NCBI GenBank assembly: GCA_000296795.1
Contig: BAFH01000004.1
Coordinates: forward strand, 434,001 to 498,000
From: Candidatus Jettenia caeni
Lineage (GTDB): Bacteria; Planctomycetota; Brocadiia; Brocadiales; Brocadiaceae
Direction of reading: 5' to 3'
DNA: 64,000 bases
Shown: positions 1 through 64,000 of the stretch, in pieces
How positions within the stretch are numbered: the first letter of the stretch is position 1
How the letters are laid out: each line of letters opens with the position of its first letter
Notes under the pieces: generated by a model
Database searches by the model: none
Told to the model about the DNA's origin: nothing
Seen by the model: the letters and a program-made list of their open reading frames with translations, nothing else
Made by a program: the position numbers and the translations under genes

Positions 1-63
1 ATCAATCCTTCTCTCGCTGAATTTGATGCCATTATGGAAGAGAAAATGTCTGCTGTACATTAA
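1..63 (+). CDS. 3' end of a gene cut by the window edge
   Basis: Frame 1 is open from base 1 to a TAA at 61-63 and encodes the C-terminal 20 residues of a protein, ending in M-S-A-V-H. It lies 34 bp before the MoaD/ThiS-like gene on the same strand, so the two are probably co-transcribed. The fragment is too short to assign a family. Genes for small sulfur carriers of this kind are often next to amino-acid or thiamine/molybdopterin biosynthesis genes, but nothing here proves that. Confidence 0.55.
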   Translation: MNPSLAEFDAIMEEKMSAVH

Positions 64-97
64 AGTTTACCTATTAAATCTGAAAGGAGTATTAAGA

Positions 98-385
98 ATG
101 TCAGTAACTGTACGTATCCCAACACCACTAAGAGCCGTTACTAAGGGAGCTGATGAGGTGAAGGTGGATGGGAAAAATATTAAGGATATTATTGAAAATC
201 TTGAAGCTAATTATAAAGGGATTAAAGAAAGAATCTGCGATGGCGATGGTCAGATCAGAAGATTTATCAACTTTTATCTCAATGATGAAGATATCCGGTT
301 TATGGGTAATTTAAATACACCGATAAAAGACGGCGATTATATATCCATAGTGCCTGCTATTGCTGGTGGAAATTATAGATTTTAA
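98..385 (+). CDS. MoaD/ThiS-family sulfur carrier protein
   Basis: A 95-residue beta-grasp protein. Members of this family carry sulfur as a thiocarboxylate on a C-terminal Gly-Gly for molybdopterin, thiamine or amino-acid biosynthesis. The hallmark tail is present as P-A-I-A-G-G, but it is followed by five residues (N-Y-R-F region), so a protease may have to expose the diglycine, as in CysO/MoaD-like proteins of some bacteria. The start is the ATG at 98, behind a good AAAGGAG at 83-89; an upstream in-frame ATG at 23 has no such site and overlaps the preceding gene. Whether it serves molybdopterin, thiamine or cysteine/methionine synthesis is not decided by the neighbours. Confidence 0.8.
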   Translation: MSVTVRIPTPLRAVTKGADEVKVDGKNIKDIIENLEANYKGIKERICDGDGQIRRFINFYLNDEDIRFMGNLNTPIKDGDYISIVPAIAGGNYRF

Positions 386-392
386 ACTCGTG

Positions 393-424
393 AGGTTGGG
401 TTTCGTTCCTCAACCCAACCTACA
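393..424. repeat. Inverted repeat between convergent genes
   Basis: GGTTGGGTT at 394-402 pairs with AACCCAACC at 412-420 around a 9-base loop. It sits between the convergent sulfur-carrier and thyX genes and could act as a transcription stop. The sequence resembles a short dispersed palindrome found in many environmental genomes, but no second copy was seen in this window. Confidence 0.5.
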
Positions 425-512
425 CAGCTTGAAAAAGCCCCCCTGAATACAACTTTAAAGTATCGATCAAGCACAGGGCCCTGGTAACTCTATAGTATGA
501 ATGGAAAAAATT

Positions 513-1265
513 CTATAAGAGGTTTTTAAACTTTTCCCGAACATCATCCATTTGACCACACGTCATCTGTCCCTCCGGGCATGTATCATGTACACAACCT
601 GGACCTGCTTCTTTGAAAATATGGGGAGAAACTTGTTTAACGAGACGGAGCATCTCCGTTGCCATAGCCCTTATCTCCCACTGGGCGCGATTACAGCAAC
701 GTACCTGAAAGAAATGTAACAGTTCACGGGCATTCATAGTAATGATAATCTTTGTCTCTGCAGCATTCGGCAATAAAAAACGGACATCCTCAAGGGCGCT
801 TTCTCCGTTAGTCTCAAATGCACCTGCAAGCTCATCATACCACTCCTGAATGACCTTCATCTTTTCAAGAAACCACTCTCTTTTGCCTATTTTTTCTATA
901 CTAGGAGGAACAATGAAATGAAATCCTCCCTTTTCCTTACCTTGCTGTCCGACATATCGCTGGCTCTGCTGGGAGTAAGATGCCAGGCGATGCCTTACGA
1001 TCTGGTGAGAACAGGCGCGTGAGATACCTTCTACACCGAAAGTAAAAGTAACATGCTCTATAGGCGAGAGATGACGCATATCGATCAATTTTTCAATAAA
1101 ACCTGCTTGGTCCTTGTTCTTAATCTGGTTTTTCAATTCAGCAACAGAAGCGGGACTATAGCATAGCTTAGCTGCCTGAGCTATTATTTCTTCAGGATCC
1201 GGTGTATACTGTAGTAATATTACCTGTAATTTGGATTCCGCCACAAATTTACTCTTAAAACTCAA
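513..1265 (-). CDS. thyX: FAD-dependent thymidylate synthase ThyX
   Basis: A flavin-dependent thymidylate synthase of 250 residues that methylates dUMP to dTMP using methylenetetrahydrofolate and NADPH. The ThyX signature (R-H-R, then Ser/Gln-rich, ending S-Q-R-Y) is at residues 91-104. The C-terminal part has several Cys residues and the R-(A/C)-Q-W-E-I-R block usual for the family. Translation most likely starts at a TTG (1263-1265) that overlaps the last codons of the upstream cobO gene by 11 bp, which suggests translational coupling. No classical thyA is visible in the window. folD at 39.2 kb would supply the folate cofactor. Confidence 0.93.
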   Translation of the reverse strand: MSFKSKFVAESKLQVILLQYTPDPEEIIAQAAKLCYSPASVAELKNQIKNKDQAGFIEKLIDMRHLSPIEHVTFTFGVEGISRACSHQIVRHRLASYSQQSQRYVGQQGKEKGGFHFIVPPSIEKIGKREWFLEKMKVIQEWYDELAGAFETNGESALEDVRFLLPNAAETKIIITMNARELLHFFQVRCCNRAQWEIRAMATEMLRLVKQVSPHIFKEAGPGCVHDTCPEGQMTCGQMDDVREKFKNLL

Positions 1266-1791
1266 TACCTTTTTGGGCTTTAATACCCTTTTTGTAACAA
1301 TGTTTAATATCGTGCATTTCCGTCACTATATCGGCTAGCTCAATAATTTTGCTATGAGCGTTGCGCCCTGTAAGAATCACATGTAATCTTTTCGGCCTCT
1401 CCTTCAATGCTGCTAGTATATCTTCAGCGTCTAAAAGGCCGTAGCTGGTCATGTTATTGATTTCGTCAAGAATAACAACATCGTACAAATCAGAAAAGAT
1501 TTCTTGTTTTGCATAATCCCATGATACTTTTGCATTTTCAATAATCTCATCCGTATAGGGGGTACCCGGCAGACCCTCCTTACGGATAAATCCCAGGCCT
1601 AACTGAACAATCCGAAAACCTGGTTCTAATCGCTTCATTGCTTCAAGTTCACCGGTATGCCATGCTCCTTTAATAAACTGAAGCATAAGCACTTTCATAC
1701 CATGTCCGGTAGCCCGGAGACCAAGCCCTAATGCAGCCGTAGTCTTGCCTTTTCCATCACCTGTATTTACTAGTATTAAGCCGTTTCCCAT
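1255..1791 (-). CDS. cobO: Cob(I)yrinic acid a,c-diamide adenosyltransferase
   Basis: A corrinoid adenosyltransferase of the CobA/CobO/BtuR family (about 178 residues), which transfers the adenosyl group of ATP to Co(I) corrinoids to make coenzyme B12 forms. The N-terminal P-loop G-D-G-K-G-K-T-T is intact (residues 11-18 from the chosen start). The family block around L-D-E-I-N at about residue 110 is also present. The ATG at 1791 is preferred; a TTG two codons upstream (1797) is also possible, and neither has a strong ribosome site. It overlaps thyX by 11 bp and is probably co-transcribed with it. Confidence 0.92.
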   Translation of the reverse strand: MGNGLILVNTGDGKGKTTAALGLGLRATGHGMKVLMLQFIKGAWHTGELEAMKRLEPGFRIVQLGLGFIRKEGLPGTPYTDEIIENAKVSWDYAKQEIFSDLYDVVILDEINNMTSYGLLDAEDILAALKERPKRLHVILTGRNAHSKIIELADIVTEMHDIKHCYKKGIKAQKGIEF

Positions 1792-1992
1792 AATCAACCG
1801 TCTTTGTTAAAATAAAAAATATATAGGTATTATAATATGTAAAAAGATTCTATTAATCAAGGAATTAAAGTTTGGTATAATAAGGTAGCAGAATCTTTTC
1901 TTGGAATCTTAAAATACCATGCTTAATATGGGAACGTTTAGAGATGTTTTTCTGTTTATAAAACCGGGATATGTTGAAAGAAGGGAGATTAT

Positions 1993-2502
1993 ATGTCAGA
2001 GATCAAGGAAAGTGATCTACCGAGTATAGGCAAAAAATTTACCTTGGAGTTAGATTCAAATGATAAATTAGTTATAGTAATTCACTTTTCAGGAGAGAGA
2101 GAGGTCTTTAAATTTACCAAAGATAGCGATGAGCCTATCTCGGTAACGAGACTAACCGACGAAGAGGCTCGTCAAATTGGCGCAATACTCGCCGGGACAT
2201 ATTTCCAGCCAGTCATTGAAGAAAAGCAAAAGCTCATGATGAAAAATGTAACTATGGAATGGATCAAGGTCACACCCGACTCACTATTAGCCAATAAAAA
2301 GATTGAGGAGCTGGACATTCGAAAAATGACAGGGGTATCCATTACTACCATTATCAGAGGTGAAACGGTACTTCCCAACCCTCCACCTCATGAGGTTATT
2401 AAACCTCATGATACTATTATTATTATAGGAAATAATGAACAGATTAAAAACTTTATATCAACCTTTGATATCAAACAACCGGTAGAAAATGATCGTCAAT
2501 GA
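1993..2502 (+). CDS. KhtT-like RCK_C regulatory subunit of antiporter
   Basis: A 169-residue soluble protein with an N-terminal KhtT-like region (about residues 1-80) and a C-terminal TrkA_C/RCK_C domain (about 85-160, ending in H-D-T-I-I-I-I-G-N-N). Such subunits gate CPA2-type K+/H+ antiporters in response to pH or nucleotides. The gene has an AGGGAG site 8 bp ahead of its ATG and overlaps the antiporter gene by 14 bp, so the two proteins are surely made together. Length and order match the Bacillus KhtT-KhtU pair; the transported ion here is inferred. Confidence 0.85.
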   Translation: MSEIKESDLPSIGKKFTLELDSNDKLVIVIHFSGEREVFKFTKDSDEPISVTRLTDEEARQIGAILAGTYFQPVIEEKQKLMMKNVTMEWIKVTPDSLLANKKIEELDIRKMTGVSITTIIRGETVLPNPPPHEVIKPHDTIIIIGNNEQIKNFISTFDIKQPVENDRQ

Positions 2503-3700
2503 AAGCGTATTAGTACTGGGCATCTCCCTCCTCGCCCTATTTTTTGCTGGCTTTTTAGCTACCAAGATCAATCAATCTCTCACCGCAATTTTCATTATAG
2601 TCGGCATGATTCTTCAGAATTTTTTCCCTGTTACTATTATAACAGAGTTTATCGCCACCCTGGGCATTATCTTTATGCTCTTTATGTTTGGTCTTGAATT
2701 TTCAGTTGGCAGTCTCGTGAATAACCAGAAAAAGATATTCTATACAGGAATTTATGATTTTATACTTAACTTTCCACTTGGCCTGTTAATAGGATGGCTG
2801 CTGGGATATGATCTCATCCAATCACTCTTACTTGCAGGAATTGTTTATGTAACGAGTTCCGTAATTGTGGCCAAATCTATTATTGATTTAAAGCGTTCAG
2901 CAAATCCGGAAACGGAATATATTCTTAATATCTTGATTTTTGAAGACATGTTCATTGCCACATTCCTTGCATTCATTGTCGGCATTGTTAATTATGGTAA
3001 AATAGACGCAAAGAGTATCTTTTTCGTTATGCTGAAGACTTCTGCTTTTTTTATGTTCTTTATCATACTAGCGAGAACTTCAAAAAAATATATCGATAAG
3101 ATTATTGATATCGATCATACGGAATTATTTGTAATCCTGATTCTGTCGGTTATTGTACTTTCAGCAGGCGCTGCGGCAAAAATAGGACTCTCTGAGGCAA
3201 TAGGTGCATTCCTTGCCGGATTGCTACTATCGGAGACGAAACAAAGACACAGGATCTCAGAGGCAATCAAACCATTTCAACAATTTTCCACAGCAATCTT
3301 CTTCGTTGCATTTGGAATGTCGATTGATTACAAACATTTCGGAAACCTCATTCCGATGGCAATATTTATATTTATTCTCTCTTCTTTCAGTAAGGTCTTT
3401 GGTGGCTACCTTATTGGTAAAAAATACGCCTTAAGTAAAAAGGCCGGTTTAAGGCTTGGTTTTAGTCTTATCCCCAGGGGAGAATTCTCAATCATCCTGG
3501 CAGGGGCCATTGCAATGAATCACAACCTGCCTTATCCTCTACAATGTCTTACCGGATTCTACGTATTGTTTAGCGCCATTCTTGGTAGTATTATCATGAA
3601 GGAATCGGATTGGTTTACAAAATGGCTTATTGAAAGAAGAGAGAAAGAAATAAAACCCATTGATGATAGTTCAACTATGGGTCCCCATAAATATTTGTAA
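2489..3700 (+). CDS. CPA2 family cation/proton antiporter (KhtU-like)
   Basis: A 403-residue membrane protein with about 12 hydrophobic segments, starting inside the end of the RCK_C subunit gene. It has the CPA2 features G-x-x-F-M-L-F-x-x-G-L-E-F near residue 65 and a conserved E-A-I-G-A-F-L-A-G-L-L-L segment near residue 240. The soluble domain is encoded separately upstream. It likely exports K+ or Na+ in exchange for H+ and could help with pH or osmotic balance, which matters in a cell that keeps a proton gradient across its anammoxosome membrane. The last point is inference. Confidence 0.88.
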   Translation: MIVNESVLVLGISLLALFFAGFLATKINQSLTAIFIIVGMILQNFFPVTIITEFIATLGIIFMLFMFGLEFSVGSLVNNQKKIFYTGIYDFILNFPLGLLIGWLLGYDLIQSLLLAGIVYVTSSVIVAKSIIDLKRSANPETEYILNILIFEDMFIATFLAFIVGIVNYGKIDAKSIFFVMLKTSAFFMFFIILARTSKKYIDKIIDIDHTELFVILILSVIVLSAGAAAKIGLSEAIGAFLAGLLLSETKQRHRISEAIKPFQQFSTAIFFVAFGMSIDYKHFGNLIPMAIFIFILSSFSKVFGGYLIGKKYALSKKAGLRLGFSLIPRGEFSIILAGAIAMNHNLPYPLQCLTGFYVLFSAILGSIIMKESDWFTKWLIERREKEIKPIDDSSTMGPHKYL

Positions 3701-3725
3701 GAGGAAAATAATAAACTCTGCAATC

Positions 3726-4748
3726 TTACCGTAGTACTCTTTTGCCAATCTTCCGCCTCAATGACATGAGAAGCTCTCTTGCCATGAGCCATTTATCTTC
3801 AAGAGCCCACATATGGAAAGGAAGTACACATCCGCACCGCAAGCAATCAGCTTGCGGTCCCATCATACATGGTTTTTTTATTTGGCCTTGAGGATCCAGA
3901 CAAAAGGAGACCTTTTTAAAAACACAATTTCTCGTAATTTCTTTACACTTATCAGACTTCATAAGTTTAAGAACAAGGTTAGGAACACCGATAAAATCGC
4001 CATATTTCTCATCTTTCAATCTCAGCAGTTTATCTAATATTTCATCGCGCAATCTCCAACCTGGCCAGAGATCATTATTTTTCAATCCTTTTATGGGGGT
4101 ATATATCTGAAATAAACATCCTTTAACGCCAACATCTTTCCATTCTTCCAGAAAATACTCAATGTCCTGGTAATTCATCGTATTAATTACCATAGATACA
4201 GAGATCTTTAATTCAGGCCTATTAGCATGTTTTTTTATCCTATCATAGCAACCCATTCCACGAATGGCATCATGGGTATCCTTTTTGCCATCCACCGATA
4301 TATAGAAGTTAACATCAGGCCAATAAGGAAGTTCAATCGTGCCATTTGTAGCTATCAGATTCGACTTAAAATATTTCATCCCACGTTCTATCAAATCTTT
4401 TCTCAGTAAGGGTTCGCCGCCAATCCAGGAGCATTGATAAAAGGGAAAATCTGTCTCTTTTAAACTTTCCAATTTTCCTATCCACTCATCATCGGTAAGC
4501 TCTGGCCGCCCCTCATAATCATGTGCATAAAAGTAGCAATGCTTACAACGGAGATTACAGCGATTGGTGATATCAATTGCGCCAATGGCGCCTTTGGGTT
4601 TACCAAAAAGATCAAACCGCCCTAAATCATATAATTTAAAGAGGAATTTTGTCTTTTCTTTTCCTATCTTTTGACAGGAATAATCGAAAAGCTTGTCCCT
4701 CAATGTCCTTCTCGGACCGATCTGTTTATTTTCTAAAGTGTTAATCAT
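3726..4748 (-). CDS. Radical SAM protein with Cys-rich C-terminus
   Basis: A 340-residue radical SAM enzyme. The [4Fe-4S]-AdoMet motif C-x3-C-x2-C is at residues 64, 68 and 71, followed by the C-Y-F-Y segment. A later G-G-E-P-L-L stretch is the usual AdoMet-binding GGE motif. The C-terminal third holds a cluster of Cys residues, including C-L-R-C-G-C, as in SPASM-type proteins that carry extra Fe-S clusters, but it is not a textbook SPASM pattern. Its start overlaps the stop of the exported-protein gene upstream (ATGA), so the two are an operon. The substrate is unknown; a peptide- or lipid-modifying role would fit the family. Confidence 0.8.
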   Translation of the reverse strand: MINTLENKQIGPRRTLRDKLFDYSCQKIGKEKTKFLFKLYDLGRFDLFGKPKGAIGAIDITNRCNLRCKHCYFYAHDYEGRPELTDDEWIGKLESLKETDFPFYQCSWIGGEPLLRKDLIERGMKYFKSNLIATNGTIELPYWPDVNFYISVDGKKDTHDAIRGMGCYDRIKKHANRPELKISVSMVINTMNYQDIEYFLEEWKDVGVKGCLFQIYTPIKGLKNNDLWPGWRLRDEILDKLLRLKDEKYGDFIGVPNLVLKLMKSDKCKEITRNCVFKKVSFCLDPQGQIKKPCMMGPQADCLRCGCVLPFHMWALEDKWLMARELLMSLRRKIGKRVLR

Positions 4749-5308
4749 TTTACATCAGAAAAATCAATCTTATATTCTTTCTGATCCTTTCTCGTTTTAA
4801 TAAGAATAGTTGTATCTGCATTAGGATTTATTTTATCATAGAGAAAAATACCAACGACACTCTGCCGCCTGTCTTTATACTTCATACCAAACTCCGTATT
4901 TTGCGGCAGTATAATATTTGTTCCTTGCTTTAACATAATCTGAACGTCTTCCAGAGCCTGAATATCCTCATCAATATTTACTACAACATTGAACGTCGTG
5001 GAATGCTGAATCTCTTTTATATCTTCGGCAGTAAGGGTTTTTTCTTTCATTGCATGCATAGCCGAAGTAACTGCAATTCTCATATATTTGCTCATTATCA
5101 GGCCTCCTGGTCCTTTTGGATACTCTCCAAAACAGGCCTGTTTTACGGTATCACTGTAAAAAATATCCTTCCCTTTATGTTTTTTACCGTATTCATCCGC
5201 CTCCTGTATCTGTTCAGGGGTTAACTGAATATCAAATGCATTTGATAAAGCTGGTATCCCTGATATAATTATACTGATTGCAATTGCACACCATTTTATG
5301 TATTTCAT
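4745..5308 (-). CDS. Exported protein of unknown function
   Basis: A 187-residue protein with a Sec-type signal peptide (residues 1-24, cleaved after S-N-A). I do not recognise the family. The mature part is charged, with a single Cys near residue 59 (Q-A-C-F-G-E-Y). It is translationally coupled by 4 bp to the radical SAM gene downstream. The pairing suggests a common process, but a periplasmic protein is not an obvious substrate for a cytoplasmic radical SAM enzyme. Confidence 0.6.
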   Translation of the reverse strand: MKYIKWCAIAISIIISGIPALSNAFDIQLTPEQIQEADEYGKKHKGKDIFYSDTVKQACFGEYPKGPGGLIMSKYMRIAVTSAMHAMKEKTLTAEDIKEIQHSTTFNVVVNIDEDIQALEDVQIMLKQGTNIILPQNTEFGMKYKDRRQSVVGIFLYDKINPNADTTILIKTRKDQKEYKIDFSDVK

Positions 5309-5359
5309 AAAGAGACCTCCTCATGATTGACCATCCTTGATTTAAAGATACGCATTTTT

Positions 5360-5719
5360 TTATTCTTCACAAACTTTAAGCTCTTTACCGGTAATCATAC
5401 TAATCTTTTTCCCGAGATTTTTCATTTCCTTAAGACCACCCCGGTTAGAGGATTCACCCACTTCATCTATCAACATCTTTTTTCCGTCCGTTAAACGGAG
5501 CAAGACTAAGTATCGTATATAGTTATCCGGCACGGAGTCAAGTATCTCTTTTACAACCTCTACTCTTTTTATCTTAGAAAAGGGAAAACTATCCTCATTA
5601 TCAAAAAAAATTGTCCTTCTAATCTTTGTTATTATTTGTTCTGCCTTCCCATCAATAGTGATTATCTTGAAAAAGGAATTCAATACCAGTTTATTCGTAA
5701 TTTTTTTCTTTGCTACCAT
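5360..5719 (-). CDS. Small cytoplasmic protein of unknown function
   Basis: A 119-residue lysine-rich protein with no signal peptide. The start is the ATG at 5719, which follows a strong AAAAGGAGGT; a longer reading to 5773 would include an 18-residue extension lacking this support. The pattern of short beta strands with a C-terminal helix resembles PH-like small domains, but I cannot name a family. It lies upstream of, and in the same direction as, the exported protein and radical SAM genes (51 bp gap). Confidence 0.6.
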   Translation of the reverse strand: MVAKKKITNKLVLNSFFKIITIDGKAEQIITKIRRTIFFDNEDSFPFSKIKRVEVVKEILDSVPDNYIRYLVLLRLTDGKKMLIDEVGESSNRGGLKEMKNLGKKISMITGKELKVCEE

Positions 5720-5946
5720 AATAACTAACACCTCCTTTTTCAATATCAGTACAATTGAATAGGTTATTCGCAATTATCTGAATTAATTATGGAGGAATAT
5801 ATCACATACCGATGAGATAGTCAAAATTATTATTCCTGTAAATTTTGTTCTATCTACTTACACTAGGAGAGCTTAATTAGTATATAGCTAAGATAATATA
5901 CTGAGACTAAAAAATCAAATTAAATATCAGTCAGGATTTAAGATAT

Positions 5947-5987
5947 AAAAAAAGCTTCCCATCCTGTTTGGAACGGGAAGCTTTTTT
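5947..5987 (-). terminator. Bidirectional rho-independent terminator
   Basis: A-rich tract, then AGCTTCCC at 5953-5960 pairing with GGGAAGCT at 5975-5982, then a T run. It lies just beyond the stop of the PpiC-type foldase gene on the minus strand and has U tracts on both strands. The 170 bp between it and the next gene (5774-5946) hold nothing else I can identify. Confidence 0.85.
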
Positions 5988-6034
5988 CATGAAAATCCTG
6001 TATGAGAAAAGAATAAAGGGTATCTGTTTATCTG

Positions 6035-7093
6035 TTAGTTAGTCTTAATATCTATCTTAGCATTTTGTTTCAGTTGTGCTAACGTAACATTAAGGCTTTC
6101 CGACATCATATCCATTTTAACATCTTGCTTTATATCGTCGAAATTAATCTCTTCTCCCTTTTTTATTTCTGTCACCTTTATGATATGATACCCGAAATCT
6201 GTCTTTATGGGTTCACTTACCTGATCGACATTGAGCGCAAATGCCGCTGCAGCAAATGGCTCAACCATTTTTCCCTTTCTCTTAAAGAACCCTAAATCTC
6301 CACCTTCTTTTGCAGACGGGCAATCGGAATACTGCTCTGCAACTTTTGCAAAGTCTTTTCCTGCATCTACTTCTGCCTTTGCCTTGCTGATTTTTTCCTT
6401 TGCCTGTGCCAGTTCTTCCTCTGTTTTCATATTCCGTGTATCCACCAGGATGTGACTTGCCTTTACCTCGGTATCATCATAATTATGTTTGTTCTTCTCA
6501 AAATATGCCTTTATTTTCTGGTCATCAATATCCTTCCCAAAATACCTTTCCAAGGAAAGTGATATCTTTATATCCCTCTTTAAATCATCAATGCTACCTC
6601 CATGAGATGCAAGTATTTGCTCCAGCGTTTGACCCTGTAAACTTGGATTTGACTCAGCGTCCTTCCTTACTTTTTCCAATTCTGCATCTATATCTGCCTG
6701 ACTTACTTCAATCTTTTTATCCTTAATAAATTGCATAATGAGTTTTTGGGTAACCAAACCATCGAGTATCTGTTTAGTCACTACGGGAATTTGCTCTTTA
6801 TCTATTTTATCTGTGAACCTATTGAGTATTTTATTAACCTCTCCCTGGGTAATTGCCTCGCCATTTACTGTTGCAGCAACCTTATTTGAGTCTTTATTTG
6901 CGTCTTTTTCCTTTTTGGCAGGCGCAGCCTCTTTTTGTTTAGATGCAGAGGCTTCCTTTTTAGGTGATTCAGTAGCTTTTTTTGCTGATGCAGAAGGTTT
7001 TTTTGTCTCTGTTTCGGCAGCGAAAACACTTAAATGAATGCATAGTATTCCACTCATTACAATTCCCATCTGCCTGGTAAATCCCTTTATCAT
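6035..7093 (-). CDS. Exported PpiC-type peptidyl-prolyl isomerase
   Basis: A 352-residue secreted foldase of the SurA/PrsA type. It has a signal peptide (1-25), then a low-complexity Lys/Ala/Ser/Glu linker (about 27-70), a SurA-N-like helical chaperone region (about 72-200) and one parvulin domain (about 208-312, with the A-S-H-I-L-V and F-G-Y-H-I-I-K-V signatures). It would help fold exported proteins such as the many cytochromes c of this organism. A GGAGA site precedes the ATG. It is the last gene of the run kinase-regulator-MarC-foldase and is followed by the terminator at 5947. Confidence 0.9.
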
Positions 7094-7175
7094 TAGTTTC
7101 TCCTATAAAAAAATTTAAAATAACAATCTCCAAATTTTAATATATTTTGGCTCATAAAGTCAAATTACTTCTTTT

Positions 7176-7802
7176 TTAAGAAGATTTTTTTATATAAAGT
7201 ATTACATCCATAACCCCCCGTCTAATCATCATCACCGCTATGGCTGCCAGTAACAGAGAGGCAACCTTTGCAAAGGCCTTTGAACCCCCTTCACGCATAA
7301 GTCGATATATAAAATCAGATTTCAAGAGTACAATCCACACAATAAAAAGATTTGCCAGGAGTGAAACCATTGTGGGAATGTAACCATAAGTATCTATCGT
7401 AATAATAATTGAGGTCAAAACAGCCGGTCCTACAACAAGGGGAATACCTAAAGGGACTACCCCTATGGTTGAGGTCATAACCCTTTTTTCTTTCTCTCCA
7501 AAAAGCAAATCATTAATGGCAAAAACAAGCAATAAGAGTCCTCCAGCCATTTTAAAATCATATATTTCAACTCCCAATACAGAAAAAACAAACTTACCAA
7601 TAGCTATAAAACTAACACTCACTGAAAGAGCGGTGATAATAGATTGATTAATAATTTTTGTCTTGAGCGGATTTTTTATACCATCCATCAGTGACATAAA
7701 AATAGGCAATACCCCTATGACATCGATTGCAACAAAAATTGGTATAAAAGCGAGGAGATAGTTATATACATGTTCCATGTTAAAGTTTTGTAGAATTTCC
7801 AT
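7176..7802 (-). CDS. MarC family integral membrane protein
   Basis: A 208-residue protein with six hydrophobic segments and the MarC/UPF0056 signature (F-V-A-I-D-x-I-G-V-L-P-I-F near residue 22; G-P-A-V-L-T-S near 105). The biochemical role of the family is not established. It follows the NtrC-type regulator by 27 bp in the same direction and is probably part of that operon. Confidence 0.87.
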   Translation of the reverse strand: MEILQNFNMEHVYNYLLAFIPIFVAIDVIGVLPIFMSLMDGIKNPLKTKIINQSIITALSVSVSFIAIGKFVFSVLGVEIYDFKMAGGLLLLVFAINDLLFGEKEKRVMTSTIGVVPLGIPLVVGPAVLTSIIITIDTYGYIPTMVSLLANLFIVWIVLLKSDFIYRLMREGGSKAFAKVASLLLAAIAVMMIRRGVMDVILYIKKSS

Positions 7803-7829
7803 AAGTTTGGATTATTGAATTATATGAGA

Positions 7830-9188
7830 TTACAACAATTCAGTAATTTTATGCTTTTTTATTTTATTATAAAGACTGGCACGTGAGATTTGGAGTATTT
7901 TAGCAGCTTGTTCCTTATCTGCCTCCACCAATTCCATAGTGTTAACAATTATTTGGCGCTCAACCTGATCCATTAATATCTGAAGGGACTTTCCGGACAA
8001 GTCCTGTTTAAAACTTGTCTTTTCCTGATACAAAGGGATGTCTACAGGCTCAATCATCTTTCCTTTACAAAGAATTACCGCACGTTCGATAACGTTTTCC
8101 AGCTCTCGTATATTGCCTGGCCAGGCATATGACATGAGTTTACCTAGCGCTTCACGCGAAATCCCTTCTACTGTTTTCCTATTCTTTGTATTATGGATAG
8201 AAAGAAAATGTGAAACAAGCATGGGGATATCGTCCATACGCTCTCTTAAAGAAGGAAGAAAAATACGAATAACGTTCAACCTATAGAAGAGATCCCTGCG
8301 AAATAAGCCTTTTTCAACACGATCCTCAAGGTCTGCATTGGTTGCGGCAACAATACGTACATCCACTTTTACCGGCTGGTCGCTTCCTACCGCCTCAAAT
8401 TCACTATCCTGCAAAACACGAAGTAATTTTGCCTGAACCGTCATAGGAATATTGCCGATTTCATCTAAGAATATGGTACCTCGATCTGCTGTTCTAAAAC
8501 GACCAATTCTATCTTTTGTTGCTCCGGTAAATGACCCTTTCTCGTGGCCAAAGAGTTCACTCTCCAATAACGTCTCTGACAAGGCAGCGCAATCTACCTT
8601 TACAAAAGGATAATTCTTACGAGTACTATTGTAATGAATAGCCCTTGCTACCAATTCCTTGCCTGTTCCTGTCTCTCCCTGAATCAGGATATTAGCTTCC
8701 GTATTAGATACGTTTGATATAATTTCATAGATCTTTCTCATCTTTACACTTTCACCAACAATATTACCAAAGGTATATTTTTCACCGAGTTCTGAGCGTA
8801 ACCGGTCCACTTCCCCTTCCAGTCGCTGCATTTGTAATATCTTTTCAATAATAATAATAAGTTCATCGCGCTTGAACGGTTTCGTAATATAATCCGAAGC
8901 GCCGAGTTTCATAGCTTCTACGGCATTGGTAACAGTGCCATAACTGGTCATGACAACTACATCGATATGTGGATTTTGCTGTTTAACCTTCTTTAAGACT
9001 TCTATACCGTCCATTTCTGGCATAACTAAATCAGTAAGGACAATAGTATATATTCCATCCATAGATATCTTTTCAATGGCTTCTTTACTGCTTGCAACAA
9101 CGTCCGATACATATCCCCTGCTCTTGAGGAGTTCCTTACACATCTCCCCCATTGCTATATCATCATCTACAATTAATATCTTCTTCAA
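7830..9188 (-). CDS. NtrC-family sigma-54 response regulator
   Basis: A 452-residue activator with a receiver (1-120, phospho-acceptor D53, conserved Lys in T-K-P-F at about 103), an AAA+ domain (about 140-370; Walker A G-E-T-G-T-G-K-E at 171-178; sigma-54 contact loop G-S-F-T-G-A at 218-223) and a C-terminal Fis-type helix-turn-helix. Unlike the other three NtrC-type proteins here it keeps a normal contact loop. The start is a TTG at 9188 with an AAGGGA site upstream. It is directly behind the PAS kinase gene (28 bp), its likely partner. Confidence 0.93.
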   Translation of the reverse strand: MKKILIVDDDIAMGEMCKELLKSRGYVSDVVASSKEAIEKISMDGIYTIVLTDLVMPEMDGIEVLKKVKQQNPHIDVVVMTSYGTVTNAVEAMKLGASDYITKPFKRDELIIIIEKILQMQRLEGEVDRLRSELGEKYTFGNIVGESVKMRKIYEIISNVSNTEANILIQGETGTGKELVARAIHYNSTRKNYPFVKVDCAALSETLLESELFGHEKGSFTGATKDRIGRFRTADRGTIFLDEIGNIPMTVQAKLLRVLQDSEFEAVGSDQPVKVDVRIVAATNADLEDRVEKGLFRRDLFYRLNVIRIFLPSLRERMDDIPMLVSHFLSIHNTKNRKTVEGISREALGKLMSYAWPGNIRELENVIERAVILCKGKMIEPVDIPLYQEKTSFKQDLSGKSLQILMDQVERQIIVNTMELVEADKEQAAKILQISRASLYNKIKKHKITELL

Positions 9189-9216
9189 AACTTTTATCCC
9201 TTACCTCAATTACTAC

Positions 9217-10353
9217 TCATATTGGCAGTGATATAATAAATTTCGTACCAGTGCCTGCCTTACTCTCTAACACTATTTTACCATTATGGGCTAAGATTAT
9301 ATTATTGCAAATCGATAATCCTAATCCCGTCCCTTTACCAGGTTCTTTCGTGGTAAAAAAAGGGGTGAAGATATGTTTTTGGTCTTCATCAGATATACCG
9401 AATCCGTTATCCTCAAAGACAATATCAACAGATTTCGGTTCTGTATTTATCCTGGTTTCGATACCTATATCTCCTCCTTTCGGTAAGGCATCTACTGCAT
9501 TATTGATAAGGTTTAAAATTACCTGCTGAATTTGATTTCCATCCACGAATAACAGAGGCACCTTATCATTAAAAATTTTGTGTAATTTTATTTTACGGAT
9601 TATCAAACGATGTTCAATAAGCGACAAGGTATTGTTAATTAAATGATGAATATTACACAATTTTCTTTCATAATTAGATTTTCTTGAAAAATCGAGCAGA
9701 TTTCTGATGGTCTTTTGACATTTTACTATCTGTTCGGAAATGGTCTTAATCCGCCCTAATAACTTTTCATCAGGGGTATCCTCTGCCAATAATTCACAGT
9801 AACCGGAAATCGTTGCAAGAGGTGTATCTAGTTCATGAGCAAGACTTGATGCAATGAGACCAATAGAAGCCATTTTTTCCGTTTGCAGGAGTTGACTTTG
9901 CAAAGATTCAAGCTCTTCATAGGCATGCCGAAGTTCACGTATTCGTTTACCCAGCTCCAGTCGTTGTTGTTCCCGCTCTTCTTCGAATAATTTTCTTTCG
10001 GTAATATCCCTAAAAATTTCTACGGCATACTCCACATTTCCTTCTTTGTCTGCAATAGGGAATACAAAATGCTCCATACAATACTTCTTACCATCAAATC
10101 CCGTTTCCCATTTAATTACCTGTTGAGACTTACCAGTTTCAAAGACCTTTCCAGTTGCGCAGCTTTCACAAGGAGCACTTTTTTCCCATAGTTGTGTATA
10201 ACATTTGTTTCCCAACATCGACTGCCGTTTCTTCCCACCCATCTTACTTGCAGCTTCATTTACGAATATGATTTGAAAATCTTTATTTATAATATTAATA
10301 CAATCATGAATGCCATCAAGGGCTGTTTGTAGAAATTTCTCAGATACCTCCAC
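9217..10353 (-). CDS. Cytoplasmic PAS-domain sensor histidine kinase
   Basis: A 378-residue soluble kinase. Order: PAS domain (about 5-120) with a Cys cluster (C51, C62, C65, C92) that could sense redox state or bind a cofactor; coiled linker; HisKA with phospho-acceptor H173 in L-A-H-E-L-D-T-P; HATPase_c with N, G1 and G2 boxes. No membrane segment is seen. The start is a GTG preceded by GAGGAG. Its gene leads the operon of regulator, MarC and foldase. Confidence 0.92.
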   Translation of the reverse strand: MEVSEKFLQTALDGIHDCINIINKDFQIIFVNEAASKMGGKKRQSMLGNKCYTQLWEKSAPCESCATGKVFETGKSQQVIKWETGFDGKKYCMEHFVFPIADKEGNVEYAVEIFRDITERKLFEEEREQQRLELGKRIRELRHAYEELESLQSQLLQTEKMASIGLIASSLAHELDTPLATISGYCELLAEDTPDEKLLGRIKTISEQIVKCQKTIRNLLDFSRKSNYERKLCNIHHLINNTLSLIEHRLIIRKIKLHKIFNDKVPLLFVDGNQIQQVILNLINNAVDALPKGGDIGIETRINTEPKSVDIVFEDNGFGISDEDQKHIFTPFFTTKEPGKGTGLGLSICNNIILAHNGKIVLESKAGTGTKFIISLPI

Positions 10354-10713
10354 CGTTTCTCCTCACATGAAAAGAACTATTTTAGGATTATCTCCCAATT
10401 CGCTGAGGAAATAAACAGAACTATAATTACGATAAGAGTCCATAAAAAAAATACTATATCAGAAACCTTAGTAACAGCGCAATTATATATTTTCTCTCTT
10501 GTATTAATCCTTGATAAAAATTTCTCAATGAGATAAAATGCTGCATTATTTATTCTTGCATTTCGTTGTATAGGTCTTTTTTACATCTTTTGAATAACGG
10601 AATTATCATACAAAAAATATTTTCTATAGGTAACTCTATTCCAAATCCAAATCAAATTTTTGAATCAAAATTATGTATAACTTTTTGATGTAAAGTATAG
10701 TAAGCAAAAAATT
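10354..10713. other. Divergent intergenic region
   Basis: 360 AT-rich bases between the divergent PAS kinase and HAMP kinase genes. Promoters for both directions must lie here, but I see no convincing sigma-70 or sigma-54 element and no riboswitch. The downstream HAMP kinase ATG has no clear Shine-Dalgarno sequence. Confidence 0.4.
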
Positions 10714-12234
10714 ATGATAAAAAATAGCCTGTGGAGACGAATTATCTTCGGTTACATAATAATTACGCTGTTTATGTTATCAACAAGTTTTTATTTAATC
10801 TTTCGCCTGAATTTTCTGAAGAAAGTTACCGACTCAGTTATGAAATCCGATATCCCTTCCATAGAGAATGGAGAAAAGCTGATAGATAGCCTTCTCGAGC
10901 AGGTCAGAAATGAGAAAAAATACCTGATTACAAATGACCAGGCTTTTTTAAACCTCTTTGATAAGAAAAAAATAGATTTCTTTGACCGGCTTCAATCTCT
11001 GGAAGAATATATAACCGGAGAAGAAAAAGTATTAATACATAAGATAAAAGAATTTTATAATAAATACATTGCAATTGTTTCTAAGGAATTTATTCTCGTA
11101 GGTAAAGACAATATCATTCCACCTGATGCCCGCTATGAAGAAGAAAAGAAAAATACCCTTGAACAGATTACTAAATCTATCAATACAATAATCCTGTCTC
11201 AACAGACTGCATTAATTAAAAAGATTGAATTATTACAAATAATCGTGCACAAATCTACCAAAGTAGCCCTTTCTTTAATCTTATCTGCAATCTTATTCGG
11301 AACGATATTCTCCTATTTCTTTACCCGCAGTATATGTTTACCCATAAAAACATTGCAGGAAGCAACAGAACGCATTTCTCAGGGAGATTTAGATTATCGG
11401 ATCGCAGTTTCATCCACAGATGAGATTGGTACTTTGGGGACTGCGTTCAATCAGATGTGTAACAGACTGAAAGAACTTGATCTCCTGAAATCGGAGTTTA
11501 TTTCCAGTATCTCACATAATCTGAAAACCCCTTTAACTGCTATCCGGGAAGCTAATGAGCTCATGCTCGATAAAATTGCCGGCCAAGTCTCTGAACCACA
11601 AATTAAACTCCTTAATATTATAAAGGAGAGCACACACCGGCTTACATTAATGATTAATGACATCCTGGATATTTCCCGGGTAGAAGCAGGATTGATGAGA
11701 TATAATTTTCAATACTCAAATATCCATGATATCATTCGTAAAAGCATTGGCGAACTACGCTTTCTTGCGGAACGTAAAAACATTTCCTTTCAGCATATAA
11801 ATGGGACTTCTATTCCTGAAATTTCATTAGATCATGATAAAATTGCTCAGGTAATAGATAACATCTTTAGCAACGCCATTAAATTTACTCCATCAGGGGG
11901 CACTGTCACAATAAAAGTAAAAGAGGTAAATGCCCGTAGTTTTTCCCCTGGTCATGGAGAAAAAAACCAGATGAATAATGTGCATTCTTTTATTCAAGTC
12001 AGCATATCAGATACCGGGATTGGAATACCGGTAGAATATCACGAAAAAGTCTTCGATAAATTTCAACAGGTGGATAATAAAGGAAAAGGTTGTACGAAGG
12101 GAACCGGGTTAGGACTCTTTATTGCAAAACAGATCGTATTTGATCACGGAGGTGAAATTTGGGTAGAAAACAATGGAGAACAAAAAGGCACTACGTTTCA
12201 TTTCACACTGCCACTAAAATACAACTACACTTAA
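10714..12234 (+). CDS. Membrane HAMP sensor histidine kinase, copy 1
   Basis: A 506-residue kinase with a membrane segment (about 9-30), a helical extracytoplasmic sensor region (31-183), a second membrane segment (184-204), HAMP (205-257), HisKA with H268 in S-H-N-L-K-T-P-L, and HATPase_c with D-T-G-I-G-I-P and G-T-G-L-G-L. It is about as long as, and clearly a paralog of, the kinase at 18774. The sensor part is conserved between the copies (for example N-L-F-D-K-K-K-I-D-F-F), so both may detect the same signal. First gene of module copy 1: kinase, lipoprotein, regulator. Confidence 0.92.
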   Translation: MIKNSLWRRIIFGYIIITLFMLSTSFYLIFRLNFLKKVTDSVMKSDIPSIENGEKLIDSLLEQVRNEKKYLITNDQAFLNLFDKKKIDFFDRLQSLEEYITGEEKVLIHKIKEFYNKYIAIVSKEFILVGKDNIIPPDARYEEEKKNTLEQITKSINTIILSQQTALIKKIELLQIIVHKSTKVALSLILSAILFGTIFSYFFTRSICLPIKTLQEATERISQGDLDYRIAVSSTDEIGTLGTAFNQMCNRLKELDLLKSEFISSISHNLKTPLTAIREANELMLDKIAGQVSEPQIKLLNIIKESTHRLTLMINDILDISRVEAGLMRYNFQYSNIHDIIRKSIGELRFLAERKNISFQHINGTSIPEISLDHDKIAQVIDNIFSNAIKFTPSGGTVTIKVKEVNARSFSPGHGEKNQMNNVHSFIQVSISDTGIGIPVEYHEKVFDKFQQVDNKGKGCTKGTGLGLFIAKQIVFDHGGEIWVENNGEQKGTTFHFTLPLKYNYT

Positions 12235-12279
12235 ACAGTTAAGATAATTTAACAGAAAACTCATTGGAGAATAAACCCT

Positions 12280-12933
12280 ATGAATATAGTAAGAACGAAA
12301 AAATATTATTTTTTCTTACTCTTGTTTTTTCCAGTTCTTATGAATACCGGATGCGCCAGCCTGTCAGCGAAAAGAGAATTAAGCAAAAAAAATGAAGAAA
12401 TTAAAATAATCAAAACAGATCTTCAGGTTAAAGAAAAAACTATTAACGATCTTCTCAATCGTCTTTCCTGGAAAGATCAGGAGATTGGAAAGCTTACCGA
12501 TGAACTCCGTACTGCCTCAACGACAATCAAAACACTCCAGGATGATATTGAAAAGCTCAAAAAGGTAGACCTCTTAGACCGTCTTTCTTCGAAAGATCAG
12601 GAAATTGGGAAACTTACCGACACACTGAAAACATCAGATCATTTAATTAAAACGCTCAGAGATGAGATTGAAAAGCTCAAAAAAACAGATCTGCTAGAGC
12701 GCCTTTCCGTGAAAGACCAAGAGATTGGAAAACTTTCTGATGAACTCTACAGCGCTGATTCTAAAATTGAACTCCTCAAAAAAGATATAGAAAAACTCAG
12801 GGAAGTAGACGTGCAAATGGAAGAGAAAAAGAAACAAGTCGATACGAGTATTAAAGACACAATACCAGTAAATCCATCAGAAGTAAAACAGGGAAACGGT
12901 ACCATAACTGAAAAAAAACAGGAGGCAGAATAG
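12280..12933 (+). CDS. Coiled-coil lipoprotein with 40-residue repeats, copy 1
   Basis: A 217-residue predicted lipoprotein: signal peptide with lipobox ending in Cys at about residue 25 (N-T-G-C), then a long charged coiled coil. It contains three tandem units of 40 residues with the core K-D-Q-E-I-G-K-L, ending in a less regular tail. The repeat is also visible in the DNA with a 120-bp period. It lies between the kinase (45 bp after it) and regulator genes, so a role in signal input to the kinase is plausible. I know no named family with this layout. Confidence 0.8.
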   Translation: MNIVRTKKYYFFLLLFFPVLMNTGCASLSAKRELSKKNEEIKIIKTDLQVKEKTINDLLNRLSWKDQEIGKLTDELRTASTTIKTLQDDIEKLKKVDLLDRLSSKDQEIGKLTDTLKTSDHLIKTLRDEIEKLKKTDLLERLSVKDQEIGKLSDELYSADSKIELLKKDIEKLREVDVQMEEKKKQVDTSIKDTIPVNPSEVKQGNGTITEKKQEAE

Positions 12934-12951
12934 TTTCTACAAAATAACATT

Positions 12952-14322
12952 ATGCTAAATGAGAAAATATTAGTTATTGATGACGACACAAATATTCTGG
13001 AAGTTATCCAGATGCGTTTAAGAGCGTTAGGTTATCATGTTACAACAGCAAAGGATAGCAAAGAAGCCAAAAAAGCATTATCTACTACTGCTTTTAACCT
13101 CGTTATCCTTGATTTGCGATTAGCTGAAGAAAACGGAATCCAACTGATGGAAGAAATCATGGGTTGCAATCCAATACTTCCCATTATTATCCTGACGGCA
13201 CATGGAAGCATTGAAAGCGCAGTTGAAGCCATGAGCAAAGGAGCGTATAGCTATATAACGAAACCTTTTAATAATGAAGAACTATCCATCCTTATCAAGA
13301 ATGCCCTTGAAAAACAAAGGCTTACCCGGGAAATCGAACAGCTCAGAAGTAAACTCAATGAACAATACAACTTTAAGAACATTATCACCCAGAATAAAAA
13401 AATGCAGGAAATCTTCGAACGGGTCATAAAAATATCCCAAACTGATTGTACTGTTTCCATTTATGGAGAGAGTGGCACAGGTAAGGAGATGATTGCAAGG
13501 GCTATCCACCACAACAGTAACCGGTCGAAGGGTCCTTTTGTCGCAACGAACTGTGGCGCCATACCAGAAGGCTTATTGGAAAATGAGCTCTTTGGACACA
13601 TACGCGGCGCATATACAGACGCCCATGAATCAAAGGATGGTCTTTTCACACGGGCTGAAGGAGGAACTGTTTTTTTAGATGAAATTAGCAATACTTCAGC
13701 AACATTACAAGTCAAGCTTTTAAGGGTATTACAGGAAAGGGAAATTAAACCTGTTGGCGGCTCAAAAAATATCAAGGTCAATGTAAGGGTTGTTGCCGCC
13801 TCAAATACAGACCTGCAAAAAGCCGTACAGGAAGGAATATTTCGTGAAGATTTATTCTATCGCATACATGTTGTGCCTATTTATCTTCCCCCTTTAAGGG
13901 AAAGGAAGGATGATATCCCTTTATTGGCGAATTATTTTATGACAGAATTTTGCAAAGCACTGAAGAAAGATGCTCTTGAATTTACACCGGCTACACTCCA
14001 AAGGATGGCCCTCTATGATTGGCCTGGCAATATACGTGAATTAAAAAACAAAGTTGAACATGCCACTATCATGAGTAATAAAAATATCATAACTCCGGAA
14101 GACATGTTTAGCAACGCAGAAGTAACACCAAAGAGTACCTTCAACTCGTTTAAAGACGCCAAGGAGAGATTTGAACATGAGTATGTGGAAAATCTCCTGA
14201 AAATAAGCAAGGGGAATATCTCAAAAGCTTCAAAAATGGCAAACCGTAATAGGGCTGAAATTTATAAATTAATTAAAAAATACAATATCAATATTGAACA
14301 TTATAAACATATTTCCCCGTAA
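12952..14322 (+). CDS. NtrC-type response regulator with GAYTDA loop, copy 1
   Basis: 456 residues: receiver (acceptor D54, Lys in T-K-P-F), AAA+ domain with Walker A G-E-S-G-T-G-K-E at 172-179 and Walker B F-L-D-E-I, and a C-terminal Fis-like helix-turn-helix. The sigma-54 contact loop, normally G-A-F-T-G-A, reads G-A-Y-T-D-A at 219-224. The Gly-to-Asp change is unusual and shared with the copy at 21028, so sigma-54 activation may be altered or lost. It follows the lipoprotein by 18 bp. Confidence 0.9.
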   Translation: MLNEKILVIDDDTNILEVIQMRLRALGYHVTTAKDSKEAKKALSTTAFNLVILDLRLAEENGIQLMEEIMGCNPILPIIILTAHGSIESAVEAMSKGAYSYITKPFNNEELSILIKNALEKQRLTREIEQLRSKLNEQYNFKNIITQNKKMQEIFERVIKISQTDCTVSIYGESGTGKEMIARAIHHNSNRSKGPFVATNCGAIPEGLLENELFGHIRGAYTDAHESKDGLFTRAEGGTVFLDEISNTSATLQVKLLRVLQEREIKPVGGSKNIKVNVRVVAASNTDLQKAVQEGIFREDLFYRIHVVPIYLPPLRERKDDIPLLANYFMTEFCKALKKDALEFTPATLQRMALYDWPGNIRELKNKVEHATIMSNKNIITPEDMFSNAEVTPKSTFNSFKDAKERFEHEYVENLLKISKGNISKASKMANRNRAEIYKLIKKYNINIEHYKHISP

Positions 14323-14530
14323 ATAGCCGCAGAAAAACCTCCGTACCCTTCCTCAGTTCTTTTAAATCTAAATTCCAGGACAGTAAAAGTCCCGTAGTCA
14401 CCAAGAGCGGGATGAATAATAAAATCAAAGTGATTAAAACGAAAGGCTTATGGATTTCATGATGTCCGGTATTCCTCTCTGGTCGTGAAAAGTGCCTTTG
14501 CTTTTAGCAACTAATTGGGAAAAGAACAAC

Positions 14531-14563
14531 AAAAAAGGGCAACTCAGTGAGTTGCCCTTTTTT
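14531..14563. terminator. Bidirectional terminator between convergent genes
   Basis: AAAAAAGGGCAACTC at 14531-14545 pairs perfectly with GAGTTGCCCTTTTTT at 14549-14563 around a 3-base loop. U runs exist on both strands, so it can end the regulator operon (+) and the small repeat protein gene (-). The bases between 14323 and 14530 hold nothing else I can identify. Confidence 0.9.
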
Positions 14564-14606
14564 ATCTATCTTCGAGAATACTACTTACAAATTAAGGAAT
14601 CTTCAC

Positions 14607-14861
14607 TTATTGTACTAAGTGTCCGCCTTCTTTCTTTTCTTCCTTCTTCTCTTCTGTTGTTAATTGTATAAGGTGGCCCTCTTTCTTTTGTTCTTCCTTC
14701 TTTTCTTCTGTTACGAGCTGTATTAAGTGCCCACCTTCCTTCTTCTTTTCTTCTTCCTTTTTTTCCTCCGCTGTAACAGAATTTACAAATACGGTATTTA
14801 ATACACCACTATAAACCAATGCACCAGCAAAAGCAACACTAAGACCTAACTTCTTCAACAT
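14607..14861 (-). CDS. Small exported His/Glu/Lys repeat protein A
   Basis: An 84-residue protein with a signal peptide (about 1-31, cleaved after V-T-A) and a mature part made of E/K-rich stretches alternating with G-H-L-I-Q (three units; last is G-G-H-L-V-Q at the C-terminus). It is nearly identical to protein B at 17367, which has 36 more residues of the same repeat. I do not recognise a family. The regular His could bind metal or haem, but that is a guess. It has a strong AAGGAGGAGAAGGAA site and a conserved hairpin leader, and lies convergent to module copy 1. Confidence 0.75.
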   Translation of the reverse strand: MLKKLGLSVAFAGALVYSGVLNTVFVNSVTAEEKKEEEKKKEGGHLIQLVTEEKKEEQKKEGHLIQLTTEEKKEEKKEGGHLVQ

Positions 14862-14890
14862 TTCCTTCTCCTCCTTAGATTAGGAAAAAT

Positions 14891-14932
14891 ATCCCACGCT
14901 CCTGAGAACACTCTCAGCATAGCTACTGGGGT
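14891..14932 (-). promoter_or_regulatory. Conserved hairpin leader upstream of protein A
   Basis: On the minus strand the 5' leader folds as a long interrupted hairpin: ACCCCA/TGGGAT base, GCT/AGC middle and a perfect CTGAGA/TCTCAG tip with a 4-base loop (14902-14917). The same element sits at 17759-17800 ahead of protein B, where the base pairs fully (ATCCCA/TGGGAT). About 115 bases around it are almost unchanged between the copies. It matches no riboswitch class I know. Confidence 0.6.
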
Positions 14933-15100
14933 TTACACCTTAATCACAACAATATAATCGCTTAAAGGTCAAATCTGGCATATCATGGTATCCCACGGAT
15001 GAAACTAAATATGTATGTATGAAAAAATACAAATCATAATAAAATAAACCTGAGTTTAGAAATTTAAGCATAGAAATGTTGGCTGCTTGCCAACAGCCTT

Positions 15101-16519
15101 TTATCCTAAATTTGATACTAAATCATAAGCAACTTTTCCTACATCACCTGCGCCCATTGTTATTACCACATCGCCGGGTTTTACCTGGAAAGAAAGCTCT
15201 TTTGTGATATCGCCTAAGTGTGGAATATAACGTACATCAACACCCATAGTACGGGTCTCCTCACATAATTTCATCGAGTTCATCGCCGTCCTCTCATATT
15301 CACTATCACGGGCTGCATAAATATCCGCAAAAATTACCTTATCTGCATTCTGAAAGGACCTTGAGAACCCCTTCAGTAAATGACGGGTTCGGCTATATTG
15401 ATGCGGTTGGAATACACACCATATCCTTTTCCCGGGATACAGCCCCCTTGCCGCTCGTAAGGTAACATGTATCTCCGTCGGATGATGGGCATAATCATCA
15501 ATTATCGTAACATCCTTCTTCACCCCAACTATTTGAAACCTCCTGTTCGCCCCGTTAAACGATGCCAATGCAGCTTTCATAGCATCTTTCTCCACTCCAA
15601 TATAGGTACATACCGCGGTTGCCGCCAATGCATTCAATACATTGTGCGCACCGGGTATTTTCAGCAAAAATTCATCAAAAAAGGTATCTTTCCGAAAGAT
15701 TTTAAACCTCGTTACGCCGTCATTTACCGAATGGATCTCACCACGCCAGTCAGAGGCGTTCTCCAGTGAATAGGTCTCCACCTTACAATGGGCTCTTTGT
15801 ATCGCAAGCGCTACGTTGGCATCGTTATTGTTTACTACCAGGAGGCCTTCTTTTGAAATCAACGATGCAAAATCACCAAACGCATGGATTATCTTTTCTA
15901 TGGTCTCATAATAGTCCAGGTGATCCTCTTCTATATTCGTAATCACCCCTATCTGCGGGGCAAGGTTTAAAAATGACCGGTCATACTCACAGGCCTCTGC
16001 CACAAATAAGTTTCCCTTCCCCAAATGCGAATTTCCACCAATATCGGGCACTTCTCCTCCTATGACAAATGTCGGGTCTAACCCTGATGTCTTTAATATG
16101 GTAGAAATCATTGCACTGGTGGTTGTCTTTCCATGCGTACCGCTAATTGCGATGCCCCGTTTCTCTTTCATCAGGGAACCAAGTATCTGTGAATACTTCA
16201 CCACCTTTATCCCTAATTTTCTGGCAGTCTTCAGATCCGGATTATCTTCAGAAATTGCCGAAGAGACTACCACCACATCGGTCTTGGACGTCATGAAACT
16301 CCCATCCTGCTTTATGTTAATCCTGGCGCCCATTTTCTCTAAGGTTGAAGTTAATGAAGAGCTCCTTACATCCGAACCGGTTACGACACAACCTTCATTG
16401 ATAAGAATACGTGCAATAGCACTCATCCCTATACCACCAATTCCAATAAAGTACACACAATGCCCACTTGAAGGACGATAATTAAACTGATTCTCTAACG
16501 GCCCCATATATGCTTGCAT
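15101..16519 (-). CDS. murC: UDP-N-acetylmuramate-L-alanine ligase
   Basis: MurC, about 472 residues, adds L-Ala to UDP-MurNAc in peptidoglycan synthesis. Visible: G-I-G-G-I-G-M-S near the N-terminus, the ATP loop G-T-H-G-K-T-T, and the D-D-Y-A-H-H-P-T-E motif of Mur ligases. The ATG at 16519 is chosen because AAAGGGGA lies 7 bp before it; an ATG at 16573 lacks a site. Anammox planctomycetes were long thought to lack peptidoglycan but are now known to make it, so the gene is expected. It stands alone, enclosed between the two small repeat protein genes instead of in a division-cell-wall cluster. Confidence 0.95.
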   Translation of the reverse strand: MQAYMGPLENQFNYRPSSGHCVYFIGIGGIGMSAIARILINEGCVVTGSDVRSSSLTSTLEKMGARINIKQDGSFMTSKTDVVVVSSAISEDNPDLKTARKLGIKVVKYSQILGSLMKEKRGIAISGTHGKTTTSAMISTILKTSGLDPTFVIGGEVPDIGGNSHLGKGNLFVAEACEYDRSFLNLAPQIGVITNIEEDHLDYYETIEKIIHAFGDFASLISKEGLLVVNNNDANVALAIQRAHCKVETYSLENASDWRGEIHSVNDGVTRFKIFRKDTFFDEFLLKIPGAHNVLNALAATAVCTYIGVEKDAMKAALASFNGANRRFQIVGVKKDVTIIDDYAHHPTEIHVTLRAARGLYPGKRIWCVFQPHQYSRTRHLLKGFSRSFQNADKVIFADIYAARDSEYERTAMNSMKLCEETRTMGVDVRYIPHLGDITKELSFQVKPGDVVITMGAGDVGKVAYDLVSNLG

Positions 16520-16661
16520 GCCCGCTTCCCCTTTGATAAATTTGCTGGATTTTCCCCTCTTTGGTCCAAACATATCGTAAAAAAATCCGTTTTTTAAAAA
16601 ATTTTCTTATAATCATTGGGTTCGTTTTTGAAAATCTGATTTATTTCACTATAATATAAAA

Positions 16662-17020
16662 GTTCTATTTTCTGAAAAACTTCCCTGGTTAGTACAAAAC
16701 ATCCACACAATATCGCTATTACTTTTAAGCATCCAGGCTATTGCTATGTTTAGCAAGGCACTTGCCAAGAAATTCTTTCTGTAAAAACCTTTGATAAGGA
16801 TAACGCATAACTATTGAAGACATAATTCATTAAAGCAAATGCGTTTAATTTATTTCGTTGTTCTTCCGGATATAAAGAAATTTTTTTATGCATAGCAATT
16901 GTATGTTATTCATACAATTTTAATTGCTAATAATCATAAATGCTTTTGCTACAATGTATTATACTTAACCTTACTTACCTATAAATCCATACGATATTGC
17001 ATGTATAACATACACTATTG
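16662..17020. repeat. Diverged intergenic duplicate, copy 1
   Basis: This stretch upstream of murC is clearly related to 17881-18232. Shared blocks include TTCTATTTTC...AAAACTTCCCTG, TTGCCAAGAAA..TTTCTGT, ATAACTATTGAA, TTCATACAATTT and ATAACATACACTATTG. It shows that the segmental duplication in this locus covers non-coding DNA too. No reading frame is supported in it. Confidence 0.75.
16897..16919. promoter_or_regulatory. Palindrome, possible operator
   Basis: AATTGTATG and CATACAATT, 9-base arms around TTATT. The core GTATG-n5-CATAC is retained in the second duplicate at 18112-18126 although the flanks have drifted, which is what a protein-binding site would look like. The regulator is unknown. 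Confidence 0.4.
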
Positions 17021-17228
17021 TTTATCTGGTAGGTAATAACATACAGTATTTTATGTAACTACGAGCATGTTGACCGGTCTGGAATCCTGGCATGGGGAGG
17101 AAACGGGAAAGGTACTAGATTCACGATAAAAACATTCGGGAATGACAGAAAACATAGGGATGGTTGAAAGATTGGATGGTGATGATATAATAAAAAAGCA
17201 ATTCATAAGAGTTGCCTTTTTTATATCT

Positions 17229-17334
17229 TAACAGGCTGTCCGAAAATTAACTTTTTCGTGAATTTTATATCGTTAAGTTCTTATAAATCAGTATTTAAAC
17301 TTTTGCGATTTTGTATTCTCGGACAACCTGTTAA
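17229..17334. mobile_element. MITE-like element of about 106 bp
   Basis: Terminal inverted repeats TAACAGGCTGTCCGA (17229-17243) and TCGGACAACCTGTTA (17320-17334) differ at one base and enclose about 75 AT-rich bases with no gene. The ends are bordered by TA, as expected for IS630/mariner-type insertion. No transposase of that type is in the window. It lies 32 bp beyond the stop of protein B and could also act as its terminator. Confidence 0.55.
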
Positions 17335-17366
17335 AGAGCACTACTGACAGATTACGGAATCTTCAC

Positions 17367-17729
17367 TTATTGTACTAAGTGTCCGCCTTCTTTCTTTTCT
17401 TCCTTCTTCTCTTCTGTTGTTAATTGTATAAGGTGACCCTCTTTCTTTTGTTCTTCTTTCTTTTCTTCCGTTGCTACCTGTATGAGATGTCCACCTTCCT
17501 TCTTCTCTTCCTTTTTCTCCTCGGTTATCAACTGGATAAGATGGCCTTCTTTCTTTTGTTCTTCCTTCTTTTCTTCTGTTACGAGCTGTATTAAATGCCC
17601 GCCTTCCTTCTTCTTTTCTTCTTCCTTTTTTTCCTCCGCTGTAACAGAATTTACAAATACGGTATTTAATACACCACTATAAAACAATGCACCAGCAAAA
17701 GCAACACTAAGACCTAACTTCTTCAACAT
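17367..17729 (-). CDS. Small exported His/Glu/Lys repeat protein B
   Basis: A 120-residue paralog of protein A with the same signal peptide (one residue changed) and the same ends, but five G-H-L-I-Q units instead of three. The difference is exactly one 36-residue (108-bp) double unit, so copy number changed by recombination or slippage. The ribosome site and hairpin leader are conserved. It lies upstream of, and divergent from, module copy 2. Function unknown; an exported product in the periplasm or anammoxosome lumen is inferred from the signal peptide. Confidence 0.78.
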   Translation of the reverse strand: MLKKLGLSVAFAGALFYSGVLNTVFVNSVTAEEKKEEEKKKEGGHLIQLVTEEKKEEQKKEGHLIQLITEEKKEEKKEGGHLIQVATEEKKEEQKKEGHLIQLTTEEKKEEKKEGGHLVQ

Positions 17730-17758
17730 TTCCTTCTCCTCCTTAGATTAGGAAAAAT

Positions 17759-17800
17759 ATCCCACGCTCCTGAGAACACTCTCAGCATAGCTACTGGGAT
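17759..17800 (-). promoter_or_regulatory. Conserved hairpin leader upstream of protein B
   Basis: Second copy of the hairpin leader: ATCCCA (17759-17764) pairs with TGGGAT (17795-17800) and CTGAGA (17770-17775) with TCTCAG (17780-17785). The base here pairs fully, whereas copy A has one mismatch. It ends about 30 bases before the protein B start codon. Confidence 0.6.
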
Positions 17801-17880
17801 TTACGCCTTAATCACAACAATATAATCGCTTAAAGGCCAAACTTAGCATACAAATCATTAAAGATTATGCTAATACAATA

Positions 17881-18232
17881 ATTCTATTTTCCAAAAAACT
17901 TCCCTGATCATCACAAAAAACCCGTACACCATCGCTATCACTTTTAAGAATCAATGATATTGCTTTATTCAGCAAGATGCTTGCCAAGAAACTTTTTCTG
18001 TGTAAACCTTTGACAAGGATAATACATAACTATTGAAAGTATAGTTCATTAAAATGAATGCAGGTAATTTATTCAGTTATTTCTTTTTGTATAATCTTAT
18101 TCATAATTTCCGTATGCTATTCATACAATTTTAGTTATTAATTATCATAACCATTCGAAAAATCAAGTCTTGTGTTTTGCTTTTATCTGTTATCAAAATC
18201 ATACAATACTGCATGGATAACATACACTATTG
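17881..18232. repeat. Diverged intergenic duplicate, copy 2
   Basis: Partner of 16662-17020. It lies in the roughly 1-kb gap between protein B and the second kinase gene. Similarity is patchy but runs through the whole stretch in the same order. It carries the remaining GTATG-n5-CATAC core at 18112-18126. Confidence 0.75.
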
Positions 18233-18263
18233 ATAGTTTATAAAATCATGGCAAGAAAAGATA

Positions 18264-18293
18264 TGGTATGGTGTGGTGTGGTGTGGTGTGGTG
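18264..18293. repeat. TGGTG pentanucleotide tract
   Basis: One TGGTA followed by five tandem TGGTG units. It is intergenic, about 480 bp upstream of the kinase gene, and is followed by a cluster of GTCAC words. Such tracts can change length by slippage; here it could not shift a reading frame. Confidence 0.7.
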
Positions 18294-18773
18294 TGTCACG
18301 TCACATTTGTATGATGTCACAATTTTGTGCCATTTCACACCTGATATATAAACAATGAAATTAGTTTACTCTATATCTCGGTTAATTTTAAATTTAATTA
18401 TAGATAATAATCTTTTATAGATTTATCATTTTTTGTATATATTTTTATGGAATATTTTTTTATATTTTTTTTAATTCTCTTTTCTAATTTTTTATTTTAT
18501 TTCATAAATATTTATAATATAACAGCTTATACTTATTACACCTTAGCTACAACAGAGAAAACTGAATTCCTATATACTCTTTTATCAGAGGTACATGAAG
18601 ATACAATACCAAGGTAAAATTTAATTATTTTTTCAGTTCTTTATCTATATTGGCACATCTTTTTCTCCATCAAGTTCTTAGGATTTAATCTTTCTACCTT
18701 TACAATTGTTATTATCCATTTAGTTATTCAAATTTCCTATGTTCATTCGTTATCAATGAATTAAGACAATACC
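18294..18773. other. Very AT-rich gap ahead of kinase copy 2
   Basis: No gene is seen. The part from about 18360 to 18560 is dominated by T and A runs. It must hold the promoter of module copy 2, but no specific element can be defended. Confidence 0.4.
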
Positions 18774-20306
18774 ATGATTAGAAACAGTCTTTGGAAACGA
18801 ATGGTCTTCGGATATATCATCATTGCATTATTTATGTCTGCAATGAGTTTTTACTTATTTCTCCGTCTGAACCATATTAATAAGGTTGTTGACTCAATTG
18901 TGAATATCGATATTCCTTCCATTAAAAATGGAGAGAAATTAGTAGATAACCTTCTTGAACAGATTCGAAACGAGAAAAAATACCTTATTACTAAAGACCG
19001 GGCTTTTTTAAACCTCTTTGATAAGAAAAAAATAGATTTTTTTGACCGGCTTCAATCTTTGAAAAAATCTACACCTAATAACAAAGAAAAGAAGGTAGTG
19101 ATAAACCAAATAAAAGAATTTTATAATAAATATATCGCCATGGCTTCTAAAGAGTTCATATTGTTAGGTTACGATAAGATTATTCCACCTGATATCCATT
19201 ATGAAGACAAAAAGAAGAGAACCCTCGACCGGCTTACACAATCTATCAACAAGCTAATCCTTACACAGCGAGCCACCTTAATTCAAAAGATTGAATTATT
19301 TCAAAAGACTACCCATAAATCTACCAGAATATTCTTTGCCATTATCTCATTTGCTATCCTGTGTGGGGTAATTTTTTCTTATTTCTTCACTTATAGCATA
19401 TGCGCACCAATAAAAATTCTAAAAAATGCAACAGAACATATTGCCCATGGAGATTTAGATTATCGTGTTGTTGTTAAATCTCATGATGAAATTGGCACCC
19501 TGGGAACGGCGTTCAATCAAATGTGCAACAAATTAAAAGAAATTGATCAAATGAAATCAGAATTTATATCTAATATCTCACATAATTTGAAAACCCCTTT
19601 AACGGCGATACGAGAGGCTAATGAACTTATGCTCGACAAAATCGCCGGCCAAATTTCAAAACCTCAAATGAAACTCCTTAATATTATCAAGGAAAATACT
19701 CTTCGGCTTATTATGATGATTAATGATCTGCTGGATATTTCGCGATTTGAAGCAGGATTGATGAGATACAATTTTCAATATGCCAATATTCAGGATGTTA
19801 TCCATAAGAGCATTGAAGAAATACGCTTTTTAGCAGAAAGTAAAAACATTTACATTCAATGGAGAAACGGAGTATCTATTCCCGATATTCTGTTAGACCG
19901 TGACAAAATTTCCCAGGTACTCGACAATATCTTTAGCAATGCTATCAAATTCACTCCATCGGGGGGAATCATCATGGTAAAAGCGCATGAGATTGAAACC
20001 GTGAACATTTCCCGTGTTTTTAAAGAACAGAATCGACTGCAAAATGTACGTTCTTTCATCCAGGTCAGCATATCTGATACCGGGGTTGGAATACCGGTTG
20101 AATATCACAAAAAGATCTTCGATAAATTTCAACAGGTTGTTAACAAGGGAAAAGGAGGTATAAAAGGAACAGGGTTAGGACTCTTCATCGCAAAGCATGT
20201 TATCCTTGACCATGGAGGTGATATTTGGGTAGAAAATAACGAGGGAGATGGTTGTACTTTCCATTTTACACTTCCTTCCAGATATAACTATATTTTACAT
20301 TCTTAA
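18774..20306 (+). CDS. Membrane HAMP sensor histidine kinase, copy 2
   Basis: 510 residues, same architecture as the kinase at 10714: membrane segment, helical sensor region, second membrane segment (about 187-207), HAMP, HisKA with H270 in S-H-N-L-K-T-P-L, HATPase_c with D-T-G-V-G-I-P and G-T-G-L-G-L. The two proteins align along their whole length with one or two short gaps. The sensor region is less conserved than the kinase core but keeps blocks such as N-E-K-K-Y-L-I-T. First gene of module copy 2. Confidence 0.92.
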   Translation: MIRNSLWKRMVFGYIIIALFMSAMSFYLFLRLNHINKVVDSIVNIDIPSIKNGEKLVDNLLEQIRNEKKYLITKDRAFLNLFDKKKIDFFDRLQSLKKSTPNNKEKKVVINQIKEFYNKYIAMASKEFILLGYDKIIPPDIHYEDKKKRTLDRLTQSINKLILTQRATLIQKIELFQKTTHKSTRIFFAIISFAILCGVIFSYFFTYSICAPIKILKNATEHIAHGDLDYRVVVKSHDEIGTLGTAFNQMCNKLKEIDQMKSEFISNISHNLKTPLTAIREANELMLDKIAGQISKPQMKLLNIIKENTLRLIMMINDLLDISRFEAGLMRYNFQYANIQDVIHKSIEEIRFLAESKNIYIQWRNGVSIPDILLDRDKISQVLDNIFSNAIKFTPSGGIIMVKAHEIETVNISRVFKEQNRLQNVRSFIQVSISDTGVGIPVEYHKKIFDKFQQVVNKGKGGIKGTGLGLFIAKHVILDHGGDIWVENNEGDGCTFHFTLPSRYNYILHS

Positions 20307-20335
20307 CCATTTTTTCAATTTAACATGGGAAACCT

Positions 20336-21007
20336 ATGAGAGATAAAATAGTGAGTTTCTTAATCATAAAAAGAATTAACTTTTTTTTATTCTTCTTTCT
20401 TCCGTTACTTCTTTCACACATGAGTTGTATCAGTGTGAACCATAAAAAGGATTTAATGAAAAAGAATGAAGAAATTAAGGATATTGCAATGGAGCTTCAA
20501 CTTAAAGAAAAAACTATCGCCGACATCTTAGATCGCCTTTCCTGGAAAGACCAGGAAATTGGAAGGCTTACCGATGAACTTCGTAACTCGAAAACAATAA
20601 TTGCAAGCCTCAGCAAAGATATTGAAAGACTAAGGGAAACAGATCTTTTAGAGCACCTTTCCGTAAAAGATCAAGAGATTGGAAAGCTTTCTGATGATCT
20701 CCATACCGCCACAACGACAATTGAAAGTCTCAAAAATAACATTGAAAAGCTCCAAAAAATTGATCTTTTAGAGCGCCTTTCCGTAAAGGACCAGGAAATT
20801 GGAAAACTTACTGATGAACTTCATACGACACAATCGACTATTACAAACCTGAAAACCGATATCGGTAAACTTTGCGAAATCGATGTACAGATGGAAGAAA
20901 AAAAAGAAGAAGTCAGTGACAAAATTGAAGAGGGAATTTCAGCAGATCCGTTACGTGCAACTTCAAAAGCTTCTCTAGAGATAATAGAAAATAAAAAATT
21001 GGAATAA
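20336..21007 (+). CDS. Coiled-coil lipoprotein with 40-residue repeats, copy 2
   Basis: 223 residues. The signal peptide ends in a lipobox-like L-L-S-H-M-S-C (Cys about residue 31). Then follow three tandem 40-residue units with the core K-D-Q-E-I-G-(K/R)-L, and a C-terminal acidic tail. Paralog of 12280-12933 with the same number of units. It lies 30 bp after the kinase gene. It probably forms a long periplasmic helical rod anchored to a membrane. Confidence 0.8.
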   Translation: MRDKIVSFLIIKRINFFLFFFLPLLLSHMSCISVNHKKDLMKKNEEIKDIAMELQLKEKTIADILDRLSWKDQEIGRLTDELRNSKTIIASLSKDIERLRETDLLEHLSVKDQEIGKLSDDLHTATTTIESLKNNIEKLQKIDLLERLSVKDQEIGKLTDELHTTQSTITNLKTDIGKLCEIDVQMEEKKEEVSDKIEEGISADPLRATSKASLEIIENKKLE

Positions 21008-21027
21008 TTTATACAAGGTAATTTATT

Positions 21028-22404
21028 ATGGCAAACGAAAATATTTTAGTAATTGATGATGACCCCAGTATCCTGGAAGTTATCCAGATGCGATTGAGAT
21101 CGTTCGGTTATCGCATCACCATTGCCATGAATGGCAATGAAGCTAAAAGAGCTTTATCAACTATTTCATTCAACCTTGCCATTGTTGATTTACGATTGGC
21201 TGATGAAAATGGCATTGAGCTTATGGAAGAAATCCTGAGTTCTTATCAAAAGATTCCCGTTATTATCCTGACAGCACACGGAAGCATTGAAACCGCTGTT
21301 GAGGCCATGAGAAAAGGAGCGTACAGTTATCTTACCAAACCTTTTAATAATGAAGAACTGTCACTCCACATCAAGAATGCGCTCGAAAAGCAAAAGCTCA
21401 CGAAGGAGATTGAGCATCTTAAGAGTCAGCTTGGTGATCAGCAGAGTTTTCGACATATTATCGGTAATAATAAACGGATGCAGGAGATCTTTGAGCAGAT
21501 ATCAAAGATTGCAAAAACGAACTGTACCGTTTCTATTTACGGTGAGAGTGGCACGGGGAAAGAACTCATTGCCAAGGCTATCCACCACAATAGTAATCGT
21601 TCAAAAAATCCATTTATAGCTACGAACTGTGGCGCCATCCCGGAAAGCTTATTAGAGAATGAACTCTTTGGGCATATACGGGGGGCATACACAGACGCCC
21701 ACGAGTCAAAAGAAGGCCTCTTTACACAGGCAGACGGGGGTACCATCTTTCTCGATGAGATTAGTACCACATCGCCAGCTCTGCAAGTCAAACTTTTGAG
21801 AGTATTACAAGAAAGGGAAATTAAACCTGTTGGCAGCACAAAAAGTATCAAGGTCAATGTCCGTGTCATCGTAGCTTCAAATATAGATCTGCAAAAGGCA
21901 GTAAACAACGGAACATTCCGTGAGGACTTATTCTACAGAATCCATGTGGTTCCCATTTATATTCCCCCTTTACGGGAAAGGAAGGATGACATTGCATTAT
22001 TAGCCACATATTTTATGACAGGGTTTTGCAAAATACTGAAAAAGGATATCAAAGGATTTACCCCGGCAGCCATCCAAAGGATGCTTCTCTATGATTGGCC
22101 AGGCAATATACGGGAATTGCAAAACAAGGTCGAACATGCTGTTATCATGACTAATAAAACCATGATAACACCGGAAGATCTTTTTACCGATGTAAACTTA
22201 AAAAATACCTTCAACTCGTATAAAGATGCCAAAGAACGATTTGAGCGTGAATATGTAGAAAGCCTTCTGAAAATAAGCAAGGGAAACGTTACAAGCGCTT
22301 CAAAAATGGCAAAACGTTATCGGGCTGATATTTATAAATTGATTAAGAAATACAACATAAACACTGAAAACTACAAGAATAATCTTACAACGAGCCTCTA
22401 CTAA
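21028..22404 (+). CDS. NtrC-type response regulator with GAYTDA loop, copy 2
   Basis: 458 residues, paralog of 12952-14322: receiver with D54, AAA+ with Walker A at 172-179, contact loop G-A-Y-T-D-A at 219-224, Walker B F-L-D-E-I, C-terminal Fis-like domain (S-A-S-K-M-A-K-R). Both copies share the same loop change, so it predates the duplication and has been kept. It follows the lipoprotein by 20 bp. Confidence 0.9.
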   Translation: MANENILVIDDDPSILEVIQMRLRSFGYRITIAMNGNEAKRALSTISFNLAIVDLRLADENGIELMEEILSSYQKIPVIILTAHGSIETAVEAMRKGAYSYLTKPFNNEELSLHIKNALEKQKLTKEIEHLKSQLGDQQSFRHIIGNNKRMQEIFEQISKIAKTNCTVSIYGESGTGKELIAKAIHHNSNRSKNPFIATNCGAIPESLLENELFGHIRGAYTDAHESKEGLFTQADGGTIFLDEISTTSPALQVKLLRVLQEREIKPVGSTKSIKVNVRVIVASNIDLQKAVNNGTFREDLFYRIHVVPIYIPPLRERKDDIALLATYFMTGFCKILKKDIKGFTPAAIQRMLLYDWPGNIRELQNKVEHAVIMTNKTMITPEDLFTDVNLKNTFNSYKDAKERFEREYVESLLKISKGNVTSASKMAKRYRADIYKLIKKYNINTENYKNNLTTSLY

Positions 22405-22610
22405 AATTTATCCCTGAATTACAATTATCTGAATTGCATAAAAAAAAATCCTCAGCGTATATTGTGGGAATACAAAACACTAAAATATACCCTGAAAAGA
22501 TTGCATACTTGGAAGTAATTTATTCCAATTTAGATTATGTGAGATCAAAAAAATATGGTATTATTATGGTGGCTAATACAAATGTCTTCTCATGAGAAAA
22601 CAGGAGTTGA

Positions 22611-22746
22611 CATAGGGCAAGGCTTTAGCCTTGCTCTCCCCGTCTGACCATGTATGGGGGTAGCAAACCTGAAGGTTTGCCCTACGGAAATGAAATTCCT
22701 AACCAGGAAACGAGGATATACCATAATTCTCATAAAGGTATCTATA
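22611..22746 (+). repeat. Dispersed palindromic repeat, copy 1
   Basis: About 136 bp made of a perfect hairpin (GCAAGGCTTTAGCCTTGC), a second hairpin (GCAAACCTGAAGGTTTGC) and a conserved tail (CGAGGATATACCATAA ... TATCTATA). A second copy in the same orientation is at 28159-28272. It is non-coding, REP/MITE-like, and has no transposase. The rest of the gap 22405-22886 shows nothing I can identify. Confidence 0.75.
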
Positions 22747-22886
22747 GGCCTTCGTAATAAATCACAGAAGAAGATTTTGGCAAGAATATTGCTCTTTTAC
22801 AAAACAGATGTATACTTCTCTTTACGGTATATTTTGTACTTTCGAAAATTCGGATTTAATTTTACTCATCTGAAAAGGAGTGAAAA

Positions 22887-23063
22887 ATGTTAAAGAAATT
22901 CAGTTGCGGTCTTGTTATTACAGGCGCATTACTATTGAGTACCGGTATGGTAAATACCGTATTTGTTGGCTCCGCAATAGCCCAGGAACAGAGGTGTAAA
23001 AAGTGTGGACATTTGCCATCAAAGCCGGAAGGAGATTGTAAATGTCAATGTCACCGAAAATAA
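22887..23063 (+). CDS. Small exported Cys-rich protein C (58 aa)
   Basis: ATG at 22887 with GAAAAGGAG 6 bp upstream; TAA at 23061. The first 32 residues form a signal peptide very like those of proteins A and B (M-L-K-K start, G-A-L, N-T-V-F-V, ending A-x-A-type). The mature part is about 26 residues with C-K-K-C-G-H-L and C-K-C-Q-C-H: five cysteines plus two histidines, suited to bind a metal or Fe-S/haem. It is followed after 96 bp by another Cys-rich exported protein. Family unknown. Confidence 0.7.
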   Translation: MLKKFSCGLVITGALLLSTGMVNTVFVGSAIAQEQRCKKCGHLPSKPEGDCKCQCHRK

Positions 23064-23159
23064 TGGTATCTTTTTAAAGGGAAAATTATAAGAGAAGTAA
23101 CGCATCTGTTTTGAAGAGCATTTTTTACTATTTTCTCTCAATTGAAAGGAGAAATGACT

Positions 23160-23420
23160 ATGTTGAGAAAGATTGGTATTACCATAACAGTTACAGGCAT
23201 ACTGATACTCAGTGCGGGAACTGGTAATATTTTTGCAGCAAAACCTGATTGCCCGGACGACTACAAAGATAAGAGACAAGCCGCAGCCGCCAATACTAAT
23301 GCAACTACTGAAGCAAAACCAGCGTGCCCGGATGATTGTAAATGTGGGCCTGATGTAAATTGTAAAGATGCAAAGTGTGAAAAGGAAACCACAAATACGT
23401 GTATTTGTAAACCTGATTAA
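23160..23420 (+). CDS. Small exported Cys-rich protein D (86 aa)
   Basis: The start is the ATG at 23160, 7-8 bp after GAAAGGAG; two upstream in-frame ATGs are too close to or inside that site. Signal peptide 1-32 (M-L-R-K start, ending F-A-A). The mature part carries C-P-D-D twice, C-K-C-G and further Cys (nine in all), spaced in pairs by Ala/Thr/Asn-rich linkers. It has the same N-terminal style as proteins A-C. Metal binding or disulfides are possible; function unknown. Confidence 0.68.
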   Translation: MLRKIGITITVTGILILSAGTGNIFAAKPDCPDDYKDKRQAAAANTNATTEAKPACPDDCKCGPDVNCKDAKCEKETTNTCICKPD

Positions 23421-23624
23421 TTGAAAGATTTATTTTTACAGCTTTACTATGCACAATAAGGAACTATCGTAGTTATTCAAAATAGGGGTGACACACGGAA
23501 AACCTGTGTTGAGATGTCATCCCTTCGGGATTTGATGGTATGGTAATGTTTTATCTATAAAAGTTACGCACTATGCTCAAAGTATTCCGAAGGAATTTGA
23601 CTTATATTTCTCAATACAAATCTT

Positions 23625-24107
23625 TCAAATTGTTTTTATCTTATGTAAAATTATACGGTAATGTTCTCCATAACCATAGATCTCTATATTCCTCTCATTC
23701 TCAGAAATCGCCGTTAAGGTTATTTTCAGATACTGTTTCGGTAAACAACCAAATACTTTGTCTGCCCATTCTATAATAGAGACACCATTCCCGAAAATCA
23801 TCTCATCACTGCCTATGTCTATCATATCGTGAATTTCCTTCAATCTATACGCATCGAAATGATAAACCGGAATGCGTCCTTTATAGAAATGAACCAATGA
23901 GAATGTAGGGCTTTTTATTGCACGCTTGTCTTCAACACCTAATCCCCGTGCGATTCCCTTTACGAGGGTCGTCTTTCCCGCACCCAAATCTCCAATGAGG
24001 GCAATAACATCTCCCGGTACTAATAACCTTCCGAGTTTCTCTCCAAACCTTACTGTCTCGTCTACATTTATACTCTTAAACGTTATTTGTATTTCTTCCA
24101 CAACCAA
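23625..24107 (-). CDS. tsaE: tRNA t6A biosynthesis ATPase TsaE
   Basis: 160 residues. Walker A G-D-L-G-A-G-K-T-T near residue 38 and the S-P-T-F-S-L-V motif near 66 mark TsaE, the ATPase that works with TsaB, TsaC and TsaD to make N6-threonylcarbamoyladenosine in ANN-reading tRNAs. Start is TTG (24107) or GTG two codons later. It lies 14 bp behind thiL and is probably co-transcribed with it. Confidence 0.92.
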   Translation of the reverse strand: MVVEEIQITFKSINVDETVRFGEKLGRLLVPGDVIALIGDLGAGKTTLVKGIARGLGVEDKRAIKSPTFSLVHFYKGRIPVYHFDAYRLKEIHDMIDIGSDEMIFGNGVSIIEWADKVFGCLPKQYLKITLTAISENERNIEIYGYGEHYRIILHKIKTI

Positions 24108-24121
24108 CCATTATCTTTCAA

Positions 24122-25048
24122 TTATGATTTTAAATGCTCATAGCCTTGAGGCTTTATACGCTTGATATGGCCATTCGTATACTTCATCCGTATATCACGA
24201 CTATCAGTAATTTCTCCAATGCAGCTAAATATATTCTTTGAAAATAAATCTGATTCCATAATCTTCCTTGCCTGGCCTTTTGATGCTATTACCACTAATT
24301 CATAATCTTCACCGTCAGATAGTGCATGATAAAGGGGCGTATTCCCTGTTGTCTTTGATATCCTTACCGCCGCTTCAGAAATGGGAATTTGATCCTCATG
24401 GATAATAGCGCCTACATGGCTCTCTTCGAGGATATGATATAAGTCTGCTGTTAATCCATCGCTTATATCTATCATAGCATGGATCGTAAAGTTTTTATTT
24501 AACAGAAGCCCTTCTTTTAACCGTGGTTCGAAATGCATATGCTTGCCAAGGATTGATCCTCCCAATGAACCGGTTACGAGAATCAAATCACCGACCCTTG
24601 CGCCTGAACGTCTGACCGGTTTTAGCCCGTTATCTTTCCCGAGCAAAGTAATGTTAATACAGAGAGGACTGCGGCCGCTGATCGTATCACCACCTACGAT
24701 CTCAATATGATATGTATCTGCAATATCCCATATGCCTTTGTATAATTCCCTTGCAAATCTTTCAGAAGTATATTCAGGAAAACAGACAGAAATCACCGCA
24801 ACTGTCGCCTGGCATCCCATAGCCGCCACATCGCTGATATTACTTGCAATAGCCTTTCTGCCAACATCGCGGATAGTGCATTTCTTAAGATCAAAATGTG
24901 TACCCTCTACCATCATATCTGTCGTAATGAGGCATAATTTATCCGAAGAAACATCTATTACCGCACAGTCATCTCCAATACCTACAAGAACATCTCTCCG
25001 TCTCTTCTGCTGTTTCCGGATCCATTGTATAAATGAGAACTCACCCAT
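24122..25048 (-). CDS. thiL: Thiamine-monophosphate kinase
   Basis: ThiL, 308 residues, phosphorylates thiamine phosphate to thiamine diphosphate with ATP. Signatures: G-I-G-D-D-C-A-V near residue 22, D-V-A-A-M-G near 73, and G-G-D-T near 119 followed by the G-S-L-G-G block. Length is normal. No TPP riboswitch is seen in the upstream gap. Upstream member of the thiL-tsaE pair. Confidence 0.93.
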   Translation of the reverse strand: MGEFSFIQWIRKQQKRRRDVLVGIGDDCAVIDVSSDKLCLITTDMMVEGTHFDLKKCTIRDVGRKAIASNISDVAAMGCQATVAVISVCFPEYTSERFARELYKGIWDIADTYHIEIVGGDTISGRSPLCINITLLGKDNGLKPVRRSGARVGDLILVTGSLGGSILGKHMHFEPRLKEGLLLNKNFTIHAMIDISDGLTADLYHILEESHVGAIIHEDQIPISEAAVRISKTTGNTPLYHALSDGEDYELVVIASKGQARKIMESDLFSKNIFSCIGEITDSRDIRMKYTNGHIKRIKPQGYEHLKS

Positions 25049-25406
25049 AAAAGACCTTTATGTGTTAACTGAAAAATAAACCCTGTCTGGAATATACTGC
25101 TTAGCACTTACCATAATAACTCTAATAACCGATAATTTTCTTTTCGCATTCACGATAATCCCCGATTTTCTCATGATAACATTTTTGATTTATCCAACTC
25201 AACATTTTAAATTTATATCTCTCCATAATATTTTATTTTTCACACTCTATTTTAATTTGATTTACTACTTTTTTTGGTCAAAAAGAATCAGAATAACGCC
25301 CTTAAGAATTTGAATAAAAAAGTTTTTTAAATTGCAAAAATAGGAGATTTGGTAATAAACTATAGAAAACAGACCCATAAATTTTTTAAAGTTAGGAATA
25401 TAATAA
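25049..25406. other. Divergent intergenic region
   Basis: 358 AT-rich bases between thiL (-) and the MetE-like gene (+). No RNA element, terminator or convincing promoter could be identified. Confidence 0.4.
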
Positions 25407-26450
25407 ATGCCAAATACTTTCAAGGGTAATTTTGCAGCCACTGCGATTGGCAGCCTCCCCCATACAGATACTGAAACAGCTTGTAAACTTATGCTCAGGT
25501 CACTGCCGGAGATTCCCTGTTGGCCTCAATTACCAAGGCATAGCAAAAAAGAGGATATGTGTATTCAGTATACGGAAGGGCTACCCTGCGCTGTGATACA
25601 TGAAGATGAAAAGACGGTAAGTATTGACCTTTCTCTGGATACTTCAAGTGCGTTAGAGCATTTTTATGAAGCATTTCTAAAAAATGATCCTGATGTATTC
25701 CTGATAAGCCCCGATTATGCAGTAGGATTTTACACAATGATTGACCAGCTCAATAAATCTCCCCAAGCATCTCCCCGTGCAGTAAAAGGACAGGTTGCCG
25801 GCCCAATTACCCTGGCAGGATCTTTAAAATTATCGACTGGCATTACCGCTCTGTATGATGAGCAATTTTTCGATGTAATTATTAAATTAATATCAATGAA
25901 GGCCTACTGGCAATTTACGAAATTATCCCAATATGGCCTTCCGGTTATTATCTTCATAGACGAGCCTTATCTTACCAGTTTTGGTTCGGCATTTATGAAT
26001 ATAAGCCGGGAAAGGGCAATTCATGCCCTCAACGAAGCTTATGAAGTCGTTCAAACACAGGGAGGATTAACAGGAACCCATTGTTGTGGTAATACGGATT
26101 GGGCCATGCTTATGGACTCGAAAGTAGATATCGTCAGTTTTGACGCTTATGAGTTTATGGACAAGTACCTGATGTTTTGGCGTGAAATTAAGACATTCCT
26201 TGACAGAGGAGGTTACCTGGCATGGGGCATTGTACCAACTTCTTCAAAAATCAATAGCATATCTTTACATGATCTGGTAAAAAAACTGAAGGAAGGTATC
26301 CAATTTCTTGTTGAGAAAGGAATACCCAGAACATTGATCCAGGAAAGATCTATTATCACACCCAGTTGTGGAACAGGAACACTGACAATTGATGAGGCAG
26401 AAAAAGTAATGACATTAACATATGACTTGTCCATGACAATGAAAGATTAG
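25407..26450 (+). CDS. MetE-like (B12-independent methionine synthase fold) protein
   Basis: 347 residues of the UROD/MetE-like TIM-barrel superfamily, matching only the C-terminal catalytic half of MetE. Zinc-site residues are recognisable: G-T-H-C-C-G-N near residue 231 and S-C-G-T-G near 323. Short MetE-like proteins of this kind occur in archaea and bacteria and may use a methylcorrinoid or another methyl donor instead of methyl-tetrahydrofolate. The start I-G-S-L-P-H-T at residues 15-21 is typical. Function in methionine synthesis is likely but the donor is unknown. Confidence 0.75.
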   Translation: MPNTFKGNFAATAIGSLPHTDTETACKLMLRSLPEIPCWPQLPRHSKKEDMCIQYTEGLPCAVIHEDEKTVSIDLSLDTSSALEHFYEAFLKNDPDVFLISPDYAVGFYTMIDQLNKSPQASPRAVKGQVAGPITLAGSLKLSTGITALYDEQFFDVIIKLISMKAYWQFTKLSQYGLPVIIFIDEPYLTSFGSAFMNISRERAIHALNEAYEVVQTQGGLTGTHCCGNTDWAMLMDSKVDIVSFDAYEFMDKYLMFWREIKTFLDRGGYLAWGIVPTSSKINSISLHDLVKKLKEGIQFLVEKGIPRTLIQERSIITPSCGTGTLTIDEAEKVMTLTYDLSMTMKD

Positions 26451-26529
26451 TCTCTTAACGAAATTTATGAATTCCGGCGTAAGACTGAAAGAATCTAAAA
26501 TCGTAAATCCGAAATTTTTAACTGAAATT

Positions 26530-27015
26530 CTACACAAATCTATGCATAATATAAATATCAACAAGACCCAGCTTCTGATGATTAAATGCCTTCGGTATAG
26601 TACCTGCAATCTTAAATCCAAGTTTTAACCACAACTGTACTGCAACAATATTTGTGCTAACAACAAAATTAAATTGTAGTGCAGAAAAGCCCGATTTTTT
26701 CGCTTGTTTTATGGAATGACTCCCCATAGCCCTGCCAATACCATGTCTACGGGCTTCAGGATGTACCATATAAGCTGCATTTGCAACATGAGCGCCAAGT
26801 CCAGGTTGATTTTTCCTCAGGATGTATGTTCCCAGAATCTTATCCTGTAATTCTGCAACATATGTATGGACAGGAGGCGACATCCATAAGATTCTGCAAT
26901 CTTCTTTCCTTGATTTTGGATCAAAGGCAAAGGTATCTCCCCTTTTCACCACTTGATGGAAAATATCCCATATATCTTCAAAATCCGCTTCTTTTGCTTT
27001 CCGAATCTTAATCAT
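26530..27015 (-). CDS. GNAT-family N-acetyltransferase
   Basis: About 161 residues if started at the ATG at 27015 (M-I-K-I-R-K-A). Longer in-frame starts exist upstream to 27063, and none has a clear ribosome site. The acetyl-CoA loop appears as R-R-H-G-I-G-R-A in the middle, preceded by a beta strand with A-Y-M-V-H-P. The closest general type is the phosphinothricin/L-amino-acid acetyltransferase group. The substrate is unknown. Confidence 0.8.
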   Translation of the reverse strand: MIKIRKAKEADFEDIWDIFHQVVKRGDTFAFDPKSRKEDCRILWMSPPVHTYVAELQDKILGTYILRKNQPGLGAHVANAAYMVHPEARRHGIGRAMGSHSIKQAKKSGFSALQFNFVVSTNIVAVQLWLKLGFKIAGTIPKAFNHQKLGLVDIYIMHRFV

Positions 27016-27079
27016 ATTTTGATCAGATAAACCCCGTACCATACAACTCGTAACTAGCAACACGCTATACTTGTTATAG

Positions 27080-28066
27080 CTATACCCATGAGGTAAACAC
27101 CACCGGATTTACACAATTTTCAGGCTTCCGCTTACTTAATACTGTAATGATACTCTCAGCAGCCATGATAGACATCCTGGTACGTGTCTCTATGGTAGCG
27201 CTCCCAAGATGGGGCGCAAGTACAACATTGTCTAGCTCTGCTAAACCTGGCTTCAATTTTGGCTCATCCTCATAGACATCTAACCCTGCTCCTGCAATTT
27301 GCCTATTCCTTAACGCACTTACTAAAGCGACTTCGTCAATAACTGCCCCACGTGCCGTATTAATAAGATACGCTGTTCTCTTCATCAGAGAAAATTCTTT
27401 TGCGCTCATGAGGTGTTTCGTTTTCTCAGAAAAAGGGGTATGGATAGAAATGAAATCAGATTCCCGTAATAACGTCTCTAATTCTACTCTTTTAGCGCCA
27501 AATTTTTCCTCCAAGAGAACATTTCTGTTCCCTTGTGTCGTGTAAAGGATCTTCATATTCCATCCTCGCGACCTCATTGCCATAGCCGTCCCAATTCTGC
27601 CTGCTCCGATAATACCAAGGGTCCTTCCTATAATATCACCACCCAGCAGAAACATAGGCGCCCAACCGGTAAATTTACCGGCACGGGTAAGTTTATCACC
27701 TTCGATAATCCTCCGGGCAACGGAAAAAAGCAATGCCCAGGCCATATCGGCCGTGCTATCTGTCAATACGCCCGGTGTATTCGTTACCACAATGCCCTTC
27801 TCAGTAGCAGCGTTGATATCAATATTATCATATCCCACGGCATAATTGGCAATAACTTTCAGGCCTTTTGCCTCATGTATCAAATGTGCATCTATCTTAT
27901 CTGAAAGCATCGTAAGTATTGCATCCCTGCCTTTTACCTGTTTCAGAAGCTCATAATAGGTTAACGGCCTGTCATAGGGATTCATTTCTACTGTTTGGCA
28001 AAACTTCTTTAATAAGGTAATACCCTCTTCAGGAATTTGCCGGGTAATGAAAGCATTCGAAGACAT
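27080..28066 (-). CDS. D-isomer-specific 2-hydroxyacid dehydrogenase
   Basis: 328 residues of the glyoxylate reductase/hydroxypyruvate reductase type. NAD(P) motif G-x-G-x-x-G in I-I-G-A-G-R-I-G, and the catalytic triad Arg (T-A-R-G-A-V), Glu (Y-E-D-E-P) and His (A-P-H-L-G-S-A). Likely reduces glyoxylate or a similar 2-oxoacid in the cytoplasm. A GGGGAAAA site lies before the ATG. The exact substrate cannot be told from sequence. Confidence 0.9.
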   Translation of the reverse strand: MSSNAFITRQIPEEGITLLKKFCQTVEMNPYDRPLTYYELLKQVKGRDAILTMLSDKIDAHLIHEAKGLKVIANYAVGYDNIDINAATEKGIVVTNTPGVLTDSTADMAWALLFSVARRIIEGDKLTRAGKFTGWAPMFLLGGDIIGRTLGIIGAGRIGTAMAMRSRGWNMKILYTTQGNRNVLLEEKFGAKRVELETLLRESDFISIHTPFSEKTKHLMSAKEFSLMKRTAYLINTARGAVIDEVALVSALRNRQIAGAGLDVYEDEPKLKPGLAELDNVVLAPHLGSATIETRTRMSIMAAESIITVLSKRKPENCVNPVVFTSWV

Positions 28067-28158
28067 CGTTTTCCCCTTTTGCCTGTTTTTTCTATAGATA
28101 CCTTAAAGAGAAACACTCCTGGTTGTTGTTCTCTTACTCTGTAGTTACGTAGATCATA

Positions 28159-28272
28159 TATAGGGCGAGGCTTTAGCCTTGCCAGGCAACCCTGAAGGGT
28201 TGCCCTACGGAATTGGAAATTCCTCAGCGTTAAACGAGGATATACCATAAATTCTGATAAAGTTATCTATAT
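28159..28272 (+). repeat. Dispersed palindromic repeat, copy 2
   Basis: Second copy of the 22611-22746 repeat in the same orientation, with hairpins GGCGAGGCTTTAGCCTTGCC-like and GGCAACCCTGAAGGGTTGCC-like. Compensating changes keep both stems paired, and the tail CGAGGATATACCATAA is unchanged. It lies upstream of the dehydrogenase gene. Confidence 0.75.
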
Positions 28273-28348
28273 GGATTATATTTAGCCTGAACTATCTCAA
28301 TTATTTTTTATCCAGTTCTCTTGCCGCATGCATGGCGTTTGGCATGAA

Positions 28349-28984
28349 TTATTTACAATATTCTTTATATAAAATCATATAGTTTAGAATTAATTTCGTT
28401 GCCTCAGGGCGTAAGTCCTGCTTAAGATTCTTATTTCTTAAGACCCTTTCTGTAAGTTTCCATACTTCGCACCAATCTTTATCAAGCACCGTTTGTGCTT
28501 TTGCAAGGGCCAGAATAATTGAAACAGTAAAACTATCCTTCTTCATCTCGTACGCCTCCTCAAGTAACGGTATGGCAATCTCCGGATGAAAATAGTTATC
28601 TATTACCATAAGATAACCAAGGCAAAATATTTCATCTGCGCTGAGGAAATCGGTGTCCAGTTCTGTAAACGGTACATGGTATAATAATGACAGATAATAC
28701 ATATAAAACTCCGCATTGTTCTTTCCTTCAAACTTCCACGAGAGGGCATTAATTACCGCAGCCTTAACATCTATAGGATTCTCCGGGGACGATAGAAATT
28801 CCGCAATTTCTATACCCATCACACCTTCTAAATGCGCCCTTTGAACCATTTTGACATCCAGATAAGGTTTATAAAAACTGGTAGATGTAATTGGTGAATC
28901 CGCATGGCTGGTTGACGAAAATATACCTGAAAAGATAAACGGCAATTTCAACAAGAGAACGAGCAATAATTTCTTTTTCATCAT
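28349..28984 (-). CDS. Exported protein of unknown function
   Basis: 211 residues with a signal peptide (1-28, cleaved after S-H-A). The mature part is helical and contains loosely repeated segments such as P-L-L-E-E-A-Y, reminiscent of TPR/Sel1-type helical repeats, but the repeats are too weak to name. GAAAAGGA precedes the ATG. No functional clue from neighbours. Confidence 0.6.
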   Translation of the reverse strand: MMKKKLLLVLLLKLPFIFSGIFSSTSHADSPITSTSFYKPYLDVKMVQRAHLEGVMGIEIAEFLSSPENPIDVKAAVINALSWKFEGKNNAEFYMYYLSLLYHVPFTELDTDFLSADEIFCLGYLMVIDNYFHPEIAIPLLEEAYEMKKDSFTVSIILALAKAQTVLDKDWCEVWKLTERVLRNKNLKQDLRPEATKLILNYMILYKEYCK

Positions 28985-29116
28985 TAAAATCCTTTTCTTC
29001 TGATATGATATCCTGTATCTGGATTATCCAAAAATTTCAAGCAACTATTTTAACCTTTCCGTTTTACGCAATAAAGAGATATCTGTTTTTTTATCAGACT
29101 GATGCGGATTGAATCT

Positions 29117-29875
29117 TCAACCTTTTTTATGACGGAAAGGTTCAACAAACGGTGTCTTAAGCATGCCCCAGGTTGTTTGCCATTCATCTGCATCATAGGC
29201 ATTAAGCCCGTAGCGAAGGGAGTGGAAATCCTCCCGTAAACGGAAACTCCCAAAAATACGATCCCAAAAAGAAAAAACACTTGCATAGTCTGAATCGGTC
29301 TCCGGCCTCCACCGCGAATGGTGTACCCTATGCATATTTGGCATGACAATAATAGTTCGGAGATATCGATCCCATCGTTCCGGGATATTGACATTACTAT
29401 GATGAAGTTGGATTATAGGTAATAAGATAATTTCATACAGGATTAATTGCCACAGGCTCATACCAATCAAAGGAACAACGGCAAACCTCAAAAGAGACGA
29501 GAATACCATTTCTCCGGTATGGAACCGCAAGGCAGTAGTTACATCCATTTCGTTGTCGCTATGATGCATACGGTGAAAGCGCCATAAAAAAGGAATGCGA
29601 TGATTGCCAAGATGCCATAGGTACATCCACCCATCCATAAGGACAATAGCCAGTATAGTGCTGAACCAGATGTTCATATCCAAACCGCGAGTAATTCCCA
29701 GAGAAAGGGATTCTCCCCAACCAAGCGCTATAGCAGTCGGTTTCAAAAATAACAAGCCGAGCACCAATGTGTTAATGAGTGCAATACTCAAATTACGCCC
29801 CGCATGTTTGATTCTTCCTTTTCTGCCCTTAAAAAAGGGAATCCACATTTCAAGACTCCAGATGAGTAATAACAC
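29117..29875 (-). CDS. Sterol desaturase/fatty acid hydroxylase family protein
   Basis: A membrane di-iron oxygenase-family protein (about 252 residues). Its His boxes are H-x4-H (H-L-G-N-H-R region), H-x2-H-H (F-H-R-M-H-H-S) and a final H-x2-H-H (M-H-R-V-H-H-S). Members hydroxylate or desaturate lipids using O2, which is odd for an anaerobe, so the role here may differ or reflect microaerobic use. The start is uncertain: GTG at 29875 has no ribosome site, while the frame stays open for about 12 more codons to a GGGAG followed by ATT/CTG. Confidence 0.82.
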   Translation of the reverse strand: MLLLIWSLEMWIPFFKGRKGRIKHAGRNLSIALINTLVLGLLFLKPTAIALGWGESLSLGITRGLDMNIWFSTILAIVLMDGWMYLWHLGNHRIPFLWRFHRMHHSDNEMDVTTALRFHTGEMVFSSLLRFAVVPLIGMSLWQLILYEIILLPIIQLHHSNVNIPERWDRYLRTIIVMPNMHRVHHSRWRPETDSDYASVFSFWDRIFGSFRLREDFHSLRYGLNAYDADEWQTTWGMLKTPFVEPFRHKKG

Positions 29876-29935
29876 TCCTATAGTAGCAATTGCCTTTACA
29901 CTGTTCAGAATAGCTAACTCCCTATTGAGTTTGGA

Positions 29936-30574
29936 TTATTTCGGATATTCCTTTCCTTTGGGAACAGGCTGCTTCTCCCAGACATCCTCCATCCTGTTAT
30001 ATCCCCAGGTATACCTCTCCCTATTGTTTATCTTGTGGATAGAAATGTTGTCTTCATCAACCTCCAGTTCATATCTCGTTCCATTATGCACAAAGAAATC
30101 CAGATCATACCTGCTATCATCCATCCCTCTAAACTCAGCACAAACAAAATATTTATTATCTTTTGTTTGCGCAAGTCTGTCTTGATGTATCTTTACAAGA
30201 TTTAACGCTAACCAGGTATCTGTCTTCTCATCGTAAAATTTAAAGACATCATTCTCGGAATCATCCTGAATATATTTCTCAACAACATTTGCTACATCCT
30301 CCAGGGTTACCTCTTCGCTGAGGCCTGCGGCATATTCAGGATGTTCGGGTAGGCGCTCCGTTTGTTCCTCTGCCGTATATTCATTTTCTTCTCCAGATTC
30401 CTCCTCTCGCTCCTCTATAGCTGACGGACGTTCACTCTCTTCCTCAGCACTCCCTTCTTCAAATTCCCTCATACCGGTTGGATGCTCATGAGCACAGGAA
30501 ACAATCCCTCCCAGGATAAACAACGAAATGATAACAGTCGCAAGGGTTTTACTTCGCATCATAGGTAAAAGCAT
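29936..30574 (-). CDS. Acidic lipoprotein of unknown function
   Basis: 212 residues. A lipobox (G-G-I-V-S-C, Cys about residue 27) follows a short signal peptide. Next comes a strongly acidic Glu/Ser-rich linker (about 35-85), then a compact C-terminal domain ending W-E-K-Q-P-V. The start at 30574 is fixed by AAAGGAGGT 6-7 bp before it. Family not recognised. Confidence 0.65.
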   Translation of the reverse strand: MLLPMMRSKTLATVIISLFILGGIVSCAHEHPTGMREFEEGSAEEESERPSAIEEREEESGEENEYTAEEQTERLPEHPEYAAGLSEEVTLEDVANVVEKYIQDDSENDVFKFYDEKTDTWLALNLVKIHQDRLAQTKDNKYFVCAEFRGMDDSRYDLDFFVHNGTRYELEVDEDNISIHKINNRERYTWGYNRMEDVWEKQPVPKGKEYPK

Positions 30575-30606
30575 TGTCGTACCTCCTTTTTGAAAAGTAA
30601 ATAAAT

Positions 30607-33246
30607 TTATACTGATAATTGAATCTTTTTTAAATATTCAATCCTCTCTGTAGCCTGTTTTATTCTAATGGAAATCAATCCCCGTATAGAACCAAATAAT
30701 TCCTTTGATTGCTGTTCATCTACAATGCACGTATAAGCATCTGTCGCCTTGTTATAGTAATCCTCCTGTTCTTTCTCATACAGCAAGGCTAATTCTTCAT
30801 AAAGATTTCCGATACGGTACTGCGCATTCACAGGTGTTATCCCTTCGAACTTCTCTATTATCTCGCCAAACTTTACTATCGCTTTTTTATAATATATTTT
30901 TGCACCTTCATCATCACCAATATCATAGAGTGCAAGACCTACGTAGTGATATGCTTCTGCCAGTGCATATGAGTGTTCCTGCGCTTCTTTTATATGCCCT
31001 TCCTTCAGTTCATCCATCATATTCTCATATCTTCTTTCCATCGCTTCGACAAGACTAATACTCAGGGGAATATGAGCATCTTCCAGTTCATTTTGGCTTT
31101 CTATTCTTATCCGTGGAAGGAGTAATTTTGTGAGACTGTCCAGACCCAATCCTTGAACACGGTAAAGATCACTTACGGAACGAAATGTCTTCTTTTCCCT
31201 TTTATAATTAAGAATACTGTCTATCTCGTCTTGTATCATTCCGAATTCTTTCCTCAGGAATAGAGAAAGTTCATCATCGTTTGCCAGATTCAACTTCTTC
31301 TGTAATCCAAGTAATTTGGTAAGAATGGCTAATTTATAGGAAGGTTTTTTCCCATGTAATACCGTCCTCCTAAGAAAAATAAGCCAGGGCGCTCTACAAA
31401 AGGGCTTTACATATCCTTCATTCCCATAAAAAACTTCCAGTGCAATTCCCAGCTTATATCGTTCCCAACCTTCTGGTTCTTTATATTCATGTTCCTCATA
31501 TACTCTGTCAATCAGATGAAAATATTCTTCCATCATCCCCTTCATATGGATAGAATCCACCTTCCGATAAAGTTTCAATTCATGTGTGCTATATTTCAAA
31601 GCTTCTTTATAGTAATTGATAGCTTCCCCATATTGGCGGTAATGGCAATACTTATCGCCGAGATACTCGTAGAATCTTTTTATCATTCTTGCAGATCTGA
31701 TTCCTACATCATCTTCCTTGCCTAAACGGTATATCTTTTCAAAATGACTTATTACTGCTTTTGCATCTTGAACAGGCTTATTCGTAAGATCATCCAGTCC
31801 TTCTATATATTCATACAAAAAATCACATTTTTGGGCTAAATCCTTACTTACCCCCCCACACATTCTGGCCTTTTGTATACAATCTTTTGCCCTTTGAAAC
31901 ATGCCAAACTCTGCATACGCCTCTCCCAACCGGACAAGGATATCCCCAACCGCCTTATCATGTACTTCAGCAAAACGCCTGTATTGTTTCATGTATTTGC
32001 TGATTGCTGTTGTATAAATAACCGGTACAATCTCGATCTTTCCAGCATAAATGCGAATTACGTGTACGGTAATTTTTCCTGTTTCAGGTTCTATCTCCAC
32101 ACCTGGCACCTCTCTTCCATCCGGGAATCTTATCCATGGGGTTTTTTTTATAATACTTGCCGTAAAGACCTTATCCTTACCTCTGGCTAATACCCTTGAG
32201 GATAAGACGGTATCCCACGACATCTCATTTCCTTTTTCCGTGCCGGGTCTGACAATTTTAAAATTCTTTAAAACGTCCACTTCGTTCTTTCTGAAGTGAT
32301 TCCAGTTATCGATCCTTCCCAATAATTTTCCATCTTGCGCCACATCAGCGGGCAATATTCTCAGGGTCATCTCACCACCTAATTCTTCAACAATAATGGC
32401 GCTTAAAATCGCCTCAGGAACTCCACCCACACCTATGATCAGATCAATTTCATCTCTCGCAGCCGCCAGGGTAGGGGTAAGGTCGTCATCCTTGACAAGG
32501 CTTAATTGAGCGCCATGATCTTTAATTGTTCTGACAAGCTTCTCATGCCTTAATCTGTCCAGGACAACAATTTCCATTTGCTTGATTTCACTACGGATAT
32601 TGTACTCAACAATTTCTTTGCCTTCCCTTTTCAGAATATGTTCAGCCATGAGGTACAAATTTCTTGTAATGCCATTGATTACACTAACACCAGCGCCTTT
32701 ATATTTACTTCCAACGATTGTCTTGACCCCATACATATCGGGAGAGTTGAATAATCCTCCCCTTTCGCTGTATCCAACAGCAAAGATTGCCCCTCCTGCG
32801 AATTCCTGACTGACCAAACACCGGTCATTCTCAAAAGCGCTGAGCACAATATCCGCTTCATTATCCCCCCATCCGGTAACAGCGCCAAATTCTTCCCCGA
32901 TATATAACATAGGCATATCCTTTCGTTCACCCTCTGCATTCACCACATAAGCCTTCCACCAGTTGAAACTGTTATAGATATGCCTGAGCCACCAAATAGC
33001 CATGTTGCGTAAACGAAAAATATTAAACCCTTCTCCATTGGTACTGAAATACCGCAGAGACCTTGCAGCAACGATCCCAACGGCATGCCGCAACTCGTTT
33101 CTGTTTACCAGTTGAAGCCCCTCGCCAGATGTCCTCAAGTTATTCCCTTCAGGGATACAGACATCAAGGATGCACGGGTCGCCTATCCGCTCTGAATTAA
33201 AACTCTCATCCTTTATGAATGGAATACCATTTCTTATTATCTTCAT
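30607..33246 (-). CDS. GlpX-like domain fused to TPR repeats
   Basis: 879 residues. The first 420 or so resemble class II fructose-1,6-bisphosphatase (GlpX): P-M-L-Y-I-G-E near residue 110, N-S-P-D-M-Y-G near 168, and G-V-G-G-V-P-E-A-I-L-S-A near 275 match the family. The rest is helical with TPR-like repeats (about 430-590 and 745-870). Key catalytic positions appear lost: the D-P-I-E-G-T metal site reads S-A-F-E-N-D, and the A-D-G motif is absent. It may be a sugar-phosphate sensor or scaffold rather than an enzyme. No family with this fusion is known to me. Confidence 0.7.
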   Translation of the reverse strand: MKIIRNGIPFIKDESFNSERIGDPCILDVCIPEGNNLRTSGEGLQLVNRNELRHAVGIVAARSLRYFSTNGEGFNIFRLRNMAIWWLRHIYNSFNWWKAYVVNAEGERKDMPMLYIGEEFGAVTGWGDNEADIVLSAFENDRCLVSQEFAGGAIFAVGYSERGGLFNSPDMYGVKTIVGSKYKGAGVSVINGITRNLYLMAEHILKREGKEIVEYNIRSEIKQMEIVVLDRLRHEKLVRTIKDHGAQLSLVKDDDLTPTLAAARDEIDLIIGVGGVPEAILSAIIVEELGGEMTLRILPADVAQDGKLLGRIDNWNHFRKNEVDVLKNFKIVRPGTEKGNEMSWDTVLSSRVLARGKDKVFTASIIKKTPWIRFPDGREVPGVEIEPETGKITVHVIRIYAGKIEIVPVIYTTAISKYMKQYRRFAEVHDKAVGDILVRLGEAYAEFGMFQRAKDCIQKARMCGGVSKDLAQKCDFLYEYIEGLDDLTNKPVQDAKAVISHFEKIYRLGKEDDVGIRSARMIKRFYEYLGDKYCHYRQYGEAINYYKEALKYSTHELKLYRKVDSIHMKGMMEEYFHLIDRVYEEHEYKEPEGWERYKLGIALEVFYGNEGYVKPFCRAPWLIFLRRTVLHGKKPSYKLAILTKLLGLQKKLNLANDDELSLFLRKEFGMIQDEIDSILNYKREKKTFRSVSDLYRVQGLGLDSLTKLLLPRIRIESQNELEDAHIPLSISLVEAMERRYENMMDELKEGHIKEAQEHSYALAEAYHYVGLALYDIGDDEGAKIYYKKAIVKFGEIIEKFEGITPVNAQYRIGNLYEELALLYEKEQEDYYNKATDAYTCIVDEQQSKELFGSIRGLISIRIKQATERIEYLKKIQLSV

Positions 33247-33443
33247 GTTAATTTAAGAAAAACCAAAAATATCAAAGACCTTTATAATATACCCTCTTAT
33301 TCTCGTTTTGTATAATTTTTTTACATTTACATTTCTTTATTATATATTCTTTCCCTTTGCTTATTTTACTATTATAATTGTATTGTCTCACATTTTTCAC
33401 CATAATGTATAAACCATAATAAATTAATCTTAGAATACCTATT

Positions 33444-34667
33444 ATGACATATGAGAATTCAAGAAAAATTGATGTAAAACAAAGTAACAGTACCTTAGAC
33501 GTGCCTATGAAAATTGTGCAATTCAACCCTATGCACAGCAAGCTTGCCATCCTATACTTGACTGCAGTTTTATTTCCCTTATTTTTGATTACTACCCGTA
33601 TACCTATCTTTGCATCGACAATCTTACAGGTCTCAGGTGGAAGTTTTCACAGCATCGCCCTGAAATCCGACGGCACTGTTTTGACCTGGGGACAAAATAT
33701 GCATGGGCAATTGGGAGATGGAACAAACACCGACAGGAAAATACCCGTACAAGTAAAAGACCTGAATAATGTAACCGCTATTGCCGGAGGGGCATGGCAT
33801 AGCGTTGCTTTAACATCAGATGGCACAGTATGGACTTGGGGGAGCAACTGGGCTGGGCAACTGGGAGATGGTACGACAAAAAGCAGGAATAAGCCTGTTC
33901 AGGTAAATAATCTTAAGAATATTACTGCAATTGCCAGCAAAGGACTGCATAATCTTGCTCTGAAATCAGATGGTACAGTCTGGACATGGGGGCGGAATAT
34001 CTACGGTCAATTAGGCGATGGAACCACAACAGATAGAAACACACCTGTACAGACAAGAAGCCTGAACACTATAATCTCCATTGCCGGAGGGGGATATCAC
34101 AGCCTTGCACAAAAGGCGGATGGCACAATCTGGACATGGGGATTGAATCAATATGGACAACTGGGAGACGGAACTATTACCAACAGGACCATTCCCGTTT
34201 TGGTGAATGGAATTAAAGACGTCAGCATGATCCGTTGCGGGGGAGATCATAGCATTGTCCTGAAGAATAACGGTACTATTTGGATATGGGGATTTAATCA
34301 ACACGGTCAGCTGGGGGATAGGTCAACCGATAACAGAAGTACCCCGGTTCCTATGGGCGATCTTAAAAACATCATGACAATTGACGGTGGAGGAGACCAC
34401 AGTCTTATCCTTAAATCAGATGGTACGGTCTGGACGTGGGGGAATAACGAGAATGGCCAATTGGGAGATGGTACTACCATGAGCAGAGCTACCCCCATCC
34501 AGGCAAGCACATTGAGCAATGTTACTGCTATTGCCAGTGGGGAACAGCACAGTATTGCCCTGAAGTCAGATGGTACCATATGGGCATGGGGATCAAATAG
34601 AAATGGTCAATTGGGGGACGGATCTATCTCAAATAGAAGTACTCCGGTTCTTGTAAAAATTAAGTAA
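33444..34667 (+). CDS. Exported RCC1-repeat beta-propeller protein
   Basis: 407 residues: a signal-like hydrophobic N-terminus (ending near I-F-A-S, about residue 59) followed by seven tandem repeats of about 50 residues. Each has the pattern H-S-(I/L)-A-L-K-S-D-G-T-(V/I)-W-T-W-G-x-N-x-x-G-Q-L-G-D-G-T. Seven units fit one complete propeller. RCC1-like proteins in bacteria are mostly uncharacterised, secreted or surface proteins; binding to a partner is likely. The start is uncertain: the ATG at 33444 or the ATG at M22 gives a better signal peptide, and neither has a clear ribosome site. Confidence 0.82.
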   Translation: MTYENSRKIDVKQSNSTLDVPMKIVQFNPMHSKLAILYLTAVLFPLFLITTRIPIFASTILQVSGGSFHSIALKSDGTVLTWGQNMHGQLGDGTNTDRKIPVQVKDLNNVTAIAGGAWHSVALTSDGTVWTWGSNWAGQLGDGTTKSRNKPVQVNNLKNITAIASKGLHNLALKSDGTVWTWGRNIYGQLGDGTTTDRNTPVQTRSLNTIISIAGGGYHSLAQKADGTIWTWGLNQYGQLGDGTITNRTIPVLVNGIKDVSMIRCGGDHSIVLKNNGTIWIWGFNQHGQLGDRSTDNRSTPVPMGDLKNIMTIDGGGDHSLILKSDGTVWTWGNNENGQLGDGTTMSRATPIQASTLSNVTAIASGEQHSIALKSDGTIWAWGSNRNGQLGDGSISNRSTPVLVKIK

Positions 34668-34753
34668 AGAAAAGCAACAATACAATTTACTGCATACATG
34701 CTTCTGGTAGAGAAGCAAGATTTTGTGTCTCTATTTTATTTTTCCAGAGCGTG

Positions 34754-35355
34754 TTATGCACTTTGAAATATCACCTCAGCAAATCTTCTTAGCATGAGTA
34801 TGGCGAAAGCAAGGAAATGAAGACCCGTCAACACTTCAGGCAGTCGCTCATAATCCCTTACGAGTCTTCTGAACCTGCTCTTCCATGCAAAGGGTCTCTC
34901 AATGACCCATCTTTTGGGGAGAAGTACAAATCCTTTTTTTGTATGAGGGAGCTTCATCACTTGAAGCTCTATTCCACGCCCTTTTGCCTGATCACCTGTG
35001 TAGTCTTGATTCACAAAGGTTATCAAGGCGGATTCTCCCGTTACTTCCTGAATCTCTTGGCACAACCTCTTCACCTTGGCTCGTTCCTGCTCATTGGCAG
35101 GAGTTACATACAGAGCCAGAAGATGCCCGAGGATATCAACAGCCATAGGGATCTTGCTTCCTTTCCGGCTCTTTCCTCACTCTCAGGTGTAGACTGAATA
35201 GTCTGGCTATCGATAATCGCTCTGGAAGGCTCCTTTTTCCTTCCTTCAGCCAGTCTCAGAATCTCTCGAAGATCATGAACAACGGCCTCAAAGACTCCGG
35301 CTCTTATCCATCTCGTAGCTTGCTGGTAGATGGTATATATACCAGGAATGTGCAT
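34754..35355 (-). pseudogene. IS5-family transposase remnant
   Basis: Two overlapping frames (35104-35355 and 34754-35146) together encode the middle and end of an IS5-family DDE transposase: I-I-D-S-Q-T-I in the first, and D-I-L-G-H-L-L-A-L-Y-V-T-P-A and R-W-V-I-E-R-(P/T)-F-A-W in the second. In the second frame the sequence just before 35146 reads K-G-S-K-I-P, continuous with the family, so the break is a frameshift near 35150-35180. The N-terminal third (about 50 residues) is missing at the upstream side. Inactive; terminal repeats were not identified with confidence. Confidence 0.85.
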
Positions 35356-35776
35356 GAATGTACATGAAATTCATAAAATATTAACCACAGATGGACTCTG
35401 ATATACACAAATAAGATAGCAGATTAAATATCCCCTTTATTAATTTTTGTACAATTGTGTACAAGTATGTACGTAATCACCTGTTAAAACGCAAAATAGT
35501 TATCCTCACAACAATGAACCTTTCATACATTAAAAAACTGATAAAATTATCACATATACATAAGTATGTAAGCACAACGCCATTTGCAGGTTATATATAT
35601 GCATATGAGTATTTGCCCTACACTAAATACAGATTGAATAATTCCAATAAAAAGCAATCTTGATTCATTGGCATTTTTCTTGCTAAATACTTTTATTTAA
35701 AACGTTTATAAAGATCATAGTAAGTACTGTTGATATCAAATCGGTTCTTTTGAAATAAAGGCTTTTGATAAAAGCC
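35356..35776. other. Gap with a TTGTACA palindrome
   Basis: AT-rich, non-coding. An inverted repeat TTGTACA-ATTG-TGTACAA lies at 35447-35464, with further GTAC words nearby. A 68-codon frame at 35457 has no ribosome site or family feature and is not called. The promoter for the riboswitch transcript is expected near the right end. Confidence 0.35.
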
Positions 35777-35862
35777 CGAAAATGGCAAAACATTCGAAAG
35801 GATGTGGCGCAAAGCTACTGGCCTAAGTCCTCTTACAGGATATGGTTGCAGGGTTGCCGGAA
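35777..35862 (+). promoter_or_regulatory. Cyclic-di-GMP-I (GEMM) riboswitch
   Basis: The aptamer signature is clear: TGGCAAA at 35783-35789, then a hairpin with a GAAA tetraloop (ACATTC-GAAA-GGATGT), GGCGCAAAGC, TACTGGCCTAA, a second arm (GTCCT/AGGAT) and the closing GGTTGCAGGGTTGCC. Known binders such as Vc2 show the same order (GGGCAAACC ... GAAA ... GACGCAAAGCC ... GGCCUAA ... GGUUACC). The base before C in the first box is G, as in c-di-GMP rather than cGAMP types. It precedes the gene at 36018 by about 155 bp. Confidence 0.88.
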
Positions 35863-35876
35863 AAGATCATCTCATT

Positions 35877-35906
35877 ATATGATTGTTTTAGTACAATCAT
35901 ATTTTT
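35877..35906 (+). terminator. Putative terminator stem downstream of riboswitch
   Basis: ATATGATTGT (35877-35886) and ACAATCATAT (35893-35902) form a perfect 10-bp stem with a 6-base loop, followed by TTTT. It starts 15 bases after the aptamer, where an expression platform would be. It is AT-rich, so termination may be weak. No clear anti-terminator was found. Confidence 0.5.
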
Positions 35907-36017
35907 ACATAAACGGGATACTGCGATCATAATATTTTCATATTTATAACCTACCAGTAGTTACATCTCCATTTGCGTCATTCCTGTTGCTACCGTATAT
36001 TTCCTTAAGAAAATAAA

Positions 36018-37727
36018 ATGACTTTAGAAACTGTAAAAAATCGCCTTGTTAAACAACCGCCCCATCTTCGCATTCTTGCGGCTGAGGACGAGGAATCAGT
36101 TCAGCAGGTTTTAAAGATTACGCTGGAGTATGAGGGACATCATGTTATCATAGTGGAAAAAGGCGAGGAAGTCTTTTATACCTTAGAATCAGAAACTATA
36201 GATCTTCTCATTTTGGATAGTGATCTTCCTAATATCTCCAGTATTGATATCTGTTACTATTTAATGAATGATCTTTTGTGGCAATCACTACCCATTATCA
36301 TGCTTACAGAGGATCAGACTATTGAAGATAAGTTGAAAGGTCTGCATGAGGGTTTGGACTATTACATTACAAAACCATTTACAACCGATGAGTTACTCAC
36401 ATGTCTGCATAAGGTTTATGAGTATTATCAATGTACCAGAGAAGTTAGTCCTCTGGCCCGACTACCCGGCAATATCGCAGTGGAAAGGGAAATTAGCCGC
36501 AGAATAGTACAACAGCATAAGTTTTCAGTATTGTATTGTGATATTAATCATTTTAAATCATACGATGATACTTATGGACTTATCCATGGAGACGCCGTCA
36601 TACGCTCTACAGCAAGAATTCTTTTGTCATGTACAGACCATCATAAAGACCTCGCAGGATATATAAGTGAGGATAACTTCGTCATTGTAACTTCGCCGGA
36701 TAGAGCCGCTTCTATTTGTGAATCTGTTATTGAAAAGTTCGATACCCTGATTCCAAAGCTTTATGATGAGTCTCATCGAATAGCAGGATTTGTTGTAACC
36801 CAGGAACGGGAAGGAGTTCTGCACAAATTTCCCTTAATTTCGATTGCTATCGGCGGTGTAAGCAATGAATGGAAAGAGTTAACTTCGGTGAGAGAAGTTA
36901 GTACTATTGGCATAGAGATGAAGCGTTTTGCCAAACAAAAGGGTAAGGGAAAGTCTGCCTATGCTTTTGATCGCCGCAGGAATCTGATCAGGGAGGATAT
37001 TACTTCTTATCTCAATAGAATTGCCTTTGAGGACGTCGGGGGAATATCGTATATTTTAAAAAAAAGCCATCAAAGACGGATTGCAAAAGTCCTCCAAATG
37101 ATTAAAAGTGAACTATCGGTACTTCAGAACAAAGGCAATATGGAATTATTGAGTATTGGTTGTGGAAATGGGATAATTGAAAGGCAGATCATGGACCTGG
37201 GAATCAAGGTTTGGGGAGTAGATTCTTCCAGCAAGGCTCTTATCGAGGCTCAAAAGAAGGGTATAGAGGTTTCTGTTGCTGATGTTACCGAAGGCTTACC
37301 GTATGATACTAATCGATTTGATATGATATTTGCAGGAGAAATCATCGAACATATTATTGATACTCAAAAATTTCTGCTTGAAGTTAAAAGGGTTTTAAAA
37401 CCAGGAGGAACTCTTATTCTTACAACCCCAAATATGGGCAGATTGATTGATCGCATTCGATTTCTCTTTGGAAAAGCGCCAAAACACGCTTCTCCTCTGA
37501 ATATTTTACATGTGCGGCCTTTTACTTTTGATTCTCTCAAAACAGCTCTGGAAGATGCCGGATTTACCGTAACCAAGATAGCATCGAACGTAATGGCTTA
37601 CGATATCACGTTGATATTCAATTTTAAGTCCACCTGGTTATCTAATCTTTTTCCAACACTTGGGAAAAATCTTATAGTTAAGGCTTTTTCATCCCATGAC
37701 CCTTTCCGGAAACTCAAAACAGTATGA
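36018..37727 (+). CDS. Receiver / degenerate GGDEF / methyltransferase fusion
   Basis: 569 residues. Receiver domain (about 15-135) with D-S-D-L-P at the phospho-acceptor site and T-K-P-F. GGDEF-like domain (about 145-320) that keeps the fold (Y-C-D-I-N-H-F-K-S-Y near 173, I-H-G-D near 190) but has S-E-D-N-F where G-G-D-E-F belongs. Class I SAM methyltransferase (about 370-530) with I-G-C-G-N-G and a late V-L-K-P-G-G-T-L. Diguanylate cyclase activity is unlikely; binding of a nucleotide is possible. It is behind a c-di-GMP riboswitch. The methyl acceptor is unknown. Confidence 0.85.
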   Translation: MTLETVKNRLVKQPPHLRILAAEDEESVQQVLKITLEYEGHHVIIVEKGEEVFYTLESETIDLLILDSDLPNISSIDICYYLMNDLLWQSLPIIMLTEDQTIEDKLKGLHEGLDYYITKPFTTDELLTCLHKVYEYYQCTREVSPLARLPGNIAVEREISRRIVQQHKFSVLYCDINHFKSYDDTYGLIHGDAVIRSTARILLSCTDHHKDLAGYISEDNFVIVTSPDRAASICESVIEKFDTLIPKLYDESHRIAGFVVTQEREGVLHKFPLISIAIGGVSNEWKELTSVREVSTIGIEMKRFAKQKGKGKSAYAFDRRRNLIREDITSYLNRIAFEDVGGISYILKKSHQRRIAKVLQMIKSELSVLQNKGNMELLSIGCGNGIIERQIMDLGIKVWGVDSSSKALIEAQKKGIEVSVADVTEGLPYDTNRFDMIFAGEIIEHIIDTQKFLLEVKRVLKPGGTLILTTPNMGRLIDRIRFLFGKAPKHASPLNILHVRPFTFDSLKTALEDAGFTVTKIASNVMAYDITLIFNFKSTWLSNLFPTLGKNLIVKAFSSHDPFRKLKTV

Positions 37728-37767
37728 TGCTTTACATCTCTGTAATTTTTATTATTAAGGAGTTCAT

Positions 37768-38391
37768 ATGAAATTTAAAAATAATCCTCCAATCGACTAT
37801 ATAAAGGAAAAAAAGGTCAATGAGGTTATAAAGATATACTTTGAGTTTAATCACTTAAAACAACTCTATAGGCAAGGTTGGCTATTGAAAAACATTCCGG
37901 AGGAGAAATGTGAGAGTGTGGCTGATCATATCTATGGAGTAACCATGCTTTCTTTTATTGTCGCTCATGAGTTTTTTCCTGAATTGGATATAACCAAAAT
38001 TATCAAAATTGCTCTCATACATGATTTGGGTGAAGCGCATGTAGGAGATTTGACACCTCACGATCAAATACATCCTCATAAGAAGGAAAAAGATGAATAC
38101 GAGGCGATTGCTCAAATTCTTTCAAAACTTTCTACAGGAAAAATGTATTTGAATTTATGGAATGAATTCCGGAACCAGAGTTCTCTAGAGAGTAAATTTG
38201 TCAAACAAATGGACCGTCTGGAGATGGCTTTGCAGGCGAGCGTTTATGAGAATTTAGGTTACGGGAATATGCAGAATTTTTTTGATCATGTACAAAAAAA
38301 GCTATCGGATGAGGAACTCAAGAATATATTTAAAGACATAGGCTATATCAGAAGGCGGTCTTCCGGTATTGATTTTAAAATGCCGGAATGA
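37768..38391 (+). CDS. HD-domain hydrolase (YfbR/HDDC2-like)
   Basis: 207 residues with the HD metal site: A-D-H near residue 52, L-I-H-D-L-G-E near 89, and a later Asp (Q-M-D-R-L-E) near 150. Proteins of this group remove phosphate from deoxynucleoside monophosphates. AAGGAG precedes the ATG and the gene lies 40 bp after the receiver/GGDEF/methyltransferase gene, so it is probably under the same riboswitch. Substrate inferred only from family. Confidence 0.82.
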   Translation: MKFKNNPPIDYIKEKKVNEVIKIYFEFNHLKQLYRQGWLLKNIPEEKCESVADHIYGVTMLSFIVAHEFFPELDITKIIKIALIHDLGEAHVGDLTPHDQIHPHKKEKDEYEAIAQILSKLSTGKMYLNLWNEFRNQSSLESKFVKQMDRLEMALQASVYENLGYGNMQNFFDHVQKKLSDEELKNIFKDIGYIRRRSSGIDFKMPE

Positions 38392-38563
38392 AAAACGATT
38401 GTATTGCTAAAGAGTTTTAGCAGTTTATAAAATCAGCCGAACTTCTTAATAACAACTATAGCGTTCTCTGTAGTAAACTACTCCTATTTACAAAGACTTA
38501 ATTGATCCCTCAAAATAGCTCTCAAAAATATTAAGGAGTTCTTTCTGATTCATACTTCTCTGC

Positions 38564-38965
38564 TTATCTGTAAGATGGGAGCATACCTGCTTTTTTATAT
38601 TTCTTATTTTTAATAAATTTATTACCTATTGCCTGAAACCATATTCGATGATACTTTCTGTCAAAAACCAGGTATGCAGGCTCACCACAATGACCCTCGC
38701 ACGATGACCATGTTGATATCCCAATGGAAGAAACAGATATCACAAGACGAGCTATAAAGGGTTCTAAATCATATACCCGTATTTTAGGGAGATACTCACA
38801 TTCCCTAAACTGATCAAATTTACCATACCGGTCTCGTTCCAAATTTAAACGAAAAAGGTCAACGGGTATCTCATGCGTAAATATTTCAGTTAAATACTGG
38901 TTATTATGTATATCAAATAGTTTTGTATTGTATAGTAAAATCTTTATTTTCCAATCTATTTTCAA
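38564..38965 (-). CDS. Hypothetical protein
   Basis: 133 residues, no signal peptide. The second half contains W-S-S-C-E-G-H-C-G-E-P, a Cys/His cluster that might bind metal. I do not recognise the family. It is divergent from folD and convergent with the HD hydrolase gene. Codon use looks like that of its neighbours. Confidence 0.5.
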   Translation of the reverse strand: MKIDWKIKILLYNTKLFDIHNNQYLTEIFTHEIPVDLFRLNLERDRYGKFDQFRECEYLPKIRVYDLEPFIARLVISVSSIGISTWSSCEGHCGEPAYLVFDRKYHRIWFQAIGNKFIKNKKYKKAGMLPSYR

Positions 38966-39236
38966 TTATAGATTTTACTCACCCTCTATACAGAGAATAC
39001 TATATTCGGTTGAGGTTATGTAGTACTATGTACATAAACCCGTTTAGCCTCTTACTAAAATAGAGTTTGGAAAGACCTTGGGTTTAGAAAAAAGTTGTAT
39101 TTTTATGGATGTTATACTATTATTTTGGAATTTCCAGAATAGGATAATTTCACTAGTATCTTTTTCATTATTTTTTCAGTAAAGATGCAACAAAGGTATG
39201 TTTAATGCGTATTTTTGAAAGGAGAGTTTCAGGTTT

Positions 39237-40148
39237 ATGACTGCAAAACTAATCAAAGGAACTGAAATTGGAGAGCAAATTTTAAAGGAAATTACTGCTG
39301 AAGTAGCAGAAATAAAAGGGAAATACGGTATCGTACCAGGACTTGTAACTATTCTGGTGGGTAGTAATCCCGCTTCCATATCGTACGTCACTTTAAAAAT
39401 TAAAACTGCTCACAGATTAGGTTTTAAAGAGATCCAGGATAATCAACCAGTCGATATTTCAGAAAAGAACCTTCTTGCTCTGATTGATACCTATAACAAA
39501 GATAATTCAATCCATGGTATTCTTGTCCAGCTTCCCCTGCCAAAGCATATTGATGAGAAAAAGGTTTTAAATGCCATTGATCCCGATAAGGATGTCGATG
39601 GTTTCCATCCGGTAAACGTTGGACGTCTTATGATAGGAGGTGAAGAGGTAAAGTTTCCACCCTGTACGCCAGCCGGTATTCAGGAATTGATTGTACGTTC
39701 CGGCATTGAAACGAGTGGCGCAGAAGCCGTTGTAGTAGGGCGTTCAAACATTGTGGGAAAACCAATTGCTAATATGTTATTTCAAAAAGGAAGAGGGGCG
39801 GATGCAACAGTAACCGTAGTTCATACCCGCACAAAAAATATGGCTGAACATTGTAAACGCGCAGATATCTTAGTTGTTGCTGCGGGTGTTCCAGGTTTGG
39901 TAAAACCAGAGTGGATCAAACCGGGCGCATGCGTAATTGATGTAGGTGTTAACAGGATAGGAGAAAAACCAAGCAAAGATGATCCAAAAAAAATGGTTCC
40001 TATTTTAAAAGGTGATGTTGATTTTGAAGCGGCCAAGGAAATTGCAGGCTCCATTACCCCTGTCCCTGGAGGCGTTGGTCCTATGACCATTACCATGCTT
40101 ATGAAAAATACCTTAAAATCTCTTAAATTTAAATTAGGAATTCAATAA
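39237..40148 (+). CDS. folD: Methylenetetrahydrofolate dehydrogenase/cyclohydrolase FolD
   Basis: 303 residues, bifunctional enzyme interconverting methylene-, methenyl- and formyl-tetrahydrofolate. Signatures: Y-V-x-x-K (S-Y-V-T-L-K-I-K near 50), G-I-L-V-Q-L-P-L-P near 96, G-R-S-N-I-V-G-K-P near 165 and P-V-P-G-G-V-G-P-M-T near 276. Length is normal. In anammox bacteria it also belongs to the methyl branch of the Wood-Ljungdahl CO2 fixation pathway. A GGAG site lies about 12 bp before the ATG. Confidence 0.96.
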   Translation: MTAKLIKGTEIGEQILKEITAEVAEIKGKYGIVPGLVTILVGSNPASISYVTLKIKTAHRLGFKEIQDNQPVDISEKNLLALIDTYNKDNSIHGILVQLPLPKHIDEKKVLNAIDPDKDVDGFHPVNVGRLMIGGEEVKFPPCTPAGIQELIVRSGIETSGAEAVVVGRSNIVGKPIANMLFQKGRGADATVTVVHTRTKNMAEHCKRADILVVAAGVPGLVKPEWIKPGACVIDVGVNRIGEKPSKDDPKKMVPILKGDVDFEAAKEIAGSITPVPGGVGPMTITMLMKNTLKSLKFKLGIQ

Positions 40149-40154
40149 CAGAAG

Positions 40155-40205
40155 AAAGGTTGAGATTATGAAGTTACCGGTTACTCTAATTCTCAACCTT
40201 TTTTT
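40155..40205 (+). terminator. Rho-independent terminator of folD
   Basis: AAAGGTTGAGA (40155-40165) pairs with TCTCAACCTTT (40191-40201), followed by more T. It starts 7 bp after the folD stop. It could also end aconitase transcription from the other side. Confidence 0.85.
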
Positions 40206-40286
40206 CTTCCTTTTGCTTTTTCGTTCACACAAAAATAAATTCTGATAGTTAATGCCTGCGGTTATTTTATATTAAGTGCTGCTGCT

Positions 40287-42203
40287 TTAAGCCTGATAGT
40301 TTAATAAGCCGCCAGCACAGAGGATGTCGATTTCACGGGGGGTGAATGTATGCATTACTTTTATCTCCTTGTTTTTTGTTACATTCCTTACCATAAGCTT
40401 GCCTTTAGATTTTAATTCATTCTTTATATCAGGCAGCTCGAGAGCATCTCCCTGATCAAAGAGATCATAGTCATTTTCATTCTCAAAGGTTAATGGCAAG
40501 ATGCCAAAATTTACAAGGTTTGCACGATGAATACGGGCAAAGGATTTGGCAATAACAGCCTTTACCCCCAAATACATGGGTGCCAGTGCAGCATGTTCTC
40601 TGCTTGATCCCTGTCCGTAATTTGCTCCACCGATTAGGAATCCACCTCCCTTCTCCTTAGTGCGCTTCACAAACTCCTTATCTACCTTTTCAAATACAAA
40701 CTCAGAAATAGCAGGAATATTTGATCTGAGCGGCAAAACCTTTGCTCCTGCAGGCATGATATGGTCAGTAGTAATATTATTCCCTACCTTTAAAAGCACA
40801 TCACCTTTTAATGTATCCGGTAGAGGCTCTTTTTTTGGCAAAGGTTTTATGTTTTGCCCTCTGATAATCGTTACCTCTTCTGTTTTTTCAGAAGGAGGGA
40901 TAATCATACTATCATCGATAATAAAGCATTTTGGATATGTAATAGCAATAGGGGCGCCAAATTCTCTGGGATCACTAATAACACCGTTGATTGCTGTTGC
41001 TATAGCTGTTTCTGGACTAACCAGATACACTTGCGCATCTGATGTTCCACTTCTTCCTTCAAAGTTTCTGTTGAATGATCTTACCGAAACACCTCCGGAA
41101 GCAGGAGCTTGTCCCATTCCAATGCAAGGACCACAAGCTGCCTCAATAACACGTGCACCTGCCGCAATCATATCCGTCAAAGCACCATTTTTAGCTATCA
41201 TTTCCAGTACCTGCCGGGAGCCTGGAGAAATAGTAAGACTTACATCCGGATGTACCTTTCTACCCTTTAACATCGCAGCCGATACCATAAGATCATGGTA
41301 TGATGAGTTTGTACAACTCCCAATACAAACCTGCTGAACTTTTATACCTTTAATCTCACTCACCTTGCAAACATTATCAGGACTGTGAGGTCTGGCTATT
41401 AACGGTTCTAAAACAGAGAGATCAATCTCTATAACCTCATCGTACTTCGCACTAGCATCTGCTTTTAAAGGTTTCCATACATTTTCTCTTCCCTGCATCT
41501 TAAGATATCTCTTTGTTTGTGTATCACTGGGGAAAATAGATGTAAGCGCCCCCAATTCTGCACCCATATTCGTAATCGTAGCGCGTTCTGTTACCGTAAG
41601 CGTCTTTGAGCCTTCACCCCCATATTCAAATACTTTACCTACACCACCCTTAACTGTTAATCTCCTCAACAATTCCAATATTACATCTTTTGCTGTCACC
41701 CAGGGTTGTAGTGCTCCTGTGAGTTTTACCAATACTACCTTTGGCATTGTAATATAAAATGGTCCGCCAGCCATAGCAATAGCCACATCAAGCCCGCCAA
41801 CCCCGATTGCCAACATACCTAATCCACCGCAGGTAGGTGTATGGCTATCAGACCCCAGTAAGGTTTCCCCTGGTACACCAAACCGCTCTAGATGTACCTG
41901 ATGGCAAATACCATTTCCTGGTTTTGAAAAATAAATACCATACTTTTTGGCAATACTCTGAAGAAACAGGTGATCATCAAAGTTCTCAAAGCCTGTTTGA
42001 AGCATATTATGATCAACGTAACTTACTGAAAGTTTTGTCTTTACCCTGGGTATACTCATAGCCTCAAACTGTAAATAAGCCATAGTACCCGTAGCATCTT
42101 GTGTAAGGGTTTGATCAATTGAAATAGCAATCTCCTCATCGGCCTTTAGCTTGCCGGATACAAGATGTGAGCTTAAAATTTTTTGTACTACATTTTTTCC
42201 CAT
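40287..42203 (-). CDS. Aconitate hydratase
   Basis: 638 residues. A monofunctional short aconitase that isomerises citrate and isocitrate. The three cluster Cys are visible in C-I-G-S-C-T-N-S (first, residue about 298) and A-C-G-P-C-I-G-M-G (about 361-364). The swivel domain has G-A-N-Y-G-Q-G-S-S-R-E-H. Length matches the 640-residue type found in Aquifex and related anaerobes rather than the 900-residue AcnA. It stands alone, convergent with folD. Confidence 0.93.
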   Translation of the reverse strand: MGKNVVQKILSSHLVSGKLKADEEIAISIDQTLTQDATGTMAYLQFEAMSIPRVKTKLSVSYVDHNMLQTGFENFDDHLFLQSIAKKYGIYFSKPGNGICHQVHLERFGVPGETLLGSDSHTPTCGGLGMLAIGVGGLDVAIAMAGGPFYITMPKVVLVKLTGALQPWVTAKDVILELLRRLTVKGGVGKVFEYGGEGSKTLTVTERATITNMGAELGALTSIFPSDTQTKRYLKMQGRENVWKPLKADASAKYDEVIEIDLSVLEPLIARPHSPDNVCKVSEIKGIKVQQVCIGSCTNSSYHDLMVSAAMLKGRKVHPDVSLTISPGSRQVLEMIAKNGALTDMIAAGARVIEAACGPCIGMGQAPASGGVSVRSFNRNFEGRSGTSDAQVYLVSPETAIATAINGVISDPREFGAPIAITYPKCFIIDDSMIIPPSEKTEEVTIIRGQNIKPLPKKEPLPDTLKGDVLLKVGNNITTDHIMPAGAKVLPLRSNIPAISEFVFEKVDKEFVKRTKEKGGGFLIGGANYGQGSSREHAALAPMYLGVKAVIAKSFARIHRANLVNFGILPLTFENENDYDLFDQGDALELPDIKNELKSKGKLMVRNVTKNKEIKVMHTFTPREIDILCAGGLLNYQA

Positions 42204-42331
42204 CTTAATCTTTCCTTTGAGAATAAAAACAGATAAAGGTTTACATGGAAGCCTATGATCTTCCTTTTACTTCGGAATAAAATTCCTAGAAATATTCAAA
42301 ACAACTCTTTTAATTAGAACAATGTGAAGAT

Positions 42332-42364
42332 AAAAAAAAATCCCACCGTATGGAACGGTGGGAT
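42332..42364 (-). terminator. Terminator of the 11-haem cytochrome gene
   Basis: On the minus strand ATCCCACCGT pairs perfectly with ACGGTGGGAT (plus coordinates 42340-42349 and 42355-42364, loop 5), and an 8-9 base U tract follows. It lies 47 bp beyond the cytochrome gene stop. Confidence 0.88.
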
Positions 42365-42410
42365 ATGTTAAATCAATTTCACATGTATTTCAAACTTAAT
42401 TTTGGTATTA

Positions 42411-43625
42411 TTAATGCCCTGCGGGAGCCTTTACGAATCCATAACCACCAAAGAGCAGCACATTAATATCCTGTGGTATAGCTATTTTACTGAAATTATG
42501 TGATTTGTTAGGACCGTGGCAAGATTGACAGGTAACTAAATCTTTCGTAATCAAACCCTGGCTACGCATCTTTTGAACCTTGCCAAAGATTGAGCCTTCA
42601 GCGGTGTTTAACTGAGCATGTTCTGGACCTCCAACATGGCATTTTTCACAGGCATCATACGCTTTTGCTTTTGCAACCGAAAATTCATGGCTGGGATGGC
42701 AGGCATCGCAGCTGCCTCCAATCCTGTCAAATTCATAGGTTAAACTTAACTTATGGCAATCTTTACATCCTTCAATATTCAGCAATCTAGTGCTTATCAC
42801 ATCAAATGCGCTAGGAGTTGCTACAGGATGCCCTTTATGATGCGCACTCTCACGAAATTCCAAATATTGATTCTGATGGCATTCACCGCAAGTGCTTGCA
42901 GCGACATGTCCTTGTTTCTTTGCAATAAAGCGGTGATCGTTTCCATGACAACTAATACACGTTACACCCTTTATGGCATGTGCGCCTCTTGTCCATTCCT
43001 TCACCACATCAGGAGTTGCCATCTTATGACAAGCAAGACAATCCGTCTCCTCATAGGTACCAAAAGGCTTAATCTTTCTTGCTGCATAAGCCTTAAATAA
43101 ATCACCAGGCATATGAGGATGAACTATCCCCAAATGGCAATCAGTACACAACAATTTTTCAGGAGTTGTGCCCTCTACGGCATGTTTGTTACTTTTTGCT
43201 ACAAATTCAATGTGAGACTTATCCTTCGTAAAACCTTCTGAATGGCAGCGGACGCAATTACCATTGAGAATCTGAAGACTATCTTCAGCTATCTCAATGA
43301 AAGCGCCATCTGTAAAGGCTTGTAATGCATGCATTTTAGAATCATGCGTTCCATCACTGAGTTTCGCATGGGCATAACCCTTGAGGCCTGAACCTACGTG
43401 ACATGCATGGCAATTCTCAACATGTTCATTATGATGTTTTGATGCCTTAAATGAATCATAGTGAATCTTCATTTCATGGCAGCTAGCACAAAACTCGCTT
43501 TGTTCTGAGTAATGGTAAACCTTCCTTATTGTAACAAAAAAAACAATCAATACAATTATGGTGAAGAAGCCTACCAGCTTTTTTCTTCTCTGTATAAATC
43601 CCAACAACTGCTTCAACCGCGCCAT
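42411..43625 (-). CDS. Undecahaem NapC-HAO-like membrane cytochrome c
   Basis: 404 residues, 11 CxxCH sites. An N-terminal membrane anchor (about 18-36) is followed by four haem sites spaced as in NapC/NirT/NrfH (C-A-S-C-H first). The second part (from about residue 195) has seven more, laid out like the N-terminal part of the octahaem HAO proteins: C-L-A-C-H-K-M-A-T-P, C-I-S-C-H-G-N-D-H, C-G-E-C-H, C-K-D-C-H, C-D-A-C-H with H-E-F, C-E-K-C-H-V-G-G-P-E-H. The HAO catalytic C-terminal region is missing. It may take electrons from quinol and pass them on outside the membrane. Confidence 0.85.
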   Translation of the reverse strand: MARLKQLLGFIQRRKKLVGFFTIIVLIVFFVTIRKVYHYSEQSEFCASCHEMKIHYDSFKASKHHNEHVENCHACHVGSGLKGYAHAKLSDGTHDSKMHALQAFTDGAFIEIAEDSLQILNGNCVRCHSEGFTKDKSHIEFVAKSNKHAVEGTTPEKLLCTDCHLGIVHPHMPGDLFKAYAARKIKPFGTYEETDCLACHKMATPDVVKEWTRGAHAIKGVTCISCHGNDHRFIAKKQGHVAASTCGECHQNQYLEFRESAHHKGHPVATPSAFDVISTRLLNIEGCKDCHKLSLTYEFDRIGGSCDACHPSHEFSVAKAKAYDACEKCHVGGPEHAQLNTAEGSIFGKVQKMRSQGLITKDLVTCQSCHGPNKSHNFSKIAIPQDINVLLFGGYGFVKAPAGH

Positions 43626-44162
43626 AAAATCCTCCTACTATTCTTTATTTATAATAAAGGCCTTTGCCGTTTGTTACAAATCAGTTACCTAATTCAAATA
43701 GAATAAAAAACAATGCAAAATAACTCACAAATTATTCTTAAATACATGAATAAGATTGAAAAATAGAAAAGTTCGCAGATATTACCATAAATCTCATAGA
43801 TGTTCAAGTCATTTTTTTATGAGCTTGTTGTGTATGTATATAATACACACGTGGAATACCACCATAATAGTTAGCTTTTTTCTTTACAAGCTATTAAGGT
43901 TACATATATAGAAATACTTCTCACCTCCTTATGAAAACTGAACGTAAAAATAAACTATTTCAACAAATTCTCAAGATCTTTCATATTTTAAACTACGGAA
44001 AGACGCGTAGCTCTATCATAAGTATCTCATAAAATAACCAAAAGTGGTCTTGGAAGCAAATACTTCTATGAATAATTGACAAATATACTATTTTCATGTA
44101 AAATTTTTTTCACTAAATTCATTTAGAATTTTTCATTTAAAATCTATGGAAGGGATTTAACA
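43626..44162. other. Divergent intergenic region
   Basis: 537 AT-rich bases between the cytochrome (-) and 44163 (+) genes. An AAGGAGGTGAG on the minus strand near 43921-43931 has no reading frame after it. A small hairpin CTACG-GAAAGA-CGcGTAG lies near 43993. No known RNA class matches. Confidence 0.4.
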
Positions 44163-44717
44163 ATGTATACTTATCATACCAAGTATTTTACTCTGGGTGC
44201 TATATTTTTCATCGGTATATCTTTGGTTTTTGGTGTACTCTCTTTGAGAGAAAAACCAGCTCAGGCACAACATATCGATATTTTTGGTAAACTCGGTAAA
44301 GAGTCACCTAACAGTTACCACCAATCTTTCGCTCCTTACGAAGGAACTGTACCCATACCCTGGATAGATGAAAAGCCAACCCCTATCACTATTAAAGTAA
44401 CAGAAACAATCACGTATGAAATCCCTGTGGATGAAAAAAAATTTAATGAAAAAAAATTGACAATAGAGGATCTTGAATTAAAAGAAGTAACAAACAATTC
44501 TGAGATCAATTTTCATCAGGTAGATTGCCACTTTTTCAAGGTAATAAAGCAAACTCAAACTCGTACCGTTGAAAATCTTTCCTATAAAAGAGAAAGAGAA
44601 GGAACTCAATATTGGTTATCAGATGGTAAAAAATATATTGAATGGGGAAAATGGTCTACCTGGAGTCCTGAAAAAGAGGAGCAAGGTATCATTGATGTAG
44701 TGGAAAAAAAGCCTTAA
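44163..44717 (+). CDS. Exported protein of unknown function
   Basis: 184 residues with an N-terminal signal/anchor (about 10-37, possible cleavage after A-Q-A). The mature part is rich in Lys/Glu/Thr and contains one Cys. AAGGGAT is before the ATG. It precedes the zinc-ribbon/FGE gene by 111 bp in the same direction. No family recognised. Confidence 0.6.
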   Translation: MYTYHTKYFTLGAIFFIGISLVFGVLSLREKPAQAQHIDIFGKLGKESPNSYHQSFAPYEGTVPIPWIDEKPTPITIKVTETITYEIPVDEKKFNEKKLTIEDLELKEVTNNSEINFHQVDCHFFKVIKQTQTRTVENLSYKREREGTQYWLSDGKKYIEWGKWSTWSPEKEEQGIIDVVEKKP

Positions 44718-44828
44718 ACATCTCATACTAACAACTGCTATATAAGGAGATACATACTATGTATCTCTTTTTTTCTTTATAGAGATTTATTTAATTTGTA
44801 TTACGTAACATAAAGGAGGTTTTTTCTT

Positions 44829-46391
44829 TTGAAGCTTGCATATCTCATAATTCTGCTCATCTTTTCTCTCATATATCCATCGAATATCCTGTTAGCAAAA
44901 GATACAAAAAAAGAAGCAAAAAATTTACATCAGGAGAAAAATGCTTTGCCAAAGACAGGAAAAAATATCGCCAAAAATAAACTTTGTCCAGAATGCAACA
45001 GAATATATCCGGGCGATGTTGATTTCTGCAGTATTGATGGTAAACAACTCGTTGAATTTGTTGAAGAAGACCTCATATGCCCCACTTGTAAGGAGAAGGC
45101 AAACCCTGGTGAAAAATTCTGCAAACGGGATGGAACACCACTCACTCATCAATCTTCTGGAGAAAAAAGGCCAGAATTTAAAATACCCTCAAATGCTACC
45201 CCAGAAGAATTAGCTAAAGAAACACAACTGCACCTTACCGAAGGTAATAAACTTCGTGAAGCGGGAGACTTTGAAAAAGCCTTAGAGGAATATAAAAAGG
45301 TTGAGATGTTAAATTCAGAGATGCCTTCTCTCCATTTTCACATGGGAGGTATTTACTGGAAACTCGGGAAAGCGAAAGAAGCATTAAGCCATCTTGATAA
45401 ATGTAGAAAATTATTAGAAGCACAACCGCCTGAAATAAAATCAGATGAGAATTATCAAAAGACATTGCAAGATGTAAATGTTTACATCAGTAAATTAGAA
45501 AAGGGATTGAATCAATCTGAAAAAGAACAGCGAAAGGAATTAACGCTATCAGAAAGAGCTGAAAAGATGAAAAAATCCTTAGCTGAGCATAGGGAAAAGT
45601 GGAATAAAATGGCGCTTGTACCTGCCGGCAAATTTATTATGGGTTCCGGAGATGATGAATTTATTCCCGAAGAAAGTCCCCGGCATGAAGTATACCAGGA
45701 CGCTTTTTATATTGATAGATACGAGGTCACTAACGCTCAATATTGGGAGTTTCTCCAATATATTAAAAACACAGGAGACCATAGTAAATGCTATCCGGGC
45801 GAGCCAAAAGGAAAAGACCATACGCCTGGAACACCTCACACTGGTTGGGACTATCCTTACTATGATTATCCGGATTACCCTGTAAACCGGATAGATTGGT
45901 ACGATGCTTATGCATATGCAGCATGGGCTGGTAAACGATTACCCACTGAGGCCGAATGGGAAAAAGCAGCCAGAGGCATGGACGGAAGAAGATTTCCATG
46001 GGGAAATGTTTGGGATGCTAAATTATGTAATGCCGGTGCAGGGGCCTCTTTATCGGTTGGCAGTTTTGAATCTGGAAAAAGTATTTATGGGTGCTTTGAC
46101 ATGTCAGGTAGCCTCTCAGAATGGTGTAATGATTGGTATCACCCTGAATATTATCATAACTCACCAAGTGTAAATCCGAAAGGACCAGAAACAAGCACAG
46201 GCGTTCGTATAATAAAAGGTGGCTCCTTATTTGCTCCGTATGTATATAAGATGAGATGTGCAGTAAGGATGTTTGGAAAGCCAGAAGAAAGAAACAAGAG
46301 TATCGGCTTTCGGTGTGTTAAGGATTATAAACCAGGCACAGATCAGAACACAAAAGAAACAAGCAAACAAGAAGTTATAAAGGTGCAATAA
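44829..46391 (+). CDS. Exported zinc-ribbon/TPR/FGE-like domain protein
   Basis: 520 residues, signal peptide (about 1-24). Then two zinc ribbons (C-P-E-C ... C-S-I-D-G and C-P-T-C ... C-K-R-D-G, about 54-100), TPR units (about 130-200) and a C-terminal formylglycine-generating-enzyme-like domain (about 255-505, with G-K-F-I-M-G-S, Y-E-V-T-N, R-L-P-T-E-A-E-W-E-K-A and G-F-R-C-V). The FGE fold here may be a binding module, as no sulfatase is nearby. Start is TTG at 44829, supported by AAAGGAGGT at 44812-44820. Confidence 0.85.
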   Translation: MKLAYLIILLIFSLIYPSNILLAKDTKKEAKNLHQEKNALPKTGKNIAKNKLCPECNRIYPGDVDFCSIDGKQLVEFVEEDLICPTCKEKANPGEKFCKRDGTPLTHQSSGEKRPEFKIPSNATPEELAKETQLHLTEGNKLREAGDFEKALEEYKKVEMLNSEMPSLHFHMGGIYWKLGKAKEALSHLDKCRKLLEAQPPEIKSDENYQKTLQDVNVYISKLEKGLNQSEKEQRKELTLSERAEKMKKSLAEHREKWNKMALVPAGKFIMGSGDDEFIPEESPRHEVYQDAFYIDRYEVTNAQYWEFLQYIKNTGDHSKCYPGEPKGKDHTPGTPHTGWDYPYYDYPDYPVNRIDWYDAYAYAAWAGKRLPTEAEWEKAARGMDGRRFPWGNVWDAKLCNAGAGASLSVGSFESGKSIYGCFDMSGSLSEWCNDWYHPEYYHNSPSVNPKGPETSTGVRIIKGGSLFAPYVYKMRCAVRMFGKPEERNKSIGFRCVKDYKPGTDQNTKETSKQEVIKVQ

Positions 46392-46410
46392 TCGTCTCGC
46401 CTTACCATGA

Positions 46411-46456
46411 GAGAGTTATTTATAACACATTCATGATGAAATAATAAATAGCTCTC
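46411..46456. terminator. Hairpin between convergent genes
   Basis: GAGAGTTATTTAT (46411-46423) pairs with ATAAATAGCTCTC (46444-46456), one G-U pair, loop about 20 bases, followed by a pyrimidine stretch. Likely the stop signal for the FGE-like gene. Confidence 0.55.
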
Positions 46457-46482
46457 TTCTCTACTTCTATGCAATATCCTGC

Positions 46483-47628
46483 TTATTCAGGAGGGCTTGA
46501 GCCCTCATAAAAACTGGAGATAGGATCTTCTTTGTATATCCTTGCAAAAGCAGATTTGGCATGTTGATAGGAATTATAATCATTTTGCGCATTCTTATGG
46601 TCACCTTTCAGCTCATAGGCCTTACCACGGCTAAGATAGGCGTTGGCATAATCATGATCTAAGGTAATTACTGTTGTAAGTTCTGCAATAGCTCGATCTG
46701 CCATTTTTTTCTTCAAATAAATCAATCCTAAATTATAATGCGGTGCAATTAATTTAGGATTGATTTTTACCGCTTGTTCATATTCTAACACTGCTGTATC
46801 TAATTTCCCTAAATTATTATAAATATTCCCGAGATAATAATGAATTTTAGCAGTGTTTGAGCCTAATGTTAATGCTTTTTTCAAAGCTTTAAGAGCATCA
46901 TCATACGCCCCTTTAACAAAATAAACGATCCCTAAATTAACATGTGCATCAACATAATTTGGATTTATCTTAATAACTCTTTCATATTCTGAAATAGCAT
47001 CTTTCAGATGCCCTGTTTTATAATAAGCAACTCCCAAATTGAAATGTGATGTATCATAGTTTGGCACTATTTCTATTGCTTTTTTATACATCTCAATTGC
47101 TTTATCTTGTGAGTCAAAATCCTGGTACAGGACTCCTAGATTAAAATATGCCTCTGCTTTATGAGAATCGAGTCCAATCGCCGTTTCGTATTCTCTTTTT
47201 GCATCTTCCAGATTATTCTGCTTGTAGTAGGATAATCCTAACCGGAAGTGAGCATCAGCATTGTTAGGATTCTTCCGTACTTCCTTCAGACACATCTCTA
47301 TATCACTTTCAGGAGGGACAATCTGCATACTGGCTTCAGATAACCGCTGGTATGCTTCAAGGTAATCAGGTTTAAGCTCAGTAACTATGGTAAATGCTTC
47401 TACAGCCTTCTCAAAATTACCCTTTTTATAATAAGCTTTTCCAAGTTTAAAATACACCTCAGGCTGTTTTTTGTCTTTCAAAAGATACTTCTCATATTCG
47501 CAAATAGCATCGTCCCATCGGCCTTCATCAAAATAGGTATCACCAGCAAGTGGGAACTCTTTTGCATATCCAATTTGATAGAAAAATACTGCCAGTATCG
47601 TTCCTATGGTAGATATTTGTTTTAACAT
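46483..47628 (-). CDS. Exported TPR protein
   Basis: 381 residues: signal peptide (1-22) and about nine tetratricopeptide repeats of 34 residues covering most of the chain (pattern A-x-x-N-L-G-x-x-Y, P-N-Y, A-I-x-x-Y). It starts on the base directly after the stop codon of the upstream TPR lipoprotein gene (TAAATG), so translation is coupled. TPR arrays hold protein complexes together. Its position beside HAO-like and cytochrome genes suggests a role in assembly of multihaem proteins, an inference only. Confidence 0.85.
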   Translation of the reverse strand: MLKQISTIGTILAVFFYQIGYAKEFPLAGDTYFDEGRWDDAICEYEKYLLKDKKQPEVYFKLGKAYYKKGNFEKAVEAFTIVTELKPDYLEAYQRLSEASMQIVPPESDIEMCLKEVRKNPNNADAHFRLGLSYYKQNNLEDAKREYETAIGLDSHKAEAYFNLGVLYQDFDSQDKAIEMYKKAIEIVPNYDTSHFNLGVAYYKTGHLKDAISEYERVIKINPNYVDAHVNLGIVYFVKGAYDDALKALKKALTLGSNTAKIHYYLGNIYNNLGKLDTAVLEYEQAVKINPKLIAPHYNLGLIYLKKKMADRAIAELTTVITLDHDYANAYLSRGKAYELKGDHKNAQNDYNSYQHAKSAFARIYKEDPISSFYEGSSPPE

Positions 47629-48858
47629 TTAATTTGTTTTTAATTCAAGTTCCTGATCTTTTGCTTGATCTTTTAATGCAGGAACTGAATGTAAAAACAT
47701 TTCCTTGATTTCATCCGGATTGTAAACAACTGCCGGGTCTTTGCCCGTTCTCCACTTCGTAATCATAGCATAGGTAAGATAATCACTATAGGCCTTACTG
47801 TGGTCACCTTTCATAGAATATAATTGACCCCTGGTATAATAGGCATCTTCGTATAAGGGATCAATCTTCTTAGCAACTTTATCATACCATTCCATAGCCT
47901 TATCAAGCCGGTCAGTCCTATGATAGATTACACCAATGTTGTATGCAGCGCTTGCATGCTTCGGATTCTTTTCCAATATCTTCATATTTTCTGCTAATGC
48001 ATCATCGTATCTTTCTTGTAAAGCGAAAACAATAGCTCTTTGATAACGAGCTTCCAAATTGTCCGGATCTATCTCCATAGCCTTGTTATATTGGGCAATC
48101 GCTTCATCAAACTTCTTCTCCCTCAGTTTTATTAAACCAAAAATAACGTAGGAATTCGAATACTTGGGATTAACTTCAAGGGTCTTATTCAGCTCTTTTA
48201 TACACTCATCAATTTTTCCTCGCTTATGCAAAGCTACAGCAAGGTTATAATGAGCATTATCATGCGTAGGATTAATCTCGATAGCCTGTTTAAAAATAGT
48301 TTCTGCATCTTCATATAACCCCATATCCAAATATCCTACACCAAGATTATACAGAATAAACGAGTTGTTTGGGTCGAGTTCTAATGCTTGCTTATATTGT
48401 TCTATCGCATCTATATCCTTTTCCAATTTATGATAAAAAACACCTAGATCAACATAACCCATTGCATTATCCGGATCATTTTGTATGGCTTTAAAGCGTT
48501 TTTGAAATTCATCATCAGGCGCGCCAATTTTCATAAAAGTTTCTGCTAATTTCTTATGTGCATCAATATAATTCGACTTTACATCGATGGCTTTCCTGAA
48601 ATCTGCTGCTGCGTCTTCAAGTCTCTCCAACTCGAAATAAACTTTACCTCTTCCGTAATAGGCTTCAGCAAGGTTCGGATCGGCCTCTATAACTTTTGTA
48701 TATTCAACTAATGCCTCATCTAGCTTTTTTTCCTTAACAAAACCTTCAGCAACATCAATATGTTTTTTCGCTTTATCACAGGAAACAAACATACAAAAAG
48801 CAACCATTGACACAAATACTAATGAAAAGTACTTATACATACCCATAAACATCTCCAC
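47629..48858 (-). CDS. TPR lipoprotein
   Basis: 409 residues. N-terminal lipobox (F-V-S-C-D, Cys about residue 27), then about nine TPR units in tandem. Starts at M1 (48858), M5 or M7 are all in frame; the later ones give a more usual signal length. Paralogous in design to the TPR protein downstream. Coupled to it by TAAATG. Probably membrane-attached by a lipid anchor. Confidence 0.85.
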   Translation of the reverse strand: MEMFMGMYKYFSLVFVSMVAFCMFVSCDKAKKHIDVAEGFVKEKKLDEALVEYTKVIEADPNLAEAYYGRGKVYFELERLEDAAADFRKAIDVKSNYIDAHKKLAETFMKIGAPDDEFQKRFKAIQNDPDNAMGYVDLGVFYHKLEKDIDAIEQYKQALELDPNNSFILYNLGVGYLDMGLYEDAETIFKQAIEINPTHDNAHYNLAVALHKRGKIDECIKELNKTLEVNPKYSNSYVIFGLIKLREKKFDEAIAQYNKAMEIDPDNLEARYQRAIVFALQERYDDALAENMKILEKNPKHASAAYNIGVIYHRTDRLDKAMEWYDKVAKKIDPLYEDAYYTRGQLYSMKGDHSKAYSDYLTYAMITKWRTGKDPAVVYNPDEIKEMFLHSVPALKDQAKDQELELKTN

Positions 48859-48938
48859 TTAATATTAAGACACATCCTGACTAGAAAACTTCGGCCTAAT
48901 AAGTATATTTAAAAATTCTGCAATTTCAATATATAAAA

Positions 48939-48973
48939 AAAAGAAGCTGTGCAAACTTCGCACAGCTTCTTTT
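48939..48973 (-). terminator. Terminator of HAO-like gene 1
   Basis: AAAAGAAGCTGTGC (48939-48952) pairs with GCACAGCTTCTTTT (48960-48973), loop 7. A/T runs on both sides make it bidirectional. It lies 65 bp beyond the HAO-like gene stop. Confidence 0.9.
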
Positions 48974-49037
48974 CATTTATTACATACTCATACAGCATCA
49001 AGAGAATAAATGAACAATCTTTTTCTCTCGTTACCTC

Positions 49038-50744
49038 TTAGTGATGAGCACTGCCATGTGATTCATGTCTCATGCCAAGCTCTTCAAGTTTCCTGTTGAT
49101 ATACTCAACCTCTTCTGCAGGTGCATGATGGGTATCTAACCAACCTGGATCAGGACACAGATCGAAGATGGTCTTCCCCGGATGATTCTTCACGATGTAC
49201 GGACCCGTTAACTGATCAAGCCATTCACCTGTCTTCCAGAAACTCTCCGGAACCCAACTGATGCCAACCTTCTTCTCCAATGCAGCAAGTCTCCTTGCCT
49301 GAGAAGCATTCTGCTTTACGTTCACCAACCAACGATCCATACCGAATGAACCATCTGAGTACGTCGCATCGTTCCATGAACCATGTGCCATACCCTTATA
49401 GATATACGTCTGGAAATACCCTACGCTCTCAAAGCAGAGCCTTTCTATATCTGAACAGTTCGACATCCTGAACTCTCCAGACTCACCCGTCTTGCCACCA
49501 TATTCCGGACCATCATGATAGGCACCGATCTTCAAACTCCAGATATGCTGACCTGACCAGTCAGGTGCAAGATCTTTTGGCATTGGATCAGCTACTCCAT
49601 CCTTCAGGAGGTCTTCTGCAACTTTAAAGGTCTCACGATACTTCAGACCGGCATCCTTAACCGATTCATCCAATGCTTGCAGGTTTTCTTTCGCAAACCT
49701 CGGTGAATGGCAATCATCGCACACTGATGCCCAACGGTCTCTCTTCTCTTTCCATATCGGTGCTCCACGATCAGCCATCGACATACCCATACTGGTATAT
49801 ACGGTGCTGAACCTCTGTACGTTGTGATGACCACCCCTCATGTGGCAATACTGACATGTCGGACCAACATAATCTGCATCGGCCAACTTCTTATCCCAAT
49901 CGAACTGCTTTGGATCCCATTTGTTTACCTGATAGACTACCCCATGCAAACCAATATCATATGCCTCCCAGTCTCTGTGATCCTTACCCCAATGGCAGGT
50001 CTTGCACTGCTCTGCACGTCTTGCAACCTTCGGATCAAACTGATGCCTCTGATGGCATGTGCTGCATCTTTCTTCTGAACTGGTATGGCAGAAAGTGCAA
50101 CCGGCAGTGTCGCCCGGTGGTCTTTCAATTGACCATGCACATTCAATCTGAGCAAAGCTTGAACACGATGCATGTGAACCGATACCGCCCTGACCCTGTT
50201 CGCTATATTGGGTCTCATGGCATTCACTGGTACCACAAGCCTTTGACGATGGCATGGTAAGCTTCTGATGGTTATTACCATGACAGGTATCACAGCCTGT
50301 CGGGTTCGGTTCAGCCCTGGAGTGAGCACTCTTCTTATAATCCCTTACGATACCGGGGGTCATAACTGAGTGACATGCGATACACTGCTCGAGCTGGAAG
50401 GTTCCCTTTATCGGGTTTGAAGGTCTTACTTCATCCCTGTTGTACATAAAATCAGGGATATAGTAACGGTATGCTGGCAAGGTTCTCCAGAATTTGCTGT
50501 ATTTGCCAGGATAGGGTGGTGGATTCTCATGTTTTGGATATCCCATATATTTTGCCCCTAAACCAGAGAAGAACACCTTACCGTTGTTATCCGGTTCACC
50601 GATCTGTCCATATACTTCATGAGGTACCCAGTGGGTGATAATTTCTACTGCCTTTGCTTCTTTCAGCATGAGACTGGATGCAGCTCCCATCGCCCCGCAA
50701 CCTATTAACGCTGACATTAATGTTACTTTTAGAAAATTACGCAT
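49038..50744 (-). CDS. Octahaem HAO-like cytochrome c, with a CX4CH haem
   Basis: 568 residues from the ATG at 50744 (GGAGGAG upstream), with a signal peptide (about 1-32). Eight haem sites: C121-H125, C151-H155, C170-G-T-S-E-C175-H176 (CX4CH), C216-H220, C227-H231, C247-H251, C297-H301, C342-H346. Order and spacing are those of hydroxylamine oxidoreductase. Family members in anammox oxidise hydrazine, hydroxylamine or reduce nitrite; the tyrosine that crosslinks to the P460 haem cannot be assigned without an alignment (a candidate is the Tyr in A-T-Y-S-D-G-S). Located downstream of trpA. Confidence 0.92.
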   Translation of the reverse strand: MRNFLKVTLMSALIGCGAMGAASSLMLKEAKAVEIITHWVPHEVYGQIGEPDNNGKVFFSGLGAKYMGYPKHENPPPYPGKYSKFWRTLPAYRYYIPDFMYNRDEVRPSNPIKGTFQLEQCIACHSVMTPGIVRDYKKSAHSRAEPNPTGCDTCHGNNHQKLTMPSSKACGTSECHETQYSEQGQGGIGSHASCSSFAQIECAWSIERPPGDTAGCTFCHTSSEERCSTCHQRHQFDPKVARRAEQCKTCHWGKDHRDWEAYDIGLHGVVYQVNKWDPKQFDWDKKLADADYVGPTCQYCHMRGGHHNVQRFSTVYTSMGMSMADRGAPIWKEKRDRWASVCDDCHSPRFAKENLQALDESVKDAGLKYRETFKVAEDLLKDGVADPMPKDLAPDWSGQHIWSLKIGAYHDGPEYGGKTGESGEFRMSNCSDIERLCFESVGYFQTYIYKGMAHGSWNDATYSDGSFGMDRWLVNVKQNASQARRLAALEKKVGISWVPESFWKTGEWLDQLTGPYIVKNHPGKTIFDLCPDPGWLDTHHAPAEEVEYINRKLEELGMRHESHGSAHH

Positions 50745-51070
50745 GATACTAAAACTCTCCTCCTTTCTCATAATTTGTACTCCACAATCGCCACTCGATT
50801 GCATTATAATATAACAACCTCATCGCTGACTCTTGTAGACCACCCCCTTTCAAATTTTCAACTTATTACAAGACAAGATACGTCATACCCTATTCACTTA
50901 TCAAAACTGATCCTATAATGGCAGAAAGGCCATTATACTTATTCTACTACTTAAGTCAATATAAAAAGTTAATTATTTTGTAATTTTTCAATGTCGATGA
51001 TGACTGCCTGAATGCCTATTTTTATGATACAAAACCGAATTAGATACAGGTCTTAATATTACTATAAAAT
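50745..51070. other. Gap with element shared by both HAO-like genes
   Basis: 326 bases between trpA (stop) and HAO-like gene 1 (start). At 50840-50862 the minus strand reads GAAAATTTGAAAGGGGGTGGT, closely matched upstream of HAO-like gene 2 at 55040-55064 (GAAAGTTTGGAAGGGGGGTGGT). Both are about 100 bp before the start codon. Otherwise nothing is identified. Confidence 0.55.
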
Positions 51071-51874
51071 TTACCCTTTTGCTCCCAAAACAAGTTCTCC
51101 TACAAATTCTCCAACCTTCGTCACTAATTTTTCAAAAGGTTCATTTGTGTATTTTTCAACTTCTCTTATAATAGCGCTCCCTACAATAACACCGTCTGCC
51201 GCTTTCCCAATTGTCTTTGCATGATCCGGTGTAGATACACCAAAACCAACACTAATTGGGGTATCAGTAATTTGCTTTAAGCTTTTAATATTTTGAAGAA
51301 CATCTTCCGGTATTTTATCTCTTACACCCGTTATACCTACTACAGAGATATAATATAAAAAGCCTTGTGATTTCTGGGTAATTAAAATTTTGCGCTGATC
51401 TGTCGTTGTTGGGGCAATAAAGCAAACAATTTTAAAATCCTTTTCTTTTGCAACCTGAAAAATTTCATTATTTTCTTCTACAGGTAAATCAGGAATAGTT
51501 AAACCATCTAATCCTGCCTTACACGCCTTTTCAATAAAAACCTGACACCCTCCCTTAAAGACGGTACTATAGGACACCATTGAGACAATAGGTATTTCAG
51601 ACTCATTTCGAAGTTTTGAAACCATATCCAGTATTTGTGCAACTTTCAACCCTTTAACTAATGCCCGATAGTAAGAAGCTTGAATAATAGGGCCATCCGC
51701 AATAGGATCAGAAAATGGAATGCCGAGTTCAATGATATCTGCACCTCTCTTCTCAAATTCAAGAATCAAGGCTTTTGTAGTTTGCAAGTCTGGATCTCCT
51801 GCTGTAATAAATGGTATAAAAGCAGGCTTTTTTTTGTTCTTTAATTCCCGAAATTTTTTATCAATTCTATTCAT
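51071..51874 (-). CDS. trpA: Tryptophan synthase alpha subunit
   Basis: TrpA, about 267 residues, cleaves indole-glycerol phosphate to indole. Visible: P-F-I-T-A-G-D-P, the catalytic Glu/Asp region E-L-G-I-P-F-S-D-P-I-A-D-G-P, and G-F-G-V-S-T-P. The ATG at 51874 is preferred (M-N-R-I-D typical); a TTG eight codons upstream is possible. trpB precedes it by 74 bp. It sits between the two HAO-like genes. Confidence 0.95.
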   Translation of the reverse strand: MNRIDKKFRELKNKKKPAFIPFITAGDPDLQTTKALILEFEKRGADIIELGIPFSDPIADGPIIQASYYRALVKGLKVAQILDMVSKLRNESEIPIVSMVSYSTVFKGGCQVFIEKACKAGLDGLTIPDLPVEENNEIFQVAKEKDFKIVCFIAPTTTDQRKILITQKSQGFLYYISVVGITGVRDKIPEDVLQNIKSLKQITDTPISVGFGVSTPDHAKTIGKAADGVIVGSAIIREVEKYTNEPFEKLVTKVGEFVGELVLGAKG

Positions 51875-51948
51875 GAAAATCCGTTCAGAAAATGTCAAAA
51901 TACTATCTCTTGAAAATCTTTCTCAATAACATTTTTATCGATACCAAA

Positions 51949-53196
51949 TCAAATGGTATATCCTAATTTTTTTGCAACCTCAAAGGAATCTTTATCACCA
52001 CTACCTGACAAGCATATAACAATCAGCTTATCACTACTTAACGTTGGAGCAAATTTCATTGCATATGCAATCGCATGTGATGCTTCAAGAGCGGGGATAA
52101 TCCCTTCTAATCGCGCACATTCCTGGAAGGCATTTACTGCTTCAGTATCGGTAATGGAAACATATTCCGCTCTTCCAATATCTTTTAAATAACTATGTTC
52201 CGGTCCAACACCTGGATAATCTAAACCGGCGGAAATTGAGTGGACTGGCAATGTTTGACCATCATCATCTTGTAATACATAGCTTGCACTTCCGTGCAAA
52301 ATACCTATTTTACCACTTGTAAGCGTTGATGCGTGCTGACCAATTTCAGGTCCAAGCCCTCCGGCTTCAACACCGATCATCTTTACTTCTCTATCTTCAA
52401 TAAAGGGGTGGAACAACCCCATGGAATTACTACCACCTCCAACACAAGCAATAAGATAATCAGGTAATCTATTTTCCTTCTCCAATATCTGGCTTTTTAC
52501 TTCCTTACCAATAACCGTTTGAAAATTTCTTACCATCATAGGGTAGGGATGTGGGCCAACAACCGATCCTAAAATATAATGAGTATATCTTACCGAAGCC
52601 ATCCAATCTCTAAATGCTTCATTTGTAGCATCTTTCAAAGTCTTCGAACCACTAGTTACCGGTATCACACGCGTCCCTAACAATTTCATGCGAAAGACGT
52701 TCAGCGCTTGACGTCTCATATCTTCTTCACCCATATATACATCACACTCTATCCCAAACATTGCAGCAGCCGTAGCCGTTGCAACCCCGTGTTGTCCAGC
52801 ACCTGTCTCAGCAATGATCCTTTTCTTGCCCATTCTTTTTGCAAGCAGTATTTGTCCAATGGTGTTGTTTATTTTATGTGCACCGGTATGGTTCAGATCT
52901 TCTCTTTTTAAGTATATCTTCGCACCCCCCAATTTTTTTGTCAATCTTTCAGCATAATAAAGCACTGATGGTCGTCCGACATACTCTTTCAAATAATAAT
53001 CCAACTCAGCCTGAAAAGCCGGATCGTTTCTTGCTTCTACATAAGCTTTTTCTAGTTCTTCTAGAGCAGGCATTATAGTCTCAGGAACGAATTTTCCACC
53101 AAAACGACCAAAATGCCCCATAGTATCAGGTAAGTTTATTTCTTCAGGCATTATTAAATTTCGCAATAGTTTAGATTTTACTACTGTTGATCCCAT
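51949..53196 (-). CDS. trpB: Tryptophan synthase beta subunit
   Basis: TrpB, 415 residues, PLP enzyme that joins indole to serine. PLP lysine in H-K-I-N-N (T-G-A-H-K-I-N-N), E-T-G-A-G-Q-H-G, and the phosphate loop G-G-G-S-N-S-M-G. The start ATG at 53196 follows GGGAG with 8 bp spacing; longer readings to 53238 lack this support. The upstream HAO-like gene ends 81 bp before 53238, separated by a strong hairpin. Confidence 0.96.
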
Positions 53197-53239
53197 AATT
53201 AACACTCCCATATCTTTTATTAGATAAAGTAGAAACACA

Positions 53240-53273
53240 ATGAGGGTAGCAAATAGTGCTCTGCTACCCTCAT
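53240..53273 (-). terminator. Strong hairpin after HAO-like gene 2
   Basis: ATGAGGGTAGCA (53240-53251) and TGCTACCCTCAT (53262-53273) form a perfect 12-bp stem. No long U tract follows, so it may stabilise the mRNA end or act as an attenuator between the HAO-like gene and trpB. Confidence 0.7.
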
Positions 53274-53318
53274 CGCAATTTACAACTAAATCTTAAATCT
53301 TACAACAATTTTCACAGC

Positions 53319-54932
53319 TTAGTGGTGTACTTCAACACCAGCATCTGCGTTTGCACGGTGAGGAATATCAGTCCTCTTGAACCATTCAACATCTACATCG
53401 CCTGGTTTTCTCTTCCAACCCGGGAGTAAATCTAAATATTCACCATGCTGCCAGAATGCTTCTGATTTGTGTTCCAAACCGATCTTCTTTTCGATAGCGG
53501 CAAACCTTCTCAGCTTAGCTGCTTCCGTTTTAATCTCAATCAACTTCCTATCCTGCTCGAAAGCGCTACCGTTTCCATATGTCTGGTTGTACATTGACAT
53601 ATGAGCATAAGCCTTATAAACGTTGCCTGTCAGATAGCAAATCATTTCTAATCCCAAACGCTCCAAGTTTGATGTAGCATAGAACCTTGGATCTCCACCT
53701 GGTAACAAGCTAAAAGTATAGTGACCATACCAGTCTGGTGGTGAGCCTTCTGGCATAGGATCTACAACGCCATCCAAGAAGCAACCTACTATAACTGCAG
53801 CGGCTTCTCTCCATTTAGTAAAGCTCAAGTTGACACCAGCATCCATCTCTTTCAACTTATCTGCTGCAAAGCGGGGAGAATGGCAATCCTGGCATTTCTT
53901 TATCCAAGCATCTCTCTTAGCCTTGTGTCTTGGAGCTCCTCTGTCAACCTGGAACATGCCCATATCGCTATAGATGGTACCAAACTGTTGCGGGTTGTGG
54001 TTTCCATCCTGCATATGGCAGTAGGCGCATGTCGGAACCCTGTAGTTCCCTTTCTTTGATGGTTTGCTCCAGTCCATAGTTGCTGATTCAGCTTCATACA
54101 AGCAACCATGAATCGAGGTGTTGTACATTGCCCATTCATCATGGTCGATACCCATATGACAAAATCTGCAGGCAGTTGGTTTTCTTGCTTCTGCAGGGCT
54201 AAATACGTGTCTTGTATGACATCCGTCGCATCTGTTTTCAGCAATGGCATGGCATTCTGCACACCCTGCAACTTCTTCAGCAGGCTTTCCAACATGCCAT
54301 GAGAATTCCAATACGTTTACCGTAAACGCATGGGTATGAGAACCTAAGCCACCTGATCTATGCTCTGAAGTTTCCTTCGGATGACACTCACCGCAGTGCT
54401 TGTAGGTAGGCATGAAAAGCTTTTGGTGATCGTTACCATGACATACGTCACAACCAACTGCACCTTCAACAGGCTTTCCATCTTTCCCTTTTATACCGAG
54501 GCCCCTTCTCATCTCTAGGTTTCCATGAGCACTCTTCTTCCAATCTTTCACGATAGTAGGAGTCTGAACAGTATGACAAAGAACACATTCTTCATTCTTA
54601 AAAACACCTTCATTTTGACTGCCTGGTGTCCAATAATGTTCTGGATCGTACCAACGAATTGATGGTAAGAATTTCAAGAATGATTTATATGGACCTCTTC
54701 CTTCAACATATTCTGGTTGTGTATATTTTGCCGTCAACCCGAATATATACAGTGTCCCGTCATTATCAGGACCTACGGGTTGGCCAAATACCTGTGATGC
54801 TACGTCCTGGAATGTAGGCCCTTCAGCCCTAGCTATACCATTTCCCACGGTACACGTCAGGAATGTTACCCCTGCTACAGCAAGAGCTAATCCCGCAACC
54901 CTGGACAATGGTTTCTTTAATGTTTCAAGCAT
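53319..54932 (-). CDS. Octahaem HAO-like cytochrome c
   Basis: 537 residues from ATG 54932 (AAAGGAGAAGG upstream), signal peptide about 1-36. Eight CxxCH sites: V-L, D-V, G-E, A-E, D-G, R-F, A-Y and Q-D variants, the first at residue 116, 161 and 180. Same architecture as HAO-like gene 1 (they are paralogs with common blocks, e.g. M-G-M near heme 7 to 8), but with normal heme 3 spacing. In anammox bacteria one paralog is hydrazine dehydrogenase, another oxidises hydroxylamine to NO; position downstream of hzs suggests a core catabolic role. The exact activity is not assigned. Confidence 0.92.
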   Translation of the reverse strand: MLETLKKPLSRVAGLALAVAGVTFLTCTVGNGIARAEGPTFQDVASQVFGQPVGPDNDGTLYIFGLTAKYTQPEYVEGRGPYKSFLKFLPSIRWYDPEHYWTPGSQNEGVFKNEECVLCHTVQTPTIVKDWKKSAHGNLEMRRGLGIKGKDGKPVEGAVGCDVCHGNDHQKLFMPTYKHCGECHPKETSEHRSGGLGSHTHAFTVNVLEFSWHVGKPAEEVAGCAECHAIAENRCDGCHTRHVFSPAEARKPTACRFCHMGIDHDEWAMYNTSIHGCLYEAESATMDWSKPSKKGNYRVPTCAYCHMQDGNHNPQQFGTIYSDMGMFQVDRGAPRHKAKRDAWIKKCQDCHSPRFAADKLKEMDAGVNLSFTKWREAAAVIVGCFLDGVVDPMPEGSPPDWYGHYTFSLLPGGDPRFYATSNLERLGLEMICYLTGNVYKAYAHMSMYNQTYGNGSAFEQDRKLIEIKTEAAKLRRFAAIEKKIGLEHKSEAFWQHGEYLDLLPGWKRKPGDVDVEWFKRTDIPHRANADAGVEVHH

Positions 54933-55224
54933 TACACCTTCTCCTTTCTTCATAACAAGCTTTTAAACCACAATTTATCGCTATAACTTCTGTAATAATT
55001 ACCGTTAACCATAGGCGCAACAAGTTTTTATGCTACCAAACCACCCCCCTTCCAAACTTTCTACCACTAATGATTGCTGAAGGTTAATTACTAAACCATA
55101 AGATAATAAAAAGCTTTCCCATTATACATATATAGTAGATCTTGTCAAGCGATTTTTCCTGAAGTTACTTACTTTTCAAATCATTTTTTTATTGTATTCA
55201 ATTCTTAATACATTCCTGAAACAG
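54933..55224. promoter_or_regulatory. Upstream region of HAO-like gene 2
   Basis: Minus-strand element GAAAGTTTGGAAGGGGGGTGGT at 55040-55064, shared with HAO-like gene 1 (50840-50862). It is about 108 bp before the ATG. The sequence around it has no convincing sigma-54 or sigma-70 element. Confidence 0.5.
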
Positions 55225-55345
55225 CAAGAGCTGGGTAGTGGGAGAGCCCACAGAACCCAGCTCTTGTATTGTTGACTTCTCTCTCTGCGTCCTCACGGAT
55301 AAGCTGAGGACACATATCATTCTTAAGGTAAAGAGTTACCTTAAG
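55225..55345 (-). terminator. Three consecutive hairpins after hzsA
   Basis: Beyond the hzsA stop come: CTTAAGGTAA/TTACCTTAAG (55322-55345, loop 4), GTCCTCA/TGAGGAC (55289-55311), and CAAGAGCTGGGT/ACCCAGCTCTTG (55225-55266) which encloses a further GTGGG/CCCAC stem. Such a series could end transcription or protect the hzs mRNA from 3' decay. No long U tract is present. Confidence 0.7.
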
Positions 55346-55348
55346 TCT

Positions 55349-57781
55349 TTATCTGCCATTGTAGCCTGGGTAGAAGTCCGGTCCCTGGATATTGTCCCAT
55401 TGTGCCCCAATATCTATCCACTCGACAAACAGGTATCTCTCATCCTGGGTCAGGAATTTGTCATGCATTACTCGTCCTTCCACAGGGAATACCTTCTCCT
55501 TCGGCTCAAACTGGCTTAACTTCTCTTCATACAGCCTCCATATCAACAAGCTGTTAATCGCTGCTGACGGATTTACATACTTACCACCAAGGTTCACATC
55601 CTTACCCCTCTGTGGCTCTAACAAACTATTGTAGGCTCGGCTAAAGGCCGCTACCCCATCAACACTCGCTAACTCTGCCCCTCCACTTAAATCCGGAGGA
55701 TTGCTTGCATTGTGACAGTTTGCACATTTTGCATCAAGTATCGGCTGTATATCCCTTCGGAAATCCACAGTCCTTCTCTTCTCATCCGTTAACCCTTCTA
55801 CCGGCTGAGATGTCGTTCCTGACGGGCCTCCATAGTATACATCCGACGGCACCACTACGTCTTCACCATGCTTTACACCCTGATACATCCCCTGCTTATC
55901 AAACCTCAAATGACCAAAGGCAAACGGTGAATCATAATGGCTTCTGTCATCATACCACCAATTGTACAGCGCCTTCGTATGCTGATTCTGGAATGCCCTT
56001 CCCCGATATGATCCATCATGGCATCCACTGCAAATCCTACCATGATATGGCCTTAAATATGCCCACATCAGCGCTGTCTGTACTGCCATACCCCTCTCAT
56101 CCAAATTCTGAATGTAGTACGGAGTATCTGCCGTCTGAGAGGTTACCACTGAGCCATCATCCTCTACATACTGATACCCAATGATCCGCCTCTGCTGGAA
56201 TGCTGTTCCTGAGTTGCTGCTTGACCTGTCCCCACCCAACAGATGCTTTCCGGCTCCTACCTTGAACCTCCCTGCCTCCGGCTCAACGCATGGTACACCT
56301 TCTACGATTCTCACTGCCTTTACATCTCCCGGCTTCGTTGCCTTTGCCCTCTGACTTGGATACGGACCTACTGGTATATCGGTCAGGGTTGTATCAAAAC
56401 AAATCCATGTACCCCATGAGTGTGGATAACCTTCCACCTTCACCTGGTCAAATGGCTGATAGGTAACGGTTGTTACACCAAAGTTCTTGCCTGCCGTAAA
56501 GGTGTTGATCCACCTTGGCTTGTACTTTATATACACAGGTGCTGGCTGATGATCGTTCCACTCAGGATCATTGTGTACTACCTCGCCGGCTTTCCCGTTC
56601 TTGCAATCAAACCAGTAGATGCCAAAGTCACCTCTCTGCGCATAGGACACTAACATCCTATCATCTGGAAGTGGATACGGACTCCGGTACAATCCACCTT
56701 CATCCTTGCTCAACCTCTCATAGGTCTTGTTGAATGGAGCATCCCAGCTTACCGCTGCCAACTGACCTACGCCCCAATTCATATAGGGCGACTCTACAAA
56801 CACCAGCTTCCTGTCTCCGAATGTTACCTTCGACTGTGACCTGCCGCTTGATCCACCAATCTCCCCATCACAGTTCCCATAAATCGGCCTCGGATATGCA
56901 CCATCCCAGTTATCCACGCAGAGCATTACCCTACCTTTTCCCTCTGCCCTTGTACCATTCGCCTGTACGCTTGAGAAAAGGATATTTCCATCCGGCGTTA
57001 ACCATGGATCAAAGTTCGAACTCAGGTTGTAGGTTATCTGATCTATCGTTGTGTTTAAACTCGGAAACTCTATACCGGAAAGAACGTGTCCCGTAATTCT
57101 TTCGGTTACATGACCGCCCTGCGTATCCAACCTGAACAGATTGTATACATAGGAATTGTGAAGCTCATCCCTTACACCATCCGGTGAACCTGCAAATATA
57201 ATAAATCCGGTCTTCTCTACCGTACCCCTTTCTTTCCAGTCCCCTTCAAAATACCTGTCACGCCATATAACGCGACCCTTTCCTTCCTCTATACTGCCAG
57301 CAGCATAGTAGATAGGAGCACGGCAGGTGCCTTTATAATCCGTCATCTGCCTGAGACCGCTTCCATCAATGTTCATCTCCCATATCTGACATCCACCACC
57401 CTTCTTGTGGATCCCGGCAAAGGTAAATTTCTTCCCATCCCAATAGGTGCAGGGATCAAAGGCTGTCGCAAAATCATTCGTCAGTACCTTTAATTCCTTC
57501 GAATTTAAATCAAATAGTACAATCCGGCTTCCCTCGGGAACATAATGAGGATAGTTCTGATACGGGTCGCCTTTCTCCGTCCTCGGTGACTGGGTAAATA
57601 ATATCGTATTCACCGGACCTTGTACTTCCTTTGACATACCGCTGTAATCTGTCCATAAGGCCTTTCCCTGCTTCGAACCGCCAACCATTACCTGGTTGCC
57701 CGTTGCAAAGATGTCCCCACAGACCAACGCACCGGCTACCATTGCCGATGCCATCGCTATTCCTATTCTCTTCTTACTCAT
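55349..57781 (-). CDS. hzsA: Hydrazine synthase subunit alpha
   Basis: 810 residues from ATG 57781 (AAAGGAGAAGG upstream), signal peptide 1-27. Catalytic subunit of hydrazine synthase, which makes N2H4 from NO and ammonium in the anammoxosome. An N-terminal beta-propeller is followed by two haem sites: C584-S-G-C587-H588 with Y592 four residues later, and C686-A-N-C689-H690. In the Kuenenia protein (one residue shorter) the equivalent Tyr591 is the haem ligand and the motif His binds zinc; C304 matches the zinc-site Cys303. Third gene of the hzs operon; this is the best taxonomic marker in the window. Confidence 0.97.
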   Translation of the reverse strand: MSKKRIGIAMASAMVAGALVCGDIFATGNQVMVGGSKQGKALWTDYSGMSKEVQGPVNTILFTQSPRTEKGDPYQNYPHYVPEGSRIVLFDLNSKELKVLTNDFATAFDPCTYWDGKKFTFAGIHKKGGGCQIWEMNIDGSGLRQMTDYKGTCRAPIYYAAGSIEEGKGRVIWRDRYFEGDWKERGTVEKTGFIIFAGSPDGVRDELHNSYVYNLFRLDTQGGHVTERITGHVLSGIEFPSLNTTIDQITYNLSSNFDPWLTPDGNILFSSVQANGTRAEGKGRVMLCVDNWDGAYPRPIYGNCDGEIGGSSGRSQSKVTFGDRKLVFVESPYMNWGVGQLAAVSWDAPFNKTYERLSKDEGGLYRSPYPLPDDRMLVSYAQRGDFGIYWFDCKNGKAGEVVHNDPEWNDHQPAPVYIKYKPRWINTFTAGKNFGVTTVTYQPFDQVKVEGYPHSWGTWICFDTTLTDIPVGPYPSQRAKATKPGDVKAVRIVEGVPCVEPEAGRFKVGAGKHLLGGDRSSSNSGTAFQQRRIIGYQYVEDDGSVVTSQTADTPYYIQNLDERGMAVQTALMWAYLRPYHGRICSGCHDGSYRGRAFQNQHTKALYNWWYDDRSHYDSPFAFGHLRFDKQGMYQGVKHGEDVVVPSDVYYGGPSGTTSQPVEGLTDEKRRTVDFRRDIQPILDAKCANCHNASNPPDLSGGAELASVDGVAAFSRAYNSLLEPQRGKDVNLGGKYVNPSAAINSLLIWRLYEEKLSQFEPKEKVFPVEGRVMHDKFLTQDERYLFVEWIDIGAQWDNIQGPDFYPGYNGR

Positions 57782-57857
57782 CTGTTGGCCTTCTCCTTTC
57801 ACTCTTTTTGAAATTATTTCCCTGTAAATCTATTCGCATCCCTTTCACTTCAAGTCC

Positions 57858-58883
57858 TTATAAAGCCTTCATGAATTCGACTAAATCTTCCAACTCCTGT
57901 TGACTCAGATGCGATGTCCTGCCGTGCATATCCTTCTCTGTCACGCTATTGTTGATCGTATCCATCAACGTCCTTGCACTCCCATCATGGAAATAAGTCC
58001 CTGATGCATAAATGTCCCTCAAGGTCGGCGTATCAAACTCCTTTACCAGGTCTAACCCTATGATCGGTGTATCACTCTCTTCTCCATAGGGATCCTCACC
58101 AGCCTCCAATGCCTTCATGTTATAGACCTTACCCGGTGTTGACCTGAACCCCTTTACTCCTACCCTGCCGGTTCCTACATCATGCGTCTGTGCATCACTA
58201 TAGAGCGCCTTCGGATCGCTTGACTCACCAGGATGACATTCCACACATCCTACCTTCGGATCATTAAACAGCTTCTCACCCCTCTTCTGCGCCTCGGTCA
58301 AACTACCATCCGCATTCCTGAACGGACTTCCCGTAAACTCCAAAGACCGAATGTAACAGATGATTGACTCTAATCTCTCCGGTGAAAAGTTCTCGCTCCT
58401 GAACACAAATCCAGGGTCTCTGCCGCATACCCTGTCGAGTGAGCTTGTTGCCCCTACGATCTCATCCGGATGCCCCGTGAATCCCTCATGCCTGAAGGGT
58501 GGCAAATACCTACCGCCACGGATATACTTCGTATTCTTCCAGCTTCCCCAGCCTTCATCTCCCAAATCCCAGATGAGTCCGGTTGTCTGACCTCTTTCGT
58601 AATGACAACTCGCACATGCATACTCGCCCTGTAACCCCCATGAGGCATCGTTAAACAGGAACTGACCGTACCTGACCAATTCACTCTTATAGGGTGAGTG
58701 CTTTACCCGATAATGCACCTCAGGCACCGTTAATGGCTCACCTCTGGGAAGCGGCTCCCATTCAGGCCCTGTCTGTATCGTTGCTATTACCTGTGGCGTC
58801 CCCGCCATTATCTCACCGGCTGTTACTACCCCGGCTATCCCAAGGGCTGCAACTAATCCGATCTTTATCATTCCATTTCTCAT
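57858..58883 (-). CDS. hzsC: Hydrazine synthase gamma subunit (dihaem)
   Basis: 341 residues, signal peptide about 1-27. Two CxxCH sites (C90-A-S-C93-H94 and C213-V-E-C216-H217) in a MauG/cytochrome c peroxidase-like fold. Its haem site is thought to reduce NO to hydroxylamine for the alpha subunit. Two extra Cys (C153, C176) lie outside the haem motifs; one may be the additional haem thioether seen in the Kuenenia subunit, which needs an alignment. Middle gene of the operon. Naming differs: early papers call this gene hzsB. Confidence 0.95.
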   Translation of the reverse strand: MRNGMIKIGLVAALGIAGVVTAGEIMAGTPQVIATIQTGPEWEPLPRGEPLTVPEVHYRVKHSPYKSELVRYGQFLFNDASWGLQGEYACASCHYERGQTTGLIWDLGDEGWGSWKNTKYIRGGRYLPPFRHEGFTGHPDEIVGATSSLDRVCGRDPGFVFRSENFSPERLESIICYIRSLEFTGSPFRNADGSLTEAQKRGEKLFNDPKVGCVECHPGESSDPKALYSDAQTHDVGTGRVGVKGFRSTPGKVYNMKALEAGEDPYGEESDTPIIGLDLVKEFDTPTLRDIYASGTYFHDGSARTLMDTINNSVTEKDMHGRTSHLSQQELEDLVEFMKAL

Positions 58884-58947
58884 CTTATTACTTCCTCCTT
58901 AATATTCTGTCCTGAATTCCTCTTACATTAATCACACTCTACAACCA

Positions 58948-60081
58948 TTAATCCACCGGTGTCTTGATTACCGATATGTTATTGGAAAAATAGTTGGCTG
59001 CATAGCAAAACTTCCCATCAGGAGATAAACATACGGAACTAGGCCCAAGACCTACAGGCACTCTGGCCACTAAATAATCCCTTACTAATCCAAGATCATC
59101 CCTGAGATAATCAAGCTCTGCCTGGGAATTTCCCCGAACAATGCTTAGCGCCTTGTTCATATCCAATATCGTTACCCTATGCATCCCTCTTACCCCAACA
59201 TACACATATCTTCCCTGAGGATCCATCGCTAACCCATACGGATTCCCATCGTAGTTATTGAGCTCATCAAGAGGCAACCGTGCTACCTTACCACCCGGTT
59301 TGGTCTCTAATACTGCTATATTGTTGGTAAATACCTGGCCATTCTCTGCCTCGCATACCGGTAACCAGTTCTTCGGTGTTTCATACGTCACTACAATATA
59401 CTGACCATCAGGAGTATAGACAACATCCCTTAAATTGGAACTCTCACGGATGACCCTCTTCTCGGTTACCTTCCCGCTTGCCACATCAATAAAATTCACA
59501 CTCCGGTTAATGGAACCAACCGAATCATTGATTACTGCCAGTGTCTTTCCATCGGGCGATATGTCTAATGTCCTTGGACCATAATCACTCGTATAGATAG
59601 ACCGAATCTTCTCCATCCTTCCCGTATCGATCACGTCAACCGTGTTCCACATGTTTCCGGAACATGCAACGTAAGCCGTCTTGCCGTCCTTCGAAATCTT
59701 TATACCGCTTGGCCAGTCGCCTACCTTAATCTCTTTGACAACCTGCTTCCTCGCTATATCGATCACCGATACGCTGTCGCTCTCTGCATTACATACATAC
59801 AAAAACGAACCATCAGGAGTCGGCGCAGCGGCCTCAGGCTGTACCTGCACCGCAACCTCTCCAACAACCTTCCTGCTCTTGGTATCAACAAATGTAACAC
59901 TATGCCCTGACTGGTTCACCACAAATAACGTATTCCCATCTGGTGACGTCGTGACAAAAAAAGGCGATGGCAAATCTGTCTTCACATGGGTTCCCTGTAT
60001 GTACCCCGCACTCGCTACCCCTCCCCCTACCACCACCGATACCCCTATCACCAACGCACCTATCAAACCTCTTCCTTTCAT
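58948..60081 (-). CDS. hzsB: Hydrazine synthase beta subunit (seven-bladed propeller)
   Basis: 377 residues, signal peptide about 1-26. It consists of YVTN/WD40-like repeats (S-P-D-G-N-T-L-F-V, T-P-D-G-S-F-L-Y-V, S-K-D-G-K-T-A-Y-V, S-P-D-G-K-F-C-Y-A). No haem motif. It is the structural subunit that holds the alpha and gamma subunits in the crescent-shaped complex. First hzs gene, with AGGAGG before its ATG. Early papers call this gene hzsC. Confidence 0.95.
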   Translation of the reverse strand: MKGRGLIGALVIGVSVVVGGGVASAGYIQGTHVKTDLPSPFFVTTSPDGNTLFVVNQSGHSVTFVDTKSRKVVGEVAVQVQPEAAAPTPDGSFLYVCNAESDSVSVIDIARKQVVKEIKVGDWPSGIKISKDGKTAYVACSGNMWNTVDVIDTGRMEKIRSIYTSDYGPRTLDISPDGKTLAVINDSVGSINRSVNFIDVASGKVTEKRVIRESSNLRDVVYTPDGQYIVVTYETPKNWLPVCEAENGQVFTNNIAVLETKPGGKVARLPLDELNNYDGNPYGLAMDPQGRYVYVGVRGMHRVTILDMNKALSIVRGNSQAELDYLRDDLGLVRDYLVARVPVGLGPSSVCLSPDGKFCYAANYFSNNISVIKTPVD

Positions 60082-60132
60082 CCGCTACCTCCTAATACAA
60101 GTTAAGCTATAGCTACAAAATATAAAATACAA

Positions 60133-60678
60133 CTACTTACTAACATGTGGACAAGTACCAGATTTAGTACAAACTATCTCAAGCGGCACACCACAAGTCT
60201 CACAATCGCCAGATTTCTCAATTTGAGGTGCATACCTTCCTTTCATAGTCGTGAAACCTTTACCTGGCTCTGGATCTTCTTTACCACATTTAGAACATTT
60301 AAATAAAGCCCTTGACCAAACCTTTTTACTGGTAATATCATCACCGCATTCATCACAAGCACCAGGAGCAGGTAAACACACACCATATTTCTTACAATTG
60401 GTATTAACGCAACTGTATGCAATTTTTTGGCATGCCCAACATGTTGGTAGATCAGTATGTGTCTTATCTCCTTCAGCACGGTGCTTTGCAAAATCCCAAA
60501 TATACCCTATTTCGGAACACTCATTAAACTCCCGAACATCTTTACACGCATCACACCAATATGCTTCTAAGATCTGTCTTTTATCACAGGGTTTATCCCA
60601 TGCGGCAAAAACAGATTGAGTTATAGAAACAAATATACATAACATACCAGTTGCAAAATAAAGGCCTTTCTTAACCAT
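60133..60678 (-). CDS. Cys-rich exported protein at head of hzs operon
   Basis: 181 residues, signal peptide 1-25 (ends V-F-A-A). The mature part holds about 19 cysteines, many as CxxC pairs (C-D-A-C, C-W-A-C, C-D-E-C, C-S-K-C, C-E-T-C), arranged like several zinc ribbons or disulfides; no CxxCH haem site. It is 51 bp before hzsB and has AAAGGGG upstream. The equivalent place in Kuenenia has a small gene too, as I recall. A role as metallochaperone, thiol-disulfide or assembly factor for hydrazine synthase is inference. Confidence 0.7.
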   Translation of the reverse strand: MVKKGLYFATGMLCIFVSITQSVFAAWDKPCDKRQILEAYWCDACKDVREFNECSEIGYIWDFAKHRAEGDKTHTDLPTCWACQKIAYSCVNTNCKKYGVCLPAPGACDECGDDITSKKVWSRALFKCSKCGKEDPEPGKGFTTMKGRYAPQIEKSGDCETCGVPLEIVCTKSGTCPHVSK

Positions 60679-60738
60679 AATTCATCCCCTTTCATAAATA
60701 ACACTATCAAAAGATAAATGGACAATCACTTGAAGCGT

Positions 60739-60754
60739 AGCATAATCTATACCA
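60739..60754 (-). promoter_or_regulatory. Putative sigma-54 promoter of the hzs operon
   Basis: The minus strand reads TGGTATAGATTATGCT. The invariant GG and GC of -24/-12 promoters are present with the exact 12-base spacing (consensus TGGCAC-n5-TTGCW). It lies about 60 bp upstream of the start codon of the Cys-rich gene and next to a gene for an NtrC-type regulator, both in the same direction. The -24 box is imperfect (TGGTAT). Confidence 0.55.
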
Positions 60755-60971
60755 AACAAAAATATATAAGCTGACACTACATAAACTACCCATTTTGAAT
60801 ATATTAGAGCGATATGTTATCTTATACTATATACTTTCTTACCCTGAGAATATGGCTGTAATCATCCAATATATTAGGGTTGATTTCTCATATTCAGTAT
60901 CTAATAAAGTTCTTATTTGGAATTCTACAGTCTCAAAGAGCAGTTACCAAAATGGTTGTTATCAACCATTA

Positions 60972-62366
60972 CTAATTTGACAAACCATACTTTTGTAATC
61001 TATACCGGAATGTTCCTCTTGTTAACCCTAATAGTTTAGCAGCTTTTGTCTTATTATTTTTACTCTTTTCAAGTGCCTGCGTTACTAATTGTTTTTCTAA
61101 AGCATCCAGAGATAAACCATGAGGAGGAATATCAAATTGAACCGTGGTATTATCTGATGTTTGGAACTTATCTTTTGCAGGGAAATATGACCCCCTAATA
61201 AGAGATGTTGGTAGATGTTCAGGCATGATTACATTACTTTTACAGAGAATCACCGCTCTTTCAATAGCATTTTGCAATTCCCTAATATTACCTTCCCATT
61301 TATGCTGAATAAGGAGTTTTTCTACTTCTTTACTTAGAGAAATTGGCGCTTTCCCCATTTTTATTGAAAAACGTCTCAAAAAGTGTTTGCTTAATGGAAT
61401 AATATCTTCGGTTCTTTCTCTTAATGGTAATAGGGTAATTGGAAAGACGCTTATTCGATAATATAAATCCTCTCGAAATTTACCGAGCCGCACCAAATCC
61501 TCCAAGTTTTTATTGGTAGCGCAAATAATCCGAATATCAACTTTAATTGTTTCGGTGCCGCCAAGACGTTCTAATTCTTTAGACTCAATAATGCGTAATA
61601 CTTTTGCCTGGATGGCTGCACTCATTTCCGATATTTCGTCCAAAAAGAAAGTGCCACCGGCAGCTAACTCAAAACGCCCCTTTTTAGTCTTTTCAGCGCT
61701 GGTGAATGCACCCTTCTCATATCCGAACAATTCACTCTCAAGTAAATTTTCAGGTATCGCAGCGCAATTCAGCGTAATGAGAGGTCCTCCGGCTCTGTTA
61801 CTATTGTAATGAATTGCACGTGCAATTAACTCTTTTCCTGTGCCACTTTCTCCGGTAATTAATACTGTTGAATCAGTCTTGGATACTTCTCCAACCAGTC
61901 TCAAAGCATCAGTAACTGCTGGGGAATTACCAATAATATTTGAGAAATTATATTGAGACTCGAGTGCTTGACGTAAGTTTTTATTCTCAATAGCTAAACT
62001 ACTCATACGTAAGGCCCTCTTTACCGCGAGCTTAAGTATCTCATTCTCAAAAGGAGTTGTAAGATAATCAAATACTCCTTCTTTCATTACATCAATTACT
62101 GATTCTACGGAACCGTATGCGGATAAAACGATGATAGGAAGGTCAGGTGTTTTGCTTTTAATTGCTCTTAAAAACTCAAGCCTTCCCACTTCTTGTACTT
62201 TCAGATCTGTAATTAATAGATGAAAACGCTCTTTATCTAAATAAGCCATGGTTGTTACATAATCACTTGAAGTAACAACTTTTACATCTCTCATTTCATC
62301 AAAGACCATGGCAAGCACTCTTCTCATACGCTCTTCGTCATCTGCAATTAAAATTCTGTAAGTCAT
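60972..62366 (-). CDS. NtrC-type regulator linked to hzs
   Basis: 464 residues: receiver (D9/D10 acidic pair, D54), AAA+ with Walker A G-E-S-G-T-G-K-E at 172-179, contact loop G-A-F-T-S-A at 219-224, Fis-type C-terminal domain. Odd: the conserved receiver Lys of the K-P motif is Thr (L-T-T-P-F), so phospho-signalling may be atypical. No kinase gene is adjacent. It lies between the cytochrome b gene and the hzs operon on the same strand, so it likely controls hydrazine synthase expression. Confidence 0.9.
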   Translation of the reverse strand: MTYRILIADDEERMRRVLAMVFDEMRDVKVVTSSDYVTTMAYLDKERFHLLITDLKVQEVGRLEFLRAIKSKTPDLPIIVLSAYGSVESVIDVMKEGVFDYLTTPFENEILKLAVKRALRMSSLAIENKNLRQALESQYNFSNIIGNSPAVTDALRLVGEVSKTDSTVLITGESGTGKELIARAIHYNSNRAGGPLITLNCAAIPENLLESELFGYEKGAFTSAEKTKKGRFELAAGGTFFLDEISEMSAAIQAKVLRIIESKELERLGGTETIKVDIRIICATNKNLEDLVRLGKFREDLYYRISVFPITLLPLRERTEDIIPLSKHFLRRFSIKMGKAPISLSKEVEKLLIQHKWEGNIRELQNAIERAVILCKSNVIMPEHLPTSLIRGSYFPAKDKFQTSDNTTVQFDIPPHGLSLDALEKQLVTQALEKSKNNKTKAAKLLGLTRGTFRYRLQKYGLSN

Positions 62367-62475
62367 AATTACACCCTTATAAAAGCACTTGACGTACTTT
62401 AAAAACTTATTTTAGACTTAACAGCTATAGCTTGCTATTCATACGAACTTTATGGATGTATTACTAAATCTGTAA

Positions 62476-63324
62476 TCATAAAGCCCAAACAAGAAGCGCT
62501 GAGAACATAAGGCCTGTCACGATAAGTCCGGTAATCAAAACGGGAACTGCAAAAAGCCTGGTTAGAAAACTTACGAAAAGAGATGACGGAGCAACCTTTA
62601 AGTTCTCTAATTGCTGCTGTTTTTCAAGTCTGTTAAACTGGTTTAAACGTTCATGTTTAAATTCTTCTTCAGTTATTTTCCCGGTAAAAATAGATTCATC
62701 AACTGGCATTTTTTCAGGAAGCAAGTGAGTATGGAAAAAGTGAATAGTAAAAATAAATCCAGCAGCGAGGATAGCCTCGTATCTATGAATAATCAACGCT
62801 ATACTGGGAAGGTCTATAATACTTGCAACAGAAACAGGGATAATTTTTGTGAATTGCACCGGGAACCAGAGAATTAACCCAGTAACAGCCATCACAAGCG
62901 TACCCCACATAAGCGACAGATATTCAAATTTCTCCCAGTATATCCATCTATCAAAATTCGGGCGCTTGCCAAGTCCGAGAAACCACTTTACATCTCCAAT
63001 AATATCGAAGATATCTCTTGGCTGTATAAGCAAGGAGTTTGGCCCCCAAAAGAAACCTTTTTTCTTTTGGACAGAAACGTTATAAAAAAGATAGATAAAA
63101 TGGATAAATGCTGCAAAAAATGTAACCAAAGCACAAATCCTATGGATGAATCCCGCTGTTGGGTATCCACCTAATAGCTCATATAGCCATCTTGCCCAAT
63201 CATAGCCTCTAAACGCCAGAGGCATTCCTGTCAAAACAAGGCCAAAGAAACTAATAATAATTAAAAAATGGCAAAATCTATGTAAAAGACCAAATCGTAA
63301 ATAATTAATGTTGCTCTTCATCAT
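62476..63324 (-). CDS. Cytochrome b (formate dehydrogenase gamma/b561 type)
   Basis: About 282 residues from ATG 63324 (AAAGGGG upstream). Five or so membrane segments with His pairs suited to b haems: L-L-H-R-F-C-H near 15, F-I-H-R-I near 70, A-L-I-I-H-R-Y and F-T-I-H-F-F-H-T-H near 180-200. It overlaps the multihaem cytochrome c gene by 20 bp and so forms a complex with it, probably quinol-oxidising. In Kuenenia the genes before hzs are thought to encode the electron transfer module of hydrazine synthase. Confidence 0.87.
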   Translation of the reverse strand: MMKSNINYLRFGLLHRFCHFLIIISFFGLVLTGMPLAFRGYDWARWLYELLGGYPTAGFIHRICALVTFFAAFIHFIYLFYNVSVQKKKGFFWGPNSLLIQPRDIFDIIGDVKWFLGLGKRPNFDRWIYWEKFEYLSLMWGTLVMAVTGLILWFPVQFTKIIPVSVASIIDLPSIALIIHRYEAILAAGFIFTIHFFHTHLLPEKMPVDESIFTGKITEEEFKHERLNQFNRLEKQQQLENLKVAPSSLFVSFLTRLFAVPVLITGLIVTGLMFSALLVWAL

Positions 63325-64000
63325 GCCCCTTTCTCTTGCATTCGTCCCGAACAGTTGCAAACCAAGTCAGTAAGGAATGGAGTCCGAAAGAAGAAAATGT
63401 AAACGCCAATATCCCTACGTACATCACAAACACCACACATAAAATTGTTTGTGGATTCATAAGAACTTTTTTAAAATTTTCCGGATCATTACGTGCGTTC
63501 TTTAATGCTACTATCAGTTTCGTATAATAATGTATATTTTTTATTTGAGGGTGCTCCACATGTTTGACAAAACTCGCATTTGCATTCGCATGACATTTTC
63601 CACATGTCTCTAAAATTCTATCTTTTCCAACTTTAGATTCCGGATCAGATGAATTTAATATGGTGTGTTTACCATGGCAATCAAAACATACTGGCACATC
63701 TGTTGTTGTATGTCCAAGAGCCGTAACTTGGCCATGCGCATTATTCCTATAGCTGTCAAAATATTCTTCATGGCATGAGCCGCATGATTCAATGGTTAAT
63801 TTTCTATGAAGTGGATCGGTGCCTCTTGGCACATCTCTTGGCGACTTCTCGCCCAATGGTGAATAATGGTAAGATAAACCAGCATGGCAATCCTTACAAG
63901 TTGGTACATCTTTATTCTTTTGTTTCATCAATTTTACGTGACTACTTTGCAGGTATTCATCAGCCGGATCGTCATGGCAGAAGGTAATACAATCAACCGG
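63305..64000 (-). CDS. Multihaem cytochrome c, 5' part beyond window
   Basis: The frame is open to the window edge; the first visible residues include C-I-T-F-C-H, a CX3CH haem motif just before the TTG/ATG that might be taken for a start near 63931. Four CxxCH follow (C-K-D-C-H, C-G-S-C-H, C-F-D-C-H, C-G-K-C-H), then a C-terminal membrane segment (C-V-V-F-V-M-Y-V region). At least five haems. Likely the periplasmic/lumenal half of a cytochrome bc-like electron module with the overlapping cytochrome b, feeding hydrazine synthase. Confidence 0.88.
   Translation of the reverse strand, partial: PVDCITFCHDDPADEYLQSSHVKLMKQKNKDVPTCKDCHAGLSYHYSPLGEKSPRDVPRGTDPLHRKLTIESCGSCHEEYFDSYRNNAHGQVTALGHTTTDVPVCFDCHGKHTILNSSDPESKVGKDRILETCGKCHANANASFVKHVEHPQIKNIHYYTKLIVALKNARNDPENFKKVLMNPQTILCVVFVMYVGILAFTFSSFGLHSLLTWFATVRDECKRKGHDEEQH

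What the first reader, a model, noticed from the sequence alone, without database searches (positions are those of the whole stretch)
35777..38391. c-di-GMP riboswitch controlling a degenerate GGDEF-methyltransferase
A clear GEMM-I aptamer and terminator-like stem precede a gene whose GGDEF motif is SEDNF, fused to a receiver and a SAM methyltransferase, followed by an HD hydrolase. The cell seems to control by c-di-GMP a protein that looks like, but is not, a c-di-GMP synthase. A second-messenger-linked methyltransferase is unusual.
Basis: partly seen in the sequence, partly recalled or inferred. Interest (0 to 1): 0.75.

Follow-up and report, generated by a model that had tools for sequence, protein, structure and literature searches.

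The report
c-di-GMP riboswitch on dead-GGDEF methyltransferase
In an anammox bacterium (genus Jettenia), an RNA sensor for the signal molecule c-di-GMP sits in front of a three-domain regulatory protein whose signal-making domain has lost its catalytic motif and which ends in a methyltransferase; this is a young, lineage-specific arrangement built from well-known parts, and its function is untested.

Summary
Mostly confirmed. A c-di-GMP-I riboswitch lies at 35774-35861 (81.9 bits, cut-off 35) and carries the G that selects c-di-GMP over cGAMP. The gene 36018-37727 encodes receiver - GGDEF-like - class I methyltransferase, with SEDNF in place of GGDEF. The genome is a Ca. Jettenia (anammox). 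The full fusion was found only in three Jettenia genomes and Ca. Loosdrechtia (62%). Loosdrechtia keeps GGDDF and has no riboswitch; all three Jettenia have both the riboswitch and the ruined motif. The closest GGDEF relatives are of a GGDDF type, so Jettenia decayed an already non-canonical domain. The guanine-binding Asn and inhibitory-site Arg are absent, but dN/dS (0.11-0.21) shows continued constraint.

Corrections: the AU-rich terminator-like stem is predicted to form whether or not the aptamer does, so it is probably not the switch. A downstream segment that can pair with the aptamer core is a better but unproven platform; ON or OFF is undetermined. The HD gene is HDDC2-type, not a c-di-GMP phosphodiesterase, and Jettenia-only within its family. 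GGDEF genes under c-di-GMP riboswitches are already a known theme. Verdict: new variant of a known kind, moderate interest.

The parts
35774..35861 (+). c-di-GMP-I (GEMM-I) riboswitch aptamer; the first G of GGCAAA (35784) corresponds to the c-di-GMP-selecting G20
   Evidence: cmscan 81.9 bits vs gathering 35; conserved in G001 and G002; A20 = cGAMP, A20G = c-di-GMP in PMC6456294
35877..35902 (+). AU-rich hairpin followed by U-run (terminator-like; predicted constitutive)
   Evidence: fold -9.8 kcal/mol; forms at p~0.97 with or without the aptamer constraint
35954..35984 (+). candidate anti-aptamer segment (CCAGUAGU ... AUUUGCGUCAUUCC) able to pair with aptamer core 35800-35821
   Evidence: whole aptamer-leader duplex -48.6 kcal/mol; 1 of 1000 dinucleotide shuffles, 5 of 534 GC-matched genomic pieces do as well; pairing segments invariant in 3 congeners
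36018..37727 (+). gene for REC - degenerate GGDEF (SEDNF) - class I SAM methyltransferase, 569 aa
   Evidence: Pfam; orthologs; models with Foldseek matches to WspR/PleD/DgcR and to class I methyltransferases
37768..38391 (+). HD_3 / HDDC2-like phosphohydrolase; neighbour, probably not part of the unit
   Evidence: Pfam HD_3 1.9e-37; PDB HDDC2 3e-29; close homologue only in Jettenia within the family

Best explanation
The mRNA leader carries a c-di-GMP-I riboswitch that sets how much of an orphan response regulator is made. That protein has an intact receiver domain (phosphorylation input), a catalytically dead GGDEF domain kept as a dimerisation and possibly nucleotide-binding module, and a class I SAM methyltransferase as the output. 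So c-di-GMP level (through RNA) and a histidine kinase (through the receiver) would jointly decide methylation of an unknown substrate. Shown by computation: aptamer, domains, loss of the catalytic and I-site residues, selection on the domains, lineage distribution. Inferred: that c-di-GMP binds, that the receiver is phosphorylated, that the methyltransferase is active and gated by the other domains. Direction of the switch: unknown; folding weakly favours repression (start-site accessibility is lower with the aptamer formed in all three species).
For: Aptamer 81.9 bits and conserved in 3/3 Jettenia. Receiver residues E23/D24, D67, T97, K119 present in the window protein. SEDNF/GEDNF, guanine-contact N->D, no RxxD; nine better-scoring GGDEF domains elsewhere in the genome, of which seven read as GGDEF/GGEEF, could supply c-di-GMP. 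dN/dS between congeners 0.12-0.23 overall, 0.11-0.21 in the GGDEF part, 0.03-0.15 in the methyltransferase. SAM motif SIGCGNG, acidic D402 and EIIEHI kept in Jettenia. Start-site accessibility change.
Against: No ligand-binding data. The riboswitch is missing from the Loosdrechtia ortholog, so RNA control is not essential to the protein. The Shine-Dalgarno is weak. The accessibility change is small and has no shuffled control. Loosdrechtia has lost D24 and T97 in the receiver and D402 in the methyltransferase, so those functions are not uniformly conserved.
Confidence: 0.5

Rival explanations
1. The GGDEF-like domain still binds GTP, like the GEDEF domain of Caulobacter CC3396, and gates the methyltransferase allosterically, so the protein reads GTP and the riboswitch reads c-di-GMP.
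For: Metal Asp D175, D192, third-position D219, F221 and K306 are kept; one congener reads GEDNF; the domain is under purifying selection; CC3396 is a GEDEF-EAL protein with only phosphodiesterase activity (PMC8835794; its GTP activation is from my own knowledge).
Against: The guanine-contact Asn is Asp and the fourth motif residue is Asn; no binding data.
Confidence: 0.3
2. The GGDEF-like domain is a c-di-GMP receptor like PopA, so the same ligand acts on RNA and protein.
For: Degenerate GGDEF proteins acting as c-di-GMP effectors are known (PopA, PMC5052742).
Against: PopA works through an intact I-site; here RxxD reads HHKD (YHKD in one congener), and the aligned GGDDF relatives mostly lack it too.
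Confidence: 0.1
3. The riboswitch and gene are a relaxed, decaying leftover with little function: an aptamer landed upstream of a drifting gene.
For: Motif decay; weak expression platform; riboswitch and HD gene absent in Loosdrechtia; transposase remnant just upstream; aptamers of this kind are duplicated elsewhere in the genome.
Against: dN/dS is well below 1 overall and in the receiver, GGDEF and methyltransferase parts in all three comparisons; only the short linker reaches 1 in one. The aptamer is nearly identical in three species.
Confidence: 0.15
4. The AU-rich hairpin is a c-di-GMP-controlled terminator.
For: Hairpin plus U-run, better than 195 of 200 shuffles.
Against: No competition with the aptamer: formation probability ~0.97 either way; AU-rich stem with few G-C pairs; many of the genome's other riboswitches use a stronger terminator of a conserved type that this leader lacks.
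Confidence: 0.1

Closest known systems
c-di-GMP-I (GEMM-I) riboswitch, RF01051
   Same: Full-length match, conserved core, G at the ligand-selecting position
   Different: No overlapping terminator as expression platform; a downstream segment is complementary to the aptamer core
REC-GGDEF diguanylate cyclases (WspR, PleD, DgcR)
   Same: Receiver plus GGDEF order and fold
   Different: SEDNF motif, no I-site, N->D at the guanine contact, C-terminal methyltransferase
GGDDF-type GGDEF domains (PA3258 reported without effect on c-di-GMP; GSU1937 reported active; PMC8835794)
   Same: The Loosdrechtia ortholog and the closest relatives outside Jettenia carry GGDDF, mostly within GH(I/V)GGDDF
   Different: Jettenia has gone further, to SEDNF/GEDNF. 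Whether PA3258 and GSU1937 belong to the same subfamily was not tested
Degenerate GGDEF proteins (PopA; CC3396 GEDEF)
   Same: Catalytic motif lost, domain retained in a signalling protein
   Different: PopA has an intact I-site, and CC3396 is fused to an EAL domain; here the output is a methyltransferase

Membership tests
c-di-GMP-I riboswitch (RF01051) | covariance-model score above gathering cut-off | tested here: met
   81.9 vs 35 bits
c-di-GMP-I riboswitch (RF01051) | G rather than A at the selectivity nucleotide (position 20) | tested here: met
   first G of GGCAAA at 35784 in the cmscan alignment; A20/A20G selectivity from PMC6456294; the mapping of position 20 rests on my own knowledge of Vc2 numbering
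c-di-GMP-I riboswitch (RF01051) | binds c-di-GMP | not testable with these tools
   needs in-line probing or ITC
c-di-GMP-I riboswitch (RF01051) | ligand-dependent expression platform | tested here: inconclusive
   hairpin does not compete with the aptamer; anti-aptamer pairing plausible
active diguanylate cyclase | [G/A/S]G[D/E]E[F/Y] motif | tested here: not met
   SEDNF, GEDNF in one congener
active diguanylate cyclase | guanine-binding Asn | tested here: not met
   N->D at residue 183 in 3/3 Jettenia, Asn in all other aligned sequences
I-site c-di-GMP receptor (PopA type) | RxxD | tested here: not met
   HHKD / YHKD
receiver domain | acidic pair, phospho-acceptor Asp, Thr, Lys | tested here: met
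   E23/D24, D67, T97, K119; PF00072 8e-20
class I SAM methyltransferase | GxGxG motif, SAM-ribose acid, Rossmann fold | tested here: met
   SIGCGNG, D402, model pTM 0.71 with Foldseek E 5.8e-17 to 3cc8
HD-GYP c-di-GMP phosphodiesterase (downstream gene) | best matches to HD-GYP proteins | tested here: not met
   best match HD_3 / HDDC2

The most novel reading that the evidence does not exclude
c-di-GMP signalling changed layers: in the Jettenia lineage a cyclic-dinucleotide enzyme or sensor domain fused to a methyltransferase lost its catalytic motif while its mRNA gained a c-di-GMP riboswitch, so a signal-linked methyltransferase came under RNA control. The switch would work by a distal anti-aptamer segment rather than a terminator.
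Probability: 0.2. Interest if true: 0.6.

Novelty: new variant of a known kind. Interest (0 to 1): 0.4.

Why it matters
If true, it links c-di-GMP to methylation in anammox bacteria, where the held literature gave no paper treating c-di-GMP riboswitches, and gives a traceable case of a GGDEF domain losing its motif in the same lineage in which RNA-level sensing appears. The correlation rests on one lineage, so it is suggestive only.

Tried and rejected
(1) An inverted second aptamer as the source of the anti-aptamer segment: no such match on either strand at E<=10. (2) cGAMP specificity: rejected from the selectivity nucleotide. (3) A degraded riboswitch upstream of the Loosdrechtia ortholog: none at E<=10. 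(4) The histidine kinase with a sibling riboswitch as dedicated partner: it belongs to a family with 19 close matches in this genome, so no case. (5) Substrate of the methyltransferase from fold search: only generic class I enzymes; no close stand-alone relative among the related genomes. (6) Terminator as the switch: no competition with the aptamer. (7) A first accessibility script had an off-by-one constraint and wrong terminator coordinates; corrected. (8) A genomic null without GC matching made the anti-aptamer signal weak (107 of 809 pieces); the GC-matched null is 5 of 534.

Full report
Observation. The window holds one Rfam match above threshold, a full-length c-di-GMP-I aptamer at 35774-35861 + (81.9 bits). 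It is followed 156 nt later by a 569-aa gene (36018-37727) with receiver, GGDEF and class I methyltransferase domains, then by an HD_3 gene (37768-38391).

Where it is. The genome (4.09 Mb, 4 contigs) belongs to Ca. Jettenia, an anammox genus: the Ca. Jettenia ecosi protein is 96% identical, and the window carries multiheme cytochrome genes. The genome has 18 c-di-GMP-I riboswitches above cut-off (21 at E<=0.001) in two kinds. Five are strong and canonical (82-87 bits): this one, three near two genes for exported beta-helix proteins (two of them in tandem), and one before a PAS histidine kinase. The rest mostly have a long insert, and for many a strong terminator lies just downstream, in some overlapping the aptamer's 3' strand, which by analogy suggests c-di-GMP-ON switches.

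Distribution. Full-length homologs occur in the three Jettenia genomes and in Ca. Loosdrechtia (62-63%). None was found in the 29 other same-family genomes, in the rest of a 392-genome sample of the phylum, or elsewhere in the GTDB contig scan, which used only two peptide patterns and is therefore not exhaustive. The riboswitch is present in all three Jettenia and absent in Loosdrechtia. A close homologue of the HD gene is likewise limited to Jettenia in the family; its best solved relative is HDDC2, and in one congener the gap before it is about 187 nt instead of 40.

The GGDEF domain. Among relatives outside Jettenia, the ortholog, the receiver-GGDEF proteins that align over the whole region, and the EAL-containing or gammaproteobacterial proteins all carry GGDDF; a separate set of shorter matches are ordinary GGDEF/GGEEF proteins. 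Loosdrechtia reads MGGDDF. In Jettenia the motif is SEDNF or GEDNF, and the guanine-contact Asn is Asp. The I-site RxxD is HHKD or YHKD. Published GGDDF proteins differ: PA3258 showed no effect on c-di-GMP, whereas GSU1937 is active (PMC8835794), so the ancestor's activity is open, but the Jettenia form fails the motif tests for a cyclase. Low dN/dS (0.11-0.21 in this segment) argues that the domain is still used. The same genome has nine better-scoring GGDEF domains; seven were read here and are GGDEF or GGEEF.

The other domains. Receiver residues are complete in the window protein but not in Loosdrechtia (D24N, T97V). SAM motifs are complete in Jettenia; Loosdrechtia has G at D402. AlphaFold2 gave a confident receiver-GGDEF part, matching WspR, PleD and DgcR, and a moderate methyltransferase model (mean pLDDT 72) matching generic class I enzymes. 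No substrate can be named.

Expression platform. The AU-rich hairpin 35877-35902 is better than chance but is predicted to form whether or not the aptamer is folded, so it is unlikely to be ligand-controlled. Segment 35954-35984 can pair with aptamer core 35800-35821, and once it is transcribed the alternative fold is favoured by roughly 14-20 kcal/mol over the aptamer fold. The aptamer-leader duplex beats 999 of 1000 shuffles and all but 5 of 534 GC-matched genomic pieces. The three congeners are too similar to test covariation. With the aptamer enforced, ribosome-site accessibility falls modestly in all three species (0.68 to 0.44, 0.63 to 0.56, 0.57 to 0.45). This leans towards repression by c-di-GMP but is weak. 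Thermodynamic folding ignores co-transcriptional kinetics and the energy of ligand binding.

Verdict. Known parts in a new, lineage-specific combination. Riboswitches of this class were assigned their ligand partly because many sit near c-di-GMP genes (PMC7266159), so that aspect is ordinary. The methyltransferase fusion, and the presence of riboswitch and motif loss in the same lineage, are the interesting parts; the latter rests on a single lineage.

Noticed in passing
G000 whole genome; L001-L021: 18 c-di-GMP-I riboswitches above cut-off in one anammox genome, several near pilin-like, PilM-like, prepilin peptidase-like, glycosyltransferase and exported-protein genes; many have a strong terminator just downstream, suggesting ON switches.
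   Followed up: partly
L001-L003 (G000:C3:537949-543390): Three near-identical canonical aptamers beside two genes for exported right-handed beta-helix proteins, two of the aptamers in tandem; the leader ends in AAGGAGGTGCTG with an upstream complementary CAGCAC, suggesting a translational switch.
   Followed up: partly
L004 (G000:C3:1469991-1470078): The same riboswitch kind precedes a PAS histidine kinase that belongs to an expanded family (19 close matches in this genome); the arrangement recurs in two congeners.
   Followed up: partly
34754-35355 -: Transposase (DDE) apparently split over two overlapping reading frames, a likely broken insertion element just upstream of the riboswitch.
   Followed up: no
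10714-14322 and 18774-22404 +: Two paralogous three-gene modules: sensor kinase, coiled-coil protein, sigma-54 type regulator.
   Followed up: no
33444-34667 +: Protein made of RCC1 repeats with a probable export signal.
   Followed up: no
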